DNA from: Allostella vacuolata
GTDB taxonomy: Bacteria; Pseudomonadota; Alphaproteobacteria; ATCC43930; Allostellaceae
Assembly: GCA_006739055.1 (NCBI GenBank)
Contig: AP019702.1
Location: 4,303,388 to 4,367,387 of the forward strand
Reading direction: 5' to 3'
Length of the DNA: 64,000 nucleotides
Shown here: piece after piece, positions 1-64,000 of the stretch
Position numbering within the stretch: position 1 is the first letter of the stretch
Layout of the letters: each line of letters opens with the position of its first letter
Position numbers and translations under genes: made by a program
The notes under the pieces: model-generated
Told to the model about the DNA's origin: nothing
Seen by the model: the letters and a program-made list of their open reading frames with translations, nothing else
Database searches by the model: none

Positions 1-78
1 CAGCACCGCGATGCGGGCCAGCAGGTCGCCATGGGTGACCTCCGGTTCGCGGACGGGCCGCGTTCGTTCCATCTGCAT
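1..78 (-). CDS. Phage tail-region protein, 5' end only
   Basis: A minus-strand reading frame starts with ATG at 78 and runs off the left edge after 26 codons. It begins MQMERTRPVREPEVTHGDLL. It starts just past the stop of the upstream tail gene (stop at 84-86), so it is probably co-transcribed as the next gene of the phage tail operon. The function cannot be told from 26 residues. A second in-frame ATG lies at 72. Confidence 0.5.
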   Translation of the reverse strand, partial: MQMERTRPVREPEVTHGDLLARIAVL

Positions 79-83
79 GCGCG

Positions 84-926
84 TCAAACCTCCGTCAGGG
101 CGAAGGGCCAGCCATAGGACCGGAACTGGGCGTGCTCCACCGGGGTCGGCTCGTCGAAATGGCCGACCAGGGTCAGCCGGCCGGCATGGTGGTCCATGCC
201 GGTCCCGACCGAGAACAGCACCGGCCGGGTGCGGCCGGCCATGCGGCCCGCCTCGTACCATTGCGCCAGCGCCGGATCGCGGTCCTGCCCGCGCAGCGCG
301 CCGGCGATGCGCCGCCGCTGCCATTGCCGGCGGCCGAGCAGCGTCCCCGCCCGGCTGCGGCGGACGGTCGCCTCCTCCTCCGCGACCAGGCGGAAGCCGT
401 TGGCGAGGTTGATCCGCGGCCGTTCGGCCTTGGCCGCGAACAGGATCGCGGCCTCGACATGGCCGGCCGGGTTGGCCGCATCGTCGATTTCGACCGTCAG
501 CGCCGACGCGGTCACCGCGGCGTCGAGCTGCAGCAGCCAGCCGATCCCGCGCGGGTCGGCCTCGTCCGCCGGCATGCGCCCGTCCGCACTCGGCCGGCCG
601 AACGGCAGGTAGCCGCCGACCGGCACATGGGTGACCGGCCAGGCGTCGCGCCAGCCGCTGTCGTAGCCCTCGTCCGTGGTGACGCGGATGCGGGCCGCCG
701 GGGACAGGCGGGCGTAGAACAGCCCGACCACGTCGAGCAGCCGCTGCGCCCCGAAATCGACCGTGAACCTTGTGTCGGCCGGATCGACGGAGGCCGAGCG
801 GGCATGGTCGAACGGATCGGCCGTCGCCAGCCCGGCGAGCGGCCGGGTGGGCGCCCAGTCGCCGCCCGAGAAGGCGACGCCGTCCATCCAAACCCAGTTG
901 ATCGGCGCGAGCAGGCAGTTGGCCAT
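84..926 (-). CDS. Phage minor tail protein, function unknown
   Basis: A 280-residue protein in the prophage late operon, four bases downstream of the tail hub gene. The N-terminal half (about 40-160) alternates beta-rich stretches (TRFTVDFGAQRLLDVVGLFY, ASALTVEIDD) that resemble a discoidin-like or jelly-roll module; the C-terminal part is basic and includes GRRQWQRRRIAG. I recognise no catalytic motif. Its place after the hub and tape measure fits a tail-tip, fibre-attachment or baseplate component. Start ATG at 926. Confidence 0.7.
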   Translation of the reverse strand: MANCLLAPINWVWMDGVAFSGGDWAPTRPLAGLATADPFDHARSASVDPADTRFTVDFGAQRLLDVVGLFYARLSPAARIRVTTDEGYDSGWRDAWPVTHVPVGGYLPFGRPSADGRMPADEADPRGIGWLLQLDAAVTASALTVEIDDAANPAGHVEAAILFAAKAERPRINLANGFRLVAEEEATVRRSRAGTLLGRRQWQRRRIAGALRGQDRDPALAQWYEAGRMAGRTRPVLFSVGTGMDHHAGRLTLVGHFDEPTPVEHAQFRSYGWPFALTEV

Positions 927-930
927 CGGT

Positions 931-2634
931 CTATCCCAGCAGGGTCAGGGTCACGGTGTCGGCCTCGAGCCGCAGCTCGCGGGCGACGATCACCAGGTTC
1001 CGCGCGGCGGCGAGGCCGACCTCGGGCGCGGTCAGGCCGACGGTGCGGCCGAGGCGCCAGGGGAGTGCCACCATCGACGCCTCCACCTCGAAGGCGAGTG
1101 CCGCCGGCGACAGCAGGGCGAGCTGCCGCGCCGCCTCCGCCGTCGCGTCCGGGCGGCGGGCGAAGAGGCCCTCGACGAACGCCTCGTCGGCGCCGAGATC
1201 GTCCTGCTGCACGGCCGGCGCCTCGGCGAAGCCCTCGCGCCACTCGGCGAGCAGGAAGCGGCGCACGGCATCGGGTGCGGCCGCGGCGATCTCGGCTGCG
1301 CCATGCACCCGCCAGCAGCGCTCCGCGCCGATCCGCCGCCGCCACAGGGCCTGGCCGACCGGCAGCCGGCGCACGGCCGTGCAATGCCGCTCGTCGAGCC
1401 GGTGGTCCGCCTCCGCGGCCGGGCCGGCATAGCGCCCGAAGGTCACCAGGCCGGCCGGATCGGTATCGATCCAGGCGCCGACGGTGGCGTTGATGCGGTC
1501 GACCAGGTCGCGGCCGGTCGGGCTCTCCTCCCCCAGCCAGGCGCCGAGCGGCGCCGGGGCGGCCGCCGCCAGGGCCGCCAGGGCCGGCGCGTCGAGGTCG
1601 CCGGTCGACAGCGTGAAGCCGGTCTCGGCCGCCATGTCGGCGATCGGCTCGCGCACCTGCAGCGTCAGGGTGCCGACCGCGGCCACGGTAAAGTTGACCC
1701 CGGCATTGAGGCTGGTGCCGGCCAGGCTGACCTGGTCGCCCGGCTGGATGCCAAGCCCGGCGAAGCTGCCGCCGCCCGCGGTGAAGGTGCGGGTCGCCGC
1801 GTCAGCCGCGATCGACCCCAGCACCGCCGGCCCGGCCTCCACATGGCGGAAGCCGAGCCGGTCGCTGAGCACCGTGCGCAACAGGCCCGCCGCCGTCGCC
1901 CGGGTCGCGATACCGGCATCGACCGCCCAGCCCAGCACCACCCGCCCGTCGCCGCCGGCGGCCCCGTCGTCGCCGCCGACACCGACGCCCGGGGCATAGG
2001 CGGGATCGTCGTCGCCGCCGGCCAGGGTGCCGGTGCCGGCCTCGGTCGAACCGCCGCCCGCCAGCGCCGCCCCGCCGCCGCCGGCCCCGCCGGTCGACCC
2101 GGCCCCGCCGCCGCCGCCCGCGTAGCGCCCGCCGCCGCCACCGCCGCCGCCCGAGTTGTTGCCGCTGCCGCCATCGCCGCCCTGGCCGGCCAACCCGTCG
2201 CCGCCATCGGCCCCGCCCGCCTGGCCGGCCCCGCCGTCGCCGCCGGCCAGGCTGTCGCCGCCGTTGCCATGGCGTGACCCGCCGTCGCCGCCGTCGGTAC
2301 CCGACGCACCGCCGCCTGGGCCGCCCGCCGCCTCGCCGGAACCGCCGCCGCCGCCCGGCGCCACCAGGACCGCGGTGAGGTCGCGCAGGATGCCGGCCGC
2401 ACCGCCGCCGCCGCCGCCGGCATACACGGCACCCAGCCCGCCGTCGCCGCCCGGCGCCGGGCCGGGCGAGGCACCGCCCGCCCCGCCGGCGACGCTACCC
2501 TCGCCGGCCCCGCCACCGCCCGGCACCACCACCCGCAGCACCTCGCCCGGGTCGACCGCCAGCACGGCGTCGACGAAGCCGCCGCCCCACCGGGAAGCCG
2601 GTCGCCCCCGCCCCGCCATGGCCGCCGCCCGCAC
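931..2634 (-). CDS. Tail hub protein, 3' segment (glycine-rich region and C-terminal hub domain)
   Basis: A 567-codon frame that continues the hub gene lying to its right. After about 12 out-of-frame residues it picks up the glycine-rich domain (about residues 15-225, runs such as GGGGGGGGRYAGGGGGAG) seen in tail-tip and receptor-binding proteins. A beta-rich module follows, then a C-terminal part typical of siphophage hubs: RDLVDRINATVGAWIDTDPA and, at the end, a conserved pattern ending LEADTVTLTLLG. Homology reading continues smoothly from the 2495-5296 frame if one G is removed from the run at 2585-2588, so these are probably two halves of one gene of about 1454 codons. The ATG at 2634 may not be used in vivo. 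Confidence 0.7.
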   Translation of the reverse strand: MRAAAMAGRGRPASRWGGGFVDAVLAVDPGEVLRVVVPGGGGAGEGSVAGGAGGASPGPAPGGDGGLGAVYAGGGGGGAAGILRDLTAVLVAPGGGGGSGEAAGGPGGGASGTDGGDGGSRHGNGGDSLAGGDGGAGQAGGADGGDGLAGQGGDGGSGNNSGGGGGGGGRYAGGGGGAGSTGGAGGGGAALAGGGSTEAGTGTLAGGDDDPAYAPGVGVGGDDGAAGGDGRVVLGWAVDAGIATRATAAGLLRTVLSDRLGFRHVEAGPAVLGSIAADAATRTFTAGGGSFAGLGIQPGDQVSLAGTSLNAGVNFTVAAVGTLTLQVREPIADMAAETGFTLSTGDLDAPALAALAAAAPAPLGAWLGEESPTGRDLVDRINATVGAWIDTDPAGLVTFGRYAGPAAEADHRLDERHCTAVRRLPVGQALWRRRIGAERCWRVHGAAEIAAAAPDAVRRFLLAEWREGFAEAPAVQQDDLGADEAFVEGLFARRPDATAEAARQLALLSPAALAFEVEASMVALPWRLGRTVGLTAPEVGLAAARNLVIVARELRLEADTVTLTLLG

Positions 2635-5296
2635 CCCACAGGCGCGCGCGCAGAGCCGTGATGCCGGGCGGCACCTGGAAGGTGTAGAGGCCGGGGACGG
2701 CGAACACCCGTTCGCCCGCCGCCGCCCCCAGGCCCGCCTCCATGGTCACGGTCAGCGGATATTGCGGGCGCGAGGCGACCCAGAGCGCGCCCTCGGCCCC
2801 ATCGACGAACGCCTCGCCCGGGCCGGGCGGGAAGGATTCCGCCCGGTCGAGCGCCACCCCGCCATCGAACACGCCATGGCCGGCGGCGGGATCGACCCGG
2901 ACCGGCGCATCGGCCAGGCGGTAGAGCCACAGGCCCTGCACCGAATCGAGCGCCGGCGGCGCCACATGGCGCACGCTGCCGAGTGCCACCGGCAGGTTCT
3001 TGGCCGCCAGCTCGGCCGGGCCGGCATAGGGGCGCAGCCAGATCGACCAGTCGGCATGGGTGCCGGCGCCGGCCGCCTCTGTCACGTCGACCACCAGCTC
3101 GCCCAGCGCCTCGGTCCAGCTCGTCACCCGGCCGGCCATCCAGGTGCCGGCCAGGTCGCCGGTGCGGGCGATGCGCACCGGGTCGTCGGCCACCGCGTCC
3201 GGCTCCTGGCGCAGGGTGACGCCGTCGACGGTGCCGACGAAGGCGGCATCGGCCAGGAAGCCGATCCGGCTGGTCGAGCCGGCCGCGACGAAGGTGGGGC
3301 GCAAGGTGGCCGAGGCGGCAACCGGCTCGCCCAGCGGCTCGCCGTCCAGCGTCACCTGCAGCGTGCCGGCCGAGCGGGTGACGACGGCGCGCAGGCGGTA
3401 GGCCTGGCCCGCCGCCGTCGCCACGTCCTGTTCGAGCGCCGATGCGCTGCCGGCAGCCTTGGCGGCCGCGCCGGACGCATGGGTCCAGCCGCTCCCCGCG
3501 AACCAGCCGGAAAGCGAGGCCGCGAAGGTTCCGTTGGTCGCCAGGTCCGGCAGGATGAAGCTGCGGCTGCCGGCGCCGACCGTGACGGAACTGGCCGAGG
3601 CGAGCAGCACCCGGTCGCCGCCGAACACCTGCTGCTGCACCGGCCGGTCGAGGCGGCGCAGCCGGTCGCGCAGCTGGAAGCTGGCCCGGCCGCCGTCGAA
3701 GGTCACGTCCTCGACCAGGCCGGTGAAAACCGGGCGGAAATCGTCCCAGCCCCAGGCCGGGTGGCCGACCAGCACCTGGGCGCGGCGCCAGCGGAAGTGC
3801 CAGCGCCGCGCGCCCGAGCCGGTCGCCGCGGTCGCCAGCGGGTCGAGCGCGCCGTCGGCATTCTCGACCACCGCCACGCCGCGGGCGGGCTCGGAGCGGC
3901 CGAACAGCTCGGTCCCGGCCCACAGCGCGCGGCGCAGCTGCAGGTCGGCCAGGCGCCCCGGCAGGCGGGTGCTGGGCAGGGAGTCGCCGGGCCGGGTGGT
4001 GTAGTCGCCGGCCGACCAGCGCAGCGGCACCACCGCGCCGGCCTCCGCGTCCCAGGCGTCGATCACCAGCGCCCATTCGATGGCGCCCGCCGCCGGCGCC
4101 AGCAGGGCGTCGAGATCGCCCGGCGGCGGCACCGGCCGGCGCAGGGCGGCACCCGCGACGATGGTTGCGGGGCGGCTGCGCACGGCCAGGCCGGACGGGG
4201 CCGCCTGGCCGTCGAAGCCCAGTTCCAGGTCGAGGCTGGCGGCGTGCCCCTGGGTCGCGAGCGCGGCCGGGGCGGCCTGCAAGGCTTGGCCGGTGATCAG
4301 GGCGGCCGGTGGCGCGGTTACCGCGACCACGGCAGGGTCCGCGGTCAGCAACGCCCAACTGCCGGCTGCCAGGGACGGCGTGCCGGATCGCAGCTCGATC
4401 CGCGCCGGGGCCGCCGTCAGGACGGCGCCGGTGCCGGCGACCAGCTGGGCCGGCGGGGTGGCGACGACGATGCCGGCCGCCGCCGCCGTCAGCAGGTGCC
4501 CGGCCGCCAGGGCCGCCGCGGCACCGGCGGCGACCATCCGCCCGACCCCGGCCACCAGGTCGACCCCACCCGCGATGGTCGCGGTGACGGGGTGGGCGTG
4601 GACGGCGATCCGCGCCGGGGCCGCGGTCAGGACCGCGCCGGTGCCGGCCGCGAGCGTGGCCGGGTGGCCGGTCGCCTCCAGCGCCGCCGCCTCGGCCGTC
4701 AGCTCCACCGGCACGGCCGAGGAGCCCCAGCCGCGGGTGAAGCCGGCCGGGCTGGTGCCGGCATAGTCGGCCAGCAGGCGCAGGGTGGCACTGCGGGTCG
4801 TGTTCGCGTTGCTGTTCCGCGAGCCCGCCAGGAAGAGAGCCGTGCCGGGGGTGAGGGAGTAGTGCTCGCCCGTGCCGGCGGCCGGATCCCCCGACCAGGG
4901 AGCGCCCGCGATCCCGTACCAGATCCGCCCGGCATCGAGGTCGACGAACAGGTCGACCGCATCGCCGTCGGCGTAGCTGTCGCCCAGGTCCGTGGCCCAG
5001 GTGCTGTCGTGGCGCGGGTTGGCGTTGGCGCCGATCGCCCAGCTCTGGTCGGTGTCCCCCAGGCTGAGGGCGATCGAATGGGCGGCGGTGGCAAACCCCA
5101 TCCGGAACGACGTGGTGTTGCCCGGGCCGTGCAGGGTGAGCTGGACGTGCCACTTGCCGGACGAGAGGCCGAGGGTCGAGCGCACCGTGCCGGCGACCGT
5201 GTTCGGGCTCGACGGGAAGGCAAAGGTGCGGTCGCCGTTGGAGAGCGCGATGTCCGCGTCCTTGTCGGACGGGTTCCAGACGGGTTGCTCGGCCAT
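2495..5296 (-). CDS. Tail hub/tip protein, 5' segment with SPRY-like domain (frameshifted)
   Basis: A 933-codon frame. Residues about 25-185 look like a SPRY/concanavalin-type domain (SGKWHVQLTLHG, DQSWAIGANANPRHD, VDLFVDLDAGRIWYGIAG). Then comes an Ala-rich stretch with two copies of GTGAVLTAAPARI. After it lies a tail-hub-like region (LRWSAGDYTTRPGDSLPSTR, FTGLVEDVTFDGGRASFQLR), a carbohydrate-binding-like module (LATNGTFAASLSGWF) and the start of a glycine-rich domain (ARLWGAGGGHGGAGATG). From about residue 903 the sequence turns into an Arg-rich, non-homologous tail, while the glycine-rich domain continues in the next frame. One extra G in the run at 2585-2588 explains this. It is either a real mutation, a +1 frameshift site or a sequencing error. 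Confidence 0.7.
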   Translation of the reverse strand: MAEQPVWNPSDKDADIALSNGDRTFAFPSSPNTVAGTVRSTLGLSSGKWHVQLTLHGPGNTTSFRMGFATAAHSIALSLGDTDQSWAIGANANPRHDSTWATDLGDSYADGDAVDLFVDLDAGRIWYGIAGAPWSGDPAAGTGEHYSLTPGTALFLAGSRNSNANTTRSATLRLLADYAGTSPAGFTRGWGSSAVPVELTAEAAALEATGHPATLAAGTGAVLTAAPARIAVHAHPVTATIAGGVDLVAGVGRMVAAGAAAALAAGHLLTAAAAGIVVATPPAQLVAGTGAVLTAAPARIELRSGTPSLAAGSWALLTADPAVVAVTAPPAALITGQALQAAPAALATQGHAASLDLELGFDGQAAPSGLAVRSRPATIVAGAALRRPVPPPGDLDALLAPAAGAIEWALVIDAWDAEAGAVVPLRWSAGDYTTRPGDSLPSTRLPGRLADLQLRRALWAGTELFGRSEPARGVAVVENADGALDPLATAATGSGARRWHFRWRRAQVLVGHPAWGWDDFRPVFTGLVEDVTFDGGRASFQLRDRLRRLDRPVQQQVFGGDRVLLASASSVTVGAGSRSFILPDLATNGTFAASLSGWFAGSGWTHASGAAAKAAGSASALEQDVATAAGQAYRLRAVVTRSAGTLQVTLDGEPLGEPVAASATLRPTFVAAGSTSRIGFLADAAFVGTVDGVTLRQEPDAVADDPVRIARTGDLAGTWMAGRVTSWTEALGELVVDVTEAAGAGTHADWSIWLRPYAGPAELAAKNLPVALGSVRHVAPPALDSVQGLWLYRLADAPVRVDPAAGHGVFDGGVALDRAESFPPGPGEAFVDGAEGALWVASRPQYPLTVTMEAGLGAAAGERVFAVPGLYTFQVPPGITALRARLWGAGGGHGGAGATGFPVGRRLRRRRAGGRPGRGAAGGGAGRWRGRRG
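2585..2588 (-). other. Frameshift point in the tail hub gene (G4 run)
   Basis: On the minus strand the codons read CCG GTG GGG CGG CGG CTT. Deleting one G gives CCG GTG GGC GGC GGC TTC GTC, restoring the expected PVGGGFVDAV of a glycine-rich tail domain and joining the two open segments. The change needed is +1 relative to the upstream frame, so it is not the usual -1 slippage. Confidence 0.6.
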
Positions 5297-5345
5297 CGGC
5301 GCGCCCTCCGGTCAGACAGGCAGTCGTGTCAGGCGAGAGTCGGGG

Positions 5346-5786
5346 TCAGGCGGCAGGAGCCAGGGTGAACCAGCCGTCCGACGGGTCGGGCGACAGGCGG
5401 AACGGCCCCGCGGTCGAGGCGGCCGGGCCGCCCGAGGTGTTGAGGTCGACATAGCCGAGCAGCAGGTCACCCGAGGCGTCGTCGTCGTAGAGGACGCAGT
5501 ACTTGCCGCTGATGGTGACCTCGTCGCCGAAGTCGATCGCGTCGCTGGTGAACTTGACGGTGGTGCCGGAGCGGCTGACCGACACGCCCGTCAGGGTCGC
5601 GCGGGCATAGTCGCCGCCGCCCGCCAGCTCGTTGGTGACGTCGGCCACCGCGTCGTGGGCGGCCGTGTCGGGCGTGTAGCTGGCCGAGGTCAGCAGCGCC
5701 TTGAAGGTGTGGCCGTCGAGGTCGATCAGGCCCTTGGCGATGTTCTCGAGGGCCGCTCCGAAGAAGACGAGTGCGCCGGCTGCCAT
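5346..5786 (-). CDS. Phage tail-associated hypothetical protein
   Basis: A 146-residue protein between the tape measure and hub genes. It starts AGALVFFGAALENIAKGLID and contains beta-rich stretches (TVKFTSDAIDFGDEVTISGK; YCVLYDDDASGDLLLGYVDL). No catalytic motif or signal is evident. Proteins of this general appearance are found in phage tail modules, but I cannot name the family with certainty; it may be a tail-fibre or tail-tip accessory protein. It belongs to the same minus-strand operon, with 34 bases to the tape-measure stop and about 50 bases to the hub start. Confidence 0.65.
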   Translation of the reverse strand: MAAGALVFFGAALENIAKGLIDLDGHTFKALLTSASYTPDTAAHDAVADVTNELAGGGDYARATLTGVSVSRSGTTVKFTSDAIDFGDEVTISGKYCVLYDDDASGDLLLGYVDLNTSGGPAASTAGPFRLSPDPSDGWFTLAPAA

Positions 5787-5820
5787 GGGTCGGGCTCCTG
5801 GGTTGCGGGTGGGGGAAGGT

Positions 5821-8709
5821 TCAGCGCCGGCCGGCCGCCGCGGCGGCGCCGATCGGCGGGCGCTCGGCTACGGCCACGCGCAGGTCCGCACGCAGGCCGG
5901 ACAGTTCTCGGGTCATCAGGGCGATGCCGCGCTCCAGCGTGGCGACGCGGGCCTCGAGCCGCGCCGCCTCCTCGCGATCGCTCGCATCGGACCGGATGGC
6001 GGTCGCGCGCAGCGCCTCGATCGAGGCCGCGACCGCGCCGCCGTTCTGGTTGGCGGCCAGCCGCTCGACGAGGCGGGCCTGCTCCACCGACAGGACCCGC
6101 TCGCCGGGCATGGCCAGGATCGGCACGCTGTCCCGGCCGGCGATACCGCCGGCAACCAGCCCGCCTTCGGCATAGGGCACCCCGAAATGGCCGAACGGCA
6201 CGTCCGCCTGGCGGCGCAGCCGGTCGATGAAGGCGACCCAGCGGTTCATGTCGGGATGGCCGGCCGGCGACAGGAAGGCCTCGTGTCCTCCGCCGCCGAA
6301 GGCGCCGGCATAGCCGGCCGCCGTCGCCGCGGCGAAATACTGCCGGCGGGTGAGGCCGAGGCCGGAGCCATGCGGCTGGTCCAGCCAGGCGAGTGCCGCG
6401 GCGTCCGTCGCCGCCCCGCCATAGTCCGGAAATCGCCGGGCCAGGAAGGCCGATGTCGACTCGTCCGCACCGCGGCCGAGATGGGCCACCCCGAAGGCAG
6501 GCGTCGCCGGCGAGGCGGCCGACCGGAGGTCGAGCCGCAGGCCCGCCACCTCCTCGGCGATGCGCGCCAGCTCGGCGTTGGCGGCGCGGGCGAGGCCGGA
6601 CTGCTGGGCGGCGGCGGTCGCGGCGGCGGCCTCGCCGGCACCGAGCCGCGCCAGGCTGTCCGCGAAGATGGCGGCCGACTGGGCCGACGAGCCGTGGACG
6701 GTCCGGGCCAGTTCCTGCACCCGGCCGGCGGCCTGCTGCAGCAGGCGCGCCGCCTCCGGCGCATCCTCGCCGCCGGCCAGGAGACGGGCGAGCGCCGCCG
6801 CCTCCTCGCGCCGCGCCTCGGCCAGCTGCTCGCCGGGGGAGAGCGGCGACGACGCGCCGGTGACGAGGCCGCCGCGGAACCGCGCCAGATCGCCGGCCGC
6901 GCCGGAGAAGACGCCGGCCAGCCGCAGGGCGGCGCCGGCCGCCTGCCGCTGGCCGTCCTCGAGCCGCAAGAGGGCGTCGATGCCGCTCTCGATCGCCGCG
7001 CGGGAACCTCCATCGGCCGCCGCCAGACCCGCCGTCGCGCTGCCCGCGCCCGACCGGATCGCCGCGGCGACGTCGGCCGCGGCGTCGACGGCGGCCGCGA
7101 TCGCCTCCAGGGCCTCGGGCGCGATCCGTCGCTGGTCGAACTGGTTGGCGAAACGGGGGGCCAGGGCCTCGGTATCGGCGCGGGTCAGCTGCCCGGTCAC
7201 CCCGGCAGCGAGGGCCGAGCGGATCGCGGCGAAGAAATCCGGCGTTGCCGCCGGGTCGAGGCCCAGCGCACGGAACAGCGCGTCGCCCGTCGGCACGTAG
7301 GTCTGCCCGGCCAGCGCGGCGCCGGTGCGATCGAGGAAGCCGGCGCGCTCGGCCGCCAGGTCGGCCGTCAACCCTTCGATCGCCCGGGCGAGCCCGGCCT
7401 CGATCAGTTGCCCCGCCTCCGCGGCGCCATAGCCGAGCCGCTCCAGGATCGGGGCCATCGACTGCCATTCCGCCGTCAGGCGTCGCGTACCCTCCTCCAG
7501 CCGGGACAGGGGCTGTTCGGCGGTCGTGGCACCCAGGCCGGCCATCGCCTCGACCATCGCCCGCAGGCCCTGGGTCGCCGCGTCGAGCGGCAGGCCCAGT
7601 TCCTGGGTCTGGTCGAGGAAGCCGGCGATGCGGCTAGCCAGCGCCTGGGCATCCGCGCGACCCGCCGCCTCGGCGGCAGCGGCCATCGACTGGGCAAAGT
7701 CGCCGATCCCCGACCGCAGGCGCGCCACCGCGTCCTCGAAGCCGGCGATGAAGGTGACGTCGGCCATCAGCTCGTCGACGGTCGACGCGGTCGAGCCGGC
7801 CAGGTGCCGGGCGATCGTCTGCCCCAGCTCCGCGCCCCAGGCCGACCAGTCGGAATCCCGCAGGACGGCGACGGCGAACCCCTGCTTGGCCGCCTCGACC
7901 GCCGCCGCGTTGCCGGGGTCGGCATGAAACCAGGCGCGGTCGGCGGGATCCGGCCCGTCGCCGGCACCGGCGTCGTAGAAGAGCCGCAACCCTTCCTGCT
8001 CGTTCAGTGTCGCGCCGATCGCCGCCGCCGGGTCGGCCGAGCGCCGGACCCCGAAGCGCTGCTCGAGCGCGACCACGATCCGCGTCAGGTCGGTAGTGAC
8101 ATCGCCCGCGGCGTCGGTGACGGAGGGAAAGCGGGTGGAGGCGTACTGCGCCCGGTCCGGATCGGACAGCCAGACCGAGTATTCCCCCTGCGGCACCTTC
8201 GGTTCCTGCTTGAAGAGCGAGCCGAGGACACCGCCCAGCGCGCCGCCGGCGAGCGAGGCGACTGGCCCGAGGAAGCCGAGCCCGGCCGGCAGGATGGCCG
8301 AGAAGCCGGTCGCCGCCGCCCGGCCGAGATTGTTGAAGAGGCCGGAGAGGTCGAGCGCGCCGCCGGCGCCGAACATGCGCCCGACATCCCCCGCCAGCCG
8401 CCCGAAGAGGCCGAGCAGCCCCTCGGCGGCGCGGCTGCCGCCCGCCAGCAGCTCGTCGAAGAACCCGCCGGCACCCTGCCCCGGCAGTGCCGCCACGACC
8501 CGCTCCACCGACGACAGGCCACGCGCGGCGGCGTCGAGCGCGCGGCCGATCGCCTCGCCGCCATCGCCGAGACTGCGACCGAGCGCGTCCAGCCCGCCGC
8601 CGGTCGCAGCCGCACCGGCCCGGATATCGTCCAGCGCGCGCACCGCGCGCGCGGCCCCCGCCTCTGCCCCGGACGGGTCGATCAGGATCTCCAGGACGGC
8701 GTCGGTCAT
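5821..8709 (-). CDS. Phage tail tape measure protein
   Basis: A 962-residue protein, Ala- and Gly-rich and largely helical, with a hydrophobic segment at about 135-167 (LPAGLGFLGPVASLAGGALG), as expected for a tape measure that sets tail length and may enter the membrane at DNA ejection. Near the C-terminus it has the motif GGLVAGGIAGRDSVPILAMP followed by GERVLSVEQA, which recurs at the end of many siphophage tape measures. The final 50 residues look like a coiled coil. The start ATG overlaps the stop of the chaperone extension frame (ATGA at 8706-8709), the classical G-GT-H order of lambda-like tails. Confidence 0.9.
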   Translation of the reverse strand: MTDAVLEILIDPSGAEAGAARAVRALDDIRAGAAATGGGLDALGRSLGDGGEAIGRALDAAARGLSSVERVVAALPGQGAGGFFDELLAGGSRAAEGLLGLFGRLAGDVGRMFGAGGALDLSGLFNNLGRAAATGFSAILPAGLGFLGPVASLAGGALGGVLGSLFKQEPKVPQGEYSVWLSDPDRAQYASTRFPSVTDAAGDVTTDLTRIVVALEQRFGVRRSADPAAAIGATLNEQEGLRLFYDAGAGDGPDPADRAWFHADPGNAAAVEAAKQGFAVAVLRDSDWSAWGAELGQTIARHLAGSTASTVDELMADVTFIAGFEDAVARLRSGIGDFAQSMAAAAEAAGRADAQALASRIAGFLDQTQELGLPLDAATQGLRAMVEAMAGLGATTAEQPLSRLEEGTRRLTAEWQSMAPILERLGYGAAEAGQLIEAGLARAIEGLTADLAAERAGFLDRTGAALAGQTYVPTGDALFRALGLDPAATPDFFAAIRSALAAGVTGQLTRADTEALAPRFANQFDQRRIAPEALEAIAAAVDAAADVAAAIRSGAGSATAGLAAADGGSRAAIESGIDALLRLEDGQRQAAGAALRLAGVFSGAAGDLARFRGGLVTGASSPLSPGEQLAEARREEAAALARLLAGGEDAPEAARLLQQAAGRVQELARTVHGSSAQSAAIFADSLARLGAGEAAAATAAAQQSGLARAANAELARIAEEVAGLRLDLRSAASPATPAFGVAHLGRGADESTSAFLARRFPDYGGAATDAAALAWLDQPHGSGLGLTRRQYFAAATAAGYAGAFGGGGHEAFLSPAGHPDMNRWVAFIDRLRRQADVPFGHFGVPYAEGGLVAGGIAGRDSVPILAMPGERVLSVEQARLVERLAANQNGGAVAASIEALRATAIRSDASDREEAARLEARVATLERGIALMTRELSGLRADLRVAVAERPPIGAAAAAGRR

Positions 8710-9457
8710 GACGGGTCACTCTCCTTGGCGGTCGCGTCGGCGGTCGTGACGTGGGCGATCCAGGCCTGGTCGAGCAGCCCGACGATCTCGCGGAACTCCG
8801 CGCGCAAGCCCGGATCGTCGATCCGCTCCTCGGCCAGCCATTCGCGGACGGCCGAGAGGGGAATGGGGCCGGGCGGCGGACCCGGCGGGCGCTCGCGCGC
8901 CAGGTCGAGGAAGGCCCGCCAGTAGGGTTCGGCCCAGGGGGCGATCTCCGGCCGGGCCGCGAGCGCCGCCGGCACCCGGCCGGTGCGGTCGCGGCGGGCC
9001 TCCAGAAGATCGGCCCGGGCGCCCCATTCCAGGACCCAGGCCAGGACCGCCGTCAGTTTTTTGCGACGTCCGCCACGAACTGCCGGCGGAAGCTCTCGGC
9101 CGTGTTCGCCGCCTCGAAGACGAGGTCGCGGAAGCGGCGGTGGGCGGGATCGAGGAAGATCGCCGCCGCCCGCTCGCGCGAGAAGGGGATCGGCCGGCCG
9201 TCCTCGTCCGTCAGGCCCTGCCAGCCCGCGACCACCTCCTCGGCCAGCAACCGGGCGGCGATCTCGTCCTGCTTTTCGGCCGGGATCGCCACCCCGGCGC
9301 CGACCAGCCGGGCGAGCGGGCGCAACAGGCGCGCCTGGGCGTTGCGGTAGGAGGGGGTGGCGGTCGACCGCACGGTGACGACGAGGCCCGGCAGGATCTC
9401 CACCGGCACGCCCGCCTGCTCGGCCACCGGGTCGGTGGCGAGATCGCTCAGCTTCAT
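8706..9457 (-). CDS. Tail assembly chaperone GT fusion made by -1 frameshift
   Basis: The upstream chaperone frame starts at 9457 and is read to the slippery heptamer A AAA AAC (9062-9056). There a -1 slip bypasses the TGA directly behind it and adds about 116 residues (LTAVLAWVLEWGARADLLEA and on to the stop at 8706). The product would be about 250 residues. In lambda-type phages the minor G-T fusion carries tape-measure-binding function and its ratio to G matters for tail assembly. The arrangement before the tape measure, the overlap with the short product's stop and the perfect heptamer make this assignment strong, although the extension itself has no motif I recognise. Confidence 0.85.
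9053..9457 (-). CDS. Tail assembly chaperone G-like protein (short product)
   Basis: A 134-residue protein starting MKLSDLATDPVAEQAGVPV and ending QFVADVAKN before a TGA. Position between the tail tube and tape measure genes, size and the terminal slippery site identify it as the gpG-type tail chaperone, which coats the tape measure during tail assembly. The region PGLVVTVRSTATPSYRNAQA is typical of the tail-assembly chaperone fold in siphophages. Start ATG at 9457 follows an AAGGAG-like site (GAAGGAGCGTTCC in transcription sense). Confidence 0.85.
   Translation of the reverse strand: MKLSDLATDPVAEQAGVPVEILPGLVVTVRSTATPSYRNAQARLLRPLARLVGAGVAIPAEKQDEIAARLLAEEVVAGWQGLTDEDGRPIPFSRERAAAIFLDPAHRRFRDLVFEAANTAESFRRQFVADVAKN
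9056..9062 (-). promoter_or_regulatory. Programmed -1 ribosomal frameshift site A AAA AAC
   Basis: In transcription sense the sequence is GTC GCA AAA AAC TGA CGG. The heptamer A-AAA-AAC is in the correct phase (X XXY YYZ) and the 0-frame stop follows at once. A slip by -1 opens a 116-codon frame. This is the canonical bacterial slippery sequence also used by dnaX and by many phage G/GT pairs. I did not work out a downstream pseudoknot or stem. Confidence 0.9.
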
Positions 9458-9468
9458 GGAACGCTCCT

Positions 9469-10881
9469 TCAGGCGGCAAATTCGGGCAGGCGATCGATCT
9501 GCAGCGACGTGCCGGTCACGGGACAGCGCAGGCCCATCAGCTCGAAGCGCAGGACGCAGTCGGCATTGCGGCTGCCGGCCTCGATCCGGCCGCCGGCCAG
9601 CTTCACCCGCGGCAGGGTGACGACGTAGGCCTGGCCGGCCGCGGCGGCGACGAAGGCGAGCGAGGTCTCGGTCCCGGCCAGGTACTTGTCGTAGAGGGCG
9701 CCGTCCTGGAAATAGGCCTCCAGCGAACCGCCGACCGCGGCGTCGCCGACCCCGATCGCGACGTTGCCGAGCGTGCCGACCGCCTTCACCTCGCGCAGGT
9801 TGTTGTCCAGCTCGACCGTCATCTGGCGGATGATCCCGGCCCCGCCGCCGCCCTCGCGCACCAGCACCACGTCGCCGACCGCGTTCATCACCGGGGCGGT
9901 GCCGGCCGGCAGCGGGTCGCCGGTGCCGAAGCTGGCCGTGCCGCGCAGCGCGTCGCGGCCGACCAGGTCGAAGCTCGCCTCCAGGATCCGGCCGGTGGCC
10001 AGGGTCAGGCGCAGGAGCCGCACCATCTGGCCGCGGAACAGCAGCACCTGGCCGATATCCCCATGCGCCCGCTCGATCGCGTGGGAGATCTCCTCCACCC
10101 CGCAGCGCAGCACGTCGCCGAAGAAGACGCGGATCGTCCGGCCGGTGCCGGTATCGGCCGTCCAGTCCTCCGGCAGGTGGTCCAGCGCCAGGGCATGGGC
10201 GCCGATCCCGGCGACCCGCGCCCAGCCGTTGTTGGCGGCGGCGGCGAACCGGGTGCCGGACGCGGCGCCGCCGATCGCCAGCCACTGCCCGACGACGAGG
10301 CCCAGCGCGGTGAAGTCGAGCTCGCTCGATTCGAGCCCGCCCGCGACAGCCCCGATGTCGCCATCCGCGCCCTCGAAGCCGACGGCGCGGATAGCCTGGG
10401 TCGGCGCCGAGCCCGCGGTCGTCAACGGCGTGCCGGCGACGGTGACCGCGGTTCCGGTCGCCGAGGCGACGCGATGGAGGCCGTTGTTGCCGGGCTCGGC
10501 AAAGCCGCTGCCGCGCAGCAGGTGGCCTTCGGCGAAGGCCGTCCCGCCGGCCGCGACGCCATAGGCCGAAGTCGTGGTGGCAGCGGCGGCGGTCAGGTGC
10601 GCCACCGCCTGGAAGCGGCCGAACATTCCTGCCTCGAACAGCGGGTCGGGCGCGCCGTAGCTCAGTTCCATGCCGATCGAGCCGGCCGCGCCGGCATCGA
10701 CCCGGGCCACGTCGGCCACCTGGCGGTCGGCGCGGAACTCCTCCGAGGCCACATGGCGCAGCGTGAAGTCGAGGCTCTGGGACTTGGCGCGCAGGGCCCG
10801 CATGGGCAGGTCGGGCAGCTCGCCCCAGCTCGTCTCCTCGACGAGGCGGAGCGCGACCCGGCTGGTGTCGCCGATCGTCAT
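9469..10881 (-). CDS. Phage major tail tube protein
   Basis: A 470-residue beta-rich protein (MTIGDTSRVALRLVEETSWG; ELDFTALGLVVGQWLAIGG; RQMTVELDNNLREVKAVGTL; ending VLRFELMGLRCPVTGTSLQI). It fits the large phage tail tube family (PF18906-like) whose copies stack into the non-contractile tail. The motif LDNNLREVKAVGTLG with an acidic loop before the last strands is typical of that family. It lies between the tail terminator and chaperone genes, as expected. At 470 residues it is longer than lambda gpV, which suggests extra surface domains in the middle (about 130-260). Confidence 0.85.
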   Translation of the reverse strand: MTIGDTSRVALRLVEETSWGELPDLPMRALRAKSQSLDFTLRHVASEEFRADRQVADVARVDAGAAGSIGMELSYGAPDPLFEAGMFGRFQAVAHLTAAAATTTSAYGVAAGGTAFAEGHLLRGSGFAEPGNNGLHRVASATGTAVTVAGTPLTTAGSAPTQAIRAVGFEGADGDIGAVAGGLESSELDFTALGLVVGQWLAIGGAASGTRFAAAANNGWARVAGIGAHALALDHLPEDWTADTGTGRTIRVFFGDVLRCGVEEISHAIERAHGDIGQVLLFRGQMVRLLRLTLATGRILEASFDLVGRDALRGTASFGTGDPLPAGTAPVMNAVGDVVLVREGGGGAGIIRQMTVELDNNLREVKAVGTLGNVAIGVGDAAVGGSLEAYFQDGALYDKYLAGTETSLAFVAAAAGQAYVVTLPRVKLAGGRIEAGSRNADCVLRFELMGLRCPVTGTSLQIDRLPEFAA

Positions 10882-10908
10882 GCTTGGTCTCCGGAATTGG
10901 CGGGTGGA

Positions 10909-11319
10909 TCAGAAGAAGCTGTCGCGCACGAAGGGCACGGTGACGGTGGCGCGCGCCCAGCCCTCGCCGTCCTCGGCGAGGGCCAGGCGCGGCGCATGGC
11001 AGGCGAGACCTGGCGCGGACCAGCCGCGCAGCACGGCCGCCGCCCGGTCGGCCAGATCGAGCAGACGCGCGCGGCCCTGCCCGGGCGGAGCGAATATGTC
11101 GACGGTGACGAGGCCGGCATGGCGATGCAGCTGGCGGCCGTCCGCGGCGAAGCCGGCCGCGCGCGCATCGACCGGGACGACGGCGAAGCGCAGCCAGGGC
11201 GCGGCCGGCGGCGGCGGGGTCGGGTCGTCCGCCCAGCGCACCGGCACCCCCGGCTCGACCAGCGGCCATTCGCCGGCGAAGCGGGCCGACAGGACCAGCA
11301 GTTCCTGGCGCCAGCTCAT
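10909..11319 (-). CDS. Phage tail terminator-like protein
   Basis: A 136-residue protein (MSWRQELLVLSARFAGEWPL ... ATVTVPFVRDSFF). Small alpha/beta proteins at this position, directly before the tail tube gene, are tail terminators that cap the tail and join it to the head (DUF4128/gpU-like). The pattern VDIFAPPGQGRARLLDLADR followed by a strand-rich C-terminus fits. The start overlaps the stop of the preceding gp10-like gene (ATGA at 11316-11319), so the two are translationally coupled. Confidence 0.75.
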   Translation of the reverse strand: MSWRQELLVLSARFAGEWPLVEPGVPVRWADDPTPPPPAAPWLRFAVVPVDARAAGFAADGRQLHRHAGLVTVDIFAPPGQGRARLLDLADRAAAVLRGWSAPGLACHAPRLALAEDGEGWARATVTVPFVRDSFF

Positions 11320-11630
11320 GGCTCGCCCCCGACCAGGTCCGCGACCCGTGCGGAGACCTGGAGCACGGCCGGCCGCGCCATCGGCCGGGCGGGGCGGGCG
11401 CGGCTGCCGTACTCGACGGAAGCGGCATAGGGCACGTCGTTGACGACGCGGACGGAGTCATCACCGCCCGGCTCGATCCGCCAGCCGTCGCGCAGCCGGC
11501 CGGTCGCGACCGGCGTCCGCGCCACCGCCTCGTCCCGGATGGCGACGGCGGCGCGGCCGGCCAAGCCCGGGGCGAGCCGGCGGCAGCGGTCGGCGAAGCG
11601 GTCGAGCGCGGCCGGGAAGTCCGCGTTCAT
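11316..11630 (-). CDS. HK97 gp10-like neck protein
   Basis: A 104-residue protein with the family hallmarks VARTPVATGRLRDGWRIEPG and NDVPYAASVEYGSRARPARP, i.e. the 'TP..TG.L..s' and 'Y...vEyG' pattern of the HK97-gp10/putative tail-component family. It acts in head-tail joining as an adaptor or stopper. Both ends overlap their neighbours by four bases (ATGA at 11627-11630 and 11316-11319), so it sits in a tightly coupled connector cassette. Confidence 0.85.
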   Translation of the reverse strand: MNADFPAALDRFADRCRRLAPGLAGRAAVAIRDEAVARTPVATGRLRDGWRIEPGGDDSVRVVNDVPYAASVEYGSRARPARPMARPAVLQVSARVADLVGGEP

Positions 11631-11992
11631 CGCCCGACCCGCAGGACATGCAGGGCCGGCTCCAGGCCGGCCGACAGCGTCTCGACCGCCAGCACGGGGT
11701 GCAGTGCGCCGTCGAGCGTCAGGCGATCGCCCGGCCGGGGTGGCGCCGGGAACCCGGCCGCGGCCAGGGCCGACCCGGCGATGTAGGCCTCGACCGTGGC
11801 GACCGCGCGGCCGTCGCCGCGGCCGGCGCGCCGGTGCAGGATGGCCGGCACCCGGCAGGCGATTTCGCCCGGCGCGACCGCCTGCGCCGCGGCATCGAAC
11901 GCGCCCGCCGGCCGCGCCAGGGAGACGGGCGTGCCGAAGCGGGCGATGATATCGGCCGCACGCCCGCGCACCAGGTCGGCCAGCGAGTTCAT
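11627..11992 (-). CDS. Head-tail joining (head closure) protein
   Basis: A 121-residue protein. The core (ARFGTPVSLARPAGAFDAAA; ILHRRAGRGDGRAVATVEAY; RPGDRLTLDGALHPVLAVET) has the short beta-barrel pattern of phage head-tail joining/head-closure proteins (SPP1 gp16 or HK97 gp7 type), where 'GD.l...g..y.V..v' near the C-terminus is typical. It lies between the connector adaptor and gp10-like genes and overlaps both by four bases. Confidence 0.75.
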   Translation of the reverse strand: MNSLADLVRGRAADIIARFGTPVSLARPAGAFDAAAQAVAPGEIACRVPAILHRRAGRGDGRAVATVEAYIAGSALAAAGFPAPPRPGDRLTLDGALHPVLAVETLSAGLEPALHVLRVGR

Positions 11993-12546
11993 CGGCCGCC
12001 CCCGTCATGCATGCCGGGCCGGAAGGGCGGCCGCCTGGCCGCCGGCACCGCCAGGCGCGGGACCACCGCGCGGACCGGGCGCAGCAGGGGCCCGAGCGGC
12101 AGGACGACCGCGGGCGGCAGACCGTCGCCCTCGCCCATCTCCACCGACAGGGGGCCCAGCGCGAAGCGGCGGACGGCGCGCGCCGTCTCCGCAAGCGCGC
12201 CCGGCTGCTCCAGCTCGATGCGCGCCGCCTCGGCCACCGCCACCTTGAGGGCGTGCGGAACGGCGTCCCCCGGCACGATCGCCCCCCCGTCGCCGTCGAC
12301 CACGCCATGCCGCGGCCAGGCCAGGACGTTGACCAGCCAGGGCACCGCCTTGGTGCCCTTCCAGCGGCCGCCGAACAGGCCGTCGACGGCCGCCGTCGCC
12401 CGGCGCAGGGCCGCCTCCCGCGCCTGCACGGAAGCCGTCGCCCAGGCGGCGGCCCCCATGGCGGCGTGGTGGGCGTCGGCATCGGCCAGCGCGAGATAGC
12501 TCTCGGCGCCGGCGATGCCGGCACCGCTCTCGACCACGAGCGTCAT
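11989..12546 (-). CDS. Head-tail connector/adaptor protein (gp6 or DnaT-like family)
   Basis: A 185-residue protein. It opens with LVVESGAGIAGAESYLALAD and ALRRATAAVDGLFGGRWKGT, the signature of the phage protein family annotated as 'DnaT-like ssDNA-binding' or gp6-like head-tail connector, with a helical N-terminal domain that starts 'adsYvs...A..y'. In this gene order it is the adaptor that docks on the portal ring, not a replication protein. The C-terminus is Pro/Arg-rich and disordered. Start chosen at ATG 12546 because it begins the conserved region. Confidence 0.75.
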   Translation of the reverse strand: MTLVVESGAGIAGAESYLALADADAHHAAMGAAAWATASVQAREAALRRATAAVDGLFGGRWKGTKAVPWLVNVLAWPRHGVVDGDGGAIVPGDAVPHALKVAVAEAARIELEQPGALAETARAVRRFALGPLSVEMGEGDGLPPAVVLPLGPLLRPVRAVVPRLAVPAARRPPFRPGMHDGGGR

Positions 12547-12604
12547 GTCATGTCCTTGGTTTGAAGGCGCAGCCGCCCATGATGTTTCCGGGCGGCGCGG
12601 CATG

Positions 12605-12661
12605 TATGATGTCGGCGGAAGGCAGAGGCATGCCTGCACAGGATCGGGCGATCCGGAGGAG
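12605..12661 (+). promoter_or_regulatory. Candidate promoter and ribosome site of the cupin moron
   Basis: Between the connector gene and the cupin gene there is a TATGAT (12605-12610), a fair -10 box, followed by a strong Shine-Dalgarno GGAGGAG (12655-12661) nine bases before the cupin ATG. The -35 match is poor. The gene is read against the flanking operon, so it needs its own promoter; this is the best candidate in the 120-base gap. Confidence 0.35.
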
Positions 12662-12669
12662 CGACATCG

Positions 12670-12945
12670 ATGGACCAAGCCGCTTTCGAGGCGCAGCTGC
12701 GCCAGGATGGGTTCGAGGTCGAGGTCAAGCAGGTCCCGGGAGGGATCAGGAACGATCCCCACACGCACGACTTCGAGGTCCGGGCGCTCGTGCTCGACGG
12801 CGAGATCACGCTGACCTGCGGCGGGACCCGGACCACCTACCGCACAGGCGAGGTGTTCACGATGGCCGCGGGGATGCCGCACGCGGAGGAGATCCCGGCG
12901 CCCTACCGCTTCGTCGTCGGGCGCCGGCATCCCGCCGGGGCCTGA
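12670..12945 (+). CDS. Small cupin-domain protein (phage moron)
   Basis: A 91-residue single-domain cupin. The sequence NDPHTHDFEVRALVLDGEIT gives the first cupin motif (H-x-H ... E ... G) and TYRTGEVFTMAAGMPHAEE gives the second (G ... P ... H), so a metal site of His/His/Glu/His type is plausible. It is read on the plus strand inside a minus-strand capsid operon and has its own Shine-Dalgarno, the layout of a moron gene that can be expressed from the lysogen. The function is unknown; small cupins of this type include sugar or small-molecule binding sensors. Confidence 0.8.
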   Translation: MDQAAFEAQLRQDGFEVEVKQVPGGIRNDPHTHDFEVRALVLDGEITLTCGGTRTTYRTGEVFTMAAGMPHAEEIPAPYRFVVGRRHPAGA

Positions 12946-12953
12946 TCGGCCCC
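12937..12953. terminator. Weak hairpin between convergent cupin and capsid genes
   Basis: GGGGCC-TGATC-GGCCCC forms a six-pair stem with a five-base loop that contains the cupin stop codon. It lies between convergent genes (cupin and capsid) but has no T tract on either side, so it could at best weaken transcription in both directions. Confidence 0.3.
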
Positions 12954-12969
12954 GTCCGGGATCGCCCCC

Positions 12970-13995
12970 TCAGTTCGAGCTGTAGATGCGCACGGCGAGC
13001 GCCGGACGACGGACGACCGGCAGCGGGTTGCTCTCGGTCATCAGGTCGACGCCGCGCCCGTCCGGCCGCCCGACCTGGCGGGCATAGAGCGGCAGGCCGA
13101 TGGTGTTGGCGGCCTCGATCAGGTTGGCCGGCGCGAAGTAGGTGACGAAGGCGTCGGTGGTGCCGAGCGGCACGGCGATGCCGTCATTGGCCGGCACCAG
13201 AGGCTCGGCGGCGTTGTTCGACAGGGTGACGGTGCCGCCATATTCCTCGAAGACGATCCCGGCGAAGGGGAAGCCGCGGCGCAGGTCGTCGCGCAGCGGC
13301 TGGCCGCCGCTGGTGGCCGCGAAATAGCGGTAGGCGTCCTTGACCGAGGCGTGGCCGACCAGCTTGTCCCAGAATTCCGGGCTGACCAGGGCATGCACCC
13401 CGGTCATGGTCTCGCCGCGCAGGTTGGTCTCCATATGGCGCAGCACTTCGCGGCACTTCTCCGCCACCTCGGTGCCGCCGGTGCCGAGCGCGAAGTCGAC
13501 CGTCTTCTGGATGATGCCGAACTCCGCATGCCAGTCGTAGAGCACCGCCCCCGCCCCGTCGCGAAGCTGGCCGCGCAGCGCGTTGACCCGCATGAATTCC
13601 AGCGTCTGGGCGTGCTTCATGCGCATCCGCGCCAGGCGCCGCTCCATCAGCTGGGCGAGCGGGTCGGCGGCGTCGGTGGCGCCGAAGGCGCGAATGCCCT
13701 GCACGTCCTGGGGCAGGATGACGTCGTCGTGCGGGATGTGCGGCACGACGAAGCCGCGCTGGCGGCGCCGGCTGCGGTTGGCCAGCGTCGGCGGGCCGCC
13801 GGGCGGCACCGAGGGCAGCAGGTTGAGGGTGCCGTCGGCCTCCTCCAGCACGATCTGGCGCTGGGTCACGCCCTCCTCGCGGAAGATGCCGAGCTGCCCC
13901 ACCCGCCCGTAGCGGTTGGGCAGCAGGTTGATCGCCTCGGTCAGCTCGGCCAGCGAGAAGCCGCCGGCATCGAACGGGTTGGTGATGACGGTCAT
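12970..13995 (-). CDS. Phage major capsid protein (lambda gpE family)
   Basis: A 341-residue protein. MTVITNPFDAGGFSLAELTE, INLLPNRYGRVGQLGIFREE and the later FPFAGIVFEEYGGTVT, followed by an 'ALVSPEFWDKLVGH' region, are diagnostic of the Phage_cap_E (PF03864) family, whose members adopt the HK97 fold and form the icosahedral head. The C-terminus (LYARQVGRPDGRGVDLMTES) is the conserved end of that family. Directly upstream is the head decoration gene, as in lambda D-E. Start ATG at 13995. Confidence 0.93.
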   Translation of the reverse strand: MTVITNPFDAGGFSLAELTEAINLLPNRYGRVGQLGIFREEGVTQRQIVLEEADGTLNLLPSVPPGGPPTLANRSRRRQRGFVVPHIPHDDVILPQDVQGIRAFGATDAADPLAQLMERRLARMRMKHAQTLEFMRVNALRGQLRDGAGAVLYDWHAEFGIIQKTVDFALGTGGTEVAEKCREVLRHMETNLRGETMTGVHALVSPEFWDKLVGHASVKDAYRYFAATSGGQPLRDDLRRGFPFAGIVFEEYGGTVTLSNNAAEPLVPANDGIAVPLGTTDAFVTYFAPANLIEAANTIGLPLYARQVGRPDGRGVDLMTESNPLPVVRRPALAVRIYSSN

Positions 13996-14030
13996 GTCCA
14001 GGTCTCCGGTCGGGAACGGATGAGGAAGGG

Positions 14031-14702
14031 TCAGGCGCCGGGGCGGGCGACGATGTCGAGGCCGGCCAGGACCGCGAGCGCGGCCGCGACGTCGTCCGCC
14101 TCGTAGTCGCCGGGCCAGGCGAGCCCGTCGGCGCGGACCAGGGCCGGCCCGCGCACCAGGGCGAGGCCCGGCGCGTCGCCGGCGGCCGGCACGGTCACCG
14201 GGTCGAGCAGGATCGCGGCCGGCCGGGCGCTGCCGAGCGTCCCTTCGGGGTCGAGCTCGACCAGCTTGCCGGAGCCGCCAGCGACCGTGATCGTGAAGGC
14301 GTCGCCGACCGCGAAGTCGGTCCCGCCGTCGGCCAGGGTGAAGGCGAGGCCGCCGCCGGCGAAGGCGACGCCGACCCGGCCGACCCCGGCCAGCCGTCCG
14401 TCCGGCGCGGTGACGGCGAAGCTGCCGCCGTTGGCGGCCGCCGCGAAGATCTCCAGCCGGTAGGCTCCCGCCATCGCGCCGAGGCCGACGGCGACCGTAC
14501 CCAGGGCGCCATTGCCGGTGTTGCCGCCGGCCGCCGCCGTCGTGGCCGGGGTCGCCACTGCGATCCGGCCAAGGACCGTGCCGGACGCGATGGTCCGCTC
14601 TGCGCCGGTCGAAAGCAGCACGACCCGCTCGCGGGTGAAGCGCGGATCGGACTCGTGCTTGAGCCAGTCGCCGGCCGCGGCCGGCAACGTCTTTGCCGTC
14701 AT
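14031..14702 (-). CDS. Head decoration protein (gpD-like)
   Basis: A 223-residue protein. GDWLKHESDPRFTRERVVLL and the TVLGRIAVATP stretch match the HDPD/gpD family that trims the trimeric vertices of lambda-like heads and stabilises them after DNA packaging; ILLDPVTVPAAGDAPGLALV near the C-terminus is the second conserved block. Compared with lambda gpD (about 110 residues) it carries an insert of about 90 residues that may be an extra surface domain. It lies just upstream of the capsid gene in transcription order. Confidence 0.88.
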   Translation of the reverse strand: MTAKTLPAAAGDWLKHESDPRFTRERVVLLSTGAERTIASGTVLGRIAVATPATTAAAGGNTGNGALGTVAVGLGAMAGAYRLEIFAAAANGGSFAVTAPDGRLAGVGRVGVAFAGGGLAFTLADGGTDFAVGDAFTITVAGGSGKLVELDPEGTLGSARPAAILLDPVTVPAAGDAPGLALVRGPALVRADGLAWPGDYEADDVAAALAVLAGLDIVARPGA

Positions 14703-14732
14703 CGTCGATGTCCTTTCGGAAGGGGAAGAGGA

Positions 14733-15167
14733 TCAGGCCGCGGGGTTGGAGCCGCGGGCGGCGCGGGCGCGGCGGACGATCGGCGCCTCGGCCTTGAGGA
14801 CCGCGGCGCGGCCGCGTTCGCCATAGAGGTCGGCCTCGGCCAGCGCCGCCGCCGCCCGGTCGAAGATGCCGTCGAGCCAGGCGACGGCCGCCTCGGGCAG
14901 GCCGGAGATGCGGTCGGCATAGGCCACCGGCTCGACGCCGATCGCCGACCAGCGCCCGGCCTTGGCGAGGCGGTCGGCCCGGGCGCGTTCCGCGTGCAAC
15001 GCCGCGATCTCCGCCTCCTTGTCGGCGACCGCCTTGGCGACGGCGGCGGCCACCGGGTCGGGCGGGGCGTCGCCGCCCTTGACCAGGAGGATCCGGGCGG
15101 CCGGGTTCATGGGATGGCGGCAGAGGCTGATCTCGGTCACCCGCAGGTCGACGAGGCGATGGGGCAT
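14733..15167 (-). CDS. Capsid-region protein, XkdF-related companion/scaffold candidate
   Basis: A 144-residue protein. Its N-terminus (LVDLRVTEISLCRHPMNPAA, then RILLVKGGD) is the 'v..iSLv..pmNp.a.i.l.k' pattern found at the end of XkdF-like prohead proteases. The middle (about 45-70, AVAKAVADKEAEIAALHAER) is a coiled coil, as expected for a scaffolding protein. It follows the protease gene by 11 bases. I infer a scaffold or protease-linked assembly protein; the split of what is often one gene into two is a small oddity. Confidence 0.65.
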   Translation of the reverse strand: MPHRLVDLRVTEISLCRHPMNPAARILLVKGGDAPPDPVAAAVAKAVADKEAEIAALHAERARADRLAKAGRWSAIGVEPVAYADRISGLPEAAVAWLDGIFDRAAAALAEADLYGERGRAAVLKAEAPIVRRARAARGSNPAA

Positions 15168-15178
15168 GGCGGTCTCCT

Positions 15179-15592
15179 TCAGGCCGGCAGACGGCGGGCG
15201 ACGCCGCCGATCGACAGGGCGGCCAGCTCGCCCGCCAGGACGGACGCCCAGGCCTGGTCGTCGTCGATGCGGATGCCGACGAACCACCCCTCCTGCCCGG
15301 CCGGGATGCCGAGCGCCTCCTGGATGGCGGGGGTGACGACCAGGCTCTCGACCACGGTGCCGACGGCGGGGATATCCTCCCCGCCGTCGGCATGTCCGGC
15401 CGCCCCGCGGCGGGATTGCGCCATGAAGGCGTGGGCAGCGCGGACAAGCTCTTCGGTGGCGATCACGTCGCCCTCGGCATCGACCAGCGGCGCGCCGTCG
15501 CGCACCGAGACGCTGGCCCAGCCCCAGACGGTGCGCAGGGCCGGATCGGCCTTGGCGATCGGCAGGGTCAGGGCGAAGGGATGCTCGGTCAT
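15179..15592 (-). CDS. XkdF-like prohead protease
   Basis: A 137-residue protein with TVWGWASVSVRDGAPLVDAE, GDVIATEELVRAAHAFMAQS and the GHADGG segment, then FVGIRIDDDQAWASVLAGEL and the ending LSIGGVARRLPA. This is the Peptidase_S78_2/XkdF pattern ('G.a.v...d..lvD.qGd.i'; 'S.GG.A'), a protease that matures the prohead. It overlaps the portal stop by four bases (ATGA at 15589-15592). The match to the motif is good, but catalysis cannot be proven by eye. Confidence 0.8.
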   Translation of the reverse strand: MTEHPFALTLPIAKADPALRTVWGWASVSVRDGAPLVDAEGDVIATEELVRAAHAFMAQSRRGAAGHADGGEDIPAVGTVVESLVVTPAIQEALGIPAGQEGWFVGIRIDDDQAWASVLAGELAALSIGGVARRLPA

Positions 15593-16884
15593 TCGGGGTT
15601 CTCCGGGGTGGCGCCCTCGGGCAGCGGCAGGCCGGCCGCGGTCCTGAGGAAGCGGGCGAGGGAATCGTCGGGGAAGAGCGGCACGCCGGCCGCCGCCAGG
15701 CGCTCGACCAGGCCGGCCAGCGTCGCGGCATCGACCCGGCCGACGCGGCCCGGCACCAGGCGCGGCATGGTCGCGGGCGGCAGCGCGTTGATCCGCCACA
15801 GCCGCGGCACGAGATGCCGGTTGAGGACGGCGGCGATGGCCGCCAGCCAGGCCGTCAGCGCGGTCTCGAAGCGGTCGCCCTTGTCGCGGGCCAGCGCATA
15901 GGAGCCGTTGCCGTCGCGCCCCAGCAGGATGAAGTCCGCCAGCGCCGTCATCGCGATCTCGCGGCTGCGGTCGACGATCGCCTCGCGGATCGGCACCGAC
16001 TGGCCCGACGGCGCGCCCAGCAGGCCGAACTCGAAATAGGGATGGCCGTGCTCGTCGCGGTCGGACGGGAGGACCAGGCCGGCGCGCTCGTCCACCTGGG
16101 TGTCGCGGACGATGCGCTGGAAGTCGGCGAAGAGGGCGCGCTCCTCGGCGCTGGCGCCGGCCGCCATGAAGCGGGCCGGGATGCGCGCGACCGGCAGCCC
16201 GCCCAGCGCCCGCCAGTAGCCGATCGCCTCCCCCTCCTCCAGCCGCTTCTTGAAGTACCAGGGGCGGTAGGCGTTGCGCAGGATCGAGCGACCCTCCGGG
16301 TTGCCCTTGGCCGCGGTGGTGCGGAACAGCAGCGACTTCTCGATCGGGATGAAGACCGGCTGCGGCGCGTCCGGTGCCGGCGCCTGCCACATCCCGCGGA
16401 TGCCGCCCGCGGCATCGAACTCCCAGCGCAGCAGGGTCTCCTGGCCGCGCAGCGCCAGCTTGCGGATGCCGACGCGGCCGTCCGGGAAGCGGGATCGGGC
16501 GGCGGGGGCGGCCGGGTCGCCGAGCCGGCGCTTCCAGACGATCTCGAACCAGGCCCAGCCATGCACCAGCATGCCCAGCACCTCGACCAGGAAATCCTCG
16601 AAGCCGTGGCTCATGTCGTCGCGCACGCTCTCCAGGAAGCGTGCGCCCTCGCGCTGGGCGGCTTCGCGGCCGGCCGGCTCGACCGACCAGGGCACGCCGC
16701 GCAGCGTCATCTCGACCGCGAACAGGACGGCGCCGACCACCGGGTCGTTGGCCGCCATCTCGCGATAGGCGGCGACGCCGCGCGGGCCCTGCAGCTCCGG
16801 CAGGAACTCCTCGCGGACCAGTCCCGACCAGGCGCGCAGGCCGGACCGGCCGAGCTCGGCCAGCGACGGCTCAGCGGCGGCCAT
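15589..16884 (-). CDS. Phage portal protein
   Basis: A 431-residue protein. AYREMAANDPVVGAVLFAVE and MTLRGVPWSVEPA at the N-terminus and FFKKRLEEGEAIGYW-type helices mark a DUF935-like portal (Mu gp29 relatives and small siphophage portals). The portal ring is the DNA gate at the unique vertex and docks the terminase. The stem-like helix-rich segment lies at about 205-330. It overlaps the start of the large terminase reading by 14 bases (16871-16884) and the protease by four, so the whole packaging block is translationally coupled. Confidence 0.85.
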   Translation of the reverse strand: MAAAEPSLAELGRSGLRAWSGLVREEFLPELQGPRGVAAYREMAANDPVVGAVLFAVEMTLRGVPWSVEPAGREAAQREGARFLESVRDDMSHGFEDFLVEVLGMLVHGWAWFEIVWKRRLGDPAAPAARSRFPDGRVGIRKLALRGQETLLRWEFDAAGGIRGMWQAPAPDAPQPVFIPIEKSLLFRTTAAKGNPEGRSILRNAYRPWYFKKRLEEGEAIGYWRALGGLPVARIPARFMAAGASAEERALFADFQRIVRDTQVDERAGLVLPSDRDEHGHPYFEFGLLGAPSGQSVPIREAIVDRSREIAMTALADFILLGRDGNGSYALARDKGDRFETALTAWLAAIAAVLNRHLVPRLWRINALPPATMPRLVPGRVGRVDAATLAGLVERLAAAGVPLFPDDSLARFLRTAAGLPLPEGATPENPE

Positions 16885-18220
16885 CGCCGCCCCCGAGGAA
16901 GAAGGGCGCGACCAGCGGGGCGGACGGGCCGTCGGCCAGCGCCGTCAGCGCCCAGACCAGCGCGTCGACGCGATCGGGCGACGGGCCGTCGCCGCCGGGA
17001 AGATAGGCGCACATCTGATCCTCCAATGCATCGAAGCGGCCGGCGTGATGGACCCGGCCCTGCTCGTAGAGGGCGGCCACCGGCTCGGCCCGGGCCTGCT
17101 TGCCGCGGCTGGCCGTCACCCGCCGGTAGGCGAGGTCGGGCGTCGGGCGGCGGCCTTCGGCCGCCATCGCCTCGGCCGCTCGGCGCAACACGGCTTCGAC
17201 CATGTCGCCGCCATTGTTGGCCTCGCCGATCAGCCGGTCGGCGCCGAGCCGGTCATAGGCGGCGACGGCGCGCCGGGCCCAGCCGTCGGGCGACAGGCGG
17301 GCGCTGGCGTCGGCGAGGACGAAGAAGCGTCCGGCGCGGTCGCGGGCGGCAGCCACGATGCCGGTCTCGTCGCTGTCGGGCCCGGCGGTGGCGGCCGGGT
17401 CGACGGCGACCACCACCCGGGCCGGCGGGCCGTCCGGCGCAGCGCGGAACCCCTCCCGGTCGAACATCGCCCGCGCCCACAGGGCGCCCGGCAGGTCCTC
17501 CAGGAACTCGCCGCCCAGTTCCTGCCGGCCGAGGCGGGTGCCGCCGTAGCGCCGCGCCAGGTCGGCCAATGCCTCCGGCGCCAGGTTGGCGGCATTGTCG
17601 TCGGTGGTGCCGCGGGTGACGACCGTGGCGGGCGAGGCCAGCAGCTGCTTCAGCCAGGCCCGCGGCCGGGGAGTGGAGGTGGCGACGCAGCGCGCCATGC
17701 CGCGCCGCAGCCCCATCATCAGGTTGTGCCAGGCCTCCTCGTCCGGCCACTTGGCGACCTCGTCGGCCCAGGCGAGGTCGTGCTCCGGCCCGCGCAGCTG
17801 CTCGGGGTCGACGGCGGCGAAGGTAGTCGCCACGGCGCCGTTGGCCCAGCTGAGGCGGCGCAACGACGGCTGCCAGCGCGGCCGGGCCCAGGGTGGCGAG
17901 ACGGCGAGGATGCCGGACGGCCCCTCGACCATCACGTCGCGCACGTCGGCCGCGGTCTCGCCGACGATGGCGATCCGCCGCGCCCGGCCGGCCGCCACCT
18001 CGGCGCGGATGAACTCGGCCGCCGCCCGCGTCTTGCCCGCGCCGCGACCGGCCTGGATGAACCAGACCCGCCAGGGCGGCGGCGGCGGCAGCTGCATCGG
18101 CCGGGCCCAGAAGCGCCATTCGTAGAGCAGGTGGGCGTGGGCCGCGGGCGACAGCGAGGCGAGGAAGGACCGGCTGAGCCCGGGCCGGACGGCCAGGCGG
18201 GCGGCGACGGAGTGGGTCAT
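16871..18220 (-). CDS. terL: Terminase large subunit
   Basis: A 449-residue DNA-packaging motor. The ATPase domain has Walker A QAGRGAGKT (residues 56-64) and Walker B DLAWADE (about 145-151), followed by a coupling motif around VATSTPRPR. The nuclease domain starts at about 265 with VVVAVDPAATAG, continues with GADRLIGEANNGGDM and ends with DRVDALVWALTALA, giving the acidic cluster that binds metal. The architecture matches the compact terminases of alphaproteobacterial prophages and GTAs. The start overlaps the small-subunit stop by four bases. Confidence 0.93.
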   Translation of the reverse strand: MTHSVAARLAVRPGLSRSFLASLSPAAHAHLLYEWRFWARPMQLPPPPPWRVWFIQAGRGAGKTRAAAEFIRAEVAAGRARRIAIVGETAADVRDVMVEGPSGILAVSPPWARPRWQPSLRRLSWANGAVATTFAAVDPEQLRGPEHDLAWADEVAKWPDEEAWHNLMMGLRRGMARCVATSTPRPRAWLKQLLASPATVVTRGTTDDNAANLAPEALADLARRYGGTRLGRQELGGEFLEDLPGALWARAMFDREGFRAAPDGPPARVVVAVDPAATAGPDSDETGIVAAARDRAGRFFVLADASARLSPDGWARRAVAAYDRLGADRLIGEANNGGDMVEAVLRRAAEAMAAEGRRPTPDLAYRRVTASRGKQARAEPVAALYEQGRVHHAGRFDALEDQMCAYLPGGDGPSPDRVDALVWALTALADGPSAPLVAPFFLGGGDGRR

Positions 18221-18756
18221 GCCCGGGCCTCCGCCACCGCCTCGTCCAGGCCGGTGCAGCGCGCGCAGGCGGCCGGCGCCGTGGCGGCCGGGGCCGCGCC
18301 ATCCCGCGGCGCACGGCCGGACAGGAGATCGGCCAGCCGCTGCAGACGCCGCGCGACCTCGCTCGCCGCCGCCTGCGCCAGCGCCCCGTCATCGCCCGGC
18401 GCCGCCTCCGGCAGGTCGAGTGCCAGCAGGCGGGACCGGCGGGTCTCGATCGCCAGGATGCGGTCGATCGCCGGGCCGTCGCCGGCCTGCGCCTTGGCCC
18501 AGGCACCGGCCAGCGCCCGGTCGAGCCGCCGCGCCTGCAGCCGTCGCTCGGTCTCGGCATCGTCACCGGCCTCGCGCAGGGCGCGGGCGACGGCGCGGCG
18601 GGCGGCCGCGGCCGAGGGGAACAGGGCCCGGCCATCCTCCGGGTCCGGCGTGGCGGCAATCCGGCCGTAGTCCACCCCGTCGGTGCGCAGGGCCAGGGCC
18701 AGCGCCCGGCGCCGGGCGGCGACAAGGCGCTCGGCCGTGCGATCGGTCGGCTGCAT
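18217..18756 (-). CDS. Probable terminase small subunit
   Basis: A 179-residue, Ala/Arg-rich helical protein. The N-terminal part (TAERLVAARRRALALALR ... YGRIAATPDPEDGRALFPSA) resembles a helix-turn-helix DNA-recognition domain and the rest is an oligomerisation coiled coil. Position directly before terL, coupled by an ATGA overlap, suggests the small terminase that recognises the packaging site. I chose ATG 18756 because a GAGGGG sits eight bases upstream; an ATG at 18837 would extend it by 27 residues. Family assignment rests mainly on position. Confidence 0.65.
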   Translation of the reverse strand: MQPTDRTAERLVAARRRALALALRTDGVDYGRIAATPDPEDGRALFPSAAAARRAVARALREAGDDAETERRLQARRLDRALAGAWAKAQAGDGPAIDRILAIETRRSRLLALDLPEAAPGDDGALAQAAASEVARRLQRLADLLSGRAPRDGAAPAATAPAACARCTGLDEAVAEARA

Positions 18757-18869
18757 GCGCCACCCCTCGAAAAGACTTCGGCGCGGTCCCTGTCTGTCCA
18801 GGGCACCGCGCCGATCTTGCATATTGGTACACGTCATATTGTTTTTGCGGTAGTCGGGTGACCGTATTT

Positions 18870-19427
18870 TTAGTTCGAACGCCCGATCCGGAAGTGAACG
18901 GCGAGGGCCGCCAGGCCGAGGCGCAGCGCTGCCAGCCGGGCCGGGTCGGCCGGCATCTCCAGGGCCACGACGGCGCCGTCGACCGCGCGCACGGCGGCCG
19001 GGCCGGCCGCCGCCAACGCCGAGCGGGCCGCCCGGTAGCGCTGGTGCAGCAGGGCCTCCCGCTCGGTCCGCGCCGCGTCGTCCACCGCGGATGGCGGGGC
19101 GGAGGATCGTGCCAGCCGTTCGGCCCAGAAGAGGGGCGGCAACGCGACCGGCGCGCGCGACAGCCGCCAGGCGAGGCGGGCGAACCGCCAGCCGGCCTGC
19201 ACGGACGCCGCCGGCAGGCCGGCGACCGGGTCGCGGGCGTGGCGGGCGGCCAGCACGTCGAGCGGGAAGTCGATGGCGACCGCGGCATCGCCCGCGATCC
19301 GCCGGCGCTGGGCCAGCAGCTCCGGCGTCGGCCCGTCGGCATCGGCCAGCCGGGCCGCGCGGGTGGTGCGCCGCCGGCGCTTGGCGTCGGGGTCACGGGG
19401 GCGTCCGGGGCGACCCATGCCTGTCAC
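18870..19427 (-). CDS. Phage hypothetical protein upstream of terminase
   Basis: A 185-residue protein with a very basic N-terminus (GRPGRPRDPDAKRRRRTTRA) like that of DNA-binding phage proteins; the rest is Ala/Leu/Arg-rich helix. No family recognised. Start is GTG 19427, which overlaps the TGA of the upstream gene (GTGA), or ATG 19418. It could be part of the packaging-initiation complex or a transcription factor of the late operon; there is no direct evidence for either. About 110 bases with a lower-GC stretch (18830-18870) separate it from the terminase small subunit. Confidence 0.55.
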   Translation of the reverse strand: MTGMGRPGRPRDPDAKRRRRTTRAARLADADGPTPELLAQRRRIAGDAAVAIDFPLDVLAARHARDPVAGLPAASVQAGWRFARLAWRLSRAPVALPPLFWAERLARSSAPPSAVDDAARTEREALLHQRYRAARSALAAAGPAAVRAVDGAVVALEMPADPARLAALRLGLAALAVHFRIGRSN

Positions 19428-19972
19428 ACCGACAGGAGTGCCAGGGAACTGGCGCCTTCCACGATGGTGATGGGGCGCGGCAGGCGCCCGCCGGGGACCG
19501 GGCGAAGCGCCCGCTCGTCATCGGCGAAGCGGGCCGCCGCCGGCCAGCGGGCCGACGGGTCGAAGCCGAACTCGGCCGCGTCGACGAGCGGGCCGTCGCG
19601 GTCCTCCGCACAACCCTGGCGGTCGCGCAGGCGGCGGCGCCAGGCTCGATAGGTCGACGGATGGACCGCGAACAGCGCGGCCGCCCGGACATCGCCGATG
19701 CCCGCCTGCGCCAGTTCCGCCAGCGCCGCGTCGGTCGGCGGCCAGGCGCGCTCGCCCGCGGCCCGCGGCCGCGACCGCGCCGGCAGGCGCCCGGCTGCCC
19801 GTGCGGTCGCCAGCCCGTAGCGCGCCGCCAGCTGCGACACCGAGGCCGCGGAACGTCCATGGCGGCGACCGATCGCCGCCAGTGTCCGCCCGGCGGCGAA
19901 CTCCGCCGCCAGCTCCTCGCGCGTCGGCGGCCATGACAGTCCGCCCCGCTGCCCCTCGACGATCCGACCCAT
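19424..19972 (-). CDS. HTH-containing phage regulatory protein
   Basis: A 182-residue protein with two helix-turn-helix-like segments. One is at about 20-55 (EELAAEFAAGRTLAAIGRRH, then GRSAASVSQLAARYG) and the other at about 80-115 (LAELAQAGIGDVRAAALFAV, then HPSTYRAWRRR). It is the first gene of the leftward operon, divergent from the S24 repressor, with a strong Shine-Dalgarno AAGGAGGG close to the ATG at 19972. The position suits an activator or antirepressor of the late genes, or a small-terminase-like protein. The C-terminal half is unremarkable. Confidence 0.6.
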   Translation of the reverse strand: MGRIVEGQRGGLSWPPTREELAAEFAAGRTLAAIGRRHGRSAASVSQLAARYGLATARAAGRLPARSRPRAAGERAWPPTDAALAELAQAGIGDVRAAALFAVHPSTYRAWRRRLRDRQGCAEDRDGPLVDAAEFGFDPSARWPAAARFADDERALRPVPGGRLPRPITIVEGASSLALLSV

Positions 19973-20075
19973 CCAGCCCTCCTTGTGAACAAATCACGAA
20001 CAAGGCTACGGATTATGCGTCTGCCGGACAAGGGAGGGGGTGTCGTTCAGCGTAATCTTGCGGTATGTTCGCGGC
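19973..20075. promoter_or_regulatory. Divergent control region of the prophage with repeated GAACAA sites
   Basis: About 100 bases between the leftward operon and the repressor. TTGTGAACAAATCACGAACAA (21 bases; sites at 19983-19992 and 19993-20003) carries two GAACAA cores 11 bases apart, i.e. one helical turn. The first is also a TTGT-GA-ACAA palindrome and touches the leftward gene's Shine-Dalgarno (19977-19984). CATAAT, a good -10 box for the leftward operon, is at 20017-20012. This is the natural place for the repressor's operators. The assignment is by position and repeat pattern only. Confidence 0.5.
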
Positions 20076-20774
20076 ATGGCCGAGCCATCGCATGCCGCAC
20101 GGGCGCTGAAGGCGCTGCGCGAGGAAGCCGGCCTGTCGATGCGACAGGCGGCGGACGCGCTCGGCATGTCGCTGACCGGCTACCAGCATTATGAGGACCG
20201 CTTCAAGAAGGCCTTCCTGCCGGTCGAGCTGATGCGGCGGATGGCCGCCGTGCTGGGCGGCCGCGGCATCGCCCCGGCCCGGGCCATGGCGCTGGCCGGC
20301 ACCACGCCCGAGGCGGCCGCGATCGAGCCGGCCGCGCCTCCGGCCGCGCCCGTCCCGCCCGTGCCGGCACCCGCCACCGTGCGCTTCGACCGCGCCGACC
20401 GCCTGCCCGTCTATGGCAGCGCCCAGGCCGGGCCCGACGGGCAGCGCCTCGACTACGACCCGATCGAGTGGATCGACCGTCCGGAGTCGCTGCGTGACGT
20501 CGGCCGGGCCTTCGCCATGTACGTCATGAACGACAGCATGGAGCCCAAATACGAGCAGGGCGACATGCTGTACGTCCATCCGACCCGCGTGCCGCGGCGG
20601 ATGAGCCATGTCGTCATCGTCAAGCGGGACGGCACCGCGCTGGTCAAGCGCCTGATCCGCGCCGAGGTGGATGCGGTCGTCGTCCGGCAGTACAACCCGC
20701 CCAGCGAGTACGCCATCGCCCGCGATGAGGTCGAGGCGATATACCTCGTCCTGGGATCCATGGATGGACGGTGA
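20076..20774 (+). CDS. Prophage repressor, XRE HTH plus S24 autoprotease
   Basis: A 232-residue CI/LexA-like repressor. An XRE-type helix-turn-helix occupies about 5-45 (SMRQAADALGMSLTGYQHYE) and an Ala/Pro-rich linker about 76-100. The S24 domain follows, with cleavage site Ala118-Gly119 (GSAQAGPDG), nucleophile Ser154 (MNDSMEPKYEQGDMLYV) and general-base Lys191 (ALVKRLI). The 37-residue Ser-Lys spacing equals that of LexA. It should keep the leftward operon silent and cleave itself after RecA activation. The start could be GTG 20040, which has a close AGGGAGG upstream and adds 12 residues; I preferred the ATG because homology begins there. Confidence 0.92.
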   Translation: MAEPSHAARALKALREEAGLSMRQAADALGMSLTGYQHYEDRFKKAFLPVELMRRMAAVLGGRGIAPARAMALAGTTPEAAAIEPAAPPAAPVPPVPAPATVRFDRADRLPVYGSAQAGPDGQRLDYDPIEWIDRPESLRDVGRAFAMYVMNDSMEPKYEQGDMLYVHPTRVPRRMSHVVIVKRDGTALVKRLIRAEVDAVVVRQYNPPSEYAIARDEVEAIYLVLGSMDGR

Positions 20775-20790
20775 CGGCGCCCGTGCCGGC

Positions 20791-20820
20791 TTGACCCCAC
20801 GCCGGCCGCCTTCCTAGTTT
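20791..20820 (+). promoter_or_regulatory. Candidate sigma70 promoter of the glycosyltransferase gene
   Basis: TTGACC (20791-20796) and TAGTTT (20815-20820) are separated by 18 bases, placing a transcription start near 20827. The downstream gene has a GGAGAAGCC ribosome site. This suggests that the glycosyltransferase is read independently of the repressor. Confidence 0.5.
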
Positions 20821-20863
20821 CCCCCACTCCCGGAGCGCGCCCCGGGCCCCGCCCGGAGAAGCC

Positions 20864-22546
20864 ATGCCGCCTGCCCCTGCCGAAGTGCCGATCCCGGCGA
20901 TCCGCTATGCCTCGCGCGCGGTGCTGGCCGGGCGGCCGCTGATCGTCGGGCTGACGGTGGCCATGCAGACCTTCTTCGAGGCGTTCGTCCGCGCCAACCG
21001 GACCCGGCCGATCGTCGGCTACCTGCGCGACGAGGCGGCCTTGGAGGACATGCGCGGGCTGGTCGGCGAACTGGGCGGCATCCCCGGCCTGGCGCGCGGC
21101 ATCACCGCGCGCAACCGGGATGCCCTGGCCGAATGCGGTGCCCTGCTGATGCAGGATCCCGGGCTGCGCCAGGAAGCCCGGATGCGCCAGGACCCCCGGG
21201 CCTACAGCCTGGTCGGCACGACGCACAGCCTGTCGAGCCTGGAATCCTGGAACGAGATCAGCAACTACCTGATGGCCCCGCTGCAGCCCTGGGACGCCAT
21301 CGTCTGCACCTCGCGCGCGGCGCGCGCGACGGTCGACGGGCTGCTCGACGCGGCCGAGGCGATCCTGGCGGAGGGCGGGGCCAAGGTGCCGCTGCCGCGC
21401 CCCGCCCGGCCGATCATCCCGCTCGGCGTCGATGCCGACGCCCTGGCGCCGGACCCGGCGCTGCGCCCCGCCTGGCGCGCGAGGCACGGCATCGCCGAGG
21501 GCGAGGTAGTGGTCCTCTATTTCGGCCGCCTCAGCATGCATGCCAAGGCCCATCCCTACGCGATGTTCGCGGCCGTGGGCGAAGCGGCCAGACGCCTGCC
21601 GACCCCGCCCCGCTTCGTGTTGGCGGGACAGTTCGCCACGCCCGGCATTCGCAATTCCTTCCAGGAGCTGGCGGCCGACCATGCACGCCTGTTCCCCACC
21701 ACCTTCATAGAGGGCCCCGACAATGCGGAGCGGCACGGCGCGCTGAGCGGTGCTGACATCTTCGTGTCGCTGGCCGACAGTATCCAGGAAACCTTCGGGC
21801 TGGCTCCTGTCGAAGCGATGGCCGCCGGCCTGCCGGTGGTGGCCACCGACTGGGACGGATACCGCGACACCATCCGCAACGGCATCGACGGCTTCCGCAT
21901 CGCCACCCTGATGGCATCGCCGCCGGCAGCCGACGGCATCCTGGCGAGCTATCTCGACAAAGGCCTCAACTACGACCGGTTCTGCGCGGTGATGGGACAG
22001 ATGGTCGCCGTCAACATCCGCGCCGCGGCCGAGGCGATCCGCGTCCTGGCGAGCGAGCCGGAGCGGCGGCGGGAGATGGGCCGGTCCGGCATCGCACGCG
22101 TCCGCTCGACCTATGACTGGCCGGCGATCATGGAACGGTGGCGGATGATGTGGACCGGCCTTGCCCGCATCCGGGCCCATGCGCCGCTGACCGCCCCGCT
22201 GCCGCCGGTCGAAGGCGGCCTCCACCGACTGGTCCCCGACCCTCTCGCCCTCTTCCGCAGTTTCGCCAGCCGTAGCCTCGGCGAGGGCGACCGGCTTCAC
22301 CTCACACACGGGAATACGGCCCAGATCGTCGCCGCCTGCCACACGCGGGGCGCGTTCCGCTATGCCTTCACCCACCTGCCGGACTTGGCGGGAATGGGCC
22401 GGCTGGTCGGCCGGCTCGGCGAACGGCCCGGGATGACGGTCCGCGAACTGCTGGCGGAAGTGCCGCCGGACCAGCACGGTCCCATCCTCCGGGCCCTGCT
22501 GTTCCTGGCGAAGTGCGGCCTGCTGCGGGTCGAGCAGGCAGCCTGA
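20864..22546 (+). CDS. Family 4 glycosyltransferase with extra C-terminal domain
   Basis: A 560-residue protein with a GT-B fold. The C-terminal Rossmann domain holds VVVLYFGRLSMHAKAHPYAM, FVLAGQF and the E-x7-E donor-site motif ETFGLAPVEAMAAGLPVVAT of retaining GT4 enzymes (nucleotide-sugar hexosyltransferases). After the catalytic part (to about 440) there is an added domain of about 110 residues that ends in a winged-helix-like unit (GMTVRELLAEVPPDQHGPIL, then LFLAKCGLLRV). Acceptor and pathway are unknown. It has no sugar-gene neighbours and sits directly at the prophage edge, so a lysogenic-conversion role is possible but unproven. Confidence 0.85.
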   Translation: MPPAPAEVPIPAIRYASRAVLAGRPLIVGLTVAMQTFFEAFVRANRTRPIVGYLRDEAALEDMRGLVGELGGIPGLARGITARNRDALAECGALLMQDPGLRQEARMRQDPRAYSLVGTTHSLSSLESWNEISNYLMAPLQPWDAIVCTSRAARATVDGLLDAAEAILAEGGAKVPLPRPARPIIPLGVDADALAPDPALRPAWRARHGIAEGEVVVLYFGRLSMHAKAHPYAMFAAVGEAARRLPTPPRFVLAGQFATPGIRNSFQELAADHARLFPTTFIEGPDNAERHGALSGADIFVSLADSIQETFGLAPVEAMAAGLPVVATDWDGYRDTIRNGIDGFRIATLMASPPAADGILASYLDKGLNYDRFCAVMGQMVAVNIRAAAEAIRVLASEPERRREMGRSGIARVRSTYDWPAIMERWRMMWTGLARIRAHAPLTAPLPPVEGGLHRLVPDPLALFRSFASRSLGEGDRLHLTHGNTAQIVAACHTRGAFRYAFTHLPDLAGMGRLVGRLGERPGMTVRELLAEVPPDQHGPILRALLFLAKCGLLRVEQAA

Positions 22547-22563
22547 GCGAAGGGTCGCCCGGG

Positions 22564-23715
22564 CTAGGCGATCCTCTCCGCGGGGTGGCTCACGGCCTCG
22601 ATGTCCTCGGACGGGACGGGCACGACCAGATGGCGCGTCTCCTCGCGGACCTTCGCCGCCGCGTCGTCGTAGAGGAACGGCAGGGTGGCGTAGCGCAGCC
22701 CCCGGGTCACCGGCAGGGCCTCGTGCACCAGCGAGCAGGAGAAGACGACGGCACCGCCGGTCGGCGCCCGGTAGGTCCGGCGCCCGAATTCCGGGAAGCG
22801 CAGGTCGCCGCCCTCGTACTCCTCGGCATTCAGGTTGATGGTGACGGCGAAACGGCGGTGCTTGGTCGCGGGCGAGGTGTTGTCGCGGTGGGGGAAGAAG
22901 AAGCCGCGATCGGCACCGTCGTAGCAGGCGACGATGTAGCGCTCGATGCGCGTCACCTGGAACTGGAAGGCACGCTGGATCATCGGCACCAGCCGGCGAT
23001 GCAGCCGGATCATCATCGCGGTCTTGATGTCCTCGTCGTCGATGATGCAGTCGCTGCGCCGCTTGCGCGAGCGGTCGAGCACGCCGATCGAGCGCCCGGC
23101 CTTCGAGCTCATGTGGCCCGAAGCGGTGCCGCCGTTGGTCTCGTAATAGTCGATCAGGCGGCGGCAGAAGGCCGGCTCGAAGATCCGCGGCACCACCAGC
23201 GCCGGCGCGACGCCGGCCGACCAGCGGTCCTCGTCGATGCGCGGCAGGCGATCGATCGCGCCCGCCATCGCTTCCGCGTGGCGCGCCGGATCGGAGAGCG
23301 AGACCCACATGAGGACACGGAGCGCGGGATCGAGGACGAGCGTCTGCGGCCAGACATCCATCGGCCCGCCGCCTTGATCGGCGCGGAACAGCCGGGCGAT
23401 CTCGCCGTCGCTGTCGCGGAACCAGCGGATCCCGGGAACGCGCTCGACCAGCCGGCCCTCGTCGAAGTCGGCCGGGTCGGCGGACACGCCGAAATGGACG
23501 AGGTTGGAATCGTCGAGGCGATCCGAGTGCCGGCGCACGAATTCGAGCGCCGCCTGTCCCGCGGGGCTGGTCGAGCTGCCGAACAGGCTGAGGATGACGA
23601 AGCGCCCGGCCGCGGTATCGAAGTGGAAATTCGCGTTCGAATGGGTCGGCGCCGCGAACCACGGCGCCGGGTCCCCCGGCAGCAGCCGACGGTTCGGAAT
23701 AGCAGAGTGTGACAT
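22564..23715 (-). CDS. Thioredoxin-fold / 2OG-Fe(II) oxygenase fusion protein
   Basis: A 383-residue protein in two parts. Residues 1-160 follow the AhpC/TSA (peroxiredoxin) pattern (RLLPGDPAPWF; GRFVILSLFGSSTSPAGQAA), but the peroxidatic cysteine is absent: the loop reads FGSSTSPAG. Residues 165-383 form a prolyl-4-hydroxylase-type oxygenase with iron ligands His276 and Asp278 (FFFPHRDNT) and His331 (CSLVHEALPV) and a 2-oxoglutarate-binding Arg338 or Arg341. Substrates may be protein proline or a small molecule. Start ATG 23715 has a GGGGGAAGG ribosome site; an upstream ATG at 23790 lacks one. Confidence 0.85.
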   Translation of the reverse strand: MSHSAIPNRRLLPGDPAPWFAAPTHSNANFHFDTAAGRFVILSLFGSSTSPAGQAALEFVRRHSDRLDDSNLVHFGVSADPADFDEGRLVERVPGIRWFRDSDGEIARLFRADQGGGPMDVWPQTLVLDPALRVLMWVSLSDPARHAEAMAGAIDRLPRIDEDRWSAGVAPALVVPRIFEPAFCRRLIDYYETNGGTASGHMSSKAGRSIGVLDRSRKRRSDCIIDDEDIKTAMMIRLHRRLVPMIQRAFQFQVTRIERYIVACYDGADRGFFFPHRDNTSPATKHRRFAVTINLNAEEYEGGDLRFPEFGRRTYRAPTGGAVVFSCSLVHEALPVTRGLRYATLPFLYDDAAAKVREETRHLVVPVPSEDIEAVSHPAERIA

Positions 23716-23964
23716 GGCGCCTTCCCCCGAAAGACGGACGACGCCCCCCCTACAGGCCGCGCAATGCGGGCCGCCCGCCCACACCAGCACGCGCGCTTCT
23801 TAGCGTTTTCGTGACAGGCGCGCAACTCGCACGGGGGGCCGGGAGCCGATGGCCGGCGACGGAAGCCGGTTGGCGGTAGGCCGGGTGCAGCCTATCATCG
23901 GGCCCAGAAAAGCGGCCGCCCTGGATCGCGGCCGACACCCTGCAATCGGATGAGGAGCGGCACC

Positions 23965-26291
23965 ATGGGTCAGTTCGGCATGGGACAGGCGGTCCGGCGC
24001 GTCGAGGATGTGCGGCTGCTGATGGGCAATGGCCGCTATACCGACGACATCAGCCTGCCCCGCCAGACCGTCGCCCACATCCTGCGCAGCCCCCACGCCC
24101 ACGCCGTCATCCGCTCGATCGATACTACGGCCGCCAAGGGCGCGGCCGGGGTGCTGGGGGTCTTCACCAGCGCCGACCTGCGCGCCGACGGGGTGGGCGA
24201 CCTGCCCTGCCTCACGCCGCTGACGAACGTCGACGGCACGCCGTCGGTGTCGCCGCCGCGACCGGCGCTGGCCGACGGCAAGGTGCGCCATGTCGGCGAC
24301 GCCGTGGTGCTGATCGTCGCCGAGACCATGGCCCAGGCGCGCGATGCCGCGGAACTGGTGGAGATCGACTACGATCCCCTGCCCGCCGCGACCGACACCG
24401 CGACCGCGGGCGACCCGGGCCAGCCCCAGGTGTGGGACCAGGCCCCCGGCAACCTCTGCTTCGACTGGGCGCAGGGCGATGCGGAGGGGGTGGCCCAGGC
24501 CTTCGCCAAGGCCCACAAGACCGTATCCGTGGAGCTGGTCAACAACCGGCTGGTGGTGAACTCCATGGAGCCGCGCGGCGCCATCGGCGACTTCCAGAAG
24601 GGCGACGGCCGGTTCGTCCTCTACACCTCCTCGCAGGGGCCGCATCTGATCCGCTCGCAGCTGGCCGGGCAGATCTTCAAGGTGCCGGAGCACCGCGTCC
24701 GGGTGGTGACCCAGGATGTCGGCGGCGGCTTCGGGATGAAGATCTTCCTCTACCCCGAGCACGTGCTGGTGACCTGGGCCGCCAGGAAGGTCGGCCGGCC
24801 GGTCAAGTGGATCAGCGAGCGGCAGGAGGCCTTCCTTTCCGATACCCAGGGCCGCGACAACGTCACCAAGGCCGACCTGGCGCTCGACGCCGACGGCCGG
24901 TTCCTCGGCCTGAAGGTGGAGACGCGGGCCAACCTGGGCGCCCACCTGTCGAACTTCGCCCCGTTCATCCCGACGCTGGCCGGCACCGGCATGCTGGCCG
25001 GGGTCTATACGACGCCGATCATCCATGTCCGGGTGAAGGGCGTGTTCACCCACACCACGCCGATCGACGCCTATCGCGGCGCCGGTCGCCCCGAGGCGGC
25101 CTATCTGGTGGAGCGGCTGGCCGACCTCGCCGCCGACGCGCTGGGGCTGAGCCCGGCCGAGATCCGCCGCCGCAACTTCATTCCGTCCAGCCTGATGCCG
25201 TTCAAGACCGCGCTCGGCATCACCTATGATTCGGGCGAGTTCCGCCAGAACCTGGAGGACGCGCTGAAGCTCGGCGACTGGGACGGGTTCGAGGCGCGCC
25301 GGGCGGAATCGGCCCGGGCCGGCAAGCTGCGCGGCATCGGCCTTTCGACCTATATCGAGCAGTGCGGCGGCGGCGAGGACGAGGCGGCCACCGTGCGCTT
25401 CGACCCCTCCGGGTCGGTCACGGTCCTGGTCGGCAACCAGTCGAACGGCCAGGGCCACGAGACCGCCTACGCCCAGCTGGTCGCCGACGCGCTGTCGGTG
25501 CCGTTCGAGAGCATCCGGGTGATGCAGGGCGATTCGGACGTGGTCTATTTCGGCCGCGGCACCGGCGGATCGCGCGCCCTGCCGGTCGGCGGCTCGGCGG
25601 TGCAGCGGGCGGTGGAGAAGATCATCGAGAAGGCCAAGAAGGTCGCCGCCCACATGATGGAGACGGCCGCCGCCGACATCGAGTTCAAGGACGGCGTGTT
25701 CCAGATCGCCGGCACCGATCGCAAGGTCGGCATCCAGGAGGTGGTCGAGACCGCGTTCAACCCGGATGCGCTGGGCGACGTCGAGCCGGGCCTGTCGGAG
25801 GTCGCCCATTTCGCGCCCGCCGGCGCCACCTTCCCCAATGGCTGCCATGTCTGCGAGCTGGAGATCGACCGGGATACCGGCGGCATCGAGATCGTGCGCT
25901 ACACGGTGGTCGACGATTTCGGCCGGGTGGTGAACCCGATGATGCTGGCGGGCCAGGTGCATGGCGGCATCGCCCAGGGCGTCGGCCAGGCCCTCTACGA
26001 GTCGACCGTCTACGACGCCGGGTCGGGGCAGCTGGTCACCGGCTCCCTGATGGACTACGCCCTGCCGCGGGCCGACAACCTGCCGATGGTGCAGTTCGCC
26101 TGGAACGTGGTGCCGTGCCTCAACAACCCGCTCGGCGTGAAAGGGTCGGGCGAGGCGGGGGCGATCGGGGCGCCGCCCGCGGTCATCAATGCCATCGTCA
26201 ACGCCCTGCGCCACCTGGGCGTGACGCATGTCGACATGCCGGCCACGCCGCAGCGGATCTGGTCGATCCTGCAGAACGCGAAGCAGGCGGC

Positions 26292-26295
<4 letters not shown>
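23965..26295 (+). CDS. Molybdenum hydroxylase large subunit, CoxL-like form II
   Basis: A 776-residue protein of the xanthine oxidase/CO dehydrogenase large-subunit family. The N-terminal a/b hammerhead spans about 1-120 ([14 protein letters not shown]). The Moco domain includes DVGGGFGMK, the active-site loop AYRGAGR (form II; true CO dehydrogenases have AYRCSFR) and the catalytic Glu in [15 protein letters not shown]. It is therefore likely an aldehyde, purine or N-heterocycle hydroxylase rather than CO dehydrogenase. The FAD and 2Fe-2S subunits that normally accompany it are not in the window. ATG 23965 was chosen for its GAGGAGCGG site; ATG 23950 would add five residues. Confidence 0.9.
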
Positions 26296-27110
<815 letters not shown>

Positions 27111-27176
27111 CGCGGTGCGGTTCGTGCATCGCCCGGCTCTACTGGACCCGGCCCTATTGGACAAGGAGGTCGAGGC

Positions 27177-27818
27177 ATGACCGGCATCATCGTCGCCGTC
27201 GCCCAGCAGAAGGGCGGGGCCGGCAAGACCACCTTCACCGCCCACCTCGCCGCCGCCTGGACCAAGGCCGGGCACAAGGTGGCCCTGGTCGACGTCGACC
27301 CGCAGGGCAGCCTGACCGCCTGGGGGGCGCTGCGCGCCAGCCAGGGCGACCGATGGCCGGCAATCCCGGTCGAGACCGCCAGCGGCTGGCGGGCGGATAC
27401 GGTCGCCGGCAAGCTGGCCGCCCGCTACGACCTGATCCTGGTCGACACGCCCCCGCACGGCGAGATCGACACGAGGTCCGTGGTGCGCGCCGCCCGGCTG
27501 GTCGTGGTGCCGGTGCAGCCGACCCCACTCGACGTATGGGCGACCAAGCCGACGCTGGCGCTCGCCGCGGCGGAGAACCGGGCGGTGCTGGTGGTCCTGA
27601 ACCGGGTGCCGCCGCGGGCGACCATGACCGAGGCGATGCGGGCACAGATCCTGGCCCAGGGGGCCGGCCTGGCCAAGGCCGCGCTCGGCAGCCGGGTCGC
27701 CTTCGCCAGCGCCTTCGGCGAAGGGGCGACCGCGATCGAGCTTTCGCCCGGCAGCCGCGCCGCGCTGGAAACGGCCGCGGTCGCCCGCGAGGTCCTGGCG
27801 GCCGCCCGCAAGGCATAG
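27177..27818 (+). CDS. Orphan ParA-family ATPase
   Basis: A 213-residue ATPase with the deviant Walker A box QQKGGAGKTT (residues about 9-18), DVDPQGS (A') and LILVDTPPHGE (Walker B). The size and the absence of an N-terminal HTH place it with small orphan ParA/MinD-type proteins that position cellular cargo. No ParB or parS-like site is near, so it is not an evident chromosome or plasmid partition system. It follows cysQ by 66 bases and has a GGAGG ribosome site. Confidence 0.85.
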   Translation: MTGIIVAVAQQKGGAGKTTFTAHLAAAWTKAGHKVALVDVDPQGSLTAWGALRASQGDRWPAIPVETASGWRADTVAGKLAARYDLILVDTPPHGEIDTRSVVRAARLVVVPVQPTPLDVWATKPTLALAAAENRAVLVVLNRVPPRATMTEAMRAQILAQGAGLAKAALGSRVAFASAFGEGATAIELSPGSRAALETAAVAREVLAAARKA

Positions 27819-27834
27819 AGCGCGGCGGCGGCCG

Positions 27835-28608
27835 TCAGCACCGCCGCCAGGGCAGGATCCAGCCGGCGCCGTCATGGGTCCCGGCCAGCGCCTCGATCCG
27901 ATAGACCCGGGCCAGCGCCGCCGCCGTCAGCACCGATGCCGGCGCCCCGGCCGCGACCATGCGCCCGGCATCCATCAGCGCGACCTGGTGGGCGAAGCGC
28001 GCCGCCAGCGCCAGGTCGTGCAGCACCGCCACCACCGCGCGGCCCGCATCGGCCTCGGCCCGCAGGACCTCCATCACCTGGATCTGATGGTAGGGGTCGA
28101 GCGCCGCGGTCGGCTCGTCGACGACCAGCAGGGCCGCATCCTGGGCGAGCGCCCGGGCGAGCAGCACCCGGGCCCGCTCGCCGCCCGACAGGCGATCGAC
28201 CGGGCGGCCGGCGAGCGCGGCCACGTCGGCCGCCGCCATCGCCCGCCCGATGGCCGCGCGGTCGGCTGCGCTTTCCCCGCCGGCGAAGGTCCGGTGCGGC
28301 AGGCGGCCGAGCGCGACCACGTCGCGGGCCGCCAGGCCCCAGGCGACGTCGCGCTGCTGCGGCAGGTAGGCGACGGTGCGCGCCCGGACCTCGGCCGGCA
28401 TCCGCCGCAGGTCCTGGCCGCCCACCCGGATCCCGCCCTGCCAGGCGGCGGTGCCTGCGATCGCCCGCAGGAGCGAGGTCTTGCCGGCGCCGTTGGGCCC
28501 GACCAGCGCCGTCAGGCAGCCGGCCGGGACCGCGAGGCTGGCGTCATGCACCACCGGCCGCCCACCGAGGACGACCGAGACGCGATCGACCGCGAGGAGG
28601 GGGGTCAT
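27835..28608 (-). CDS. ABC transporter ATPase of metal-chelate importer (BtuD/HmuV/FecE type)
   Basis: A 257-residue ATPase with Walker A GPNGAGKTS, signature LSGGERARVLLARALAQ, Walker B LLVVDEPTAALD and switch His in VLHDLALAARFAHQ. It partners with the FecCD-type permease whose gene stop it overlaps (28605-28608, ATGA). The family imports vitamin B12, heme or ferric siderophores; the sequence alone does not decide among them. It is convergent with the ParA gene. Confidence 0.9.
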   Translation of the reverse strand: MTPLLAVDRVSVVLGGRPVVHDASLAVPAGCLTALVGPNGAGKTSLLRAIAGTAAWQGGIRVGGQDLRRMPAEVRARTVAYLPQQRDVAWGLAARDVVALGRLPHRTFAGGESAADRAAIGRAMAAADVAALAGRPVDRLSGGERARVLLARALAQDAALLVVDEPTAALDPYHQIQVMEVLRAEADAGRAVVAVLHDLALAARFAHQVALMDAGRMVAAGAPASVLTAAALARVYRIEALAGTHDGAGWILPWRRC

Positions 28609-29588
28609 CCGCGACCCAGCCGGAACAGGAGGGCCAGGAAGAACGGGGCCCCGACCAGCGCGGTGACGACGCCCAGATGGAGCTCGATCGCGGTCGGCAC
28701 CAGGCGGACCAGGATGTCGGCCGCGACCACCAGGATGGCGCCGGCCAATGCGCTCGGCAGCAGCAGGGCGGACGGCCGGTGCCGGCAGAGCGGGCGCAGC
28801 AGGTGCGGCACCACCAGCCCGACGAAGCCGATCGACCCCGCGACCGATACCGCAGCACCCACCGCCAGCGCCGTGCCGGCGACCACCCGCGCCTGGAGCC
28901 GGCCAACTCGGACGCCGAGGCTGGCCGCCGTCTCCTCGCCGAGCGACAGGGCGTCCAGGCCGCGGCCGCCGGCCAGCAGCATGGCACCACCCAGGATCAT
29001 CAGCGGAGCGGCGTACAGGACGTCGTCGCGGCTGCGGTCGCGCACCGATCCCAGCAGCCAGAACAGCATCTCGGACAGGGCATAGGGGTTGGGCGCGAGG
29101 TTGAGGGCGAGCGCGGTGAGCGCGACCGCGAAGCTGGAGACGGCGACGCCGGCCAGCACCAGCGACAGCATGCCGGCCGCCCGTCCGGCCAGCGCCAGCA
29201 CCAGGATCGCGGCGAGCCCCGCCCCGGCCATGCCGGACAGGGGCAGGGCCGGCGGCCAGGCCGCGGCCATTCCGAAATAGAGCGCCAGCACCGATCCCAG
29301 CCCGGCACTGGCAGAGATGCCGACCACCCCCGGCTCGGCCAGCGGGTTGCGCAGCAGGCCCTGCAGGGCCGCCCCCGACAGCCCCAGCGTCGCCCCGACG
29401 CCGATCGCCAGCAGCGTGCGCGGCAGGCGGATCTCCTGCACCAGCGGCCCGGCCCGGCCCTGGCCGAAGAGGCCCGCCACCAGCTCCGGCCAGGGCAGCG
29501 GGACGTATCCGGTGGCGAGGCTGGCCAGCGCCGCCGCCAGCAGCGCCGCCGACAGGCCGGCCAGCAACGCTGACCTAGACGGCGACAA
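28605..29588 (-). CDS. FecCD-family permease of metal-chelate importer
   Basis: A 327-residue inner-membrane protein with about ten hydrophobic helices. Family motifs are RLPRTLLAIGVGATLGLSGA, ALQGLLRNPLAEPGVVGISA and GSIGFVGLVVPHLLRPLCRH, as in BtuC, FhuB and HmuU. It works as a homodimer with the ATPase encoded just downstream and the binding protein encoded 75 bases upstream. Confidence 0.9.
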   Translation of the reverse strand: MSPSRSALLAGLSAALLAAALASLATGYVPLPWPELVAGLFGQGRAGPLVQEIRLPRTLLAIGVGATLGLSGAALQGLLRNPLAEPGVVGISASAGLGSVLALYFGMAAAWPPALPLSGMAGAGLAAILVLALAGRAAGMLSLVLAGVAVSSFAVALTALALNLAPNPYALSEMLFWLLGSVRDRSRDDVLYAAPLMILGGAMLLAGGRGLDALSLGEETAASLGVRVGRLQARVVAGTALAVGAAVSVAGSIGFVGLVVPHLLRPLCRHRPSALLLPSALAGAILVVAADILVRLVPTAIELHLGVVTALVGAPFFLALLFRLGRG

Positions 29589-29663
29589 GGGGGCTGCCCT
29601 GCGGTCGCGACGCGGCTGCGGCCCCGGGATGCATGGCCGCAGACCGATCCGGCCGACGGCGAC

Positions 29664-30500
29664 TCATCCCCGGCCCTCTGCGGCCAGATCCCGGAGCCGC
29701 CCCACGGCGCCGGCCATCCACGGCCCGGGACAGAGCCAATCGGCGGTCGGCACGGCCGCCACCCGCATCGGCGGGGAAAGCCGGGCGAGCGCCGGATGGA
29801 CCAGGAGCGCCTGGGCGCGCGACGATTTCTCCGCCATGTAGTCCTCGAGCAGCAGCAGGTCGGGCGGCCGGGCCACCAGCCGCTCCAGCGGCATCGTCCC
29901 CCAGGCGCCGATGCCGGCCCGGGCGGCCGCGTTGTCGAGCCCGGCCGCCGCAAGCCCGGCATCGCTCAGCGTGCCGCGGCCGGAGACGAAGCCGTTCGGC
30001 CGCCAGACCAGCGCGCTGGCGGTCGGCGGCCCGGCCGGCACGCGGAAGGCAGCCCGCATCTCCGCCGCCAGGCGCCGGCCGCGCGGCCCGTGCCCCAGCG
30101 CCTCGGCGACGGCGACCGTCATTCGCGCGACGCCCTCCACATCGTCCGGCGACGGCAATGCCATGACCCGGAACCCCATTCGCTCCAGCAGCGCGTTCGT
30201 CTTGCGCTGCTGGTGCGCGCCCGAGAGCACGAGATCGGGCGCGAGGCGCAGCACCTCCTCCGCGGTGCCGCGCACCGTCGGCATGCCCGCGGCCTCGCCA
30301 TGCATGGCCGACAGCGCGGGGTCGGCGGCGAGCGGCCCGATGGCCAGGATCTGGGCCCGGTCGGCCAGGGCGAGCGCCAGCTGGTCGGCGCACAAGTTGA
30401 TGCTGACCACCGTCGGCAAGGCGATGGCGGGGCTTGCCGCCATCAGGACAGCACCCATGGCGGCGGGACCCGAGAGGCGGCGGCGGATGGATGATCGCAT
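29664..30500 (-). CDS. Periplasmic binding protein of metal-chelate importer (BtuF/FecB-like)
   Basis: A 278-residue protein with an N-terminal signal (SGPAAMGAVLMAASPAIALP). The fold of class III (cluster A-II) binding proteins is shown by VVSINLCADQLALALADRAQ, then LRLAPDLVLSGAHQQ and LVARPPDLLLLEDYM. It begins the three-gene importer operon. The motif INLCADQLA is frequent in alphaproteobacterial BtuF-like proteins, but no TonB receptor or cobalamin riboswitch is seen beside it, so the ligand (B12, heme or siderophore) stays open. ATG at 30500. Confidence 0.82.
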   Translation of the reverse strand: MRSSIRRRLSGPAAMGAVLMAASPAIALPTVVSINLCADQLALALADRAQILAIGPLAADPALSAMHGEAAGMPTVRGTAEEVLRLAPDLVLSGAHQQRKTNALLERMGFRVMALPSPDDVEGVARMTVAVAEALGHGPRGRRLAAEMRAAFRVPAGPPTASALVWRPNGFVSGRGTLSDAGLAAAGLDNAAARAGIGAWGTMPLERLVARPPDLLLLEDYMAEKSSRAQALLVHPALARLSPPMRVAAVPTADWLCPGPWMAGAVGRLRDLAAEGRG

Positions 30501-30550
30501 CGCGGAAATCGCCTCGATCCTGGACGGCGGCGCGGACTGGGGCAACGCCG

Positions 30551-30595
30551 CCCGTGTATGGCAGGCCCGTCTATAGCAGGCCGGTCTATAACAGG
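30551..30595. repeat. Three tandem 15-base repeats in a divergent intergenic region
   Basis: CCCGTGTATGGCAGG, CCCGTCTATAGCAGG and CCGGTCTATAACAGG follow one another without spacers (30551-30565, 30566-30580, 30581-30595). They lie between the importer operon (minus) and opgC (plus), where both promoters should be. The shared core STCTATARCAGG contains -10-like TATA steps. They may be binding sites for a regulator or a simple slippage array. Confidence 0.75.
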
Positions 30596-30692
30596 CCCGG
30601 GCGGCGGGCCCGAAGCCCCTTCGCGGGCCGGGATTGCCGCGGCCGGGCGCGGGCGCCATATTGCCGCCCGACGCTTGAGCCGGAGCGGCCCC

Positions 30693-31841
30693 ATGGCGAA
30701 AGCCGCAGACACCCGAGATCGAGACCTCCGGCTGGACTTCTTCCGCGGCCTCGCCCTGTGGTTCATTTTTCTGAACCACATGCAATATAATGTGCTGACG
30801 TGGGCGACCAATCGGAACTACGGTTTCAGCGATGCTACGGAGATCTTCGTCTTCATCTCCGGTTACTCGGCGGCCATCGCCTATGGGGCGGCGATGGAGC
30901 GACAGGGATTCGTACTCGCCGCGGCCCGCATCTTGCGTAGGGTATGGCAGATCTATGTCGCCCACCTGATGCTCTTCCTCGCCTTCACGGCCGAAATCGC
31001 CTTCCTGGCGCTACGCTTCGACAACCAGATGTTTGTCGAAGAAATGAACGTTCTCACTTTTCTCGACGAGCCGCACGTCACCCTGATCCAGGCGCTTCTC
31101 TTGAAGTTCCGGCCGGTCAACATGGACGTGCTGCCGCTGTACATCGTGCTGCTGGCGGCGTTTCCGGCCGTGCTGTGGGCGGTGATGCGAAAGCCGCTGG
31201 CGGTCATGCTGGCCTCGCTCGTGCTCTATGTGGCCGCCCGCCGCTACGGCTGGAACCTGCCGAACTATCCGGGCGACGCCGGCTGGTTCTTCAACCCGTT
31301 CACCTGGCAGGTGCTATTCGTGATGGGCGCGGTGGCGACCCGCATGCCGGCCCTGCTCGCCTGGCTCGGCCGCCAGGAGCGCTGGCTCGCACCGCTGGCG
31401 GTGGTCTACCTGGCCTTCGCCCTGTGGGTCGCGCTCAGCTGGAACGTGACCGCGCTCGACGGCACCGTGCCCCCGTGGCTCGCGCGCCTGCTCTATCCGA
31501 TCGACAAGACGCTGCTGGACCCGCTGCGCGCCCTCCACTTCCTCGCGCTGGCCTACCTGACCGCGCGATGGGTCGGTCCGCAGGCGGCATTCCTGTCGTC
31601 CCGCCTTGCCCGGCCATTGGTGATCTGCGGCCAGCACAGCCTCGCCGTCTTCTGCGTCGGCACCTTCCTGTCGTTCACCGGGGAGTTCGTGCTGCTGGAG
31701 CTGGACGGGTCGCTCGCCACCCAGATCGCGGTCGGGTGCGCGGGCTTCGTGCTGATGACGCTGCTGGCAGCCGTGCTCGGCTGGTACAAGGCCGCCGACA
31801 AGGCCAGCGCCCGGCAGCCCCGGCTGGCGGCGGCGGAATGA
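30693..31841 (+). CDS. opgC: OpgC-family membrane acyltransferase
   Basis: A 382-residue integral membrane protein with about ten hydrophobic helices. The start (RDLRLDFFRGLALWFIFLNH; SDATEIFVFISGYSAAIAYG) is the defining region of the OpgC family (PF10129), relatives of acyltransferase-3 enzymes that transfer succinyl or other acyl groups to osmoregulated periplasmic glucans. The opgGH synthesis genes are not in the window, so the acceptor could be another surface glycan. The stop overlaps the next gene (ATGA at 31838-31841), and base composition in the first 350 bases is lower in GC than its surroundings. Confidence 0.88.
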   Translation: MAKAADTRDRDLRLDFFRGLALWFIFLNHMQYNVLTWATNRNYGFSDATEIFVFISGYSAAIAYGAAMERQGFVLAAARILRRVWQIYVAHLMLFLAFTAEIAFLALRFDNQMFVEEMNVLTFLDEPHVTLIQALLLKFRPVNMDVLPLYIVLLAAFPAVLWAVMRKPLAVMLASLVLYVAARRYGWNLPNYPGDAGWFFNPFTWQVLFVMGAVATRMPALLAWLGRQERWLAPLAVVYLAFALWVALSWNVTALDGTVPPWLARLLYPIDKTLLDPLRALHFLALAYLTARWVGPQAAFLSSRLARPLVICGQHSLAVFCVGTFLSFTGEFVLLELDGSLATQIAVGCAGFVLMTLLAAVLGWYKAADKASARQPRLAAAE

Positions 31842-32587
31842 GACCCCCTCTCCTGCCGGTGATGGCCGCGCTCGCCCTGCTGCTGGCGTCGGCGACCCCG
31901 TCGGCCGCCGGCAAGCTCGAATGCCAGGCACCGGAGAGCGCGCTGGAAACCGCGGGCGAACTGCCGCGGGTCGCCGCCGCACGGCGGCAAGGCCAGGCGA
32001 TCCGCGTGACCATCATCGGCTCCGCCTCGACCGGCGGCGCCGGGACCAGCGGGCCCGGCAAATCCTATTCCGCCAAGCTCTCGGCAGCGATGACCAAGCG
32101 GCTGGGCGTGCCGGTCACGGTCGACACCCACGGCCGGCGCGGCTGGACCACCGCGCAGATGGTGGAAGAGATGCCGGACCTCGTCGCCGCCGACCAGCCG
32201 CACCTGGTGATCTGGCAGACCGGCACCGTGGATGCGGTGCGCGAGGTGTCTCCGGAAGCGTTCGGCGCAGCCCTGCTCAAGGGCGCCGAGGCCTTGAAGC
32301 GGGCCCGGGTCGACGTCCTGCTGATGGACATGCAGTTCAGCCCGATCGGCGCCCGGCTGATCGATTTCACGCCCTATCTCGAGTACATGAACTGGGTTGC
32401 CGCCGGCACGGACAGCCCGATCTTCCATCGGCACGCGGTCATGCGCGCCTGGTTCGAGGAGGAGCGCTTCGGCGCCCCCGGCAGGGCCAAGGCCGAGCAG
32501 GAAAGCTTTGCCGACAATGTCCACGCCTGTCTTGCAGAGCTGCTCGCCCGTGTCATCCACACCGTCCAAGATGCCACCCCCCGCTAG
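31838..32587 (+). CDS. Periplasmic SGNH-hydrolase-like protein with degenerate active site
   Basis: A 249-residue secreted protein: signal peptide (MRPPLLPVMAALALLLASAT, cleavage near PSAAG) then an SGNH-like fold. Block I reads IIGSASTGGAG; aligned to GDSxSxG the nucleophile position is Ala63. Block III reads WQTGTVDA, without the usual Asn, while the block V Asp-x-x-His pair is kept (FADNVHACL). It may thus be a pseudoenzyme that binds rather than cleaves, or it may use the neighbouring Ser. It is translationally coupled to opgC and followed by a complete SGNH paralogue, which suggests joint work on an acylated glycan. Confidence 0.75.
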   Translation: MRPPLLPVMAALALLLASATPSAAGKLECQAPESALETAGELPRVAAARRQGQAIRVTIIGSASTGGAGTSGPGKSYSAKLSAAMTKRLGVPVTVDTHGRRGWTTAQMVEEMPDLVAADQPHLVIWQTGTVDAVREVSPEAFGAALLKGAEALKRARVDVLLMDMQFSPIGARLIDFTPYLEYMNWVAAGTDSPIFHRHAVMRAWFEEERFGAPGRAKAEQESFADNVHACLAELLARVIHTVQDATPR

Positions 32588-33356
32588 ACTCCGCGGCCCC
32601 CTGGCCGGCCGCCGGTTTGCCGCGTTCCTGATGGCCGCGTTCCTGATCGCCGCCGCCGCGCCCGCCGGCGCCTGGAGCACGGACGAATGCGACGTCCCCG
32701 AGGATCTGCTGCGGCTGGACGCGCCGCTGCCGCGGACGGCCGCCCGGCTGGTCCCGGGCGGCACCCTGACGATCGTCACGATCGGCTCGTCGTCGACCTT
32801 CGGGGCCGGGGCCAGCGACCCGAAGATGGCCTACCCCAGCCGGCTCAAGCGCATGCTCGCGGCCGAATTCCCGCAGACCCGGATCCGCGTGATGAACCGG
32901 GGCGTCAACGGCGAGGTGGTTGCGGACATGCTGGCGCGCTGGGAGCGCGACGTGACGGCACTGGCCCCGGACCTCGTCATCTGGCAGGTCGGCGCCAACT
33001 CCGCCCTGCGGGCCGCCAGGCTCGGCGACTATGCCGAGAAGCTGCGCGACGGCGTCGCCCGGACGCGCGCCATCGGCGCCGAGATGATCCTGATGGACCC
33101 GCAATACGCCCCCAAGGTCCTGGAAAGGCCGATCGCCGCTTCGGTGCTGATCGCGACCGACCAGGTGGCCCGCCAGACCGGGGTCGGCCTCTTCCGCCGC
33201 TTCGACATCATGCGGCACTGGGTGCAGGGCGGGGTGCTCACCTTTCCCGTCCTGCTCGATACCGACCTCCTGCACCTCAACGACCGCGGCTATGCCTGCG
33301 TCGCCGCCGCCCTGACGGACTCCATCATCCACGCCACCCGGCCGCTGACGGACTAG
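32571..33356 (+). CDS. Periplasmic SGNH/GDSL hydrolase-like protein
   Basis: A 261-residue protein with a signal peptide (RFAAFLMAAFLIAAAAPAGA). SGNH blocks are intact: block I VTIGSSSTFGAG with nucleophile Ser74, block II RVMNRGVNGEV (Gly), block III WQVGANSA (Asn), block V DTDLLHLND (Asp and His). It is likely an esterase or an acyltransferase partner acting on glycans. The start ATG lies 17 bases inside the previous gene. It is about 30 percent similar by eye to its upstream neighbour, so the pair looks like an old tandem duplication. Confidence 0.82.
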   Translation: MPPPARLRGPLAGRRFAAFLMAAFLIAAAAPAGAWSTDECDVPEDLLRLDAPLPRTAARLVPGGTLTIVTIGSSSTFGAGASDPKMAYPSRLKRMLAAEFPQTRIRVMNRGVNGEVVADMLARWERDVTALAPDLVIWQVGANSALRAARLGDYAEKLRDGVARTRAIGAEMILMDPQYAPKVLERPIAASVLIATDQVARQTGVGLFRRFDIMRHWVQGGVLTFPVLLDTDLLHLNDRGYACVAAALTDSIIHATRPLTD

Positions 33357-33413
33357 GAAGACCCCGCCGAGTATTGGCAGGCCAGGGATCCCGCGAGGTC
33401 CTATCGATTCCAG

Positions 33414-33439
33414 GGAACATGCATCGGCCCTGCGGAGTT
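33414..33439 (+). promoter_or_regulatory. Candidate EcfG (general stress sigma factor) promoter
   Basis: GGAAC (33414-33418), 17 bases, then AGTT (33436-33439) resembles the alphaproteobacterial EcfG promoter (GGAAC-N16/17-CGTT). It lies about 65 bases before the envelope protein gene at 33506. The -10 element has one mismatch. The call is an inference from pattern and spacing only. Confidence 0.35.
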
Positions 33440-33505
33440 CAAGGGATATACGGTCGGCGACTTCGCCGGCCTGCTCCAAGAGCAACTCCCTTTTCGAGGT
33501 GTCCG

Positions 33506-34111
33506 ATGAAGATCCAGCTCGCTGCGGCGACGGCCGCGATCGCTTTGCTTGTCGGCGCGCCGGCAATCGCCGACCCGGCCTTTGATCCGGTGCTGGGTAC
33601 CAACGCCAACGCCAACGATCCCGTGATGAGCCGGCCGGGCGCGCCGTCGTCGGGTGAGCGCTCGAACGATTCGGGCGAGGGCATGCCGCCGCACTCGCCG
33701 GGTGTCGCCTCCTCCAGCGGCACCTACTATGCGCCGGACACCCGGCCCACCTACTATACCCAGCCGACCTATTACGTGCCCGCGCAGCCGGTCTACTACA
33801 ACCAGCCGGTGACGGTGGTCACGCCCGGCCCGGTGATGACGTCCACGGTCGTCACGTCCGGCGCCAGCATCAACGGGCTGGTCGGGTCCGAGGTGACCGA
33901 CATGTACGGCAACCGCGTCGGGCAGCTGATGGACATCCAGATCATGCCCGATCGCCGCGCCATCGCCGTGATCGGGCTCGGCTCCTGGCCGGGCCAGGTC
34001 GATCGCACGATCGCGCTGCCGCTCGACCGGATGCACCATTCGACCCCGGGCCGCCTTGCCTACGCGGCGACGGCGGACCAGATCCGCGCGGTCCCGACCT
34101 ACTCCCGCTAG
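33506..34111 (+). CDS. Secreted PRC-barrel-like protein with Tyr-rich linker
   Basis: A 201-residue exported protein. The signal peptide is MKIQLAAATAAIALLVGAPA. Then comes a disordered, Tyr/Pro-rich stretch (about 75-105) with repeated 'PTYYxxPxYY' units. The C-terminal domain begins at about 118 (INGLVGSEVTDMYGNRVGQL, then MDIQIMPDRRAIAVIGLG) and looks like a PRC-barrel fold. Such proteins are common in alphaproteobacterial stress regulons; a possible EcfG promoter precedes it and a strong terminator follows, so it is probably a monocistronic unit. Confidence 0.75.
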   Translation: MKIQLAAATAAIALLVGAPAIADPAFDPVLGTNANANDPVMSRPGAPSSGERSNDSGEGMPPHSPGVASSSGTYYAPDTRPTYYTQPTYYVPAQPVYYNQPVTVVTPGPVMTSTVVTSGASINGLVGSEVTDMYGNRVGQLMDIQIMPDRRAIAVIGLGSWPGQVDRTIALPLDRMHHSTPGRLAYAATADQIRAVPTYSR

Positions 34112-34155
34112 GCCGGCCGGCGGTCCCGGACCCTGCGCAAGGGCCCGGCACGAAG

Positions 34156-34183
34156 GGGGAAGGCTTCATAGCCTTCCCCTTTT
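34156..34183 (+). terminator. Rho-independent terminator
   Basis: GGGGAAGGC (34156-34164), loop TTCATA, GCCTTCCCC (34171-34179), then TTTT. The stem is a perfect nine pairs followed by a T tract, located 45 bases past the stop of the PRC-barrel-like gene. Confidence 0.9.
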
Positions 34184-34236
34184 CCGTTCGCTCGCCGATG
34201 ATGCAGGGAAATCCGACATCGGGAGGGATCGCAGGC

Positions 34237-35016
34237 ATGGAAGTTCGACTGGACGGGCGGGTGGCGCTGATCACCGGCGGCAGCATGGGCCTGGGGCGCG
34301 CAATGGGCGAGATGTTTGCCGCCTCCGGGGCCGCCGTGGTGCTGGTCGCGCGCCGCGCGGAACCGCTGGAGGCGGCGCGTGCCGCGATCGCCGCCAAGGG
34401 CGGCGCGGTGCTGCCCGTGGCCGCCGACATCGCCACCGCGGACGGCTGCAAGGCCGCCTATGCCGCGGCGGTCGAGCAGTTCGGCCGGGTGGACATCCTG
34501 GTCAACAATGCCGGCAAGTCGGCGACCGCGCCGTTCGAGACGATCGATGACGCGGCCTGGCAGGACGACCTCGACCTCAAGCTGTTCGCGGCGATCCGGC
34601 TGGCGCGGCTGGCCTTCCCGGACATGAAGGCGCGCAGCTGGGGCCGGATCATCAACGTGCTCAACACCCATGCCAAGGCGCCCGGGCCGCGCAGCGCCCC
34701 GACCTCGGTTTCGCGCGCGGCGGGGCTCGCCCTGACGAAGGTCCTGGCCCACGAGGGCGCGCCCCACAACGTCCTGGTCAACGCGCTGCTGGTCGGACAG
34801 ATCGACAGCGACCAGTGGATTCGCCAGCACGCCGCATCCGGTTCGAACCAGACCTACGCCGAGTTCCTGGCCGAGAAGGGCAAGGCCATCCCCATGGGCC
34901 GAGTCGGGCGTGCCGAGGAGTTCGCTTCCGTCGCCTGCCTGCTGGTCTCGGACGCGGGCGGCTATGTCACCGGCACCGCGATCAACGTCGATGGCGGCCG
35001 CTCGCCGATCACCTGA
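34237..35016 (+). CDS. SDR-family protein lacking the catalytic Tyr and Lys
   Basis: A 259-residue short-chain dehydrogenase/reductase fold: cofactor motif TGGSMGLG (residues about 13-20), NNAG (90-93), GRIINVL and C-terminal VTGTAINVDGGRSP. In place of the YxxxK motif the sequence reads TSVSRAAGLALTK, so Tyr becomes Thr156 and Lys becomes Arg160, and the catalytic Ser position holds Asn/Thr. It probably binds NAD(P) but either uses another chemistry or is not a reductase. ATG 34237 has a GGGAGG upstream; ATG 34198 would add 13 residues. No operon partner is evident. Confidence 0.82.
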   Translation: MEVRLDGRVALITGGSMGLGRAMGEMFAASGAAVVLVARRAEPLEAARAAIAAKGGAVLPVAADIATADGCKAAYAAAVEQFGRVDILVNNAGKSATAPFETIDDAAWQDDLDLKLFAAIRLARLAFPDMKARSWGRIINVLNTHAKAPGPRSAPTSVSRAAGLALTKVLAHEGAPHNVLVNALLVGQIDSDQWIRQHAASGSNQTYAEFLAEKGKAIPMGRVGRAEEFASVACLLVSDAGGYVTGTAINVDGGRSPIT

Positions 35017-35030
35017 ACCTCGCCGCCTCC

Positions 35031-35056
35031 GCCCGGGCAGCTGCATCTGCCCGGGC
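35031..35056 (+). terminator. Hairpin terminator candidate after the SDR gene
   Basis: GCCCGGGCAG, loop CTGCAT, CTGCCCGGGC: a perfect ten-pair stem 15 bases after the SDR stop. The T tract is poor (CATCTCAT), so it may work as a weak or Rho-assisted terminator. Confidence 0.6.
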
Positions 35057-35226
35057 CATCTCATACTACAGGCGAGCTGTGCGAAGTCATCTCAATCGAA
35101 TGGAGAAGCAAGGTGTCATCCGCAACCGAGGGTCGGCCGCTTATACAGTGACTTATTGACAGACGGCGAAATCACTTCCAAATTCAGTCAACAGTCACGC
35201 TAGAATCCCCTAACAATAAGCGAGCC
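35057..35226. other. AT-richer intergenic island with possible gene remnant
   Basis: This stretch is visibly less GC-rich than its surroundings. In frame +1 it encodes RSHLNRMEKQGVIRNRGSAA, then YTVTY and a stop at 35159, which resembles the wing of a winged-helix protein cut off from any start. TTGACA at 35156-35161 could be a -35 box for the following gene, with a weak -10 (CAAATT) 17 bases on. Confidence 0.35.
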
Positions 35227-35286
35227 ATGCCGAGCCGCCGACCTCCTGCCGGAACGATCGCCGCTTCACCGCGTTCTGGGGGGATC

Positions 35287-35700
35287 GTGGCAAAATCCTC
35301 CCTCGACCCCACCGACCCGCTGTTCGGCGACCGCATCGCCGCTGCCCGGACCGGGCACAGGCCGCCGACGGTCGGCTCGCCGGCCGCCGGGACGGGCCAA
35401 GGCAGCCCGCTGCCGGCCGGCTCGCTGTCGGTCGGAAGCGGCGCGCACGACCATACGCTGGGCCGGCCGGGCGCCGGCGGGCTCGCCGTCCCCTTGTTCT
35501 GGCTGCTGGTCCTGGCGCCGGCCGGCCTGGCCGGGCTGGCGTTCGAGCCGTGGATCGGGCTGGCGCTGGTACCCCTGCAGATGCTGGCGGCGATCCTGGT
35601 CGGCTCGGCCGTCGCCCGCCATCGCCGCTGCGGGGCGATGACCCTGGCCTCCATGCCGCTGACCGCGCTGATCCTGCTCGGCGTCGCCGCGTCGGTCTGA
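35287..35700 (+). CDS. Small membrane protein of unknown function
   Basis: A 137-residue protein if started at GTG 35287 (GGGGGG six bases upstream); ATG 35227 would add 20 residues. The first 70 residues are Gly/Pro/Ser-rich and probably disordered. Two membrane helices follow (about LAVPLFWLLVLAPAGLAGLA and ALVPLQMLAAILVGSAVA), then a basic loop HRRCGAM and a third hydrophobic stretch (LASMPLTALILLGVAA). No family recognised. It has no close operon partner. Confidence 0.55.
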   Translation: MAKSSLDPTDPLFGDRIAAARTGHRPPTVGSPAAGTGQGSPLPAGSLSVGSGAHDHTLGRPGAGGLAVPLFWLLVLAPAGLAGLAFEPWIGLALVPLQMLAAILVGSAVARHRRCGAMTLASMPLTALILLGVAASV

Positions 35701-35803
35701 CGGCCGGCCGATCGCCACGCGGCCCCTGCGACCGTCCGCGGTCGTCGACAGCTCCGGGCCCGGGCCGCTACCATGGCGGCACCCAATCGGAGCATCCCCG
35801 CCC

Positions 35804-37255
35804 ATGACCGAGCCCTGCGATCTCTCCGCCGTCGAACTGCGCCGCCTGATCGGCGCCAGGAAGCTGTCGCCGGTGGAATTGCTGCGCTCGTGCATCGCTC
35901 GCACCGAGCAGACCAATCCGGCGGTCAACGCCCTGGTCGCGACCGATTTCGAGCGCGGGCTCGATCAGGCGAAGGCGGCCGAGCAGGCGGTGATGCAGGG
36001 CGAGGCCATGGGCCCGCTGCACGGCCTGCCGATCGGCATCAAGGACCTGAACGACACCGCCGGCCTGCGCACCACCTATGGCTCGCCGCTGTTCCGTGAC
36101 CATGTGCCGGACAAGGACGAGCGCCTGGTCGCCGCGATCCGGCGCGCGGGCGGCATCGTCGTCGCCAAGACCAACACCCCGGAGTTCGGGACCGGCGGCA
36201 ACACCACCAACGATGTGTATGGCGCGACCGGCAACCCGTTCGACCCGGCCCTGTCCTGCGGCGGCTCGTCGGGCGGCTCGGGCGTGGCGCTGGCCCTGTC
36301 CATGCTGCCGCTCTGCCATGGCTCCGACACCGGCGGATCGCTGCGCAAGCCGGCCGCCTGGTGCGGCGTCGTCGGCTTCCGACCGACGCCGGGCCTGGTC
36401 GCGTCCGAACGGCGGCGGCTCGGCCTGTCGACGCTGGGCGTGCAGGGGCCGATGGCCCGCGACGTGGGCGATACCGCCCTCTTCCTGTCGGTGCTGGCGT
36501 CGAACGATCCCCGCGACCCGATGGCCAACCCGCTGCTCGACGATGCCGCGGCCGCGGGCCTGGCCCGGCCACCCGCGATCGACACCGCCCGCCTCAAGGT
36601 CGCCTGGTCGGTCGACCTCGGCTTCACGCCGATCGCGCCCTCGATCCGCCGCGTCTTCGAGGACCGGGTCCGGCGCCTGCAGGACGCCTTCGCCCGCTTC
36701 GTGCCCGAGGATCCGGATTTCGCCGGCATCGAGCAGTCCTACCGCGTCATCCGCTCGGTCAACTTCCTCGCCGCCTACAAGGCGATCCACGAGCGCGACC
36801 CGAACCAGCTCGGGCGCAACACGCGGACCAACTACGAGGAAGGGCTGAAATACTCGCTGGCCGACTTCGCCGAGGCGCATGCAGCCCAGACCCGCATCTA
36901 CCGCGCCTTCCAGGAGTTCTTCAGCCGCCACGACCTGCTGATCGCGCCGACGCAGGCGATGTCCCCCTTCCCCAAGGACCAGCTCTACCCGACCGACATG
37001 GAGGGAATGTCGCTGTCGCACTATTTCGCGACGTCCGGCATCACCTATGCCATCTCGATGACCGGCCACCCGGCGATCTCGATCCCCTGCGGCGTCGACG
37101 AGAAGGGCCTGCCCTTCGGCCTGCAGATCGTGGGCCCGCGCGGCGGCGACGCCTTCACGCTGGGCGCCGCGCTCGCCCTGGAACGCCTGTTCGAGGCCGA
37201 CCCCGCCACCCGCCGGCCGATCCCCGACCCGGCCAAGTGGCCGAAGGCGGGGTGA
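35804..37255 (+). CDS. Amidase (amidase signature family)
   Basis: A 483-residue hydrolase with the Ser-cisSer-Lys triad of the amidase signature family: Lys in LPIGIKDLNDTAG, cis-Ser in DPALSCGGSSGGSGVALALS and nucleophile Ser in CHGSDTGGSLRKPAAWC. It cleaves carboxamides to acid and ammonia; the substrate cannot be read from sequence. It is close in pattern to AmiC/GatA-like bacterial amidases, but no gatBC genes are near, so it is catabolic rather than tRNA-linked. The neighbourhood has several other C-N hydrolases. Confidence 0.9.
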   Translation: MTEPCDLSAVELRRLIGARKLSPVELLRSCIARTEQTNPAVNALVATDFERGLDQAKAAEQAVMQGEAMGPLHGLPIGIKDLNDTAGLRTTYGSPLFRDHVPDKDERLVAAIRRAGGIVVAKTNTPEFGTGGNTTNDVYGATGNPFDPALSCGGSSGGSGVALALSMLPLCHGSDTGGSLRKPAAWCGVVGFRPTPGLVASERRRLGLSTLGVQGPMARDVGDTALFLSVLASNDPRDPMANPLLDDAAAAGLARPPAIDTARLKVAWSVDLGFTPIAPSIRRVFEDRVRRLQDAFARFVPEDPDFAGIEQSYRVIRSVNFLAAYKAIHERDPNQLGRNTRTNYEEGLKYSLADFAEAHAAQTRIYRAFQEFFSRHDLLIAPTQAMSPFPKDQLYPTDMEGMSLSHYFATSGITYAISMTGHPAISIPCGVDEKGLPFGLQIVGPRGGDAFTLGAALALERLFEADPATRRPIPDPAKWPKAG

Positions 37256-37289
37256 GCGCTCGAAAGCCGGCTGGGAGACGACGCCCGCC

Positions 37290-38807
37290 TTACGGGTGAT
37301 CTTCCCGTTGCGCGGCGATGGCTTCCTGCACGATGGTTTCGAGCGCGGCGACCTCGCCATCCGTCAGCTCGGCGAACTGGGGCCGCTTGGCGGCGGACAG
37401 CCGACCTCCGCCCTGCATGCACAGCCGGACGAACAGCTGGGCCCTGCGGTCGGGCATGTCGATCCGTTCACGCACCCCCGCCAGCGCCCGGTCGAACACG
37501 GCGACGAAGCCCAGTTCTTCCTTCAGGTCTCGATGAACGGTGTCGGCAACCCGATCGTAGAGGTACTCGGCGAAAGCCGTCGCGTCGAAGTAGCGGTAAA
37601 GGTCGCCGGTATCGTTGGTGACTTCGATCTCACGATCGACCGTCCAGCGCCATTGGGCGAAATCGAGAAGCGGCCTGGAGAAGGACTCCAGCACCTCGTC
37701 GTACGCCCGGCGGTCGCGCAGAATGGCCGCCGATACCGGAAAGATGACGCCCCGGGGGCTATAGTTCCGCTTGGCCAGGACGTGGTGCATCAGGAATCGA
37801 TGGATACGGCCGTTCCCGTCCTCGAACGGGTGAATGAACACGAAAGCAAACGCGACGACCGCAGCGGCGACGACGGGATCGACCTCGTCGCGCAGGATGC
37901 GATCGGCCAAGGTGGTCCAGGCGTCCATGAGGCTTGCGACGTCCTGCGGCCGAGGGCAGATGAAATGGACCTCTTCCCGATATCCGCCGACCGTCTCGCC
38001 GACGAAGTTCTGAAAATCGCGCCAGTCCGCGGCGGCATAGCGGGGATCGACGATACTGCCCTGGAGTTGGATCAAGGAGGGCTTGTCGGGGGTGAACTCG
38101 GGTGCGGCCTTCAACGCCGCCACGAAGCGATCGGTGCGGCTGGCGTTCGGCGTCTCGCCTTCGATGGCGAACGAAGAACGCGTCTCCTTCGTGAACAGAT
38201 AGTTGACCGCACGCGCCAGGATCACCGGGTCGTAGCTCGCGATCAATGCCCGGGCTTCGTCATCGACATGAAGCCGCATCTGTGCCGCCAGGCGGGCCGT
38301 CCGGCGCACGGTCGGACAAAGGCCCGGACCGCCGAGCAGGTTGTCGATCACGCGATGGCGGGCGCTGTTGCGCCGGCGCCCGACGACATGCCGATCCGGA
38401 TCGAGCGCCGGGACGTAGTTGCCCATCCGGGCATCGTCCAGGCCGAGCGTCCGGCCCGTAAAGCGCTCGTAGAAGAACCAGGCACGACGGCTGAATGCCC
38501 CGGTCGGCTCGGCGCGCACCCAGGCTTCGATTTCGGCCGGAGGTGTCGCCTTGAGGGCTGCGACGAGGACGCCCATGTCGATCGGCTCGTGGCGGAGCGC
38601 GAAACGCAGATGGGAGGCTACGGAGCCGTCCGTGGCATACTGGCGAGGGTAGAATTCGAGGGTCCGCGATCCTTGGATTTCCGTCCGCCGCGCGCCCTGT
38701 ATCAGGTAGCTTTCGACGGCCGGCGGGGGAACGGCCAGGCATAGCGCCTGGCGGAGCCACGCCTGGCCGACCGGGACCGGTCCCTCGCTAGAATTGCCGT
38801 TCGACAT
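37290..38807 (-). CDS. Fic-domain AMP-transferase with intramolecular inhibitory motif
   Basis: A 505-residue Fic protein. The catalytic loop HPFEDGNGRIHR is at 326-337 with all key residues (His326, Gly332, Arg334 type). An inhibitory helix motif S-F-A-I-E-G (212-217, S/T-x-x-x-E-G/N) precedes the core, so it is class II, autoinhibited by Glu216. The N-terminal 200 residues and the C-terminal 120 residues (winged-helix-like) are extra. Class II Fic proteins AMPylate hydroxyl groups of target proteins. Base composition is less GC-rich and codon use less biased than in neighbouring genes, suggesting transfer. Confidence 0.9.
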   Translation of the reverse strand: MSNGNSSEGPVPVGQAWLRQALCLAVPPPAVESYLIQGARRTEIQGSRTLEFYPRQYATDGSVASHLRFALRHEPIDMGVLVAALKATPPAEIEAWVRAEPTGAFSRRAWFFYERFTGRTLGLDDARMGNYVPALDPDRHVVGRRRNSARHRVIDNLLGGPGLCPTVRRTARLAAQMRLHVDDEARALIASYDPVILARAVNYLFTKETRSSFAIEGETPNASRTDRFVAALKAAPEFTPDKPSLIQLQGSIVDPRYAAADWRDFQNFVGETVGGYREEVHFICPRPQDVASLMDAWTTLADRILRDEVDPVVAAAVVAFAFVFIHPFEDGNGRIHRFLMHHVLAKRNYSPRGVIFPVSAAILRDRRAYDEVLESFSRPLLDFAQWRWTVDREIEVTNDTGDLYRYFDATAFAEYLYDRVADTVHRDLKEELGFVAVFDRALAGVRERIDMPDRRAQLFVRLCMQGGGRLSAAKRPQFAELTDGEVAALETIVQEAIAAQREDHP

Positions 38808-38812
38808 TCCGG

Positions 38813-38870
38813 ATCGATTATCGATCTCCTAAATCGATTACAATAGACAGCTCCGCTGCAAAAGCGATTA
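38813..38870. repeat. Phased ATCGATTA repeats upstream of fic
   Basis: ATCGATTA occurs at 38813-38820 and again at 38833-38840, and AGCGATTA at 38863-38870. The spacings are 20 and 30 bases, i.e. whole helical turns, so a protein could bind all three on one DNA face. The region lies between the fic start and the end of the enolase-superfamily gene and likely holds the fic promoter and operator. Confidence 0.55.
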
Positions 38871-38896
38871 CGGCGCTCCGTAGCGGCGGCCCGGCA

Positions 38897-40072
38897 CTAC
38901 CGCCGCGCCGGCCGCGCCCGCACCGCCGCCTCGTTCACCTCGACGCCCCAGCCCGGGCCGGTCGGCAGGTGCAGGTGGCCGTCGGTGATGGTCGGGGCCG
39001 GCGAGTAGAACTCGTCGCGCCAGCGGCAGTCGTCGACGTCGATCTCCATGATGCGGAAGTTGGGCACCGTCGCGGAGAAGTGGGCGCTGATCGCGGTCGA
39101 CAGGTGGCCGTAGAAATTGTGCGGCGCCACGTTGATCTCGTAGGCGTCGGCCATGGCCGCGATCTTCAGGGATTCCGCCAGGCCGTTCCACACCACGTCG
39201 ACGATCGCCACGTCCATCGCGCCCGCCGCCAGGTAGGGCAGGAAGCCGCGGCGGCCGAACAGGGATTCGCCGGACGCGACCGGCACCCGCACCTGGCGGC
39301 GGACATGGGCGAGCGCTTCCGGCTCGAACAGGTCGATCTCGACCCAGCTCGGGTCGTGCGCCTCGATCGCCCGGGCCATGCGGACATAGCCCTCGGTGCG
39401 GAAGTTGAAGTTGAGGTCGAGATGGAGGCCGGCATCGTCGCCGGCCCCGGCACGGAAGGCGCCCAGCAGCTGGTCCACCGCCCGGGTCAGGCCGCGGTCG
39501 ACATTGATCTCCGGCCCCTCGCCGCCGCGCGCGAAGCCCGGCATGTGGAGCGCCGCCGGGCCGCCGTCGAAGCGCAGGATGTTGGTCTTGAGCGCGCCGT
39601 AGCCGCGGGCCCGCACCTCCCGCCCCAGCGCCTCGACGTCGGCCAGGCTCGCGACCGGCGGCACCCCGCACAGCCCGGGATAGGTGACGCGGTAGGTGCC
39701 GCAGTGCGACCAGTAGAGCGGCAGGCGCTCGCGCACCGGGCCGCCGAACAGCTCGCACACCCGCACCCCCAGCCCCTTGGCCTTGACGTCGAGCAGGGCG
39801 TTCTCGATCGCCGCGATCGCCTGGGCGTTGACCCCGCCCGGCGCCTGCCGGGTCTGGCCGTAGAGCATGGCGGTGATCTTCTCGACCGGCCGCGGATCGG
39901 CGCCGACCAGCTGCGCGGCCAAGGCCCGGATGACGCCGGTCAACCCGGCGCTGCCATAGTTCTCGGAATACTCCGACCAACCGACGATACCGTCGTCGGT
40001 GGTGACCTTCAGGAAGGAATAGGTCCGCCAGCCGGCATCGGCGTGCAGGTCCTCGATCGCGGCGATGCGCAT
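38897..40072 (-). CDS. Mandelate racemase/muconate lactonizing family dehydratase
   Basis: A 391-residue enolase-superfamily protein. The capping domain covers about 1-125 (VTTDDGIVGWSEYSENYGSA). The barrel shows Lys in YGALKTNIL, metal ligands Asp in GLHLDLNFNF, Glu in VEIDLFEP and Glu in VPVASGESLF, and the acid/base His in INVAPHNFYGHL. The pattern is that of galactonate/D-mannonate-type sugar acid dehydratases, but the specificity is open. It follows the palindromic repeat copy A and no sugar transport gene adjoins it. Confidence 0.87.
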   Translation of the reverse strand: MRIAAIEDLHADAGWRTYSFLKVTTDDGIVGWSEYSENYGSAGLTGVIRALAAQLVGADPRPVEKITAMLYGQTRQAPGGVNAQAIAAIENALLDVKAKGLGVRVCELFGGPVRERLPLYWSHCGTYRVTYPGLCGVPPVASLADVEALGREVRARGYGALKTNILRFDGGPAALHMPGFARGGEGPEINVDRGLTRAVDQLLGAFRAGAGDDAGLHLDLNFNFRTEGYVRMARAIEAHDPSWVEIDLFEPEALAHVRRQVRVPVASGESLFGRRGFLPYLAAGAMDVAIVDVVWNGLAESLKIAAMADAYEINVAPHNFYGHLSTAISAHFSATVPNFRIMEIDVDDCRWRDEFYSPAPTITDGHLHLPTGPGWGVEVNEAAVRARPARR

Positions 40073-40135
40073 CGCTCGTTTCCCCTCTCGTCCGCTTCTT
40101 GTCTAGATAGGAACTGGGCATTGCCCCCGGTCGTA

Positions 40136-40234
40136 GCGTCCCTCGACCGGGCTCGGGATGAGGAATTTTCCTTTTTGCCACAAGTGTTTGTGCAGAGGGA
40201 GATGCGCCTCATCCCGAGCCCGGTCGAGGGACGC
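40136..40234. repeat. Palindromic intergenic element, copy A
   Basis: Left arm 40136-40163 (GCGTCCCTCGACCGGGCTCG and on) and right arm 40207-40234 are perfect reverse complements over 28 bases, with a 43-base centre that includes ACAAGTGTTTGTGC. Flanks TGCCC..CGGTCGTA (left) and TTTGACGGATGGCCA (right) are shared with copies B and C. It lies between two minus-strand genes. Confidence 0.9.
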
Positions 40235-40326
40235 TTTGACGGATGGCCAATCCGCCTCCTTGCGGCCCTAGCCAGTTTCATCCCCGGCGGGTCGGGCCAA
40301 CCGGTCGGAACTCATCCGGCCGGGTT

Positions 40327-41262
40327 TCATCCGGCCAGCAGGCTCTTCGCCAGCATCGCATGGATGCCCTTGTTGCCGTCGACCGTCTGCGTCACCCGCA
40401 GGTCGACGGCCAGGCTGCACAGCATGTAGGCCTGCTCGCGGCTGATGTTGGTGCGCTCGACGATGAGGGCGATCATCTCGCGCAGCGCCTGCTTGGCGGC
40501 GTCGTCCAGGTCCTCGTTGAGGCCGAGCGTGATCAGGTGGGTCGGCGTCTCCGCCCGCGGGAAGCGGAACGACAGGTCCTTGCGGACGACGAAGCGGAAG
40601 GTGCCGGTCATCGCCGTCTCCAGCGCGGTCAGGCAGACCTCGCCGTCGCCCTGCACGCCGTGGCCGTCGCCGGTGGAGAAGTTCGCCCCCTCGATCCAGA
40701 CCGGCAGATAGAGGGTGGCGCCGGCCTGCATCTCCTTGAGGTCGATGTTGCCGCCATGGTCGCGCGGCACGATCGTGTCGATCCGGCCCCAGGCCTTGGG
40801 TGGGGCCACGCCCATGACGCCGAAGAAGGGCGCCAGCGGGATGCTCATCCCCCACGGCATGCGCGTCACCCCGGCCGCCTTGTCGATCGGGTAGTGGGCC
40901 AGGGTCTGCTCGTGAAAATCCTCCGGCAGGGTGCCGCGCAGCGGGCGGATCGCCATCCAGCCCCAGTCCTGGCGCGGCTCGACCGCCAGGACCTGGATCT
41001 CCAGCACGTCGCCCGGCATCGCGCCCTCGACCCGCACCGGACCGGTCAGGATATGGCCGGGCCCGCGCGGGACCTTGGCATGCACCTCGCGCAGCTCCGG
41101 AAGCACTTCGTAGGGGGCGGGCGGCATCACGTCCGGCCCGCCCGAGATCGTCTCGATCGTCACCGTGTCGCCCGACTGCACGGTCAGGACCGGCGGCAGG
41201 GTGGCGTCGAAGATGCCCCAGTGGCAGGTCTCGGGGCTGGACTTCAGGTGGTGGTGGGTCAT
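40327..41262 (-). CDS. Acetamidase/formamidase family protein
   Basis: A 311-residue member of the FmdA/AmdA family, which hydrolyses formamide or acetamide with zinc. The opening HHHLKSSPETCHWGIFDATL and VQSGDTVTIETISGG are characteristic, as are GHILTGPVRVEGAMPGDVLE and FSTGDGHGVQGDGEVCLTAL. Its start is coupled by an ATGA overlap (41259-41262) to the stop of the EamA transporter gene, so export and hydrolysis of a shared compound is a fair guess. ATG at 41262. Confidence 0.88.
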   Translation of the reverse strand: MTHHHLKSSPETCHWGIFDATLPPVLTVQSGDTVTIETISGGPDVMPPAPYEVLPELREVHAKVPRGPGHILTGPVRVEGAMPGDVLEIQVLAVEPRQDWGWMAIRPLRGTLPEDFHEQTLAHYPIDKAAGVTRMPWGMSIPLAPFFGVMGVAPPKAWGRIDTIVPRDHGGNIDLKEMQAGATLYLPVWIEGANFSTGDGHGVQGDGEVCLTALETAMTGTFRFVVRKDLSFRFPRAETPTHLITLGLNEDLDDAAKQALREMIALIVERTNISREQAYMLCSLAVDLRVTQTVDGNKGIHAMLAKSLLAG

Positions 41263-42185
41263 CGGGCGGCTCCTGCGCGAAGGGACGAGAGGCTGACGAG
41301 GACGGCGCCACCGATCACCAGCCCGGCGCCCAGCGCCAGCGACGCCGTGACCGGCTCCCCCAGCGCCACGGTCGACGCGATGACGCCGACCGCGGGGGCG
41401 GCCAGGAAGCCGAGCGAGGTGACGATGGTGGGCAGCGCCCGCGACACGGTGGTGGTGGCCCAGGTGCCGGTCGGGCCGACGATGATCGCGACATAGGCGA
41501 GCGGCACCAGGGCGGTCGCCGACAGGCCGACATGGCCGTCCGGCTCCGCCACCGCGGCCACCACCGACAGCAGCAGGGCCGCCCAGGCCATCTGCCAGGG
41601 CAGCACCTGGAGCGGCGACAGGCGCCAGCGATGGACCCGGGCATGGACGATGGCGAGCGACCAGGAGAGCGCGGCCGCCAGCAGGAACAGGTTGCCGAGC
41701 AGCACCCGCCCGTCCGACCAGTCGAGCGCGGCCGGGTTGAACAGCACCGCCACCCCGGCGATGCCGCTCACCAGGCCGGCGAGGCGCCAGGCCCCGAGCC
41801 GCTCGCCGAGGAAGAGGGTGCCGATCGGCACCAGCCAGATGGTGGTGGTGTAGGCCAGCACGACGGCGCGGCTGGCCGGGACGTAGCCGAGGCCGAGGTT
41901 GGCGAGCGTGAAGAAGCCGGCGAGCTGGCCGGTGCCGACCGACAGGATGATCGGCCAGTCCTGGCGCGCCGGCAGGGCGGCCCGCCCCGTCGCCATGACC
42001 AGCGTCAGGGCGGCCAGCGCGCTGACGCCGGCGCGCGCGGCCGCGTACCAGACGGGCGTGGCATCGGCGAGCCCGTTCTTCATCGCCGGCCAGGCGGTGC
42101 CGAACAGCAGCACCGCCAGGACCAGCAGCAGCACGGCCTCGGTGGTGCCGACGGCCCCCTTCGGGGCCGCCGTCGCCTTCGGCAT
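41259..42185 (-). CDS. EamA-family (DMT superfamily) transporter
   Basis: A 308-residue membrane protein with ten predicted helices in two five-helix EamA halves (AVLLLVLAVLLFGTAWPAMK; LFNPAALDWSDGRVLLGNLF). Members export metabolites or amino acids. It is coupled to the formamidase gene downstream and starts seven bases before the end of the gamma-glutamyltransferase gene, so three genes probably form one operon (ggt, eamA, fmdA). Confidence 0.88.
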   Translation of the reverse strand: MPKATAAPKGAVGTTEAVLLLVLAVLLFGTAWPAMKNGLADATPVWYAAARAGVSALAALTLVMATGRAALPARQDWPIILSVGTGQLAGFFTLANLGLGYVPASRAVVLAYTTTIWLVPIGTLFLGERLGAWRLAGLVSGIAGVAVLFNPAALDWSDGRVLLGNLFLLAAALSWSLAIVHARVHRWRLSPLQVLPWQMAWAALLLSVVAAVAEPDGHVGLSATALVPLAYVAIIVGPTGTWATTTVSRALPTIVTSLGFLAAPAVGVIASTVALGEPVTASLALGAGLVIGGAVLVSLSSLRAGAAR

Positions 42186-42191
42186 CGGCGA

Positions 42192-43787
42192 TCAGTAGCC
42201 GAGCGCGCAGCCGTCCTTGCGCTTCTCCGAACCGCCGATCAGCACGCCGCGCTCATGGTCGATCCAGATCGCCTGGGCGCCGCCGGTCGGCGTATCGAAG
42301 CGGCCGACGACATGGCCGCGGGCGGCCAGGTCCTGGGCGATGTCCTCGCCGATCGGGTCCTCGAGCTTGAGCTCGCCCTCGTAGGCGAAGCTGCGCGGGC
42401 GCTCGATCGCCTCCTGCGGGTCGTCGCCGCGGTCGAGGATGTTGGAGATCAGGTTGGCATGGCCGACCGACTGGTAGTGACCGCCCATGACGCCGAACGG
42501 CATCACCGCGCGGCCGTCCTTCATCAGCATGCCGGGGATGATGGTGTGGAACGGCCGCTTGCCGCCCTCGATCCGGCTCGGATGGCTGTCGTCGATGCGG
42601 AAGCCCATGCCGCGGTTCTGCAGGATGACGCCCGACTTGGGCGCGGTGATGCCGCTGCCGAACCCGGCGAACAGCGAGTTGATGAAGGAGACCGCATTGC
42701 GGTCCTTGTCCACGACGCACAGGTAGGTCGTGTCCTTGTGCTCGACGCCGTTGTAGTGGACGCCCGGGTGGGCCTCGTCCATGCGGATCCGCTTGCGGAT
42801 CGAATCCGCCTCCTGGCTCGACAGCAGGCGCTCGATCGGCACCTCAGCGAAGCGCTGGTCGGCGAAGTAGGTGTCGCGGCGCCAGTAGGCGGCCTTGCCG
42901 GCCTCGGCCAGCAGGTGGATGCGGTCGGCCTCCGACATCGCGCCCTCGGACAGGTCGTAGCCCGCCAGCACGTTGAGGATGATCAGCGCCGTCAGCCCCT
43001 GGCCGTTCGGCGGGATCTCGCACACGTCATAGCCGCGATAGCGGGTCTGCACCGGGGTGACGTACTCGCACTCCTGGGCGGCGAAGTCGGACAGCTCGTG
43101 CAGGCCGCCCAGCGACTTCAGCTTGGCGACGATGTCCTCGGCCACCCGGCCCTCGTAGAAGCCGGCCCGGCCCTTCTCGCCGATCAGGCGGAGCGTCGCC
43201 CCCAGCTCCGGCGAGCGGTGCTTCTCGCCGACGCCGGGCGCGCGGCCGCCGGGCAGGTAGGAGCGCGCGGTGTCGGGATCGGACGACAGCTTGTCGACGC
43301 TGCCGGCCCAGTCCTGGGCAACCCGCGGGGTCAGGATGAAGCCCTCTTCCGCGGCCTTGACCGCCGGGGCCAGCAGCTCCGACAGGGGCATGGTGCCGTG
43401 GTCGGCGGCCAGGCGACACCAGGAATCGATCGCCCCCGGGATGGTCACGGCGTGGGGCGAGCGCATCTCGATCTTCGAGATGCCCTGGTCCTTGTACCAG
43501 CCGACGCTGGCCTTCTGCGGCGCCCGGCCCGACCCGTTGAGGCCGATCGGCGAACCCGACTTCGGGCAGTAGATGACGAAGCAGTCGCCGCCGATCCCGG
43601 TCGACTGCGGCTCGATCACCGACAGCATGGCGATCGCGGTGATGGCGGCGTCCATGGCGTTGCCGCCGCGACGCAGCACGTCCAGCCCGGCCAGCGTGGC
43701 GCGCGGATGGGCGGTCGCCACCATCCCGTCCTCGGCATAGGTGGCGGAGCGGCCGACATTGAAGTCGCGGATCGGCGATGCGCGCAT
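42192..43787 (-). CDS. Gamma-glutamyltransferase family protein
   Basis: A 531-residue Ntn hydrolase. The large-subunit part includes GMVATAHPRATLAGLDVLRR, GGNAMDAAITAIAM and GIGGDCFVIYCP. The self-cleavage site lies at HKDTTYLCVVDKDRNAVSFI, with Thr as new N-terminal nucleophile (the family motif is H-T-T-H). The C-terminal GGSEKRKDGCALGY is conserved. No signal peptide is obvious from ATG 43787, so this may be a cytosolic GGT-like acylase acting on gamma-glutamyl or cephalosporin-like amides. It is divergent from hyuA by about 140 bases. Confidence 0.88.
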   Translation of the reverse strand: MRASPIRDFNVGRSATYAEDGMVATAHPRATLAGLDVLRRGGNAMDAAITAIAMLSVIEPQSTGIGGDCFVIYCPKSGSPIGLNGSGRAPQKASVGWYKDQGISKIEMRSPHAVTIPGAIDSWCRLAADHGTMPLSELLAPAVKAAEEGFILTPRVAQDWAGSVDKLSSDPDTARSYLPGGRAPGVGEKHRSPELGATLRLIGEKGRAGFYEGRVAEDIVAKLKSLGGLHELSDFAAQECEYVTPVQTRYRGYDVCEIPPNGQGLTALIILNVLAGYDLSEGAMSEADRIHLLAEAGKAAYWRRDTYFADQRFAEVPIERLLSSQEADSIRKRIRMDEAHPGVHYNGVEHKDTTYLCVVDKDRNAVSFINSLFAGFGSGITAPKSGVILQNRGMGFRIDDSHPSRIEGGKRPFHTIIPGMLMKDGRAVMPFGVMGGHYQSVGHANLISNILDRGDDPQEAIERPRSFAYEGELKLEDPIGEDIAQDLAARGHVVGRFDTPTGGAQAIWIDHERGVLIGGSEKRKDGCALGY

Positions 43788-43927
43788 GGATCGTGTTCCT
43801 TGTCTGCGGAGCGGCCATCGACGAGCCGCATGGATCGGCATGAGGTGCTGGTCCGGGATCATAGCCGCCCCCGGCGGCCGCGTGCTAGCCTCGGCTTCCC
43901 GCCTTCGACCATCGCCCGACAGGTTCC

Positions 43928-46012
43928 ATGCCCGCCTTCGCCGGTTCCGTCCGCATCGCCGTCGACATCGGCGGCACCTTCACCGACCTGCAGATCCTGG
44001 ACGAGGCGACCGGCCGGACCGCCGCCCACAAGACCCCGACCACGCCGTCCGACCCGTCCGAGGGGCTGATGCGCGGCATCGCCGAGGCCGCCGCCCGGCT
44101 CGGCTTCGCGCCGGGCCAGGTGTCGGGCCTGATGCACGGCACGACGATCGCCACCAACGCGGTGCTGCAGCGGCGCCTCGCCCGGGGCGCGCTGATCGCG
44201 ACCGCCGGCTTCGAGGACGTGCTGGAGATCGGCCGCCATGTCCGCCGCGAGATCTATTCCAGGGTCGCCGAGCCGCGCACGCTGCTGATCCCGCGCCGCC
44301 ATCGCTGGGGCGTGCGCGAGCGGCTGGATGCGCAGGGGGCGGCCATGGAACCGCTCGACGAGGACGATGCCCGGCGCATCGCCCAAGCGATCCGGGCGGC
44401 CGGCATCGACGTGGTGGTCGTCGCCCTGCTCCATTCCTACGCCAACGCCGACCACGAGCGCCGCCTGGCGGCGATCCTGCGCGAGGAGATCCCGGGCTGC
44501 CACGTCTCGCTTTCGAGCGCGATCAGCCCCGAGATCCGGGAGTTCGAGCGGACCTCGACCGCAGTGCTCAACGCGTTGCTGATGCCGGTTGTCGCGTCCT
44601 ACATCACCAAGCTCCGCGACCGGGCGGCCGCGGTCGGCTTCAGGGCCCCGATCTATCTCGTGCAGTCGAACGGCGGCGTCACCACCCCCGCGGTGGCGGC
44701 CGAGGAGCCGGCGCGCCTCATCCTCTCCGGCCCGTCCGGCGGGGCGCTGGCGGCCGAGACGCTGGCGGCGGCACTCGACCGCCCGGACCTGGTCGCGGTC
44801 GACATGGGCGGCACCAGCTTCGACATCTCGATCGTCCATGACGGCCGCACCCGCCTCGTCACCCAGGGCGAGATCGACGGCTGCCCCGTGCGCCTGCCGA
44901 TGATCGAGATCCGCACCATCGGCGCCGGCGGCGGCTCGATCGCCGCGGTGGACGCGGCCGGCCGCCTGACGGTCGGCCCGGCCAGCGCCGGCGCCGTGCC
45001 CGGCCCCGCCTGCTATGGCCGCGGCGGCGGCAGCGCCACCGTGACCGATGCCAACGTGGTGCTGGGACGGCTCGACCCCGCCTTCTTCCTGGGTGGCGCC
45101 ATGGCGCTCGATGTCGACGCCGCCCGGACCGCGGTCGCGGACGGGGTGGCGGGCCCGCTCGGCCTGGGGCTGGAAGAGGCCGCGGCCGGCCTGCTCGCCG
45201 TCGGCGTCGCCGCCATGGCCAACGCCACCCGCCTGTCGCTGTTCGAGAAGGGGCTCGACCCCAAGGACTTCGCGGTCGTCTCGTTCGGCGGGGCGGCCGG
45301 CCTGCACGCGGCCGAGGTGGCCGAGGCGCTGGGGGCGGAGACAGTGATCTTCCCGCGCGACCCCGGCACGCTCAGCGCCTGGGGCATGCTGTTCGCCGAC
45401 ATCGTCCACGACCTGGCCCGCTCCCGCCTGGTGCCGGCCACGACCGATGCGGTGCCGGCGCTGGCCCCGCTGGTCGCCGCCCTGCGCCAGGACGGCGACC
45501 AGCTTCTCGCCCGCGATGGCGTGCCGCCGGCCGAGCGCGAATTCCGCTTCGCCCTCGACCTGCGCTACAAGGGCCAGGCCTACGAGATCACCGTGCCCCT
45601 GCCCGACGGCCCGCTGGACGGGGACCGGCTGGCCGCGGCGACAGCCGATTTCCATCGCCGCCACGCCGCGCAATATGCCCACAGCGACCCGGGTGCTACC
45701 CCCGACGTGGTGACGGTGCGCCTGGCCGCCGTCGGCCGGCTCGCCAAGCCGCGGCCGCGCCCCTTCGCGCCGGCCGCGGGGGCCACGCCCAAGGGAACGC
45801 GGCGCACCTGGATCGGGCAGGCCTGGACCGAAATCCCCGTCTATGACCGCGACGCCCTCGACGCGACGGTGCTGGCCGGCCCCGCCATCGTCGAGGAACC
45901 CCACTCCACCCTCTACCTGCCGCCCGGCTGGTCGATGACCCCGGCCGCCACCGGCGACCTGGTGGCGGTTCAGGGGACATTGAGCCGGCCGCCCGCTGCC
46001 CCTCGGTCATAG
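43928..46012 (+). CDS. hyuA: Hydantoinase/oxoprolinase subunit A family protein
   Basis: A 694-residue ATP-dependent ring-opening hydantoinase/oxoprolinase A-type subunit. The actin-like ATPase N-terminus is clear: VDIGGTFTDLQILDEATGRT, HGTTIATNAVLQRRLARGAL and the later VAVDMGGTSFDISIVHDG. The end (YLPPGWSMTPAATGDLVAV) is typical. The usual partner hyuB lies 5 kb away, separated by leuCD and an importer. The last codons and the stop TAG lie inside palindromic repeat copy B, so the C-terminus has been set by the element. Confidence 0.9.
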   Translation: MPAFAGSVRIAVDIGGTFTDLQILDEATGRTAAHKTPTTPSDPSEGLMRGIAEAAARLGFAPGQVSGLMHGTTIATNAVLQRRLARGALIATAGFEDVLEIGRHVRREIYSRVAEPRTLLIPRRHRWGVRERLDAQGAAMEPLDEDDARRIAQAIRAAGIDVVVVALLHSYANADHERRLAAILREEIPGCHVSLSSAISPEIREFERTSTAVLNALLMPVVASYITKLRDRAAAVGFRAPIYLVQSNGGVTTPAVAAEEPARLILSGPSGGALAAETLAAALDRPDLVAVDMGGTSFDISIVHDGRTRLVTQGEIDGCPVRLPMIEIRTIGAGGGSIAAVDAAGRLTVGPASAGAVPGPACYGRGGGSATVTDANVVLGRLDPAFFLGGAMALDVDAARTAVADGVAGPLGLGLEEAAAGLLAVGVAAMANATRLSLFEKGLDPKDFAVVSFGGAAGLHAAEVAEALGAETVIFPRDPGTLSAWGMLFADIVHDLARSRLVPATTDAVPALAPLVAALRQDGDQLLARDGVPPAEREFRFALDLRYKGQAYEITVPLPDGPLDGDRLAAATADFHRRHAAQYAHSDPGATPDVVTVRLAAVGRLAKPRPRPFAPAAGATPKGTRRTWIGQAWTEIPVYDRDALDATVLAGPAIVEEPHSTLYLPPGWSMTPAATGDLVAVQGTLSRPPAAPRS

Positions 46013-46110
46013 CGTCCCTCGACTACGCTCGGGATGAGGGACTTCCCTATCGACGGAAGTGTCTGTGGCACAAAGAAAATCTCCTCATCCCGAGCGCAGA
46101 CGAGGGACGC
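46012..46110. repeat. Palindromic intergenic element, copy B
   Basis: Left arm 46012-46039 and right arm 46083-46110 match as inverted repeats in 26 of 28 bases; the centre holds GTGTCTGTGGCACAAAG. The flank TTTGGCGGATGGCCAA equals that of copy A apart from one base. The left flank contains the stop codon of hyuA. Confidence 0.9.
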
Positions 46111-46135
46111 TTTGGCGGATGGCCAACGCTCCCCT

Positions 46136-46750
46136 TCACCCCGGCAGCGCCCAGGGCCGCCGCGCGGCATAGCCGGCCTCGAACCGCTCGATCGCCGGCC
46201 GCGCGGTCAGGGTCGCGCCGATCTCGTCCAGCCCCTCCAGCAGGCAGCGGCGGCGCCACGGGTCGACCTCGAAGCGATGCGTGCCGCCGTCGGGCGCCGT
46301 CAGCAGCTGCGCCTCCAGGTCGACCGTGAAGACCGCGTTCGCCCCCTGCCCGGCCTGGTCCATCAGGCCCGCCACCACCTCGGCCGGCAGGCGCACCGGC
46401 AGGATGCCGTTGCGGAAGCAATTGCCGTAGAAGATGTCGGCGAAGCTGGGCGCGACGATCGTCCGGAAGCCGAAGTCGCGCAGCGCCCAGGGGGCGTGCT
46501 CGCGCGACGAGCCGCAGCCGAAATTGGCCCCGGCGACCAGGATCCTGGCCTGCCGCCAGGGGTCGCGGTTGAGGACGAAGTCTGGCCGCTCGGCACCGTC
46601 GGGGAAGCGCCGCAGGGCGTTGAACGCGTGGGGCCCGAGGCCGCCGCGTTCCATCGTCACCCCGAACTCGGCCGGGATGATGACGTCGGTGTCGACATTG
46701 TCGATCGGCAGGGGTGCGGCGACCGAGGTCACCCGGGCGAACGGTTCCAT
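46136..46750 (-). CDS. leuD: 3-isopropylmalate dehydratase small subunit
   Basis: A 204-residue protein of the aconitase swivel-domain family: FARVTSVAAPLPIDNVDTDV (substrate loop), GANFGCGSSREHAPWALRDF and FADIFYGNCFRNGILPVRLP. With LeuC it isomerises 2- to 3-isopropylmalate in leucine synthesis. The length matches the standard bacterial LeuD. It follows leuC by ten bases. LeuB and LeuA are not in the window, and the neighbours are catabolic. Confidence 0.92.
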   Translation of the reverse strand: MEPFARVTSVAAPLPIDNVDTDVIIPAEFGVTMERGGLGPHAFNALRRFPDGAERPDFVLNRDPWRQARILVAGANFGCGSSREHAPWALRDFGFRTIVAPSFADIFYGNCFRNGILPVRLPAEVVAGLMDQAGQGANAVFTVDLEAQLLTAPDGGTHRFEVDPWRRRCLLEGLDEIGATLTARPAIERFEAGYAARRPWALPG

Positions 46751-46760
46751 CTCTGCCCCC

Positions 46761-48170
46761 TCAGATCAGTTCGCGGACGTCGACGAAGCGGCCGGCGACG
46801 GCGGCGGCCGCCGCCGAGGCCGGGCTCATCAGGTGGGTGCGCGCACCCGGGCCCTGGCGCCCCTCGAAGTTGCGGTTGGAGGTGGAGGCGCAACGCTGCC
46901 CGGCCGGCACCCGGTCGCCGTTGATGGCAACGCACATGGAGCAGCCGGGCTCGTGCCACTGGAAGCCGGCCTCCTGGAAGATGCGGTCCAGCCCCTCGGC
47001 CTCGGCCGCCCGCTTCACCAGGCCCGAGCCGGGCACGACCTGGGCGATCACGCCGTCGGCCACGCGCCGGCCGCGGGCGATGGCGGCGGCGGCCCGCAGG
47101 TCGGACAGGCGGGCGTTGGTGCAGGAGCCGATGAAGACCCGGTCCGGCCGGATGTCGGCCATCGCCGTGCCCGGCGCCAGTTCCATGTAGGCCAGCGCGC
47201 GGATGGCCGCCTGCCGCTCGGCCGCCTCGGCGAACCCGGCCGGATCGGGCACCCGGCCGGTGACCGCCACCGTCTGGGCCGGGTTGGTGCCCCAGCTGAC
47301 CTGCGGCGCCAGCCCCGACAGCTCGATCGCCACCTCGCGGTCGAAGACCGCATCGGCATCGCTGGCGAGCGTGCGCCAATAGGCGACCGCCGCCTGCCAA
47401 TCGGCCCCGGCGGGCGCCATCGGCCGGCCCTCCAGGTAGGCGAAGGTCCGCTCGTCGGGCGCGATCATGCCGGTGCGGGCGCCGGCCTCGATCGCCATGT
47501 TGCAGAGGGTCATCCGCTCCTCCATCGACAGGGCCGCCGTCGCCGGCCCCGCGAACTCGATGGCATGGCCGGCGCCGCCCGAGGCGCCGACCGCGGCGAT
47601 CACCGCCAGCGCCGCGTCCTTGGCCGCGACCTGGGGCCCGAGCGTGCCCGACAGGCGGATCCGCATCTGCCGCGGGCGCGACTGGACCAGGGTCTGGGTA
47701 GCGATGACATGCTCCACCTCCGAGGTGCCGATGCCAAACGCGAGCGCCCCCAGCGCGCCGTGGGTCGAGGTGTGGCTGTCGCCGCACACGACGGTCAGGC
47801 CGGGCAGCACGAAGCCCTGCTCCGGCCCGACGACATGGACGATGCCCTGGGTCGCGTCGCCGAGCGGCAGCAGGGGGATGCCGAACTCCCGCGCGTTCGC
47901 CTCGAGCGCGGCGACCTGGACGGCGAGGCGCGGGTCGGCGATCGGTCCGCCGCGGTCGGCGGTCGGCACCAGGTGGTCGGCCACCGCCAGGCCGGCCGCC
48001 GGCCGGCGCGCCGTGCGACCCGCCTGGCGCAGGGCCGAGAAGGCCTGCGGGCTGGTCGCGTCATGGATCAGGTGGCGGTCGATGAAGAGCAGGACCGAGC
48101 CGTCCGGCCGCTCCTCGACGACGTGATCGTCCCAGACCTTGGCGAAGAGCGTGCGTCCCATGGCTGCCAT
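46761..48170 (-). CDS. leuC: 3-isopropylmalate dehydratase large subunit
   Basis: A 469-residue 4Fe-4S isomerase subunit. Motifs are [51 protein letters not shown] and the cluster-binding [13 protein letters not shown], with [16 protein letters not shown] at the end. Cysteines in GSCTN and CSMC supply the three ligands. The start could be ATG 48170 or ATG 48161; neither has a clear ribosome site. The gene is divergent from the importer operon at 48308. Confidence 0.92.
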
Positions 48171-48307
48171 CAGAGCCCAACCTTATGCGCGATATTCGAG
48201 GGTGGACGGCATCGTGGCCGTTCGGCATCCTTGCCGCCGATCCTGGCCTGCAAGGCCCGCGCGCGACAAGCGGCGCAATCGAATCAATCGGATCGGAGGA
48301 GACGACC

Positions 48308-49369
48308 ATGCTCGACAAGCGATTCGGACGCCGCAAGGTCCTGCAGTCCACCGCCGCCATCCTGGGTGCCGGCGCCGTCGGCGCCGCCTGGACCGGCCCG
48401 CTGCTCGCCCAGGGCAAGCTCGAGAAGACGAAGGTCACACTGGCCGTCGGCGGCAAGTCCGCCCTCTACTACCTGGCCCTGACCATCGCCGAGCAGAAGG
48501 GCTTCTTCAAGGACGAGGGCCTCAACCTCGAGATCAACGACTTCGCGGGCGGCAGCCGCTCGCTGCAGGCGCTGATCGGCGGCAGCGCCGACGTGGTCGC
48601 CGGCGCCTACGAGCACACCATCCGCATGCAGGCGCGCGGCCAGGAGATCCAGTCCTTCGTGCTGATCGGCCGCGGCATGCAGATCGCCATCGGCATCAAG
48701 AGCGACCGCGCCGACAAGGTGAAGTCCGCCGCCGACGTCAAGGGCATGAAGTTCGGCGTCAGCGCGCCCGGCTCCAGCACCCACATGCTGCTGAACTACT
48801 GGATCGCCAAGGCCGGGCTGAAGGCGTCCGACATCGCCGCCATCGGCACCGGCGCCGGCGCCTCGGTGGTGGCCGCGGTCGACAAGGGCGAGATCGACGG
48901 CATCTCGCAGACCGACCCGGCGGTGACCATGCTGCAGGAGCAGGGCGCCATCAAGGTCGTGGTCGACACCCGCACGATGAAGGGCAACATGGACGTGTTC
49001 GGCGGCCCGCTGCCGGCGGCGTCGCTCTATTCGACGGCGGAGTTCATCAAGGCCAACCCGAACACCGTCCAGGCGATGGCCAACGCCATCGTCCGCGCCA
49101 ACCGCTGGCTGCAGACCGCGACCCCGGACCAGGTCGCCGACACCGTACCCCAGGGCTACCTGCTGGGCGATCGCGAGCTCTACAAGAAGGCCTTCGTCAA
49201 CGTGAAGGACGTGATGTCGCCGGACGGCGTGATGCCGGCCACCGCGCCCGAGACGTGCCTGAAGTTCCTGACCACGTCGGACCCGAACATCAAGGGCGAC
49301 AGCATCAAGCTCGGCCAGACCTGGACCAACGCCTTCGCCAGCAAGGCGGCCGAGAAGTACAAGGGCTGA
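48308..49369 (+). CDS. NMT1-type ABC substrate-binding protein
   Basis: A 353-residue periplasmic binding protein of the nitrate/sulfonate/taurine (SsuA/TauA/NMT1) class. The N-terminus carries a twin-Arg-like signal (RFGRRKVLQSTAAILGAGAV) ending at GPLLAQG. Typical blocks are ALYYLALTIAEQKGFFKDEG and GSADVVAGAYEHTIRMQARG. It opens a three-gene importer operon that continues with the ATPase, permease and hyuB, so the ligand may be a hydantoin, pyrimidine precursor or related amide. GGAGGAG sits nine bases before the ATG. Confidence 0.88.
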   Translation: MLDKRFGRRKVLQSTAAILGAGAVGAAWTGPLLAQGKLEKTKVTLAVGGKSALYYLALTIAEQKGFFKDEGLNLEINDFAGGSRSLQALIGGSADVVAGAYEHTIRMQARGQEIQSFVLIGRGMQIAIGIKSDRADKVKSAADVKGMKFGVSAPGSSTHMLLNYWIAKAGLKASDIAAIGTGAGASVVAAVDKGEIDGISQTDPAVTMLQEQGAIKVVVDTRTMKGNMDVFGGPLPAASLYSTAEFIKANPNTVQAMANAIVRANRWLQTATPDQVADTVPQGYLLGDRELYKKAFVNVKDVMSPDGVMPATAPETCLKFLTTSDPNIKGDSIKLGQTWTNAFASKAAEKYKG

Positions 49370-49386
49370 CGGCCGGGACCAGCGCC

Positions 49387-50205
49387 ATGACCGCCGCACC
49401 GGCGCTCGCGCTCCGCGACATCACCTGCCGCTTCCCGTCGGTCGACGGGCAGGGCACTTACACCGCCGTCGCCGACACCACCCTGGTGATCGAGGCGGGG
49501 GAGTTCGTGTCGGTGGTGGGGCCGACCGGCTGCGGCAAGTCGACCCTGCTCAATGTCGCCGCCGGCCTGCTCGCCCCCTCGTCGGGCACCGTCGAGGTGT
49601 TCGGCGAGCCGATGGCCTTCGCCGGCGAGGTCAACCGGCGCGCCGGCTACATGTTCCAGACCGACGCGCTGATGCCGTGGCGCAACGCCATCGGCAACGT
49701 CACGGCCGGGCTGGAATTCCGCGGCGTGGGACGCGCCGAGGCGATGGAGCGGGGGCAGGAATGGCTGCGCCGGGTCGGCCTGTCCGGCTTCGGCGACCGC
49801 TACCCGCACCACCTGTCGGGCGGGATGCGCAAGCGCCTGGCGCTCGCCCAGACGCTGATCCTCGACCCCGACATCCTGCTGATGGACGAGCCCTTCAGCG
49901 CGCTCGACGTGCAGACCCGCCAGCTGATGGAGAACGAGCTGCTGGCCCTGTGGGCGGCCGACCGCAAGTCGGTGCTGTTCATCACCCACGACCTGGAGGA
50001 GGCGATCGCGCTGTCCGACCGGGTGGTGGCGCTGTCGGCCGGGCCCGGCACCCGGCCGATCGGCAATTTCGTCATCGACCTGCCGCGCCCGCGCGACGTG
50101 GCGGAGATCCGGATGGAACCGGGCTTCCTCGCCTTTCACAAGGAAATCTGGAACGTGATGAAGGAAGAAGTGCTGAAGGCCTATGCCCGGCAGCGGGCGG
50201 CCTGA
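49387..50205 (+). CDS. ABC transporter ATPase (SsuB/TauB type)
   Basis: A 272-residue ATPase: Walker A GPTGCGKST, Q-loop FQTDALMPWRNAIGN, signature LSGGMRKRLALAQ, Walker B ILLMDEPFSALD and switch His in FITHDLEEAI. The 'MPWRN' Q-loop is the mark of the nitrate/taurine/thiamine-precursor importer family. It lies 17 bases after the binding-protein gene and 6 bases before the permease. Confidence 0.92.
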   Translation: MTAAPALALRDITCRFPSVDGQGTYTAVADTTLVIEAGEFVSVVGPTGCGKSTLLNVAAGLLAPSSGTVEVFGEPMAFAGEVNRRAGYMFQTDALMPWRNAIGNVTAGLEFRGVGRAEAMERGQEWLRRVGLSGFGDRYPHHLSGGMRKRLALAQTLILDPDILLMDEPFSALDVQTRQLMENELLALWAADRKSVLFITHDLEEAIALSDRVVALSAGPGTRPIGNFVIDLPRPRDVAEIRMEPGFLAFHKEIWNVMKEEVLKAYARQRAA

Positions 50206-50211
50206 GCGGCG

Positions 50212-51036
50212 ATGGCGACCCGCCCGCGCATCGGCCAGCTCAGGCTGCGCTTCTACCAGGTCCTGCTCCTGGTCGCCGTCCTGGTCGCCTGGCACGTCCT
50301 GACGGCGCCGGGCCTGCTGCCCAACTTCTATTTCGAGCGAGCCAACCGCGCCGCCTTCTTCTTCGGCGAGCCGATCAAGATCGCCGGGCGCATCGTCGAC
50401 TGGTTCGTCACCGGCGAGATCTACAGTCACCTGTGGATCACCCTGGTGGAGACCGCACTGGCCTTCGCCATCGGCTCGGTCGCGGGCCTGCTGATCGGCC
50501 TGTGGCTCGGCCTGTCGCCGATGGCGTCGGCCATCCTCGACCCCTACATCAAGGCCGCCAACTCGATGCCCCGCGTGGTGCTGGCGCCGATCTTCGCGGT
50601 CTGGTTCGGCCTCGGCATGTGGTCGAAGGTGGCGCTCGGCGTCACGCTGGTCTTCTTCATCGTCTTCTTCAACGTCTATCAGGGCGTGCGCGAGGTGAGC
50701 CCGACCATCCTCGCCAACGCCCGGATGCTGGGCGCCAACCGCCGCCAGCTGCTGAGCGCGATCTACCTGCCGAGCGCCATGAGTTGGGTGTTCGCCAGCC
50801 TGCACAACGCCGTCGGCCTGGCCTTCGTCGGCGCCGTGGTGGGCGAGTATCTGGGCTCCGCCCACGGCGTCGGCTACCTGATCCTCCAGGCCGAGACGAC
50901 CTTCGATATCAACACCGTCTTCGCCGGCATCGCGGTGCTGACCGCCTTCGCCCTGCTGCTCGACGCCGCCGTCACCCTGGTGGAGCGGCGCCTGATGACC
51001 TGGCAGCCGCGCGCGGCGGAGACCGACCGGACATGA
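50212..51036 (+). CDS. ABC transporter permease (SsuC/TauC type)
   Basis: A 274-residue membrane protein with about six helices and the EAA loop VYQGVREVSPTILANARMLG, which docks the ATPase; GAVVGEYLGSAHGVGYLI is also typical. Its stop overlaps the hyuB start (ATGA at 51033-51036), so the transporter and hyuB are translationally coupled, strong evidence that they share a substrate. Confidence 0.92.
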   Translation: MATRPRIGQLRLRFYQVLLLVAVLVAWHVLTAPGLLPNFYFERANRAAFFFGEPIKIAGRIVDWFVTGEIYSHLWITLVETALAFAIGSVAGLLIGLWLGLSPMASAILDPYIKAANSMPRVVLAPIFAVWFGLGMWSKVALGVTLVFFIVFFNVYQGVREVSPTILANARMLGANRRQLLSAIYLPSAMSWVFASLHNAVGLAFVGAVVGEYLGSAHGVGYLILQAETTFDINTVFAGIAVLTAFALLLDAAVTLVERRLMTWQPRAAETDRT

Positions 51037-52694
51037 CCCCCAATCCCGCCGCTCCCGACCCGATCCGACTCGAGATCATCCGCCACGCCCTGGTGGCGGC
51101 CGCCGAGGAGATGAGCATTACCGTCTGGCGAACCAGCCGCTCGTCGGTGGTGCGCGAGATCCTCGACTATTCGACCTGCGTCTTCGATGCCCAGGGCCGC
51201 AGCGTCGCCCAGGCGGCGCGCATGCCGGTCCACCTCAACTCCATGCCGAGCTGCCTCGGCGACATCCTGGCCGGCCCCTTCCCGATCGAGAGCTGGGACG
51301 AGGGCGACGTCATCGTCACCAACGATCCCTATGCCGGCGGCCAGCACCTGCCCGACATCCAGACCTTCAAGCCGGTGTTCGTCGACGGCCGGCTGGTCGC
51401 GATCGCCGGCATCCTGGTCCATCATCTCGACGTCGGCGGCGGGGCGCCCGGCAGCTACTACGCGCAGGCGACCGAGATCTTCCACGAGGGCTTCCGCATC
51501 CCGCCCCTGAAGCTGGTGGAGCGCGGCCGGCGCAACGAGCAGGTCATCCAGCTCCTGCTGCGCAACAGCCGCGAACCCGAGAATGTCGGCGGCGACTTCG
51601 CCTCGCAGCTGGCCGCGCTCGACGTCGGCGTCGCCAACCTGCAGGGCCTCGCCCGCCGCTACGGCCCGGACACGCTGCAGGCCGCGGCCGACGCGATCCA
51701 GGACCAGTCGGAGGCGGCCATGCGCCGGGCCATCACCGCCATCCCGGACGGCAGCTGGAGCTTCACCGACCATGTCGACGACGACGGCATCGAGGACCGG
51801 CCGCTCGCCGTCCGGGCGACGCTGACGGTCGCGGGCGACCGGATCCTGGTCGACCTGGCCGGGTCGAGCCCGCAGGCGGCGGGGCCCGTCAACTGCACCC
51901 TCAACATGACCAGCTCGGCCGTCATCTGCGGCGTGATGATGGCGATCGGCGCCGACATCCCGGCCAATGCCGGCTGCTACCGCCCGATCGTCATCGCCGC
52001 CCCGCCGGGCACGGTGGTCAACGCCCAGTCGCCGGCCCCGGTCGCCAACCGCATGGCAATCGGCCACCGGGTGGTGAACGCGGTGATGGGCGCCTTCGCC
52101 GCCGCCCTGCCCGGCCAGATCCCGGCCGCCTATTACGGCGTCAGCTACGCCTATGCGCTGGGGTCGCGCCGGGCGGACGGGCAGCGCCAGGTCTATTTCG
52201 ACCTCGAATGCGGCGGCTGGGGCGGACACCCGGACGCCGACGGGGCGGCCGCCTTCTCCTGCGGCTTCCACAACATCTCGTCCTCGCCGGTGGAGATGAT
52301 CGAGGCGACCTACCCGGTGCGCTTCCTGCGCTACGGGCTGGCGCCCGATACCGGCGGCGCCGGATATCGCCGGGGCGGCACGGGGCTGGAACGGTCGTTC
52401 GAGCTGACCGCGCCGGATGGTCGCTTCGCCGCCAACCTCGACCGCTTCAAGTTCGCCCCCTACGGGCTGGAGGGGGGTGACGCGGGCAGCACCGGCCGCC
52501 TGGAAGTGCGCCGCCGGGGCAAGGAAGGCTGGGAATCGCTGCCGTCCAAGGTGGCGGGGCTGCCGCTCGCCGAGGGCGACGCCATCCGGCTCGTCACCTC
52601 GGGCGGCGGCGGCTGGGGCGACCCGGCCCGGCGCGAGCCGGAGCGGGTGGCCGACGACATCGCCGACGGGTACGTCTCGGCGGCAACCGGCTGA
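51033..52694 (+). CDS. hyuB: Hydantoinase/oxoprolinase subunit B family protein
   Basis: A 553-residue B subunit. Signature blocks are PDPIRLEIIRHALVAAAEEM, YSTCVFDAQGRSVAQAARMP, GDVIVTNDPYAGGQHLPDIQ and VAIAGILVHHLDVGGGAPGS, and the C-terminus carries RLVTSGGGGWGDPARR. With HyuA it opens hydantoin-like rings at the cost of ATP. It is the last gene of the importer operon and is 5 kb from hyuA. ATG at 51033. Confidence 0.92.
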   Translation: MTPNPAAPDPIRLEIIRHALVAAAEEMSITVWRTSRSSVVREILDYSTCVFDAQGRSVAQAARMPVHLNSMPSCLGDILAGPFPIESWDEGDVIVTNDPYAGGQHLPDIQTFKPVFVDGRLVAIAGILVHHLDVGGGAPGSYYAQATEIFHEGFRIPPLKLVERGRRNEQVIQLLLRNSREPENVGGDFASQLAALDVGVANLQGLARRYGPDTLQAAADAIQDQSEAAMRRAITAIPDGSWSFTDHVDDDGIEDRPLAVRATLTVAGDRILVDLAGSSPQAAGPVNCTLNMTSSAVICGVMMAIGADIPANAGCYRPIVIAAPPGTVVNAQSPAPVANRMAIGHRVVNAVMGAFAAALPGQIPAAYYGVSYAYALGSRRADGQRQVYFDLECGGWGGHPDADGAAAFSCGFHNISSSPVEMIEATYPVRFLRYGLAPDTGGAGYRRGGTGLERSFELTAPDGRFAANLDRFKFAPYGLEGGDAGSTGRLEVRRRGKEGWESLPSKVAGLPLAEGDAIRLVTSGGGGWGDPARREPERVADDIADGYVSAATG

Positions 52695-52735
52695 GCGGGC
52701 TTGTTGCGGCGCAGCAATCGCCCTATCTCGGCCTC

Positions 52736-53797
52736 ATGACCAAGCCCGAGCCGAGCCGGAACAGCCCCAAGCCGATCAACGTCGCCATCCAGGGGGGCGG
52801 CGCCCATGGCGCCTATACCTGGGGGGTGCTGGACCGCCTGCTGGAAGACGGGCGGCTGGAGGTGGAGGGCCTGTCCGGCACCAGCGCCGGGTCGATGAAC
52901 GCGGTCGTCTATGCCTACGGCAAGATGACCGGCGGCGCCGAGGGCGCCCGCGCCCTGCTGGCGGAGTTCTGGCGCCAGGTCAGCATCGCCGGCAGCCTCT
53001 ACAGCCCGGTCGGCACCAGCGCCTGGGGCCATTGGTGGACCGGCTCGTGGAACCTGGACGACGCGCCGAGCTACCGCGCCTTCTCCGCCCTGACCGGCAT
53101 GATGTCGCCCTACGAGTTCAACCCGCTCGACATCGACCCACTGCGCGACATCGTCGGCCGGCTGGTGGATTTCTCGGTGCTGCAGAAGTGCGACGACACC
53201 CGCCTTTTCGTCAGCGCGACCAAGGTGCGCACCGGGCGGTGCCGCGTCTTCCATGCCCATGAGGTGACGCTGGACGTGGTGATGGCGTCGGCCTGCCTGC
53301 CCTTCCTCTACAAGGCGGTGGAGATCGAGGGCGAGGCCTACTGGGACGGCGGCTATGTCGGCAACCCGTCGCTCTGGCCCTTCTACTACTACACCCGCAC
53401 GGACGACCTGCTGCTGCTGCACGTCAACCCGATCGAGCGCGACACGGTCCCGCGCACCGCGCCCGAGATCAACAACCGGCTCAACGAGATCACCTTCAAC
53501 GCCTCGCTGATCGCCGAGCTGCGGGCGATCCGCTTCGCCCAGCGCCTGGTGCGCGAGGAGTGGCTGAAGGACGAGTACCGCCAGCGCATCCGCAACATCC
53601 GCATCCATTCGATCCGCGCCGACAAGGAGCTGCTCGACCTCAGCGTCGCCAGCAAGTTCAACCCCGACTGGCGCTTCCTCTGCGACCTGCGCGACCGCGG
53701 CCGGCGGGCGGCCGGCCAATGGCTGGAGACCCATTGGGAAGCGGTCGGCCAGCGCGACACGGTCGACGTCGGGCGGGAGTATCTCGACCGGCCCTGA
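52736..53797 (+). CDS. Patatin-like phospholipase
   Basis: A 353-residue lipid acyl hydrolase. The oxyanion motif is VAIQGGGAHGAYTWG, the nucleophile elbow GLSGTSAGSMNAV and the dyad Asp is in YWDGGYVGNPSLWP. Bacterial homologues act on phospholipids or other acyl esters at the membrane face. No signal peptide. It starts 41 bases after hyuB and may be read through from that operon. Confidence 0.9.
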   Translation: MTKPEPSRNSPKPINVAIQGGGAHGAYTWGVLDRLLEDGRLEVEGLSGTSAGSMNAVVYAYGKMTGGAEGARALLAEFWRQVSIAGSLYSPVGTSAWGHWWTGSWNLDDAPSYRAFSALTGMMSPYEFNPLDIDPLRDIVGRLVDFSVLQKCDDTRLFVSATKVRTGRCRVFHAHEVTLDVVMASACLPFLYKAVEIEGEAYWDGGYVGNPSLWPFYYYTRTDDLLLLHVNPIERDTVPRTAPEINNRLNEITFNASLIAELRAIRFAQRLVREEWLKDEYRQRIRNIRIHSIRADKELLDLSVASKFNPDWRFLCDLRDRGRRAAGQWLETHWEAVGQRDTVDVGREYLDRP

Positions 53798-53848
53798 CCT
53801 CGGACGCGCCGACCGGCTATAAGACCCCCGCCCACCGCAGGAGAGCCC

Positions 53849-54787
53849 ATGCCGCTGACCCTTGCCGATATCGAGCATGCCCGCGTCCGCATCGCCGGCG
53901 CCGTACGCCGCACCCCGGTGGTGGAGGCCGTGCCCGCCGGCGATCCCCTGCCCGGGCGGGTCGCCCTGAAGCTGGAATGCCTGCAGGTCACGGGCTCGTT
54001 CAAGCCGCGCGGGGCGACCAACGCGCTGCGCTCGCTCGACCCCGCAACGGCGGCCCGCGGGCTGGTCACGGCATCGGGCGGCAATCACGGGCTGGCCGTC
54101 GGCTATGTCGGCCAGCAGGCCGGCCTGCCGACGACGATCTTCCTGCCGGAATCGGTCACGCCCGCCAAGGTCGAGCGGCTGAAGGCGTTCGGTGCCACCG
54201 TCCGGGTGACGGGCCGGGTGTGGGACGACAGCAACGCCGCCGCGCTGGCCCACGCCGCCGAGAGCGGCCAGGCCTATATCCACCCGTTTGCCGACCCGGC
54301 CGTGATGGCCGGCCAAGGCACGCTCGGGCTGGAGATCCTGGACCAGGTGCCGGATGCCGACACCATCCTGGTCGCGATCGGCGGTGGCGGGCTGGCGGCC
54401 GGCCTCGCCACCGCGGCCAAGGCGCTGCGCCCGGACATCCGCATCGTCGGCATCGAGCCGACCGGCGCCCCCACCCTGCTGGAGAGCCGGCGCGCCGGCC
54501 GCCTCGTCACCCTGGGCGAGATCACCACCCGGGCCGGCACCCTGGCGCCGCGCACCTCCGCACCCGAGACGTTCCAGCTGATCGAGAGCCATGTCGACGA
54601 CATCGTCCTGGTCGACGACGAGGCGATGCGGGAAGGCGCCCGCTGGCTGTGGCTGGAGCACAACGTGGCGGCCGAGCTGTCGGGTGCGGCCGCGGTCGCG
54701 GCCCTCCAGACCGGCGCCTACCGCCCGGCGGCGAAGGAGCGCGTCGTCGCGATCGTCTGCGGGGTGGGCACGGACGGGATCGGGTGA
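53849..54787 (+). CDS. Threonine/serine dehydratase family PLP enzyme
   Basis: A 312-residue fold-type II PLP enzyme. The Schiff-base Lys is in QVTGSFKPRGATNAL, the substrate loop is TASGGNHGLAVG, and the phosphate-binding glycines are VAIGGGGLAAGLATA. It lacks the regulatory ACT domain, so it is a catabolic ammonia-lyase (threonine, serine or hydroxy-amino acid, e.g. EutB-like) rather than IlvA. It follows the lipase gene by about 50 bases. Confidence 0.87.
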   Translation: MPLTLADIEHARVRIAGAVRRTPVVEAVPAGDPLPGRVALKLECLQVTGSFKPRGATNALRSLDPATAARGLVTASGGNHGLAVGYVGQQAGLPTTIFLPESVTPAKVERLKAFGATVRVTGRVWDDSNAAALAHAAESGQAYIHPFADPAVMAGQGTLGLEILDQVPDADTILVAIGGGGLAAGLATAAKALRPDIRIVGIEPTGAPTLLESRRAGRLVTLGEITTRAGTLAPRTSAPETFQLIESHVDDIVLVDDEAMREGARWLWLEHNVAAELSGAAAVAALQTGAYRPAAKERVVAIVCGVGTDGIG

Positions 54788-54792
54788 GCCAC

Positions 54793-54822
54793 TTGAGGCT
54801 CGGGGCGATACCATTAGATAAT
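54793..54822 (+). promoter_or_regulatory. Candidate promoter of parD
   Basis: TTGAGG (54793-54798) and GATAAT (54817-54822) are separated by 18 bases. A GGGAGGAC ribosome site precedes the antitoxin ATG at 54849. The AT-rich step ATTAGATAATAG stands out from its surroundings and may overlap an operator. Confidence 0.5.
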
Positions 54823-54848
54823 AGTGCTCTTGCGGTCGGGAGGACGGC

Positions 54849-55094
54849 ATGTCGCGCAATACGTCGGTCGTGCTCGGCGATCACCTTGCGGATTTTGTGG
54901 ACCGACAGGTCGCCGACGGCCGGTTCGGATCCGCGAGCGAGGTCGTGCGCGCCGGCCTTCGCCTGCTCGAAGAGCACGAGGCCAGGCTGCGGGCGCTCCG
55001 TGCCGCTCTCATCGAGGGCGAGGAGAGCGGGCCGGCCGAGCCCTTCGACATGCACGCCTTCATCCAGCAAAAGCTGGGCGCGCCGGACCGTTGA
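54849..55094 (+). CDS. parD: ParD-family antitoxin
   Basis: An 81-residue ribbon-helix-helix protein: SRNTSVVLGDHLADFVDRQV followed by FGSASEVVRAGLRLLEEHEA is the ParD/CopG pattern (strand, two helices). The C-terminal tail (EPFDMHAFIQQKL) is the toxin-binding part. The stop overlaps the TTG start of the parE frame (TTGA at 55091-55094). Since the toxin frame is broken, the antitoxin is now an orphan or represses only its own promoter. Confidence 0.88.
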   Translation: MSRNTSVVLGDHLADFVDRQVADGRFGSASEVVRAGLRLLEEHEARLRALRAALIEGEESGPAEPFDMHAFIQQKLGAPDR

Positions 55095-55353
55095 CGTCGC
55101 CGCGCCTCCTTCCGGCGGCGCGCCGGGACCTGGATGGCATCTGGTCCTATTCGGTCGAGCGTTGGGGCTGCTTGCACTTGCAGACGCCTGGCAGGCAATC
55201 GACGACGGCACGCGGCAGGGCCGCCTGATGGATGCGGCACGCCAGGGATATCGCGCGCTGGCATCCGGCTCGCACCTCATCTGCTACCGCCAGGCCAAGC
55301 ATGGGACAATCGAAGTCCCGCGCCGCCTCGGCCTCGATCCGCGAAACAGGTGA
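55091..55353 (+). pseudogene. parE: ParE toxin remnant, frameshifted
   Basis: The first frame gives LTSPRLLPAARRDLDGIWSY then SVERWG, the conserved ParE N-terminus. It then departs from the family and stops at 55228. The rest of the toxin continues in another frame: LADAWQAIDDGTRQGRLMDA ... GYRALASGSHLICYRQAKHG ... stop at 55353. The helix that should follow 'ERWG' (about six residues) is missing, which fits a deletion of around 16 bases between about 55165 and 55180. The last residues also deviate from the usual 'V.R.LH..MD' ending. The toxin is therefore almost certainly inactive. Confidence 0.75.
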
Positions 55354-55355
55354 GC

Positions 55356-55637
55356 CTACGCCGCCGCGAGGCTCACATGCACCCGGCTGCCGGTGGCTTC
55401 GGCGAACCGCAGCAAGGTCTTGGTGCTGGGCAGTGTCCGGCCGCTTTCCAGGCGGGCGATGACCGATTGGGTCGTGCCCATCCGGCTCGCCACCTCCGCC
55501 TGCGACAGGCCGGCGCGCGCCCGGGCCTTGACCAGTTCGGCGGCGATCTCGAACTCCGGCGCCAGGGCATCGTAGGCGTCCTTGAACGCCGGGTCCTTCA
55601 TCCATTCCCGCTTAAGATGCTCGAAGGGAATTGTCAC
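55356..55637 (-). CDS. higA: HigA/XRE-family antitoxin
   Basis: A 93-residue protein with a helix-turn-helix (ARAGLSQAEVASRMGTTQSV then IARLESGRTLPSTKTLLRFA), the pattern of HigA/XRE antitoxins linked to RelE/HigB toxins. The start is GTG 55637, overlapping the toxin stop (GTGA at 55634-55637), i.e. toxin-first order as in higBA. It lies right behind the parDE remnant in the opposite direction, so two toxin-antitoxin loci meet tail to tail. Confidence 0.85.
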   Translation of the reverse strand: MTIPFEHLKREWMKDPAFKDAYDALAPEFEIAAELVKARARAGLSQAEVASRMGTTQSVIARLESGRTLPSTKTLLRFAEATGSRVHVSLAAA

Positions 55638-55960
55638 GGCTCGATCTCCTGCGCGCGGGCGATGGCAAGACGGATGGCGCCCGGCGGTGTTCGCTGCGTC
55701 TTCTTGATGAAGGCGTGCAGGATGACGATGCGCCGTCGATGCGCCAGCACATAGATCGCCCGGGCAATGCCGTCTCGGCCGGTCATGCGCATCTCCCATA
55801 GCTTGTCCTGCAGCGGCTTGACGTGAGGTTTGCGCATCTGCTGCGGGCCAAAGGTCACCATCTGCTCAAGGATGCGGGCCAGCTTGGCCCGGATATCCAC
55901 CGGCAGCACGTCGAGTTCCGCCCGAACCCGGTCGTCCAGAACTTCGACGCTCCACTCCAT
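55634..55960 (-). CDS. higB: RelE/HigB-type toxin (phage Gp49-like family)
   Basis: A 108-residue RelE-superfamily mRNA interferase candidate: EWSVEVLDDRVRAELDVLPV, then MRKPHVKPLQDKLWEMRMTG, then RAIYVLAHRRRIVILHAFIK and KKTQRTP. The 'LW E.R..g..g..R..Y......i.lLh.F.KKt.ktP' pattern is the PF05973 family, toxins of HigBA-like loci. The frame is intact, unlike the neighbouring parE. Confidence 0.88.
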   Translation of the reverse strand: MEWSVEVLDDRVRAELDVLPVDIRAKLARILEQMVTFGPQQMRKPHVKPLQDKLWEMRMTGRDGIARAIYVLAHRRRIVILHAFIKKTQRTPPGAIRLAIARAQEIEP

Positions 55961-55966
55961 CTAGGC

Positions 55967-55988
55967 ATCATATCGCATTTTTACGATA
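55967..55988 (-). promoter_or_regulatory. higBA promoter and palindromic operator
   Basis: In transcription sense TATCGTA-AAAA-TGCGATA (55988-55971) is an inverted repeat with six of seven matching pairs; it overlaps a TATGAT -10 box (55972-55967) that ends only seven bases from the toxin ATG at 55960. The mRNA may therefore be leaderless, and HigA binding would block the promoter. The -35 is not well conserved. Confidence 0.55.
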
Positions 55989-56037
55989 CCCCTCCAGCGA
56001 AAGAACATCGCAGCGCCGATGCGGACGCCCCCTTCTC

Positions 56038-57300
56038 TCACCGCCCCGCCAGCTGCACCAGCGCCTCCGCCAGCACCCGGGCGCCGGCGGCGAGGTCGGC
56101 GGGGGTGGCGTTCTCGGCCTCGGCGTGGCTGATGCCGTGCTCGCAGGGGACGAAGATCATGCCGCTCGGGGCCGCCACCTGCATCGGGCCGGCATCGTGG
56201 CCGGCGCCGGAATTGATCCGCATGTAGCCGAGGCCGAGGCCGGCCGCCGCCGCCTCGACGGCCGCCGGCACCGGATCGAGGAAGGTGACCGGCCGGCCGC
56301 GCGAGGTCTGGGTCACGGTGACGGCGCAGTTCTTGCGGTTGGCCTGGCAGATCGGCTCCACCTGGTCGCCGAGTGCGGTCAGGACCGCCTCGTCGGGGTG
56401 GCGGAAGTCGATGGTGAAGGCGACGTGGCCCGGGACCACCGCCGGCGCATTGGGGGTCACCACGAAGCGGCCGACGGTGAAGCGCACCGTGTCCGACGGG
56501 TCGTCGTGGAACAGCGCCTCCAGCGCCGCGACCATGGCCACGGCCGCCGACAGGGCGTCGCGGCGGCGGGCCCGCGGCGTGGTGCCGGCATGGGCGTCCG
56601 CCCCCTCGACCTCGACCCGGAAGCGGCGGGACCCCTGGATGCCGGTGACGACGCCGATCTGCAGCCCTTTCTCCTCCAGGATCGGGCCCTGCTCGATATG
56701 CGCCTCGACGAAGGCCGCAATCGGGAAGCCGAGCGCGCGCTCCGGCAGGTCGGACAGGGCCTGGCGGGCCGCGTCGACCGCGGTGCCGACCGTCACCCCG
56801 TCATAGTCGGCGACGGCCCGGGCATCGGCGAGCGGGGTGCGGCCGACGAAGACGCCGGACCCCATGGTGCCCATGGGGAAGCGCGCCCCGCCCTCCTCGC
56901 AGGTCCAGACCACGGTCTCGATCGGGCGGCGGGTGCGGATGCCGGCGGCCTCGATCGCCTCCATCGCCTCGAAGGCGGCGAGCACGCCGTAGATACCGTC
57001 GAAGCGCCCGCCCGACGGCTGGGTGTCGGTGTGCGAGCCGGACAGGACCGGGTCGGCGTCGTTGTCGGTGCCGGGGCGGCGGATGAAGAGGTTGCCGATC
57101 GCGTCCATCGACACGGCCCAGCCATAGGGCCGGGCCCAGTCGGCCAGCAGGCGCCGCGCCGCCACGTCGTTGGCGTCGAGCGCCAGGCGGCGGACGCCGC
57201 CCTTGGGCGTGCCGCCCAGCTCCGCCATGTCGACATGCCGCTGCCACAGCCGCGCCTCGTCGACCTTCGCCGCCACGTTCCCGAACCCGCCGTCCGCCAT
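56038..57300 (-). CDS. N-carbamoyl-L-amino acid hydrolase / beta-ureidopropionase family (M20)
   Basis: A 420-residue zinc amidohydrolase (AllC/HyuC/UPB type). Metal and substrate motifs are SGSHTDTQPSGGRFDGIYGV, CEEGGARFPMGTMGSGVFVG, FVEAHIEQGPILEEKG, EGADAHAGTTPRARRRDAL and SGAGHDAGPM. It completes hydantoin or pyrimidine degradation by removing the carbamoyl group from ring-opened products, in line with hyuA/hyuB nearby. The start ATG 57300 follows GGAGACGGG. Confidence 0.9.
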   Translation of the reverse strand: MADGGFGNVAAKVDEARLWQRHVDMAELGGTPKGGVRRLALDANDVAARRLLADWARPYGWAVSMDAIGNLFIRRPGTDNDADPVLSGSHTDTQPSGGRFDGIYGVLAAFEAMEAIEAAGIRTRRPIETVVWTCEEGGARFPMGTMGSGVFVGRTPLADARAVADYDGVTVGTAVDAARQALSDLPERALGFPIAAFVEAHIEQGPILEEKGLQIGVVTGIQGSRRFRVEVEGADAHAGTTPRARRRDALSAAVAMVAALEALFHDDPSDTVRFTVGRFVVTPNAPAVVPGHVAFTIDFRHPDEAVLTALGDQVEPICQANRKNCAVTVTQTSRGRPVTFLDPVPAAVEAAAAGLGLGYMRINSGAGHDAGPMQVAAPSGMIFVPCEHGISHAEAENATPADLAAGARVLAEALVQLAGR

Positions 57301-57411
57301 CGTCCCGTCTCCTGACCCAGAGTGTCGCGGGCAAGAATGCGGCCCCAGCCGCGCGCTGTCGAGGTTGCTCCCGCGCCATCCGCAGGGCAAAAGTCGGGCC
57401 GCATAGAGGGC

Positions 57412-58449
57412 ATGAGCTATCGGATGAAACGCACGCTGTTCCTGCTGGGCGATATCAACTTCCTGGGCGTGGAGGACGCGACCGGCCTGTTCGACCGGGT
57501 GAAGCCGGCGCTGGCAGGCGCGGACATGGTGTTCGCCAACCTGGAATGCTGCCTGTTCGACGCGCCGGCCGACTATGCCGAGCGGCGCGGCTTCTACGCC
57601 CCGGCCCGCCTGGGCAGCGCCCTGGCCGATCTCGGGGTCGATGCGGTCGGCGTCGCCAACAACGTCAACATCGGGGCTGCCGCCATCACCGCCTCGCTCG
57701 CGACCCTGGACGGGCTCGGCATCGCCCACACCGGCGCCGGGCCGGACCAGGAAGCGGCGCGGCGCCCGGCCGTGGTGGAGCGGAACGGCCTGCGCTTCGG
57801 CGTGCTGCAGCGCACGGCGGTCTACTGGCAGAACGGCCATGTCGCCGGCCCGCGCGGGCCGGGGGTGGCGACCATCCCGGGCCACACCGCCTATCGCCCG
57901 GTGATCGAGCACGGCCACACGCTGACCCGCCCCGGCGTGCCGCCCGAGGTGGTGACCTGGGCCGACCGCGAGGGGCGGGAACGGCTCGCCGCCGACATCG
58001 CCCGGCTGCGCGAGGAGGCCGACGTCGTCGTCGCCTCCTGCCACTGGGGCCTGCGGCGCGAGGTCCTCGCCTACCAGCGCGAATATGCCCATGCCGCCGT
58101 CGATGCCGGGGCCGACATCGTCTTCGGCCATGGGCCGCACGCCCCGCTGGCGATCGAGCACTACAAGGGCCGGCCGATCTTCTACGGCTCCGGCGGCTTC
58201 AGCTTCCAGCAGGAGCACAACGGCCGCCAGTTGACCCACTGGACCGGCCTGATGGTGAAGGTGGAGCTGGACGGGCCGCGCATCGCCGGCATCAGCTTCG
58301 CCTTCGTCAAGCGCAACGACGCCAACCAGACCGTCCTGTCGCCCCCGGCCGGGCAGGCCGAGGAGCTGCGCCTGCTGGTCACGGCATCGGCCGCGCTCGG
58401 GACCCGCCTGACCGTCGCGGGCGACCGGGTGACGGTGGAGGCGGCATGA
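57412..58449 (+). CDS. CapA-family metallophosphatase-like protein
   Basis: A 345-residue PGA_cap-type protein: LFLLGDINFLGVED (metal loop), GADMVFANLECCLFD, VDAVGVANNVNIGAA and DVVVASCHWGLRREVLAYQR with FGHGPHAPLAIEHYKGRPIF. The family includes poly-gamma-glutamate synthesis protein CapA and other calcineurin-fold enzymes. There is no signal peptide and there are no capBC genes, so a cytosolic phosphoesterase is equally likely. The usual 'N-H..D' loop reads NNVN here. Its stop overlaps the next small gene (ATGA). ATG 57424 is an alternative start. Confidence 0.8.
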   Translation: MSYRMKRTLFLLGDINFLGVEDATGLFDRVKPALAGADMVFANLECCLFDAPADYAERRGFYAPARLGSALADLGVDAVGVANNVNIGAAAITASLATLDGLGIAHTGAGPDQEAARRPAVVERNGLRFGVLQRTAVYWQNGHVAGPRGPGVATIPGHTAYRPVIEHGHTLTRPGVPPEVVTWADREGRERLAADIARLREEADVVVASCHWGLRREVLAYQREYAHAAVDAGADIVFGHGPHAPLAIEHYKGRPIFYGSGGFSFQQEHNGRQLTHWTGLMVKVELDGPRIAGISFAFVKRNDANQTVLSPPAGQAEELRLLVTASAALGTRLTVAGDRVTVEAA

Positions 58450-58640
58450 CCGGCTGGCCCGGCATCGCCGCCCTGACGGCCGCACTCGCCGCCAGCGGCT
58501 GCGGCGCCCTGCCGGCCGCAGCGCCGGTGCCGGCCGACGAGCTGGCCCGGCTGGAGACCGAGGGCGAATGCCGCAACGCCACCCCCGGCAACCGCCTGCC
58601 CCATTTCCGCTGCCACGGGGACTACGACTCCTTCGACTGA
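58446..58640 (+). CDS. Small putative lipoprotein
   Basis: A 64-residue protein whose N-terminus (WPGIAALTAALAASGCGALP) holds a lipobox-like LAASGC, so it would be lipidated at Cys19. The mature part is about 45 residues with two further cysteines (GECRNATPG ... FRCHGDYDS) that could form a disulfide. Translation is coupled to the CapA-like gene by an ATGA overlap. Function unknown. Confidence 0.55.
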   Translation: MTGWPGIAALTAALAASGCGALPAAAPVPADELARLETEGECRNATPGNRLPHFRCHGDYDSFD

Positions 58641-58672
58641 GGGCTCTTGGCCGGCACTGCCCATCGGTCGTG

Positions 58673-58771
58673 GCGTCCCTCGACTTCGCTCGGGATGAGG
58701 GATGTCGCCATTGGCGGAAACACTTGTGGAATAACGATAATTTCCTCATCCCGAGCGCAGTCGAGGGACGC
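58673..58771. repeat. Palindromic intergenic element, copy C
   Basis: Left arm 58673-58700 and right arm 58744-58771 match as inverted repeats in 27 of 28 bases; the centre includes CACTTGTGGAATAACGATAA. Flanks TGCCCATCGGTCGTG and TTTGGCCGGTGGCCA resemble copies A and B. It lies between the lipoprotein gene and the OmpW promoter. Confidence 0.9.
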
Positions 58772-58808
58772 TTTGGCCGGTGGCCAGCGAAAGTGTCGCA
58801 CCCCGCCG

Positions 58809-58822
58809 TTGATCTGCATCAA
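58809..58822 (+). promoter_or_regulatory. FNR/FixK box upstream of ompW
   Basis: TTGATCTGCATCAA is a perfect match to TTGAT-N4-ATCAA. Its centre is about 68 bases before the ompW ATG at 58884, leaving room for a class II promoter with a start near 58857. ompW of E. coli is known to be activated by FNR, so the site fits the gene. Confidence 0.8.
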
Positions 58823-58883
58823 GTCGCCCGCGGCCGCATCGGCCGAACCTCCGGTCGTTCAAGACCGAAAGGCAAGGCAAGCG

Positions 58884-59543
58884 ATGCGCGACGGAACGGC
58901 CGGCAAGTGGGCGGTTGCAGCCCTGGCGGGGCTGATGATGGCGGGGGCGGGCGCCGCGGCGGCGGCCGACTTCGATGCGAACAAGCCGGCCGGCCCGTGG
59001 ATGGTACGCGGCCGGGTGCTGGGGGTGGTGCCGCAGGAATCCGGCAAGGTCCACCAGGTGCCGGGCTCCGACATCTCGATCGACAACTCGATCGTGCCGG
59101 AACTCGACATCAGCTACTTCTTCACGCCGAACGTGGCGGTCGAGCTGATCCTCGGCGTCACCCCGCACAACATCAAGGGGTCGGGCACGCTTGACGGGGT
59201 CGATGTCGGCAAGGCGTGGCTGCTGCCGCCGACCCTGACGCTGCAGTACCACTTCACCGACTTCGGCCGCTTCAAGCCCTATGTCGGCGCCGGCATCAAC
59301 TACACCGTCTTCTTCGACCAGAAGGCCGCGGGCGGCACCGTCACCAAGCTCGATATCGAGAACAGCTTCGGCGCCGCCCTGCAGGTCGGCTTCGACTACA
59401 TGCTGGACCAGAACTGGGGCGTGAACTTCGACGTCAAGAAGCTGTTCCTGCGTCCCGACGTGAAGCTGAACGGCGGCGCGCTCACCGGCAAGGTCGACAT
59501 CGACCCGTGGCTGATCGGTGTCGGCCTCACCTATCGCTTCTGA
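58884..59543 (+). CDS. ompW: OmpW-family outer membrane protein
   Basis: A 219-residue eight-stranded porin-like protein. The signal peptide ends AGAGAAAAADF. The mature protein begins GPWMVRGRVLGVVPQESG, has NSIVPELDISYFFTPNVAVE and closes LIGVGLTYRF with the terminal Phe needed for barrel assembly. OmpW forms a narrow hydrophobic channel. ATG 58884 starts the signal peptide and has AAGGCAAGG upstream; an ATG at 58647 would run through repeat copy C and is unlikely. Confidence 0.92.
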   Translation: MRDGTAGKWAVAALAGLMMAGAGAAAAADFDANKPAGPWMVRGRVLGVVPQESGKVHQVPGSDISIDNSIVPELDISYFFTPNVAVELILGVTPHNIKGSGTLDGVDVGKAWLLPPTLTLQYHFTDFGRFKPYVGAGINYTVFFDQKAAGGTVTKLDIENSFGAALQVGFDYMLDQNWGVNFDVKKLFLRPDVKLNGGALTGKVDIDPWLIGVGLTYRF

Positions 59544-59544
59544 G

Positions 59545-59558
59545 GCGCCGGAAGGCGC
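59545..59558. terminator. Short hairpin between convergent ompW and thiC
   Basis: GCGCC-GGAA-GGCGC forms a five-pair stem with a GNRA-type loop between two convergent genes. There is no T tract; it may help end both transcripts but the evidence is weak. Confidence 0.3.
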
Positions 59559-59564
59559 GGCCGG

Positions 59565-61630
<2,066 letters not shown>

Positions 61631-61730
61631 AGGCCGATGCTGGGATCCGGCCGGCCGGCTGTCAAGCGGGACGCATGGGGGCGATGCCGTCCCCGGGGCC
61701 ATAAATGTCCGGGCCCTGCACGTCGAGGCC

Positions 61731-62546
61731 CTACACCGCGCCTTCGGTCGGGATGGCGAGGACCCGGCCGCAATGCTTGCAGTGGACGGCATCGGCGTCG
61801 TGGATCTGCAGGGCGCAGTCCGGGCATTCGAAGCGCACCTTGTTGGGCCGGAAGACCGCCTGGAGCAGGCGCAGGAACAGGGCGACGCCGATCACCATAA
61901 TGAGGACCGCCAGCAGCCGCCCGCCCGGGCCGAGCAGGGTGATGTCGCCGAAGCCGGTCGTCGTCAGGGTGGTGATGGTGAAGTAGAGCGCATCGACATA
62001 GGTGGCGATGGCCGGGTTGATCCCGTGCTGGCTGACATAGACGAGCGAGGTGACGATGAAGATGAAGACGACGAGCGTCAGCGTCCGCTGGATCACGTCC
62101 TCGAAGCGGCGGAACCAGGGCGAGCCCGCCCGCAGGTCGCGCAGCAGGTGGTAGGAGCGCATGAGGCGCAGCGCGCGGAAGATGCGCAGGAAGCCCAGAT
62201 TGTCGATCAAGGCCGGCAGGAACAGCGAGGCGATGACGGCCAGGTCCGCCAGGGTGCCGAGGCTGAGGAGCATCCGGCGGCGGTCGCGCTCGGCATAGAG
62301 GCGGGCCGCGAACTCCAGCGTCAGCAGGGCGCCGAGCGCGAAATCCACCGCCAGCAGCCAGGGCGGATCGGTGATCGAGGCGGCGGCGATGAAGACCAGG
62401 ATCGTGACCAGGTCGAAGCCGACCAGCCCGAAGCGGAACCGGCGGGCGACCGGCCCCGAGCCGAAATAGAGGCTGCGCAGCCGGGCGTGCAGCCCGGGCC
62501 GCTCGAACCCGGCGAGCGGCCCCTTCCCCCCATCCGGCTCAACCAT
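61731..62546 (-). CDS. Voltage-gated potassium channel with C-terminal zinc ribbon
   Basis: A 271-residue six-helix channel of the Kv/Eag class. The S4-like segment has regularly spaced Arg (FLRIFRALRLMRSYHLLRDL, about 119-138). The pore loop is YFTITTLTTTGFGDITL with filter TTGFGD at 196-201, one residue different from TVGYGD but known in potassium channels. After the last helix comes a zinc-ribbon with Cys241, Cys244, Cys256 and Cys259 (CPDCALQIHD...CKHCG), not a usual channel domain. The start ATG 62546 is tentative; upstream in-frame codons extend to 62636. Confidence 0.88.
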   Translation of the reverse strand: MVEPDGGKGPLAGFERPGLHARLRSLYFGSGPVARRFRFGLVGFDLVTILVFIAAASITDPPWLLAVDFALGALLTLEFAARLYAERDRRRMLLSLGTLADLAVIASLFLPALIDNLGFLRIFRALRLMRSYHLLRDLRAGSPWFRRFEDVIQRTLTLVVFIFIVTSLVYVSQHGINPAIATYVDALYFTITTLTTTGFGDITLLGPGGRLLAVLIMVIGVALFLRLLQAVFRPNKVRFECPDCALQIHDADAVHCKHCGRVLAIPTEGAV

Positions 62547-62696
62547 GGCCGGCCCATCGTCTGGCCATGCGGCGATCGGCTCCCTTGCCCGGTGCTGCCG
62601 CCGGCCAGCATAGCGGCCGGGCGGCGACGGCACCATGGCGGGCCGGGCCCGGCTGGGTCGGGTCGAGCTGGCCCGGCCCTGTCCGGGCAGGAACGG

Positions 62697-64000
62697 CTAT
62701 CTCTTCTCGATGTTCCACATCGGCGGCATCGACGGGTTCGACAGCACGCCCGACAGCCGGTCGGAGCGATAGGCGACAGGCGAGACCCACTGGCCGAAGG
62801 GCACGAACGGCACCTCCTGGTAGAGGCGCTTCGACAGGTCGAGCGCGATCGCCTTGCGCTCGGCCAGCGTCTGGGCCATCCCCCAGGAGCGGCGCAGCTC
62901 CTCGAAGCCGGCGTTGCAGGGCCAGCCGAAATTGGCCTTGTCGCAGGCCATGCTGATCCAGTTGTTGGTGATCGGGTTGGACGAGCCCAGCACCGTGGTG
63001 CCGGTGACGAAGATGTTCCACCCGCCCTGCGCCGGCGGCTCCTTCTTGCCCCGCCGGGCGGCCGTCGACCCCCAGTCCATGGCCTGCACGTCGAGCTTCA
63101 GCCCCGCCCGGCGCATCTGCTGGATCAGCACCTGGGTCGCGGGGTTGATCATCCAGTGGTCGGTCGAGTGCAGGATGGTGATCGGCTCGCCATTGTACCC
63201 GGCCGCCTTGAGGAGTTCGGCCGCCCTGGCCGGGTCGCGCCTGGCCGCCTTGTAGGGCTCGGCCCCCGCGTCGGTCTCCATCGGCGTGCCGCAGCCGAAA
63301 TAGGAGTAGCAGAGCCGCTGCAGCTTCGGGTCGGGGATGAAGGTGTTGAGGAAATCCGGCATGTGCAGGATGTGCAGCATCGCCTGGCGCGCCTCGACCT
63401 TGTCGAAGGGCGGATGCAGGTGGTTGAGCTGGATGACGCCGATGGCGCCCGCCGCCGGATGGGCGGTGATGGTGATGCCCGGCGTCGCCTCCAGGATCGG
63501 CAGGAAGTCGACCTGCGGGGCCTCGAGGAAGTCGATTTCGCCGGCGACCAGGGCCGCCTGCTGCGTCTGCGGGTCGGACAGGGAGATGAACTCGACCCGG
63601 TCGACCTTCGCCACCTTGCCGCCCGCCTGGCCGGAGGCCGGCTCCTTGCGCGGCACATAGTCCTGGAACTTGGTGTAGACGGTCTTCGACCCCGGCACCC
63701 ACTCGGCCCGCTGGAAGACGAACGGGCCGGACCCGATCATCTCCTGCACCGCCTGGAACGGGTCGGTCCGGGCGTCCTTCTCGCGCATCACCGCGGGGAG
63801 CGCGCTGCTGTTCTTGGCGAGCGTGTCGATGACGAGGCCGAACGGCGCCTTCAGCTGCCACTCGAAGGTGCGGTCGTCCTTCGGCGTCAGCGCCTCGGTA
63901 TAGCCGAACAGCACCTTGGCGCCGGCGTCGCGCGCGCCCCAGCGCTTCATCGACTGGATCACGTCGCGGGTGGTGACGGGGGTGCCGTCGTGGAACTTCA
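62697..64000 (-). CDS. Oligopeptide ABC transporter substrate-binding protein, 3' part
   Basis: The gene enters from the right edge (434 codons seen, 5' end missing) and starts here with KFHDGTPVTTRDVIQSMKRW, the 'F.dG.p.ta.dv..s..r' block of SBP_bac_5 (DppA/OppA) proteins. Further family blocks are LKAPFGLVIDTLAKNSSALP and GSGPFVFQRAEWVPGSKTVY. They bind peptides, glutathione or opines in the periplasm. Permease and ATPase genes would be outside the window. It is transcribed in the same direction as the channel gene, about 150 bases away, without an obvious link. Confidence 0.9.
   Translation of the reverse strand, partial: KFHDGTPVTTRDVIQSMKRWGARDAGAKVLFGYTEALTPKDDRTFEWQLKAPFGLVIDTLAKNSSALPAVMREKDARTDPFQAVQEMIGSGPFVFQRAEWVPGSKTVYTKFQDYVPRKEPASGQAGGKVAKVDRVEFISLSDPQTQQAALVAGEIDFLEAPQVDFLPILEATPGITITAHPAAGAIGVIQLNHLHPPFDKVEARQAMLHILHMPDFLNTFIPDPKLQRLCYSYFGCGTPMETDAGAEPYKAARRDPARAAELLKAAGYNGEPITILHSTDHWMINPATQVLIQQMRRAGLKLDVQAMDWGSTAARRGKKEPPAQGGWNIFVTGTTVLGSSNPITNNWISMACDKANFGWPCNAGFEELRRSWGMAQTLAERKAIALDLSKRLYQEVPFVPFGQWVSPVAYRSDRLSGVLSNPSMPPMWNIEKR

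Follow-up and report, generated by a model that had tools for sequence, protein, structure and literature searches.

A -1 frameshift in the tail-assembly chaperone gene is a well-known device of long-tailed phages, and Xu, Hendrix and Duda (2004) reportedly described this conserved tail-gene frameshift in a layout that is matched by the locus studied here. In lambda, the slippery site is G GGA AAG. According to the model proposed for this phage, the tape measure protein is coated by the short form, and the tube protein is recruited by the fusion, which is scarce (PMC5009743). For an HK97-like chaperone cluster, frameshifting was measured at 6-7% (PMC3711429). Heptamers have also been published for the chaperones that precede the tape measure in phages of the phiCbK type, namely AAAAAAC for phiCbK gp93/gp94 and GGGAAAC for Colossus (PMC3556154). 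In addition, gp12/gp13 of Acinetobacter phage Loki carry AAAAAAC right beside the stop of the short chaperone (PMC5313236).

We compared these systems with a locus of the genus Stella, located in a stretch of 64 kb (72.6% GC) that is called the window hereafter. The short chaperone frame of this locus is homologous to the phiCbK-type chaperones (tblastn matches to CcrSC and CcrBL9), with which it shares an AAAAAAC adjoining the stop as well as the place before the tape measure. However, the phiCbK type belongs to giant lytic Caulobacter phages with far larger genomes, whereas the cluster that contains the frames here is chromosomal, spans ~21 kb and encodes a Phage_cap_E head. The likeness to lambda gpG/gpGT concerns the layout and the -1 direction, and in both systems a chaperone gene that directly precedes the tape measure is extended at its C-terminal end, the A-site codon being AAC in our case. 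The original prediction that the site reproduces the lambda G/GT arrangement is therefore right about the layout, but the nearest relative is a chaperone of the phiCbK type. Loki has the same adjacency of heptamer and stop as the window but possesses an extra HK97 gp10-like gene between the chaperones and the tape measure, which is not present here. The predicted frameshift is thus of the lambda G/GT type and ordinary in kind, considering that these very heptamers were already known for homologous chaperones of the phiCbK type.

Chaperone frames and predicted slippery heptamer

The features of the site are the following:

9053..9457, minus strand: tail assembly chaperone, zero-frame product (gpG-like, 134 aa); PHROG 313 E=7e-22, PHROG 8233 E=7e-13
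9056..9062, minus strand: candidate slippery heptamer A AAA AAC, immediately followed by the zero-frame TGA; assigned from the sequence and from conservation in relatives
8706..9056, minus strand: -1 frame extension (T-like domain, 116 codons plus stop) of the predicted 250-aa fusion; PF23812 Phage_TAC_18 E=6e-9, PHROG 3817 tail chaperonin E=2e-16
5821..8709, minus strand: ORF of 962 aa in tape-measure position; assigned from position and length, the PHROG match being weak

The short frame starts at the ATG at 9457, runs for 134 codons on the minus strand and stops at the TGA at 9055-9053. Its 3' end reads GAC GTC GCA AAA AAC TGA CGG CGG on the reverse strand, so that the AAAAAAC at 9062-9056 has its X at codon position 3, i.e., in the X XXY YYZ phase. 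After the heptamer, the -1 frame (CTG ACG GCG...) is open from 9056 to 8709 over 116 codons, and its stop TGA (8708-8706) overlaps the ATG (8709-8707) of the 962-aa ORF as ATGA; the TGA of the extension overlaps the next ATG in 4/4 Stella genomes. The chaperone frames are thereby placed between the tail tube gene (9469-10881) and the ORF starting at 8709. As judged from their sequence matches (PHROG 313, 8233 and 3817; Pfam Phage_TAC_18), the short frame and the extension both have known tail assembly chaperones as homologues, the PF23812 match of the extension scoring above the family cut-off. These data agree to the base with the original prediction, which had placed A-AAA-AAC in correct phase directly before the TGA of the short frame and had given, correctly in both numbers, a 116-codon extension and a 250-residue fusion frame. 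It had also located the extension just ahead of the tape measure, as found here with the tape measure assigned by position and length.

The site very probably signals a programmed -1 ribosomal frameshift within the gene of a phage tail assembly chaperone. The majority of ribosomes would stop at the TGA right after AAA AAC and produce the 134-aa chaperone (G-like), while a minority, probably a few percent, would slip back by 1 base, with the P- and A-site tRNAs re-pairing from A-AAA-AAC to AAA-AAA. The slipped ribosomes would then add 116 residues to the 134-aa frame, giving a 250-aa fusion (GT-like) whose predicted junction peptide is KN-LTAVLAWVLEWGAR. If the analogy with lambda holds, the tape measure protein would be coated by many short copies, and the few fusions would recruit the tail tube protein. 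The signal thus predicts a protein of 250 aa, one that standard gene callers would overlook since the extension lacks its own start codon.

The heptamer is rare in its context, as had been supposed for A-runs in a GC-rich host. The window contains a single A6 run and a single AAAAAAC, both at this site, while dinucleotide shuffling of the window gives an expectation of 0.14 AAAAAAC. The whole 5.83-Mb genome contains 19 copies of AAAAAAC (both strands) and only one of AAAAAACTGA, which is the one at this site. The codons of the site are rare ones, AAA accounting for 3.9% of the Lys codons in the window and GCA for 2.7% of the Ala codons. The -1 frame remains open well upstream of the heptamer (ORF listed at 8706-9479), and in a sequence this rich in GC, an open overlap carries little weight in itself. 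Since long open frames are cheap here, the case is made by the heptamer and by the degree to which the extension is conserved.

Conservation of the junction

We searched 60 related genomes using the short protein as query and found only 3 matches, all in other members of the genus (G001, G002, and G003; the genome of the window is G000). As expected from the alignment with relatives that had been proposed as a check, GCAAAAAACTGAC is unchanged in 4/4 Stella genomes while the adjoining codons vary, and GCA AAA AAC TGA is invariant in all of them despite the rare GCA and AAA codons. Among these genomes, the short frame shows 79-92% identity with pN of 0.04-0.12 versus pS of 0.26-0.35, and the extension, compared in the -1 frame, shows 60-68% identity with pN of 0.21-0.26 versus pS of 0.41-0.44. 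A pN of about half of pS indicates that purifying selection acts on the extension as read in the -1 frame.

We considered whether the locus may encode two separate proteins, a short chaperone and an internally started -1-frame protein, with no fusion at all, as the GenBank records of homologous phages annotate two separate CDS. However, in the four Stella genomes, we found neither a -1-frame start codon common in position nor a Shine-Dalgarno sequence before any -1-frame start codon, making separate initiation of the extension unlikely. Moreover, the extension is conserved in these genomes from the first residue past the heptamer, and an invariant heptamer would be left unexplained by internal initiation. 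Two independent products are therefore highly improbable.

The programmed frameshift reading was then considered in the wider family, PHROG 313 being present in 22/289 alphaproteobacterial genomes and in 29/398 genomes of the phylum. An in-phase RRRAAAC is found at the junction in 42/54 chromosomal loci from many Proteobacteria. The set includes the four Stella loci, and because some of its loci are closely related among themselves, it does not represent 54 independent events. All six annotated phages with homologues have an in-phase RRRAAAC as well (AAAAAAC in 3 and GGGAAAC in 3), while the background for an in-phase RRRAAAC is 0.46% of random 130-nt windows, as calculated from the first 27 loci. 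Near the end of the short frame, the heptamers of the 54 loci are AAAAAAC (37), GGGAAAC (5), AAATTTC/T (4), AAAAAAG (2), and TTTTTTC (1), and the remaining 5 have no recognised in-phase heptamer in this region. The -1 extension measures 97-136 codons in the six phages and 70-136 codons in nearly all loci. Considering loci and phages together, 48 of the 60 examined have AAC as the A-site codon. At the protein level, few positions are conserved as well as the Lys-Asn of the heptamer, which is kept in at least 90% of homologues in an alignment whose rows are mostly only ~20-35% identical to the window protein. The selection on the heptamer that had first been argued from its rarity is consequently supported by its invariance in Stella and by its recurrence in phase across loci and phages. 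A search of IMG/VR for close relatives found none, and the extension used as tblastn query gave no phage match.

These homologues also bear on a transcriptional origin of the fusion, in which RNA polymerase would add an A within the A6 run and some mRNAs would encode the fusion with no ribosomal shift. A6 is indeed a homopolymer, and one extra A gives the same fusion frame, but such a run is short for polymerase slippage. In several homologues, G GGA AAC replaces A AAA AAC, removing the long homopolymer and yet keeping both the X XXY YYZ pattern and the phase, which agrees with tandem tRNA slippage rather than with slippage on a homopolymer. Transcriptional slippage is thus very unlikely to account for the site.

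A chance A-run or a sequencing error beside the stop, in a decaying prophage, is the least probable of the explanations considered, to which we give hardly any credit. It would draw on the long open frames that arise by chance at 73% GC, and on the one in-frame stop found in the tape-measure-position gene of the fragmented G003 assembly. On the contrary, the same block is present in four assemblies, its conservation is family-wide, and pN/pS is well below 1 for the short frame and for the extension. Chance or assembly error was therefore rejected on the evidence of relatives.

The family also shows a second layout (L018, L022, L023, L080-L086, L105, and others), in which a distance of 90-108 nt separates AAAAAAC from the zero-frame stop downstream of it. 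The overlap between the frames then amounts to ~30 codons, and past the zero-frame stop, the -1 frame continues for another 76-83 codons. Related chaperones at L024, L025, L087, L092, and L095 have A AAT TTY/T or T TTT TTC instead of RRRAAAC.

Candidate stimulators and decoding tRNAs

We also looked for elements that could stimulate the predicted ribosomal shift, and one candidate was found downstream:

9011..9043, minus strand: possible stimulatory hairpin, starting 12 nt downstream of the heptamer; weak, z -1.1 to -1.6

In a consensus fold of the four Stella sequences, the stem (9043-9011) is kept in the window and in G001 and partly broken in G002 and G003. In the family as a whole, the predicted 3' structure is stronger than its surroundings, falling in the lowest decile in 11/24 loci with a median percentile of 0.13. 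Upstream of the heptamer, an anti-SD duplex scan for a Shine-Dalgarno-like stimulator gave only background level in Stella, 28-31% of positions being equally good, and the duplex is strong in a few relatives (L013, L016, and L029).

Concerning decoding, Stella has separate tRNA-Lys genes for the UUU and CUU anticodons, together with tRNA-Asn(GUU). In E. coli, A_AAA_AAC is much less shifty than A_AAA_AAG (PMC5009743). We infer that AAC may be favoured as second codon in hosts that read AAG with a dedicated CUU tRNA. The A_AAC used here, in contrast to the A_AAG favoured in E. coli, is consistent with a host that has a separate tRNA-Lys(CUU), and this provides a testable rule for alphaproteobacterial slippery sites. 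As for the protein itself, the predicted fold of the short chaperone (pLDDT 82, a fair model) gave no meaningful PDB match.

The particle cluster in Stella

The chaperone frames belong to a minus-strand cluster whose main landmarks in the window, besides the site itself, are the following:

9469..10881, minus strand: major tail tube protein; PF18906 Phage_tube_2 E=2e-35, PHROG 290
10909..11319, minus strand: tail terminator; PHROG 179 E=2e-19
12970..13995, minus strand: major capsid protein, Phage_cap_E family; PF03864 E=2e-109
15589..16884, minus strand: portal protein, Mu type; PF06074 E=9e-30, PHROG 113
16871..18220, minus strand: terminase large subunit; PF03237 and PF17289
20040..20774, plus strand: divergent CI/S24-type repressor at the cluster edge; PF00717, HTH_31

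The cluster begins outside the window, at about -1.6 kb, and reaches 19.4 kb, corresponding to ~21 kb of head, tail, and lysis genes. Its head side contains the terminase, the Mu-type portal, a protease, a decoration protein, the Phage_cap_E capsid, and connectors, and its tail side the terminator, the tube, the chaperone, the tape-measure-position ORF, tail tip genes, an endolysin, and a spanin-like gene. Among the cluster genes scanned, we found neither an integrase nor a replication gene, and the nearest tyrosine integrase is more than 100 kb from the cluster. The nearest named phage matches of the capsid are Acidithiobacillus phage AcaML1 (62%) and then Wolbachia phage WO (49%).

In G001, G002, and G003, the cluster adjoins the same right-hand host genes as in the window. 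About 2 kb of the left flank is common to G001 and G002, G000 differs there, and the contig of G003 ends inside the left part of the cluster. pS of the cluster genes is mostly 0.23-0.47, equal to that of host genes (0.32-0.47), and pN is lower than pS in all the cluster genes compared, except in a partial match of the short Rz-like gene. Synteny and host-like divergence together argue that the cluster predates the Stella species split and has been kept under selection.

This organization resembles that of RcGTA (Rhodobacter type) in being a compact head-tail cluster without integrase, inherited with the chromosome of an alphaproteobacterium. In contrast to RcGTA, the head proteins comprise a Phage_cap_E capsid, a lambda-D-like decoration protein and a Mu-type portal. 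The RcGTA-type capsid domain PF05065 was not found in G000, and its matches in G001 and G002 lie elsewhere than the cluster. Together with the synteny and the host-like divergence, the gene content suggests that the cluster encodes a particle that is gene-transfer-agent-like or domesticated in some other way. We propose, tentatively and as somewhat less than an even bet, that the frameshift serves such a domesticated particle and not a phage. The particle would be a GTA-like element whose head lineage, of the Phage_cap_E family, has no relation to RcGTA, and selection would have kept its frameshift and its head-tail-lysis genes since before the Stella split. The retention by descent of this particle cluster, largely intact, in four Stella genomes suggests a GTA-like element that is new to description.

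Several differences between the four genomes were also observed. In the fragmented metagenome assembly of G003, the in-frame stop of the tape-measure-position gene (L011, ~544-3528) could be either real decay or an assembly error. A 420-bp insert (12547-12969) is found in G000 only, between the head-tail adaptor and capsid genes, and carries on the opposite strand an ORF of 91 aa with a cupin domain (12670-12945, plus strand). In the large tail-tip ORF (2495-5296), the stretch at 4138-4725 does not align between Stella genomes and is possibly the variable receptor-binding part of this gene.
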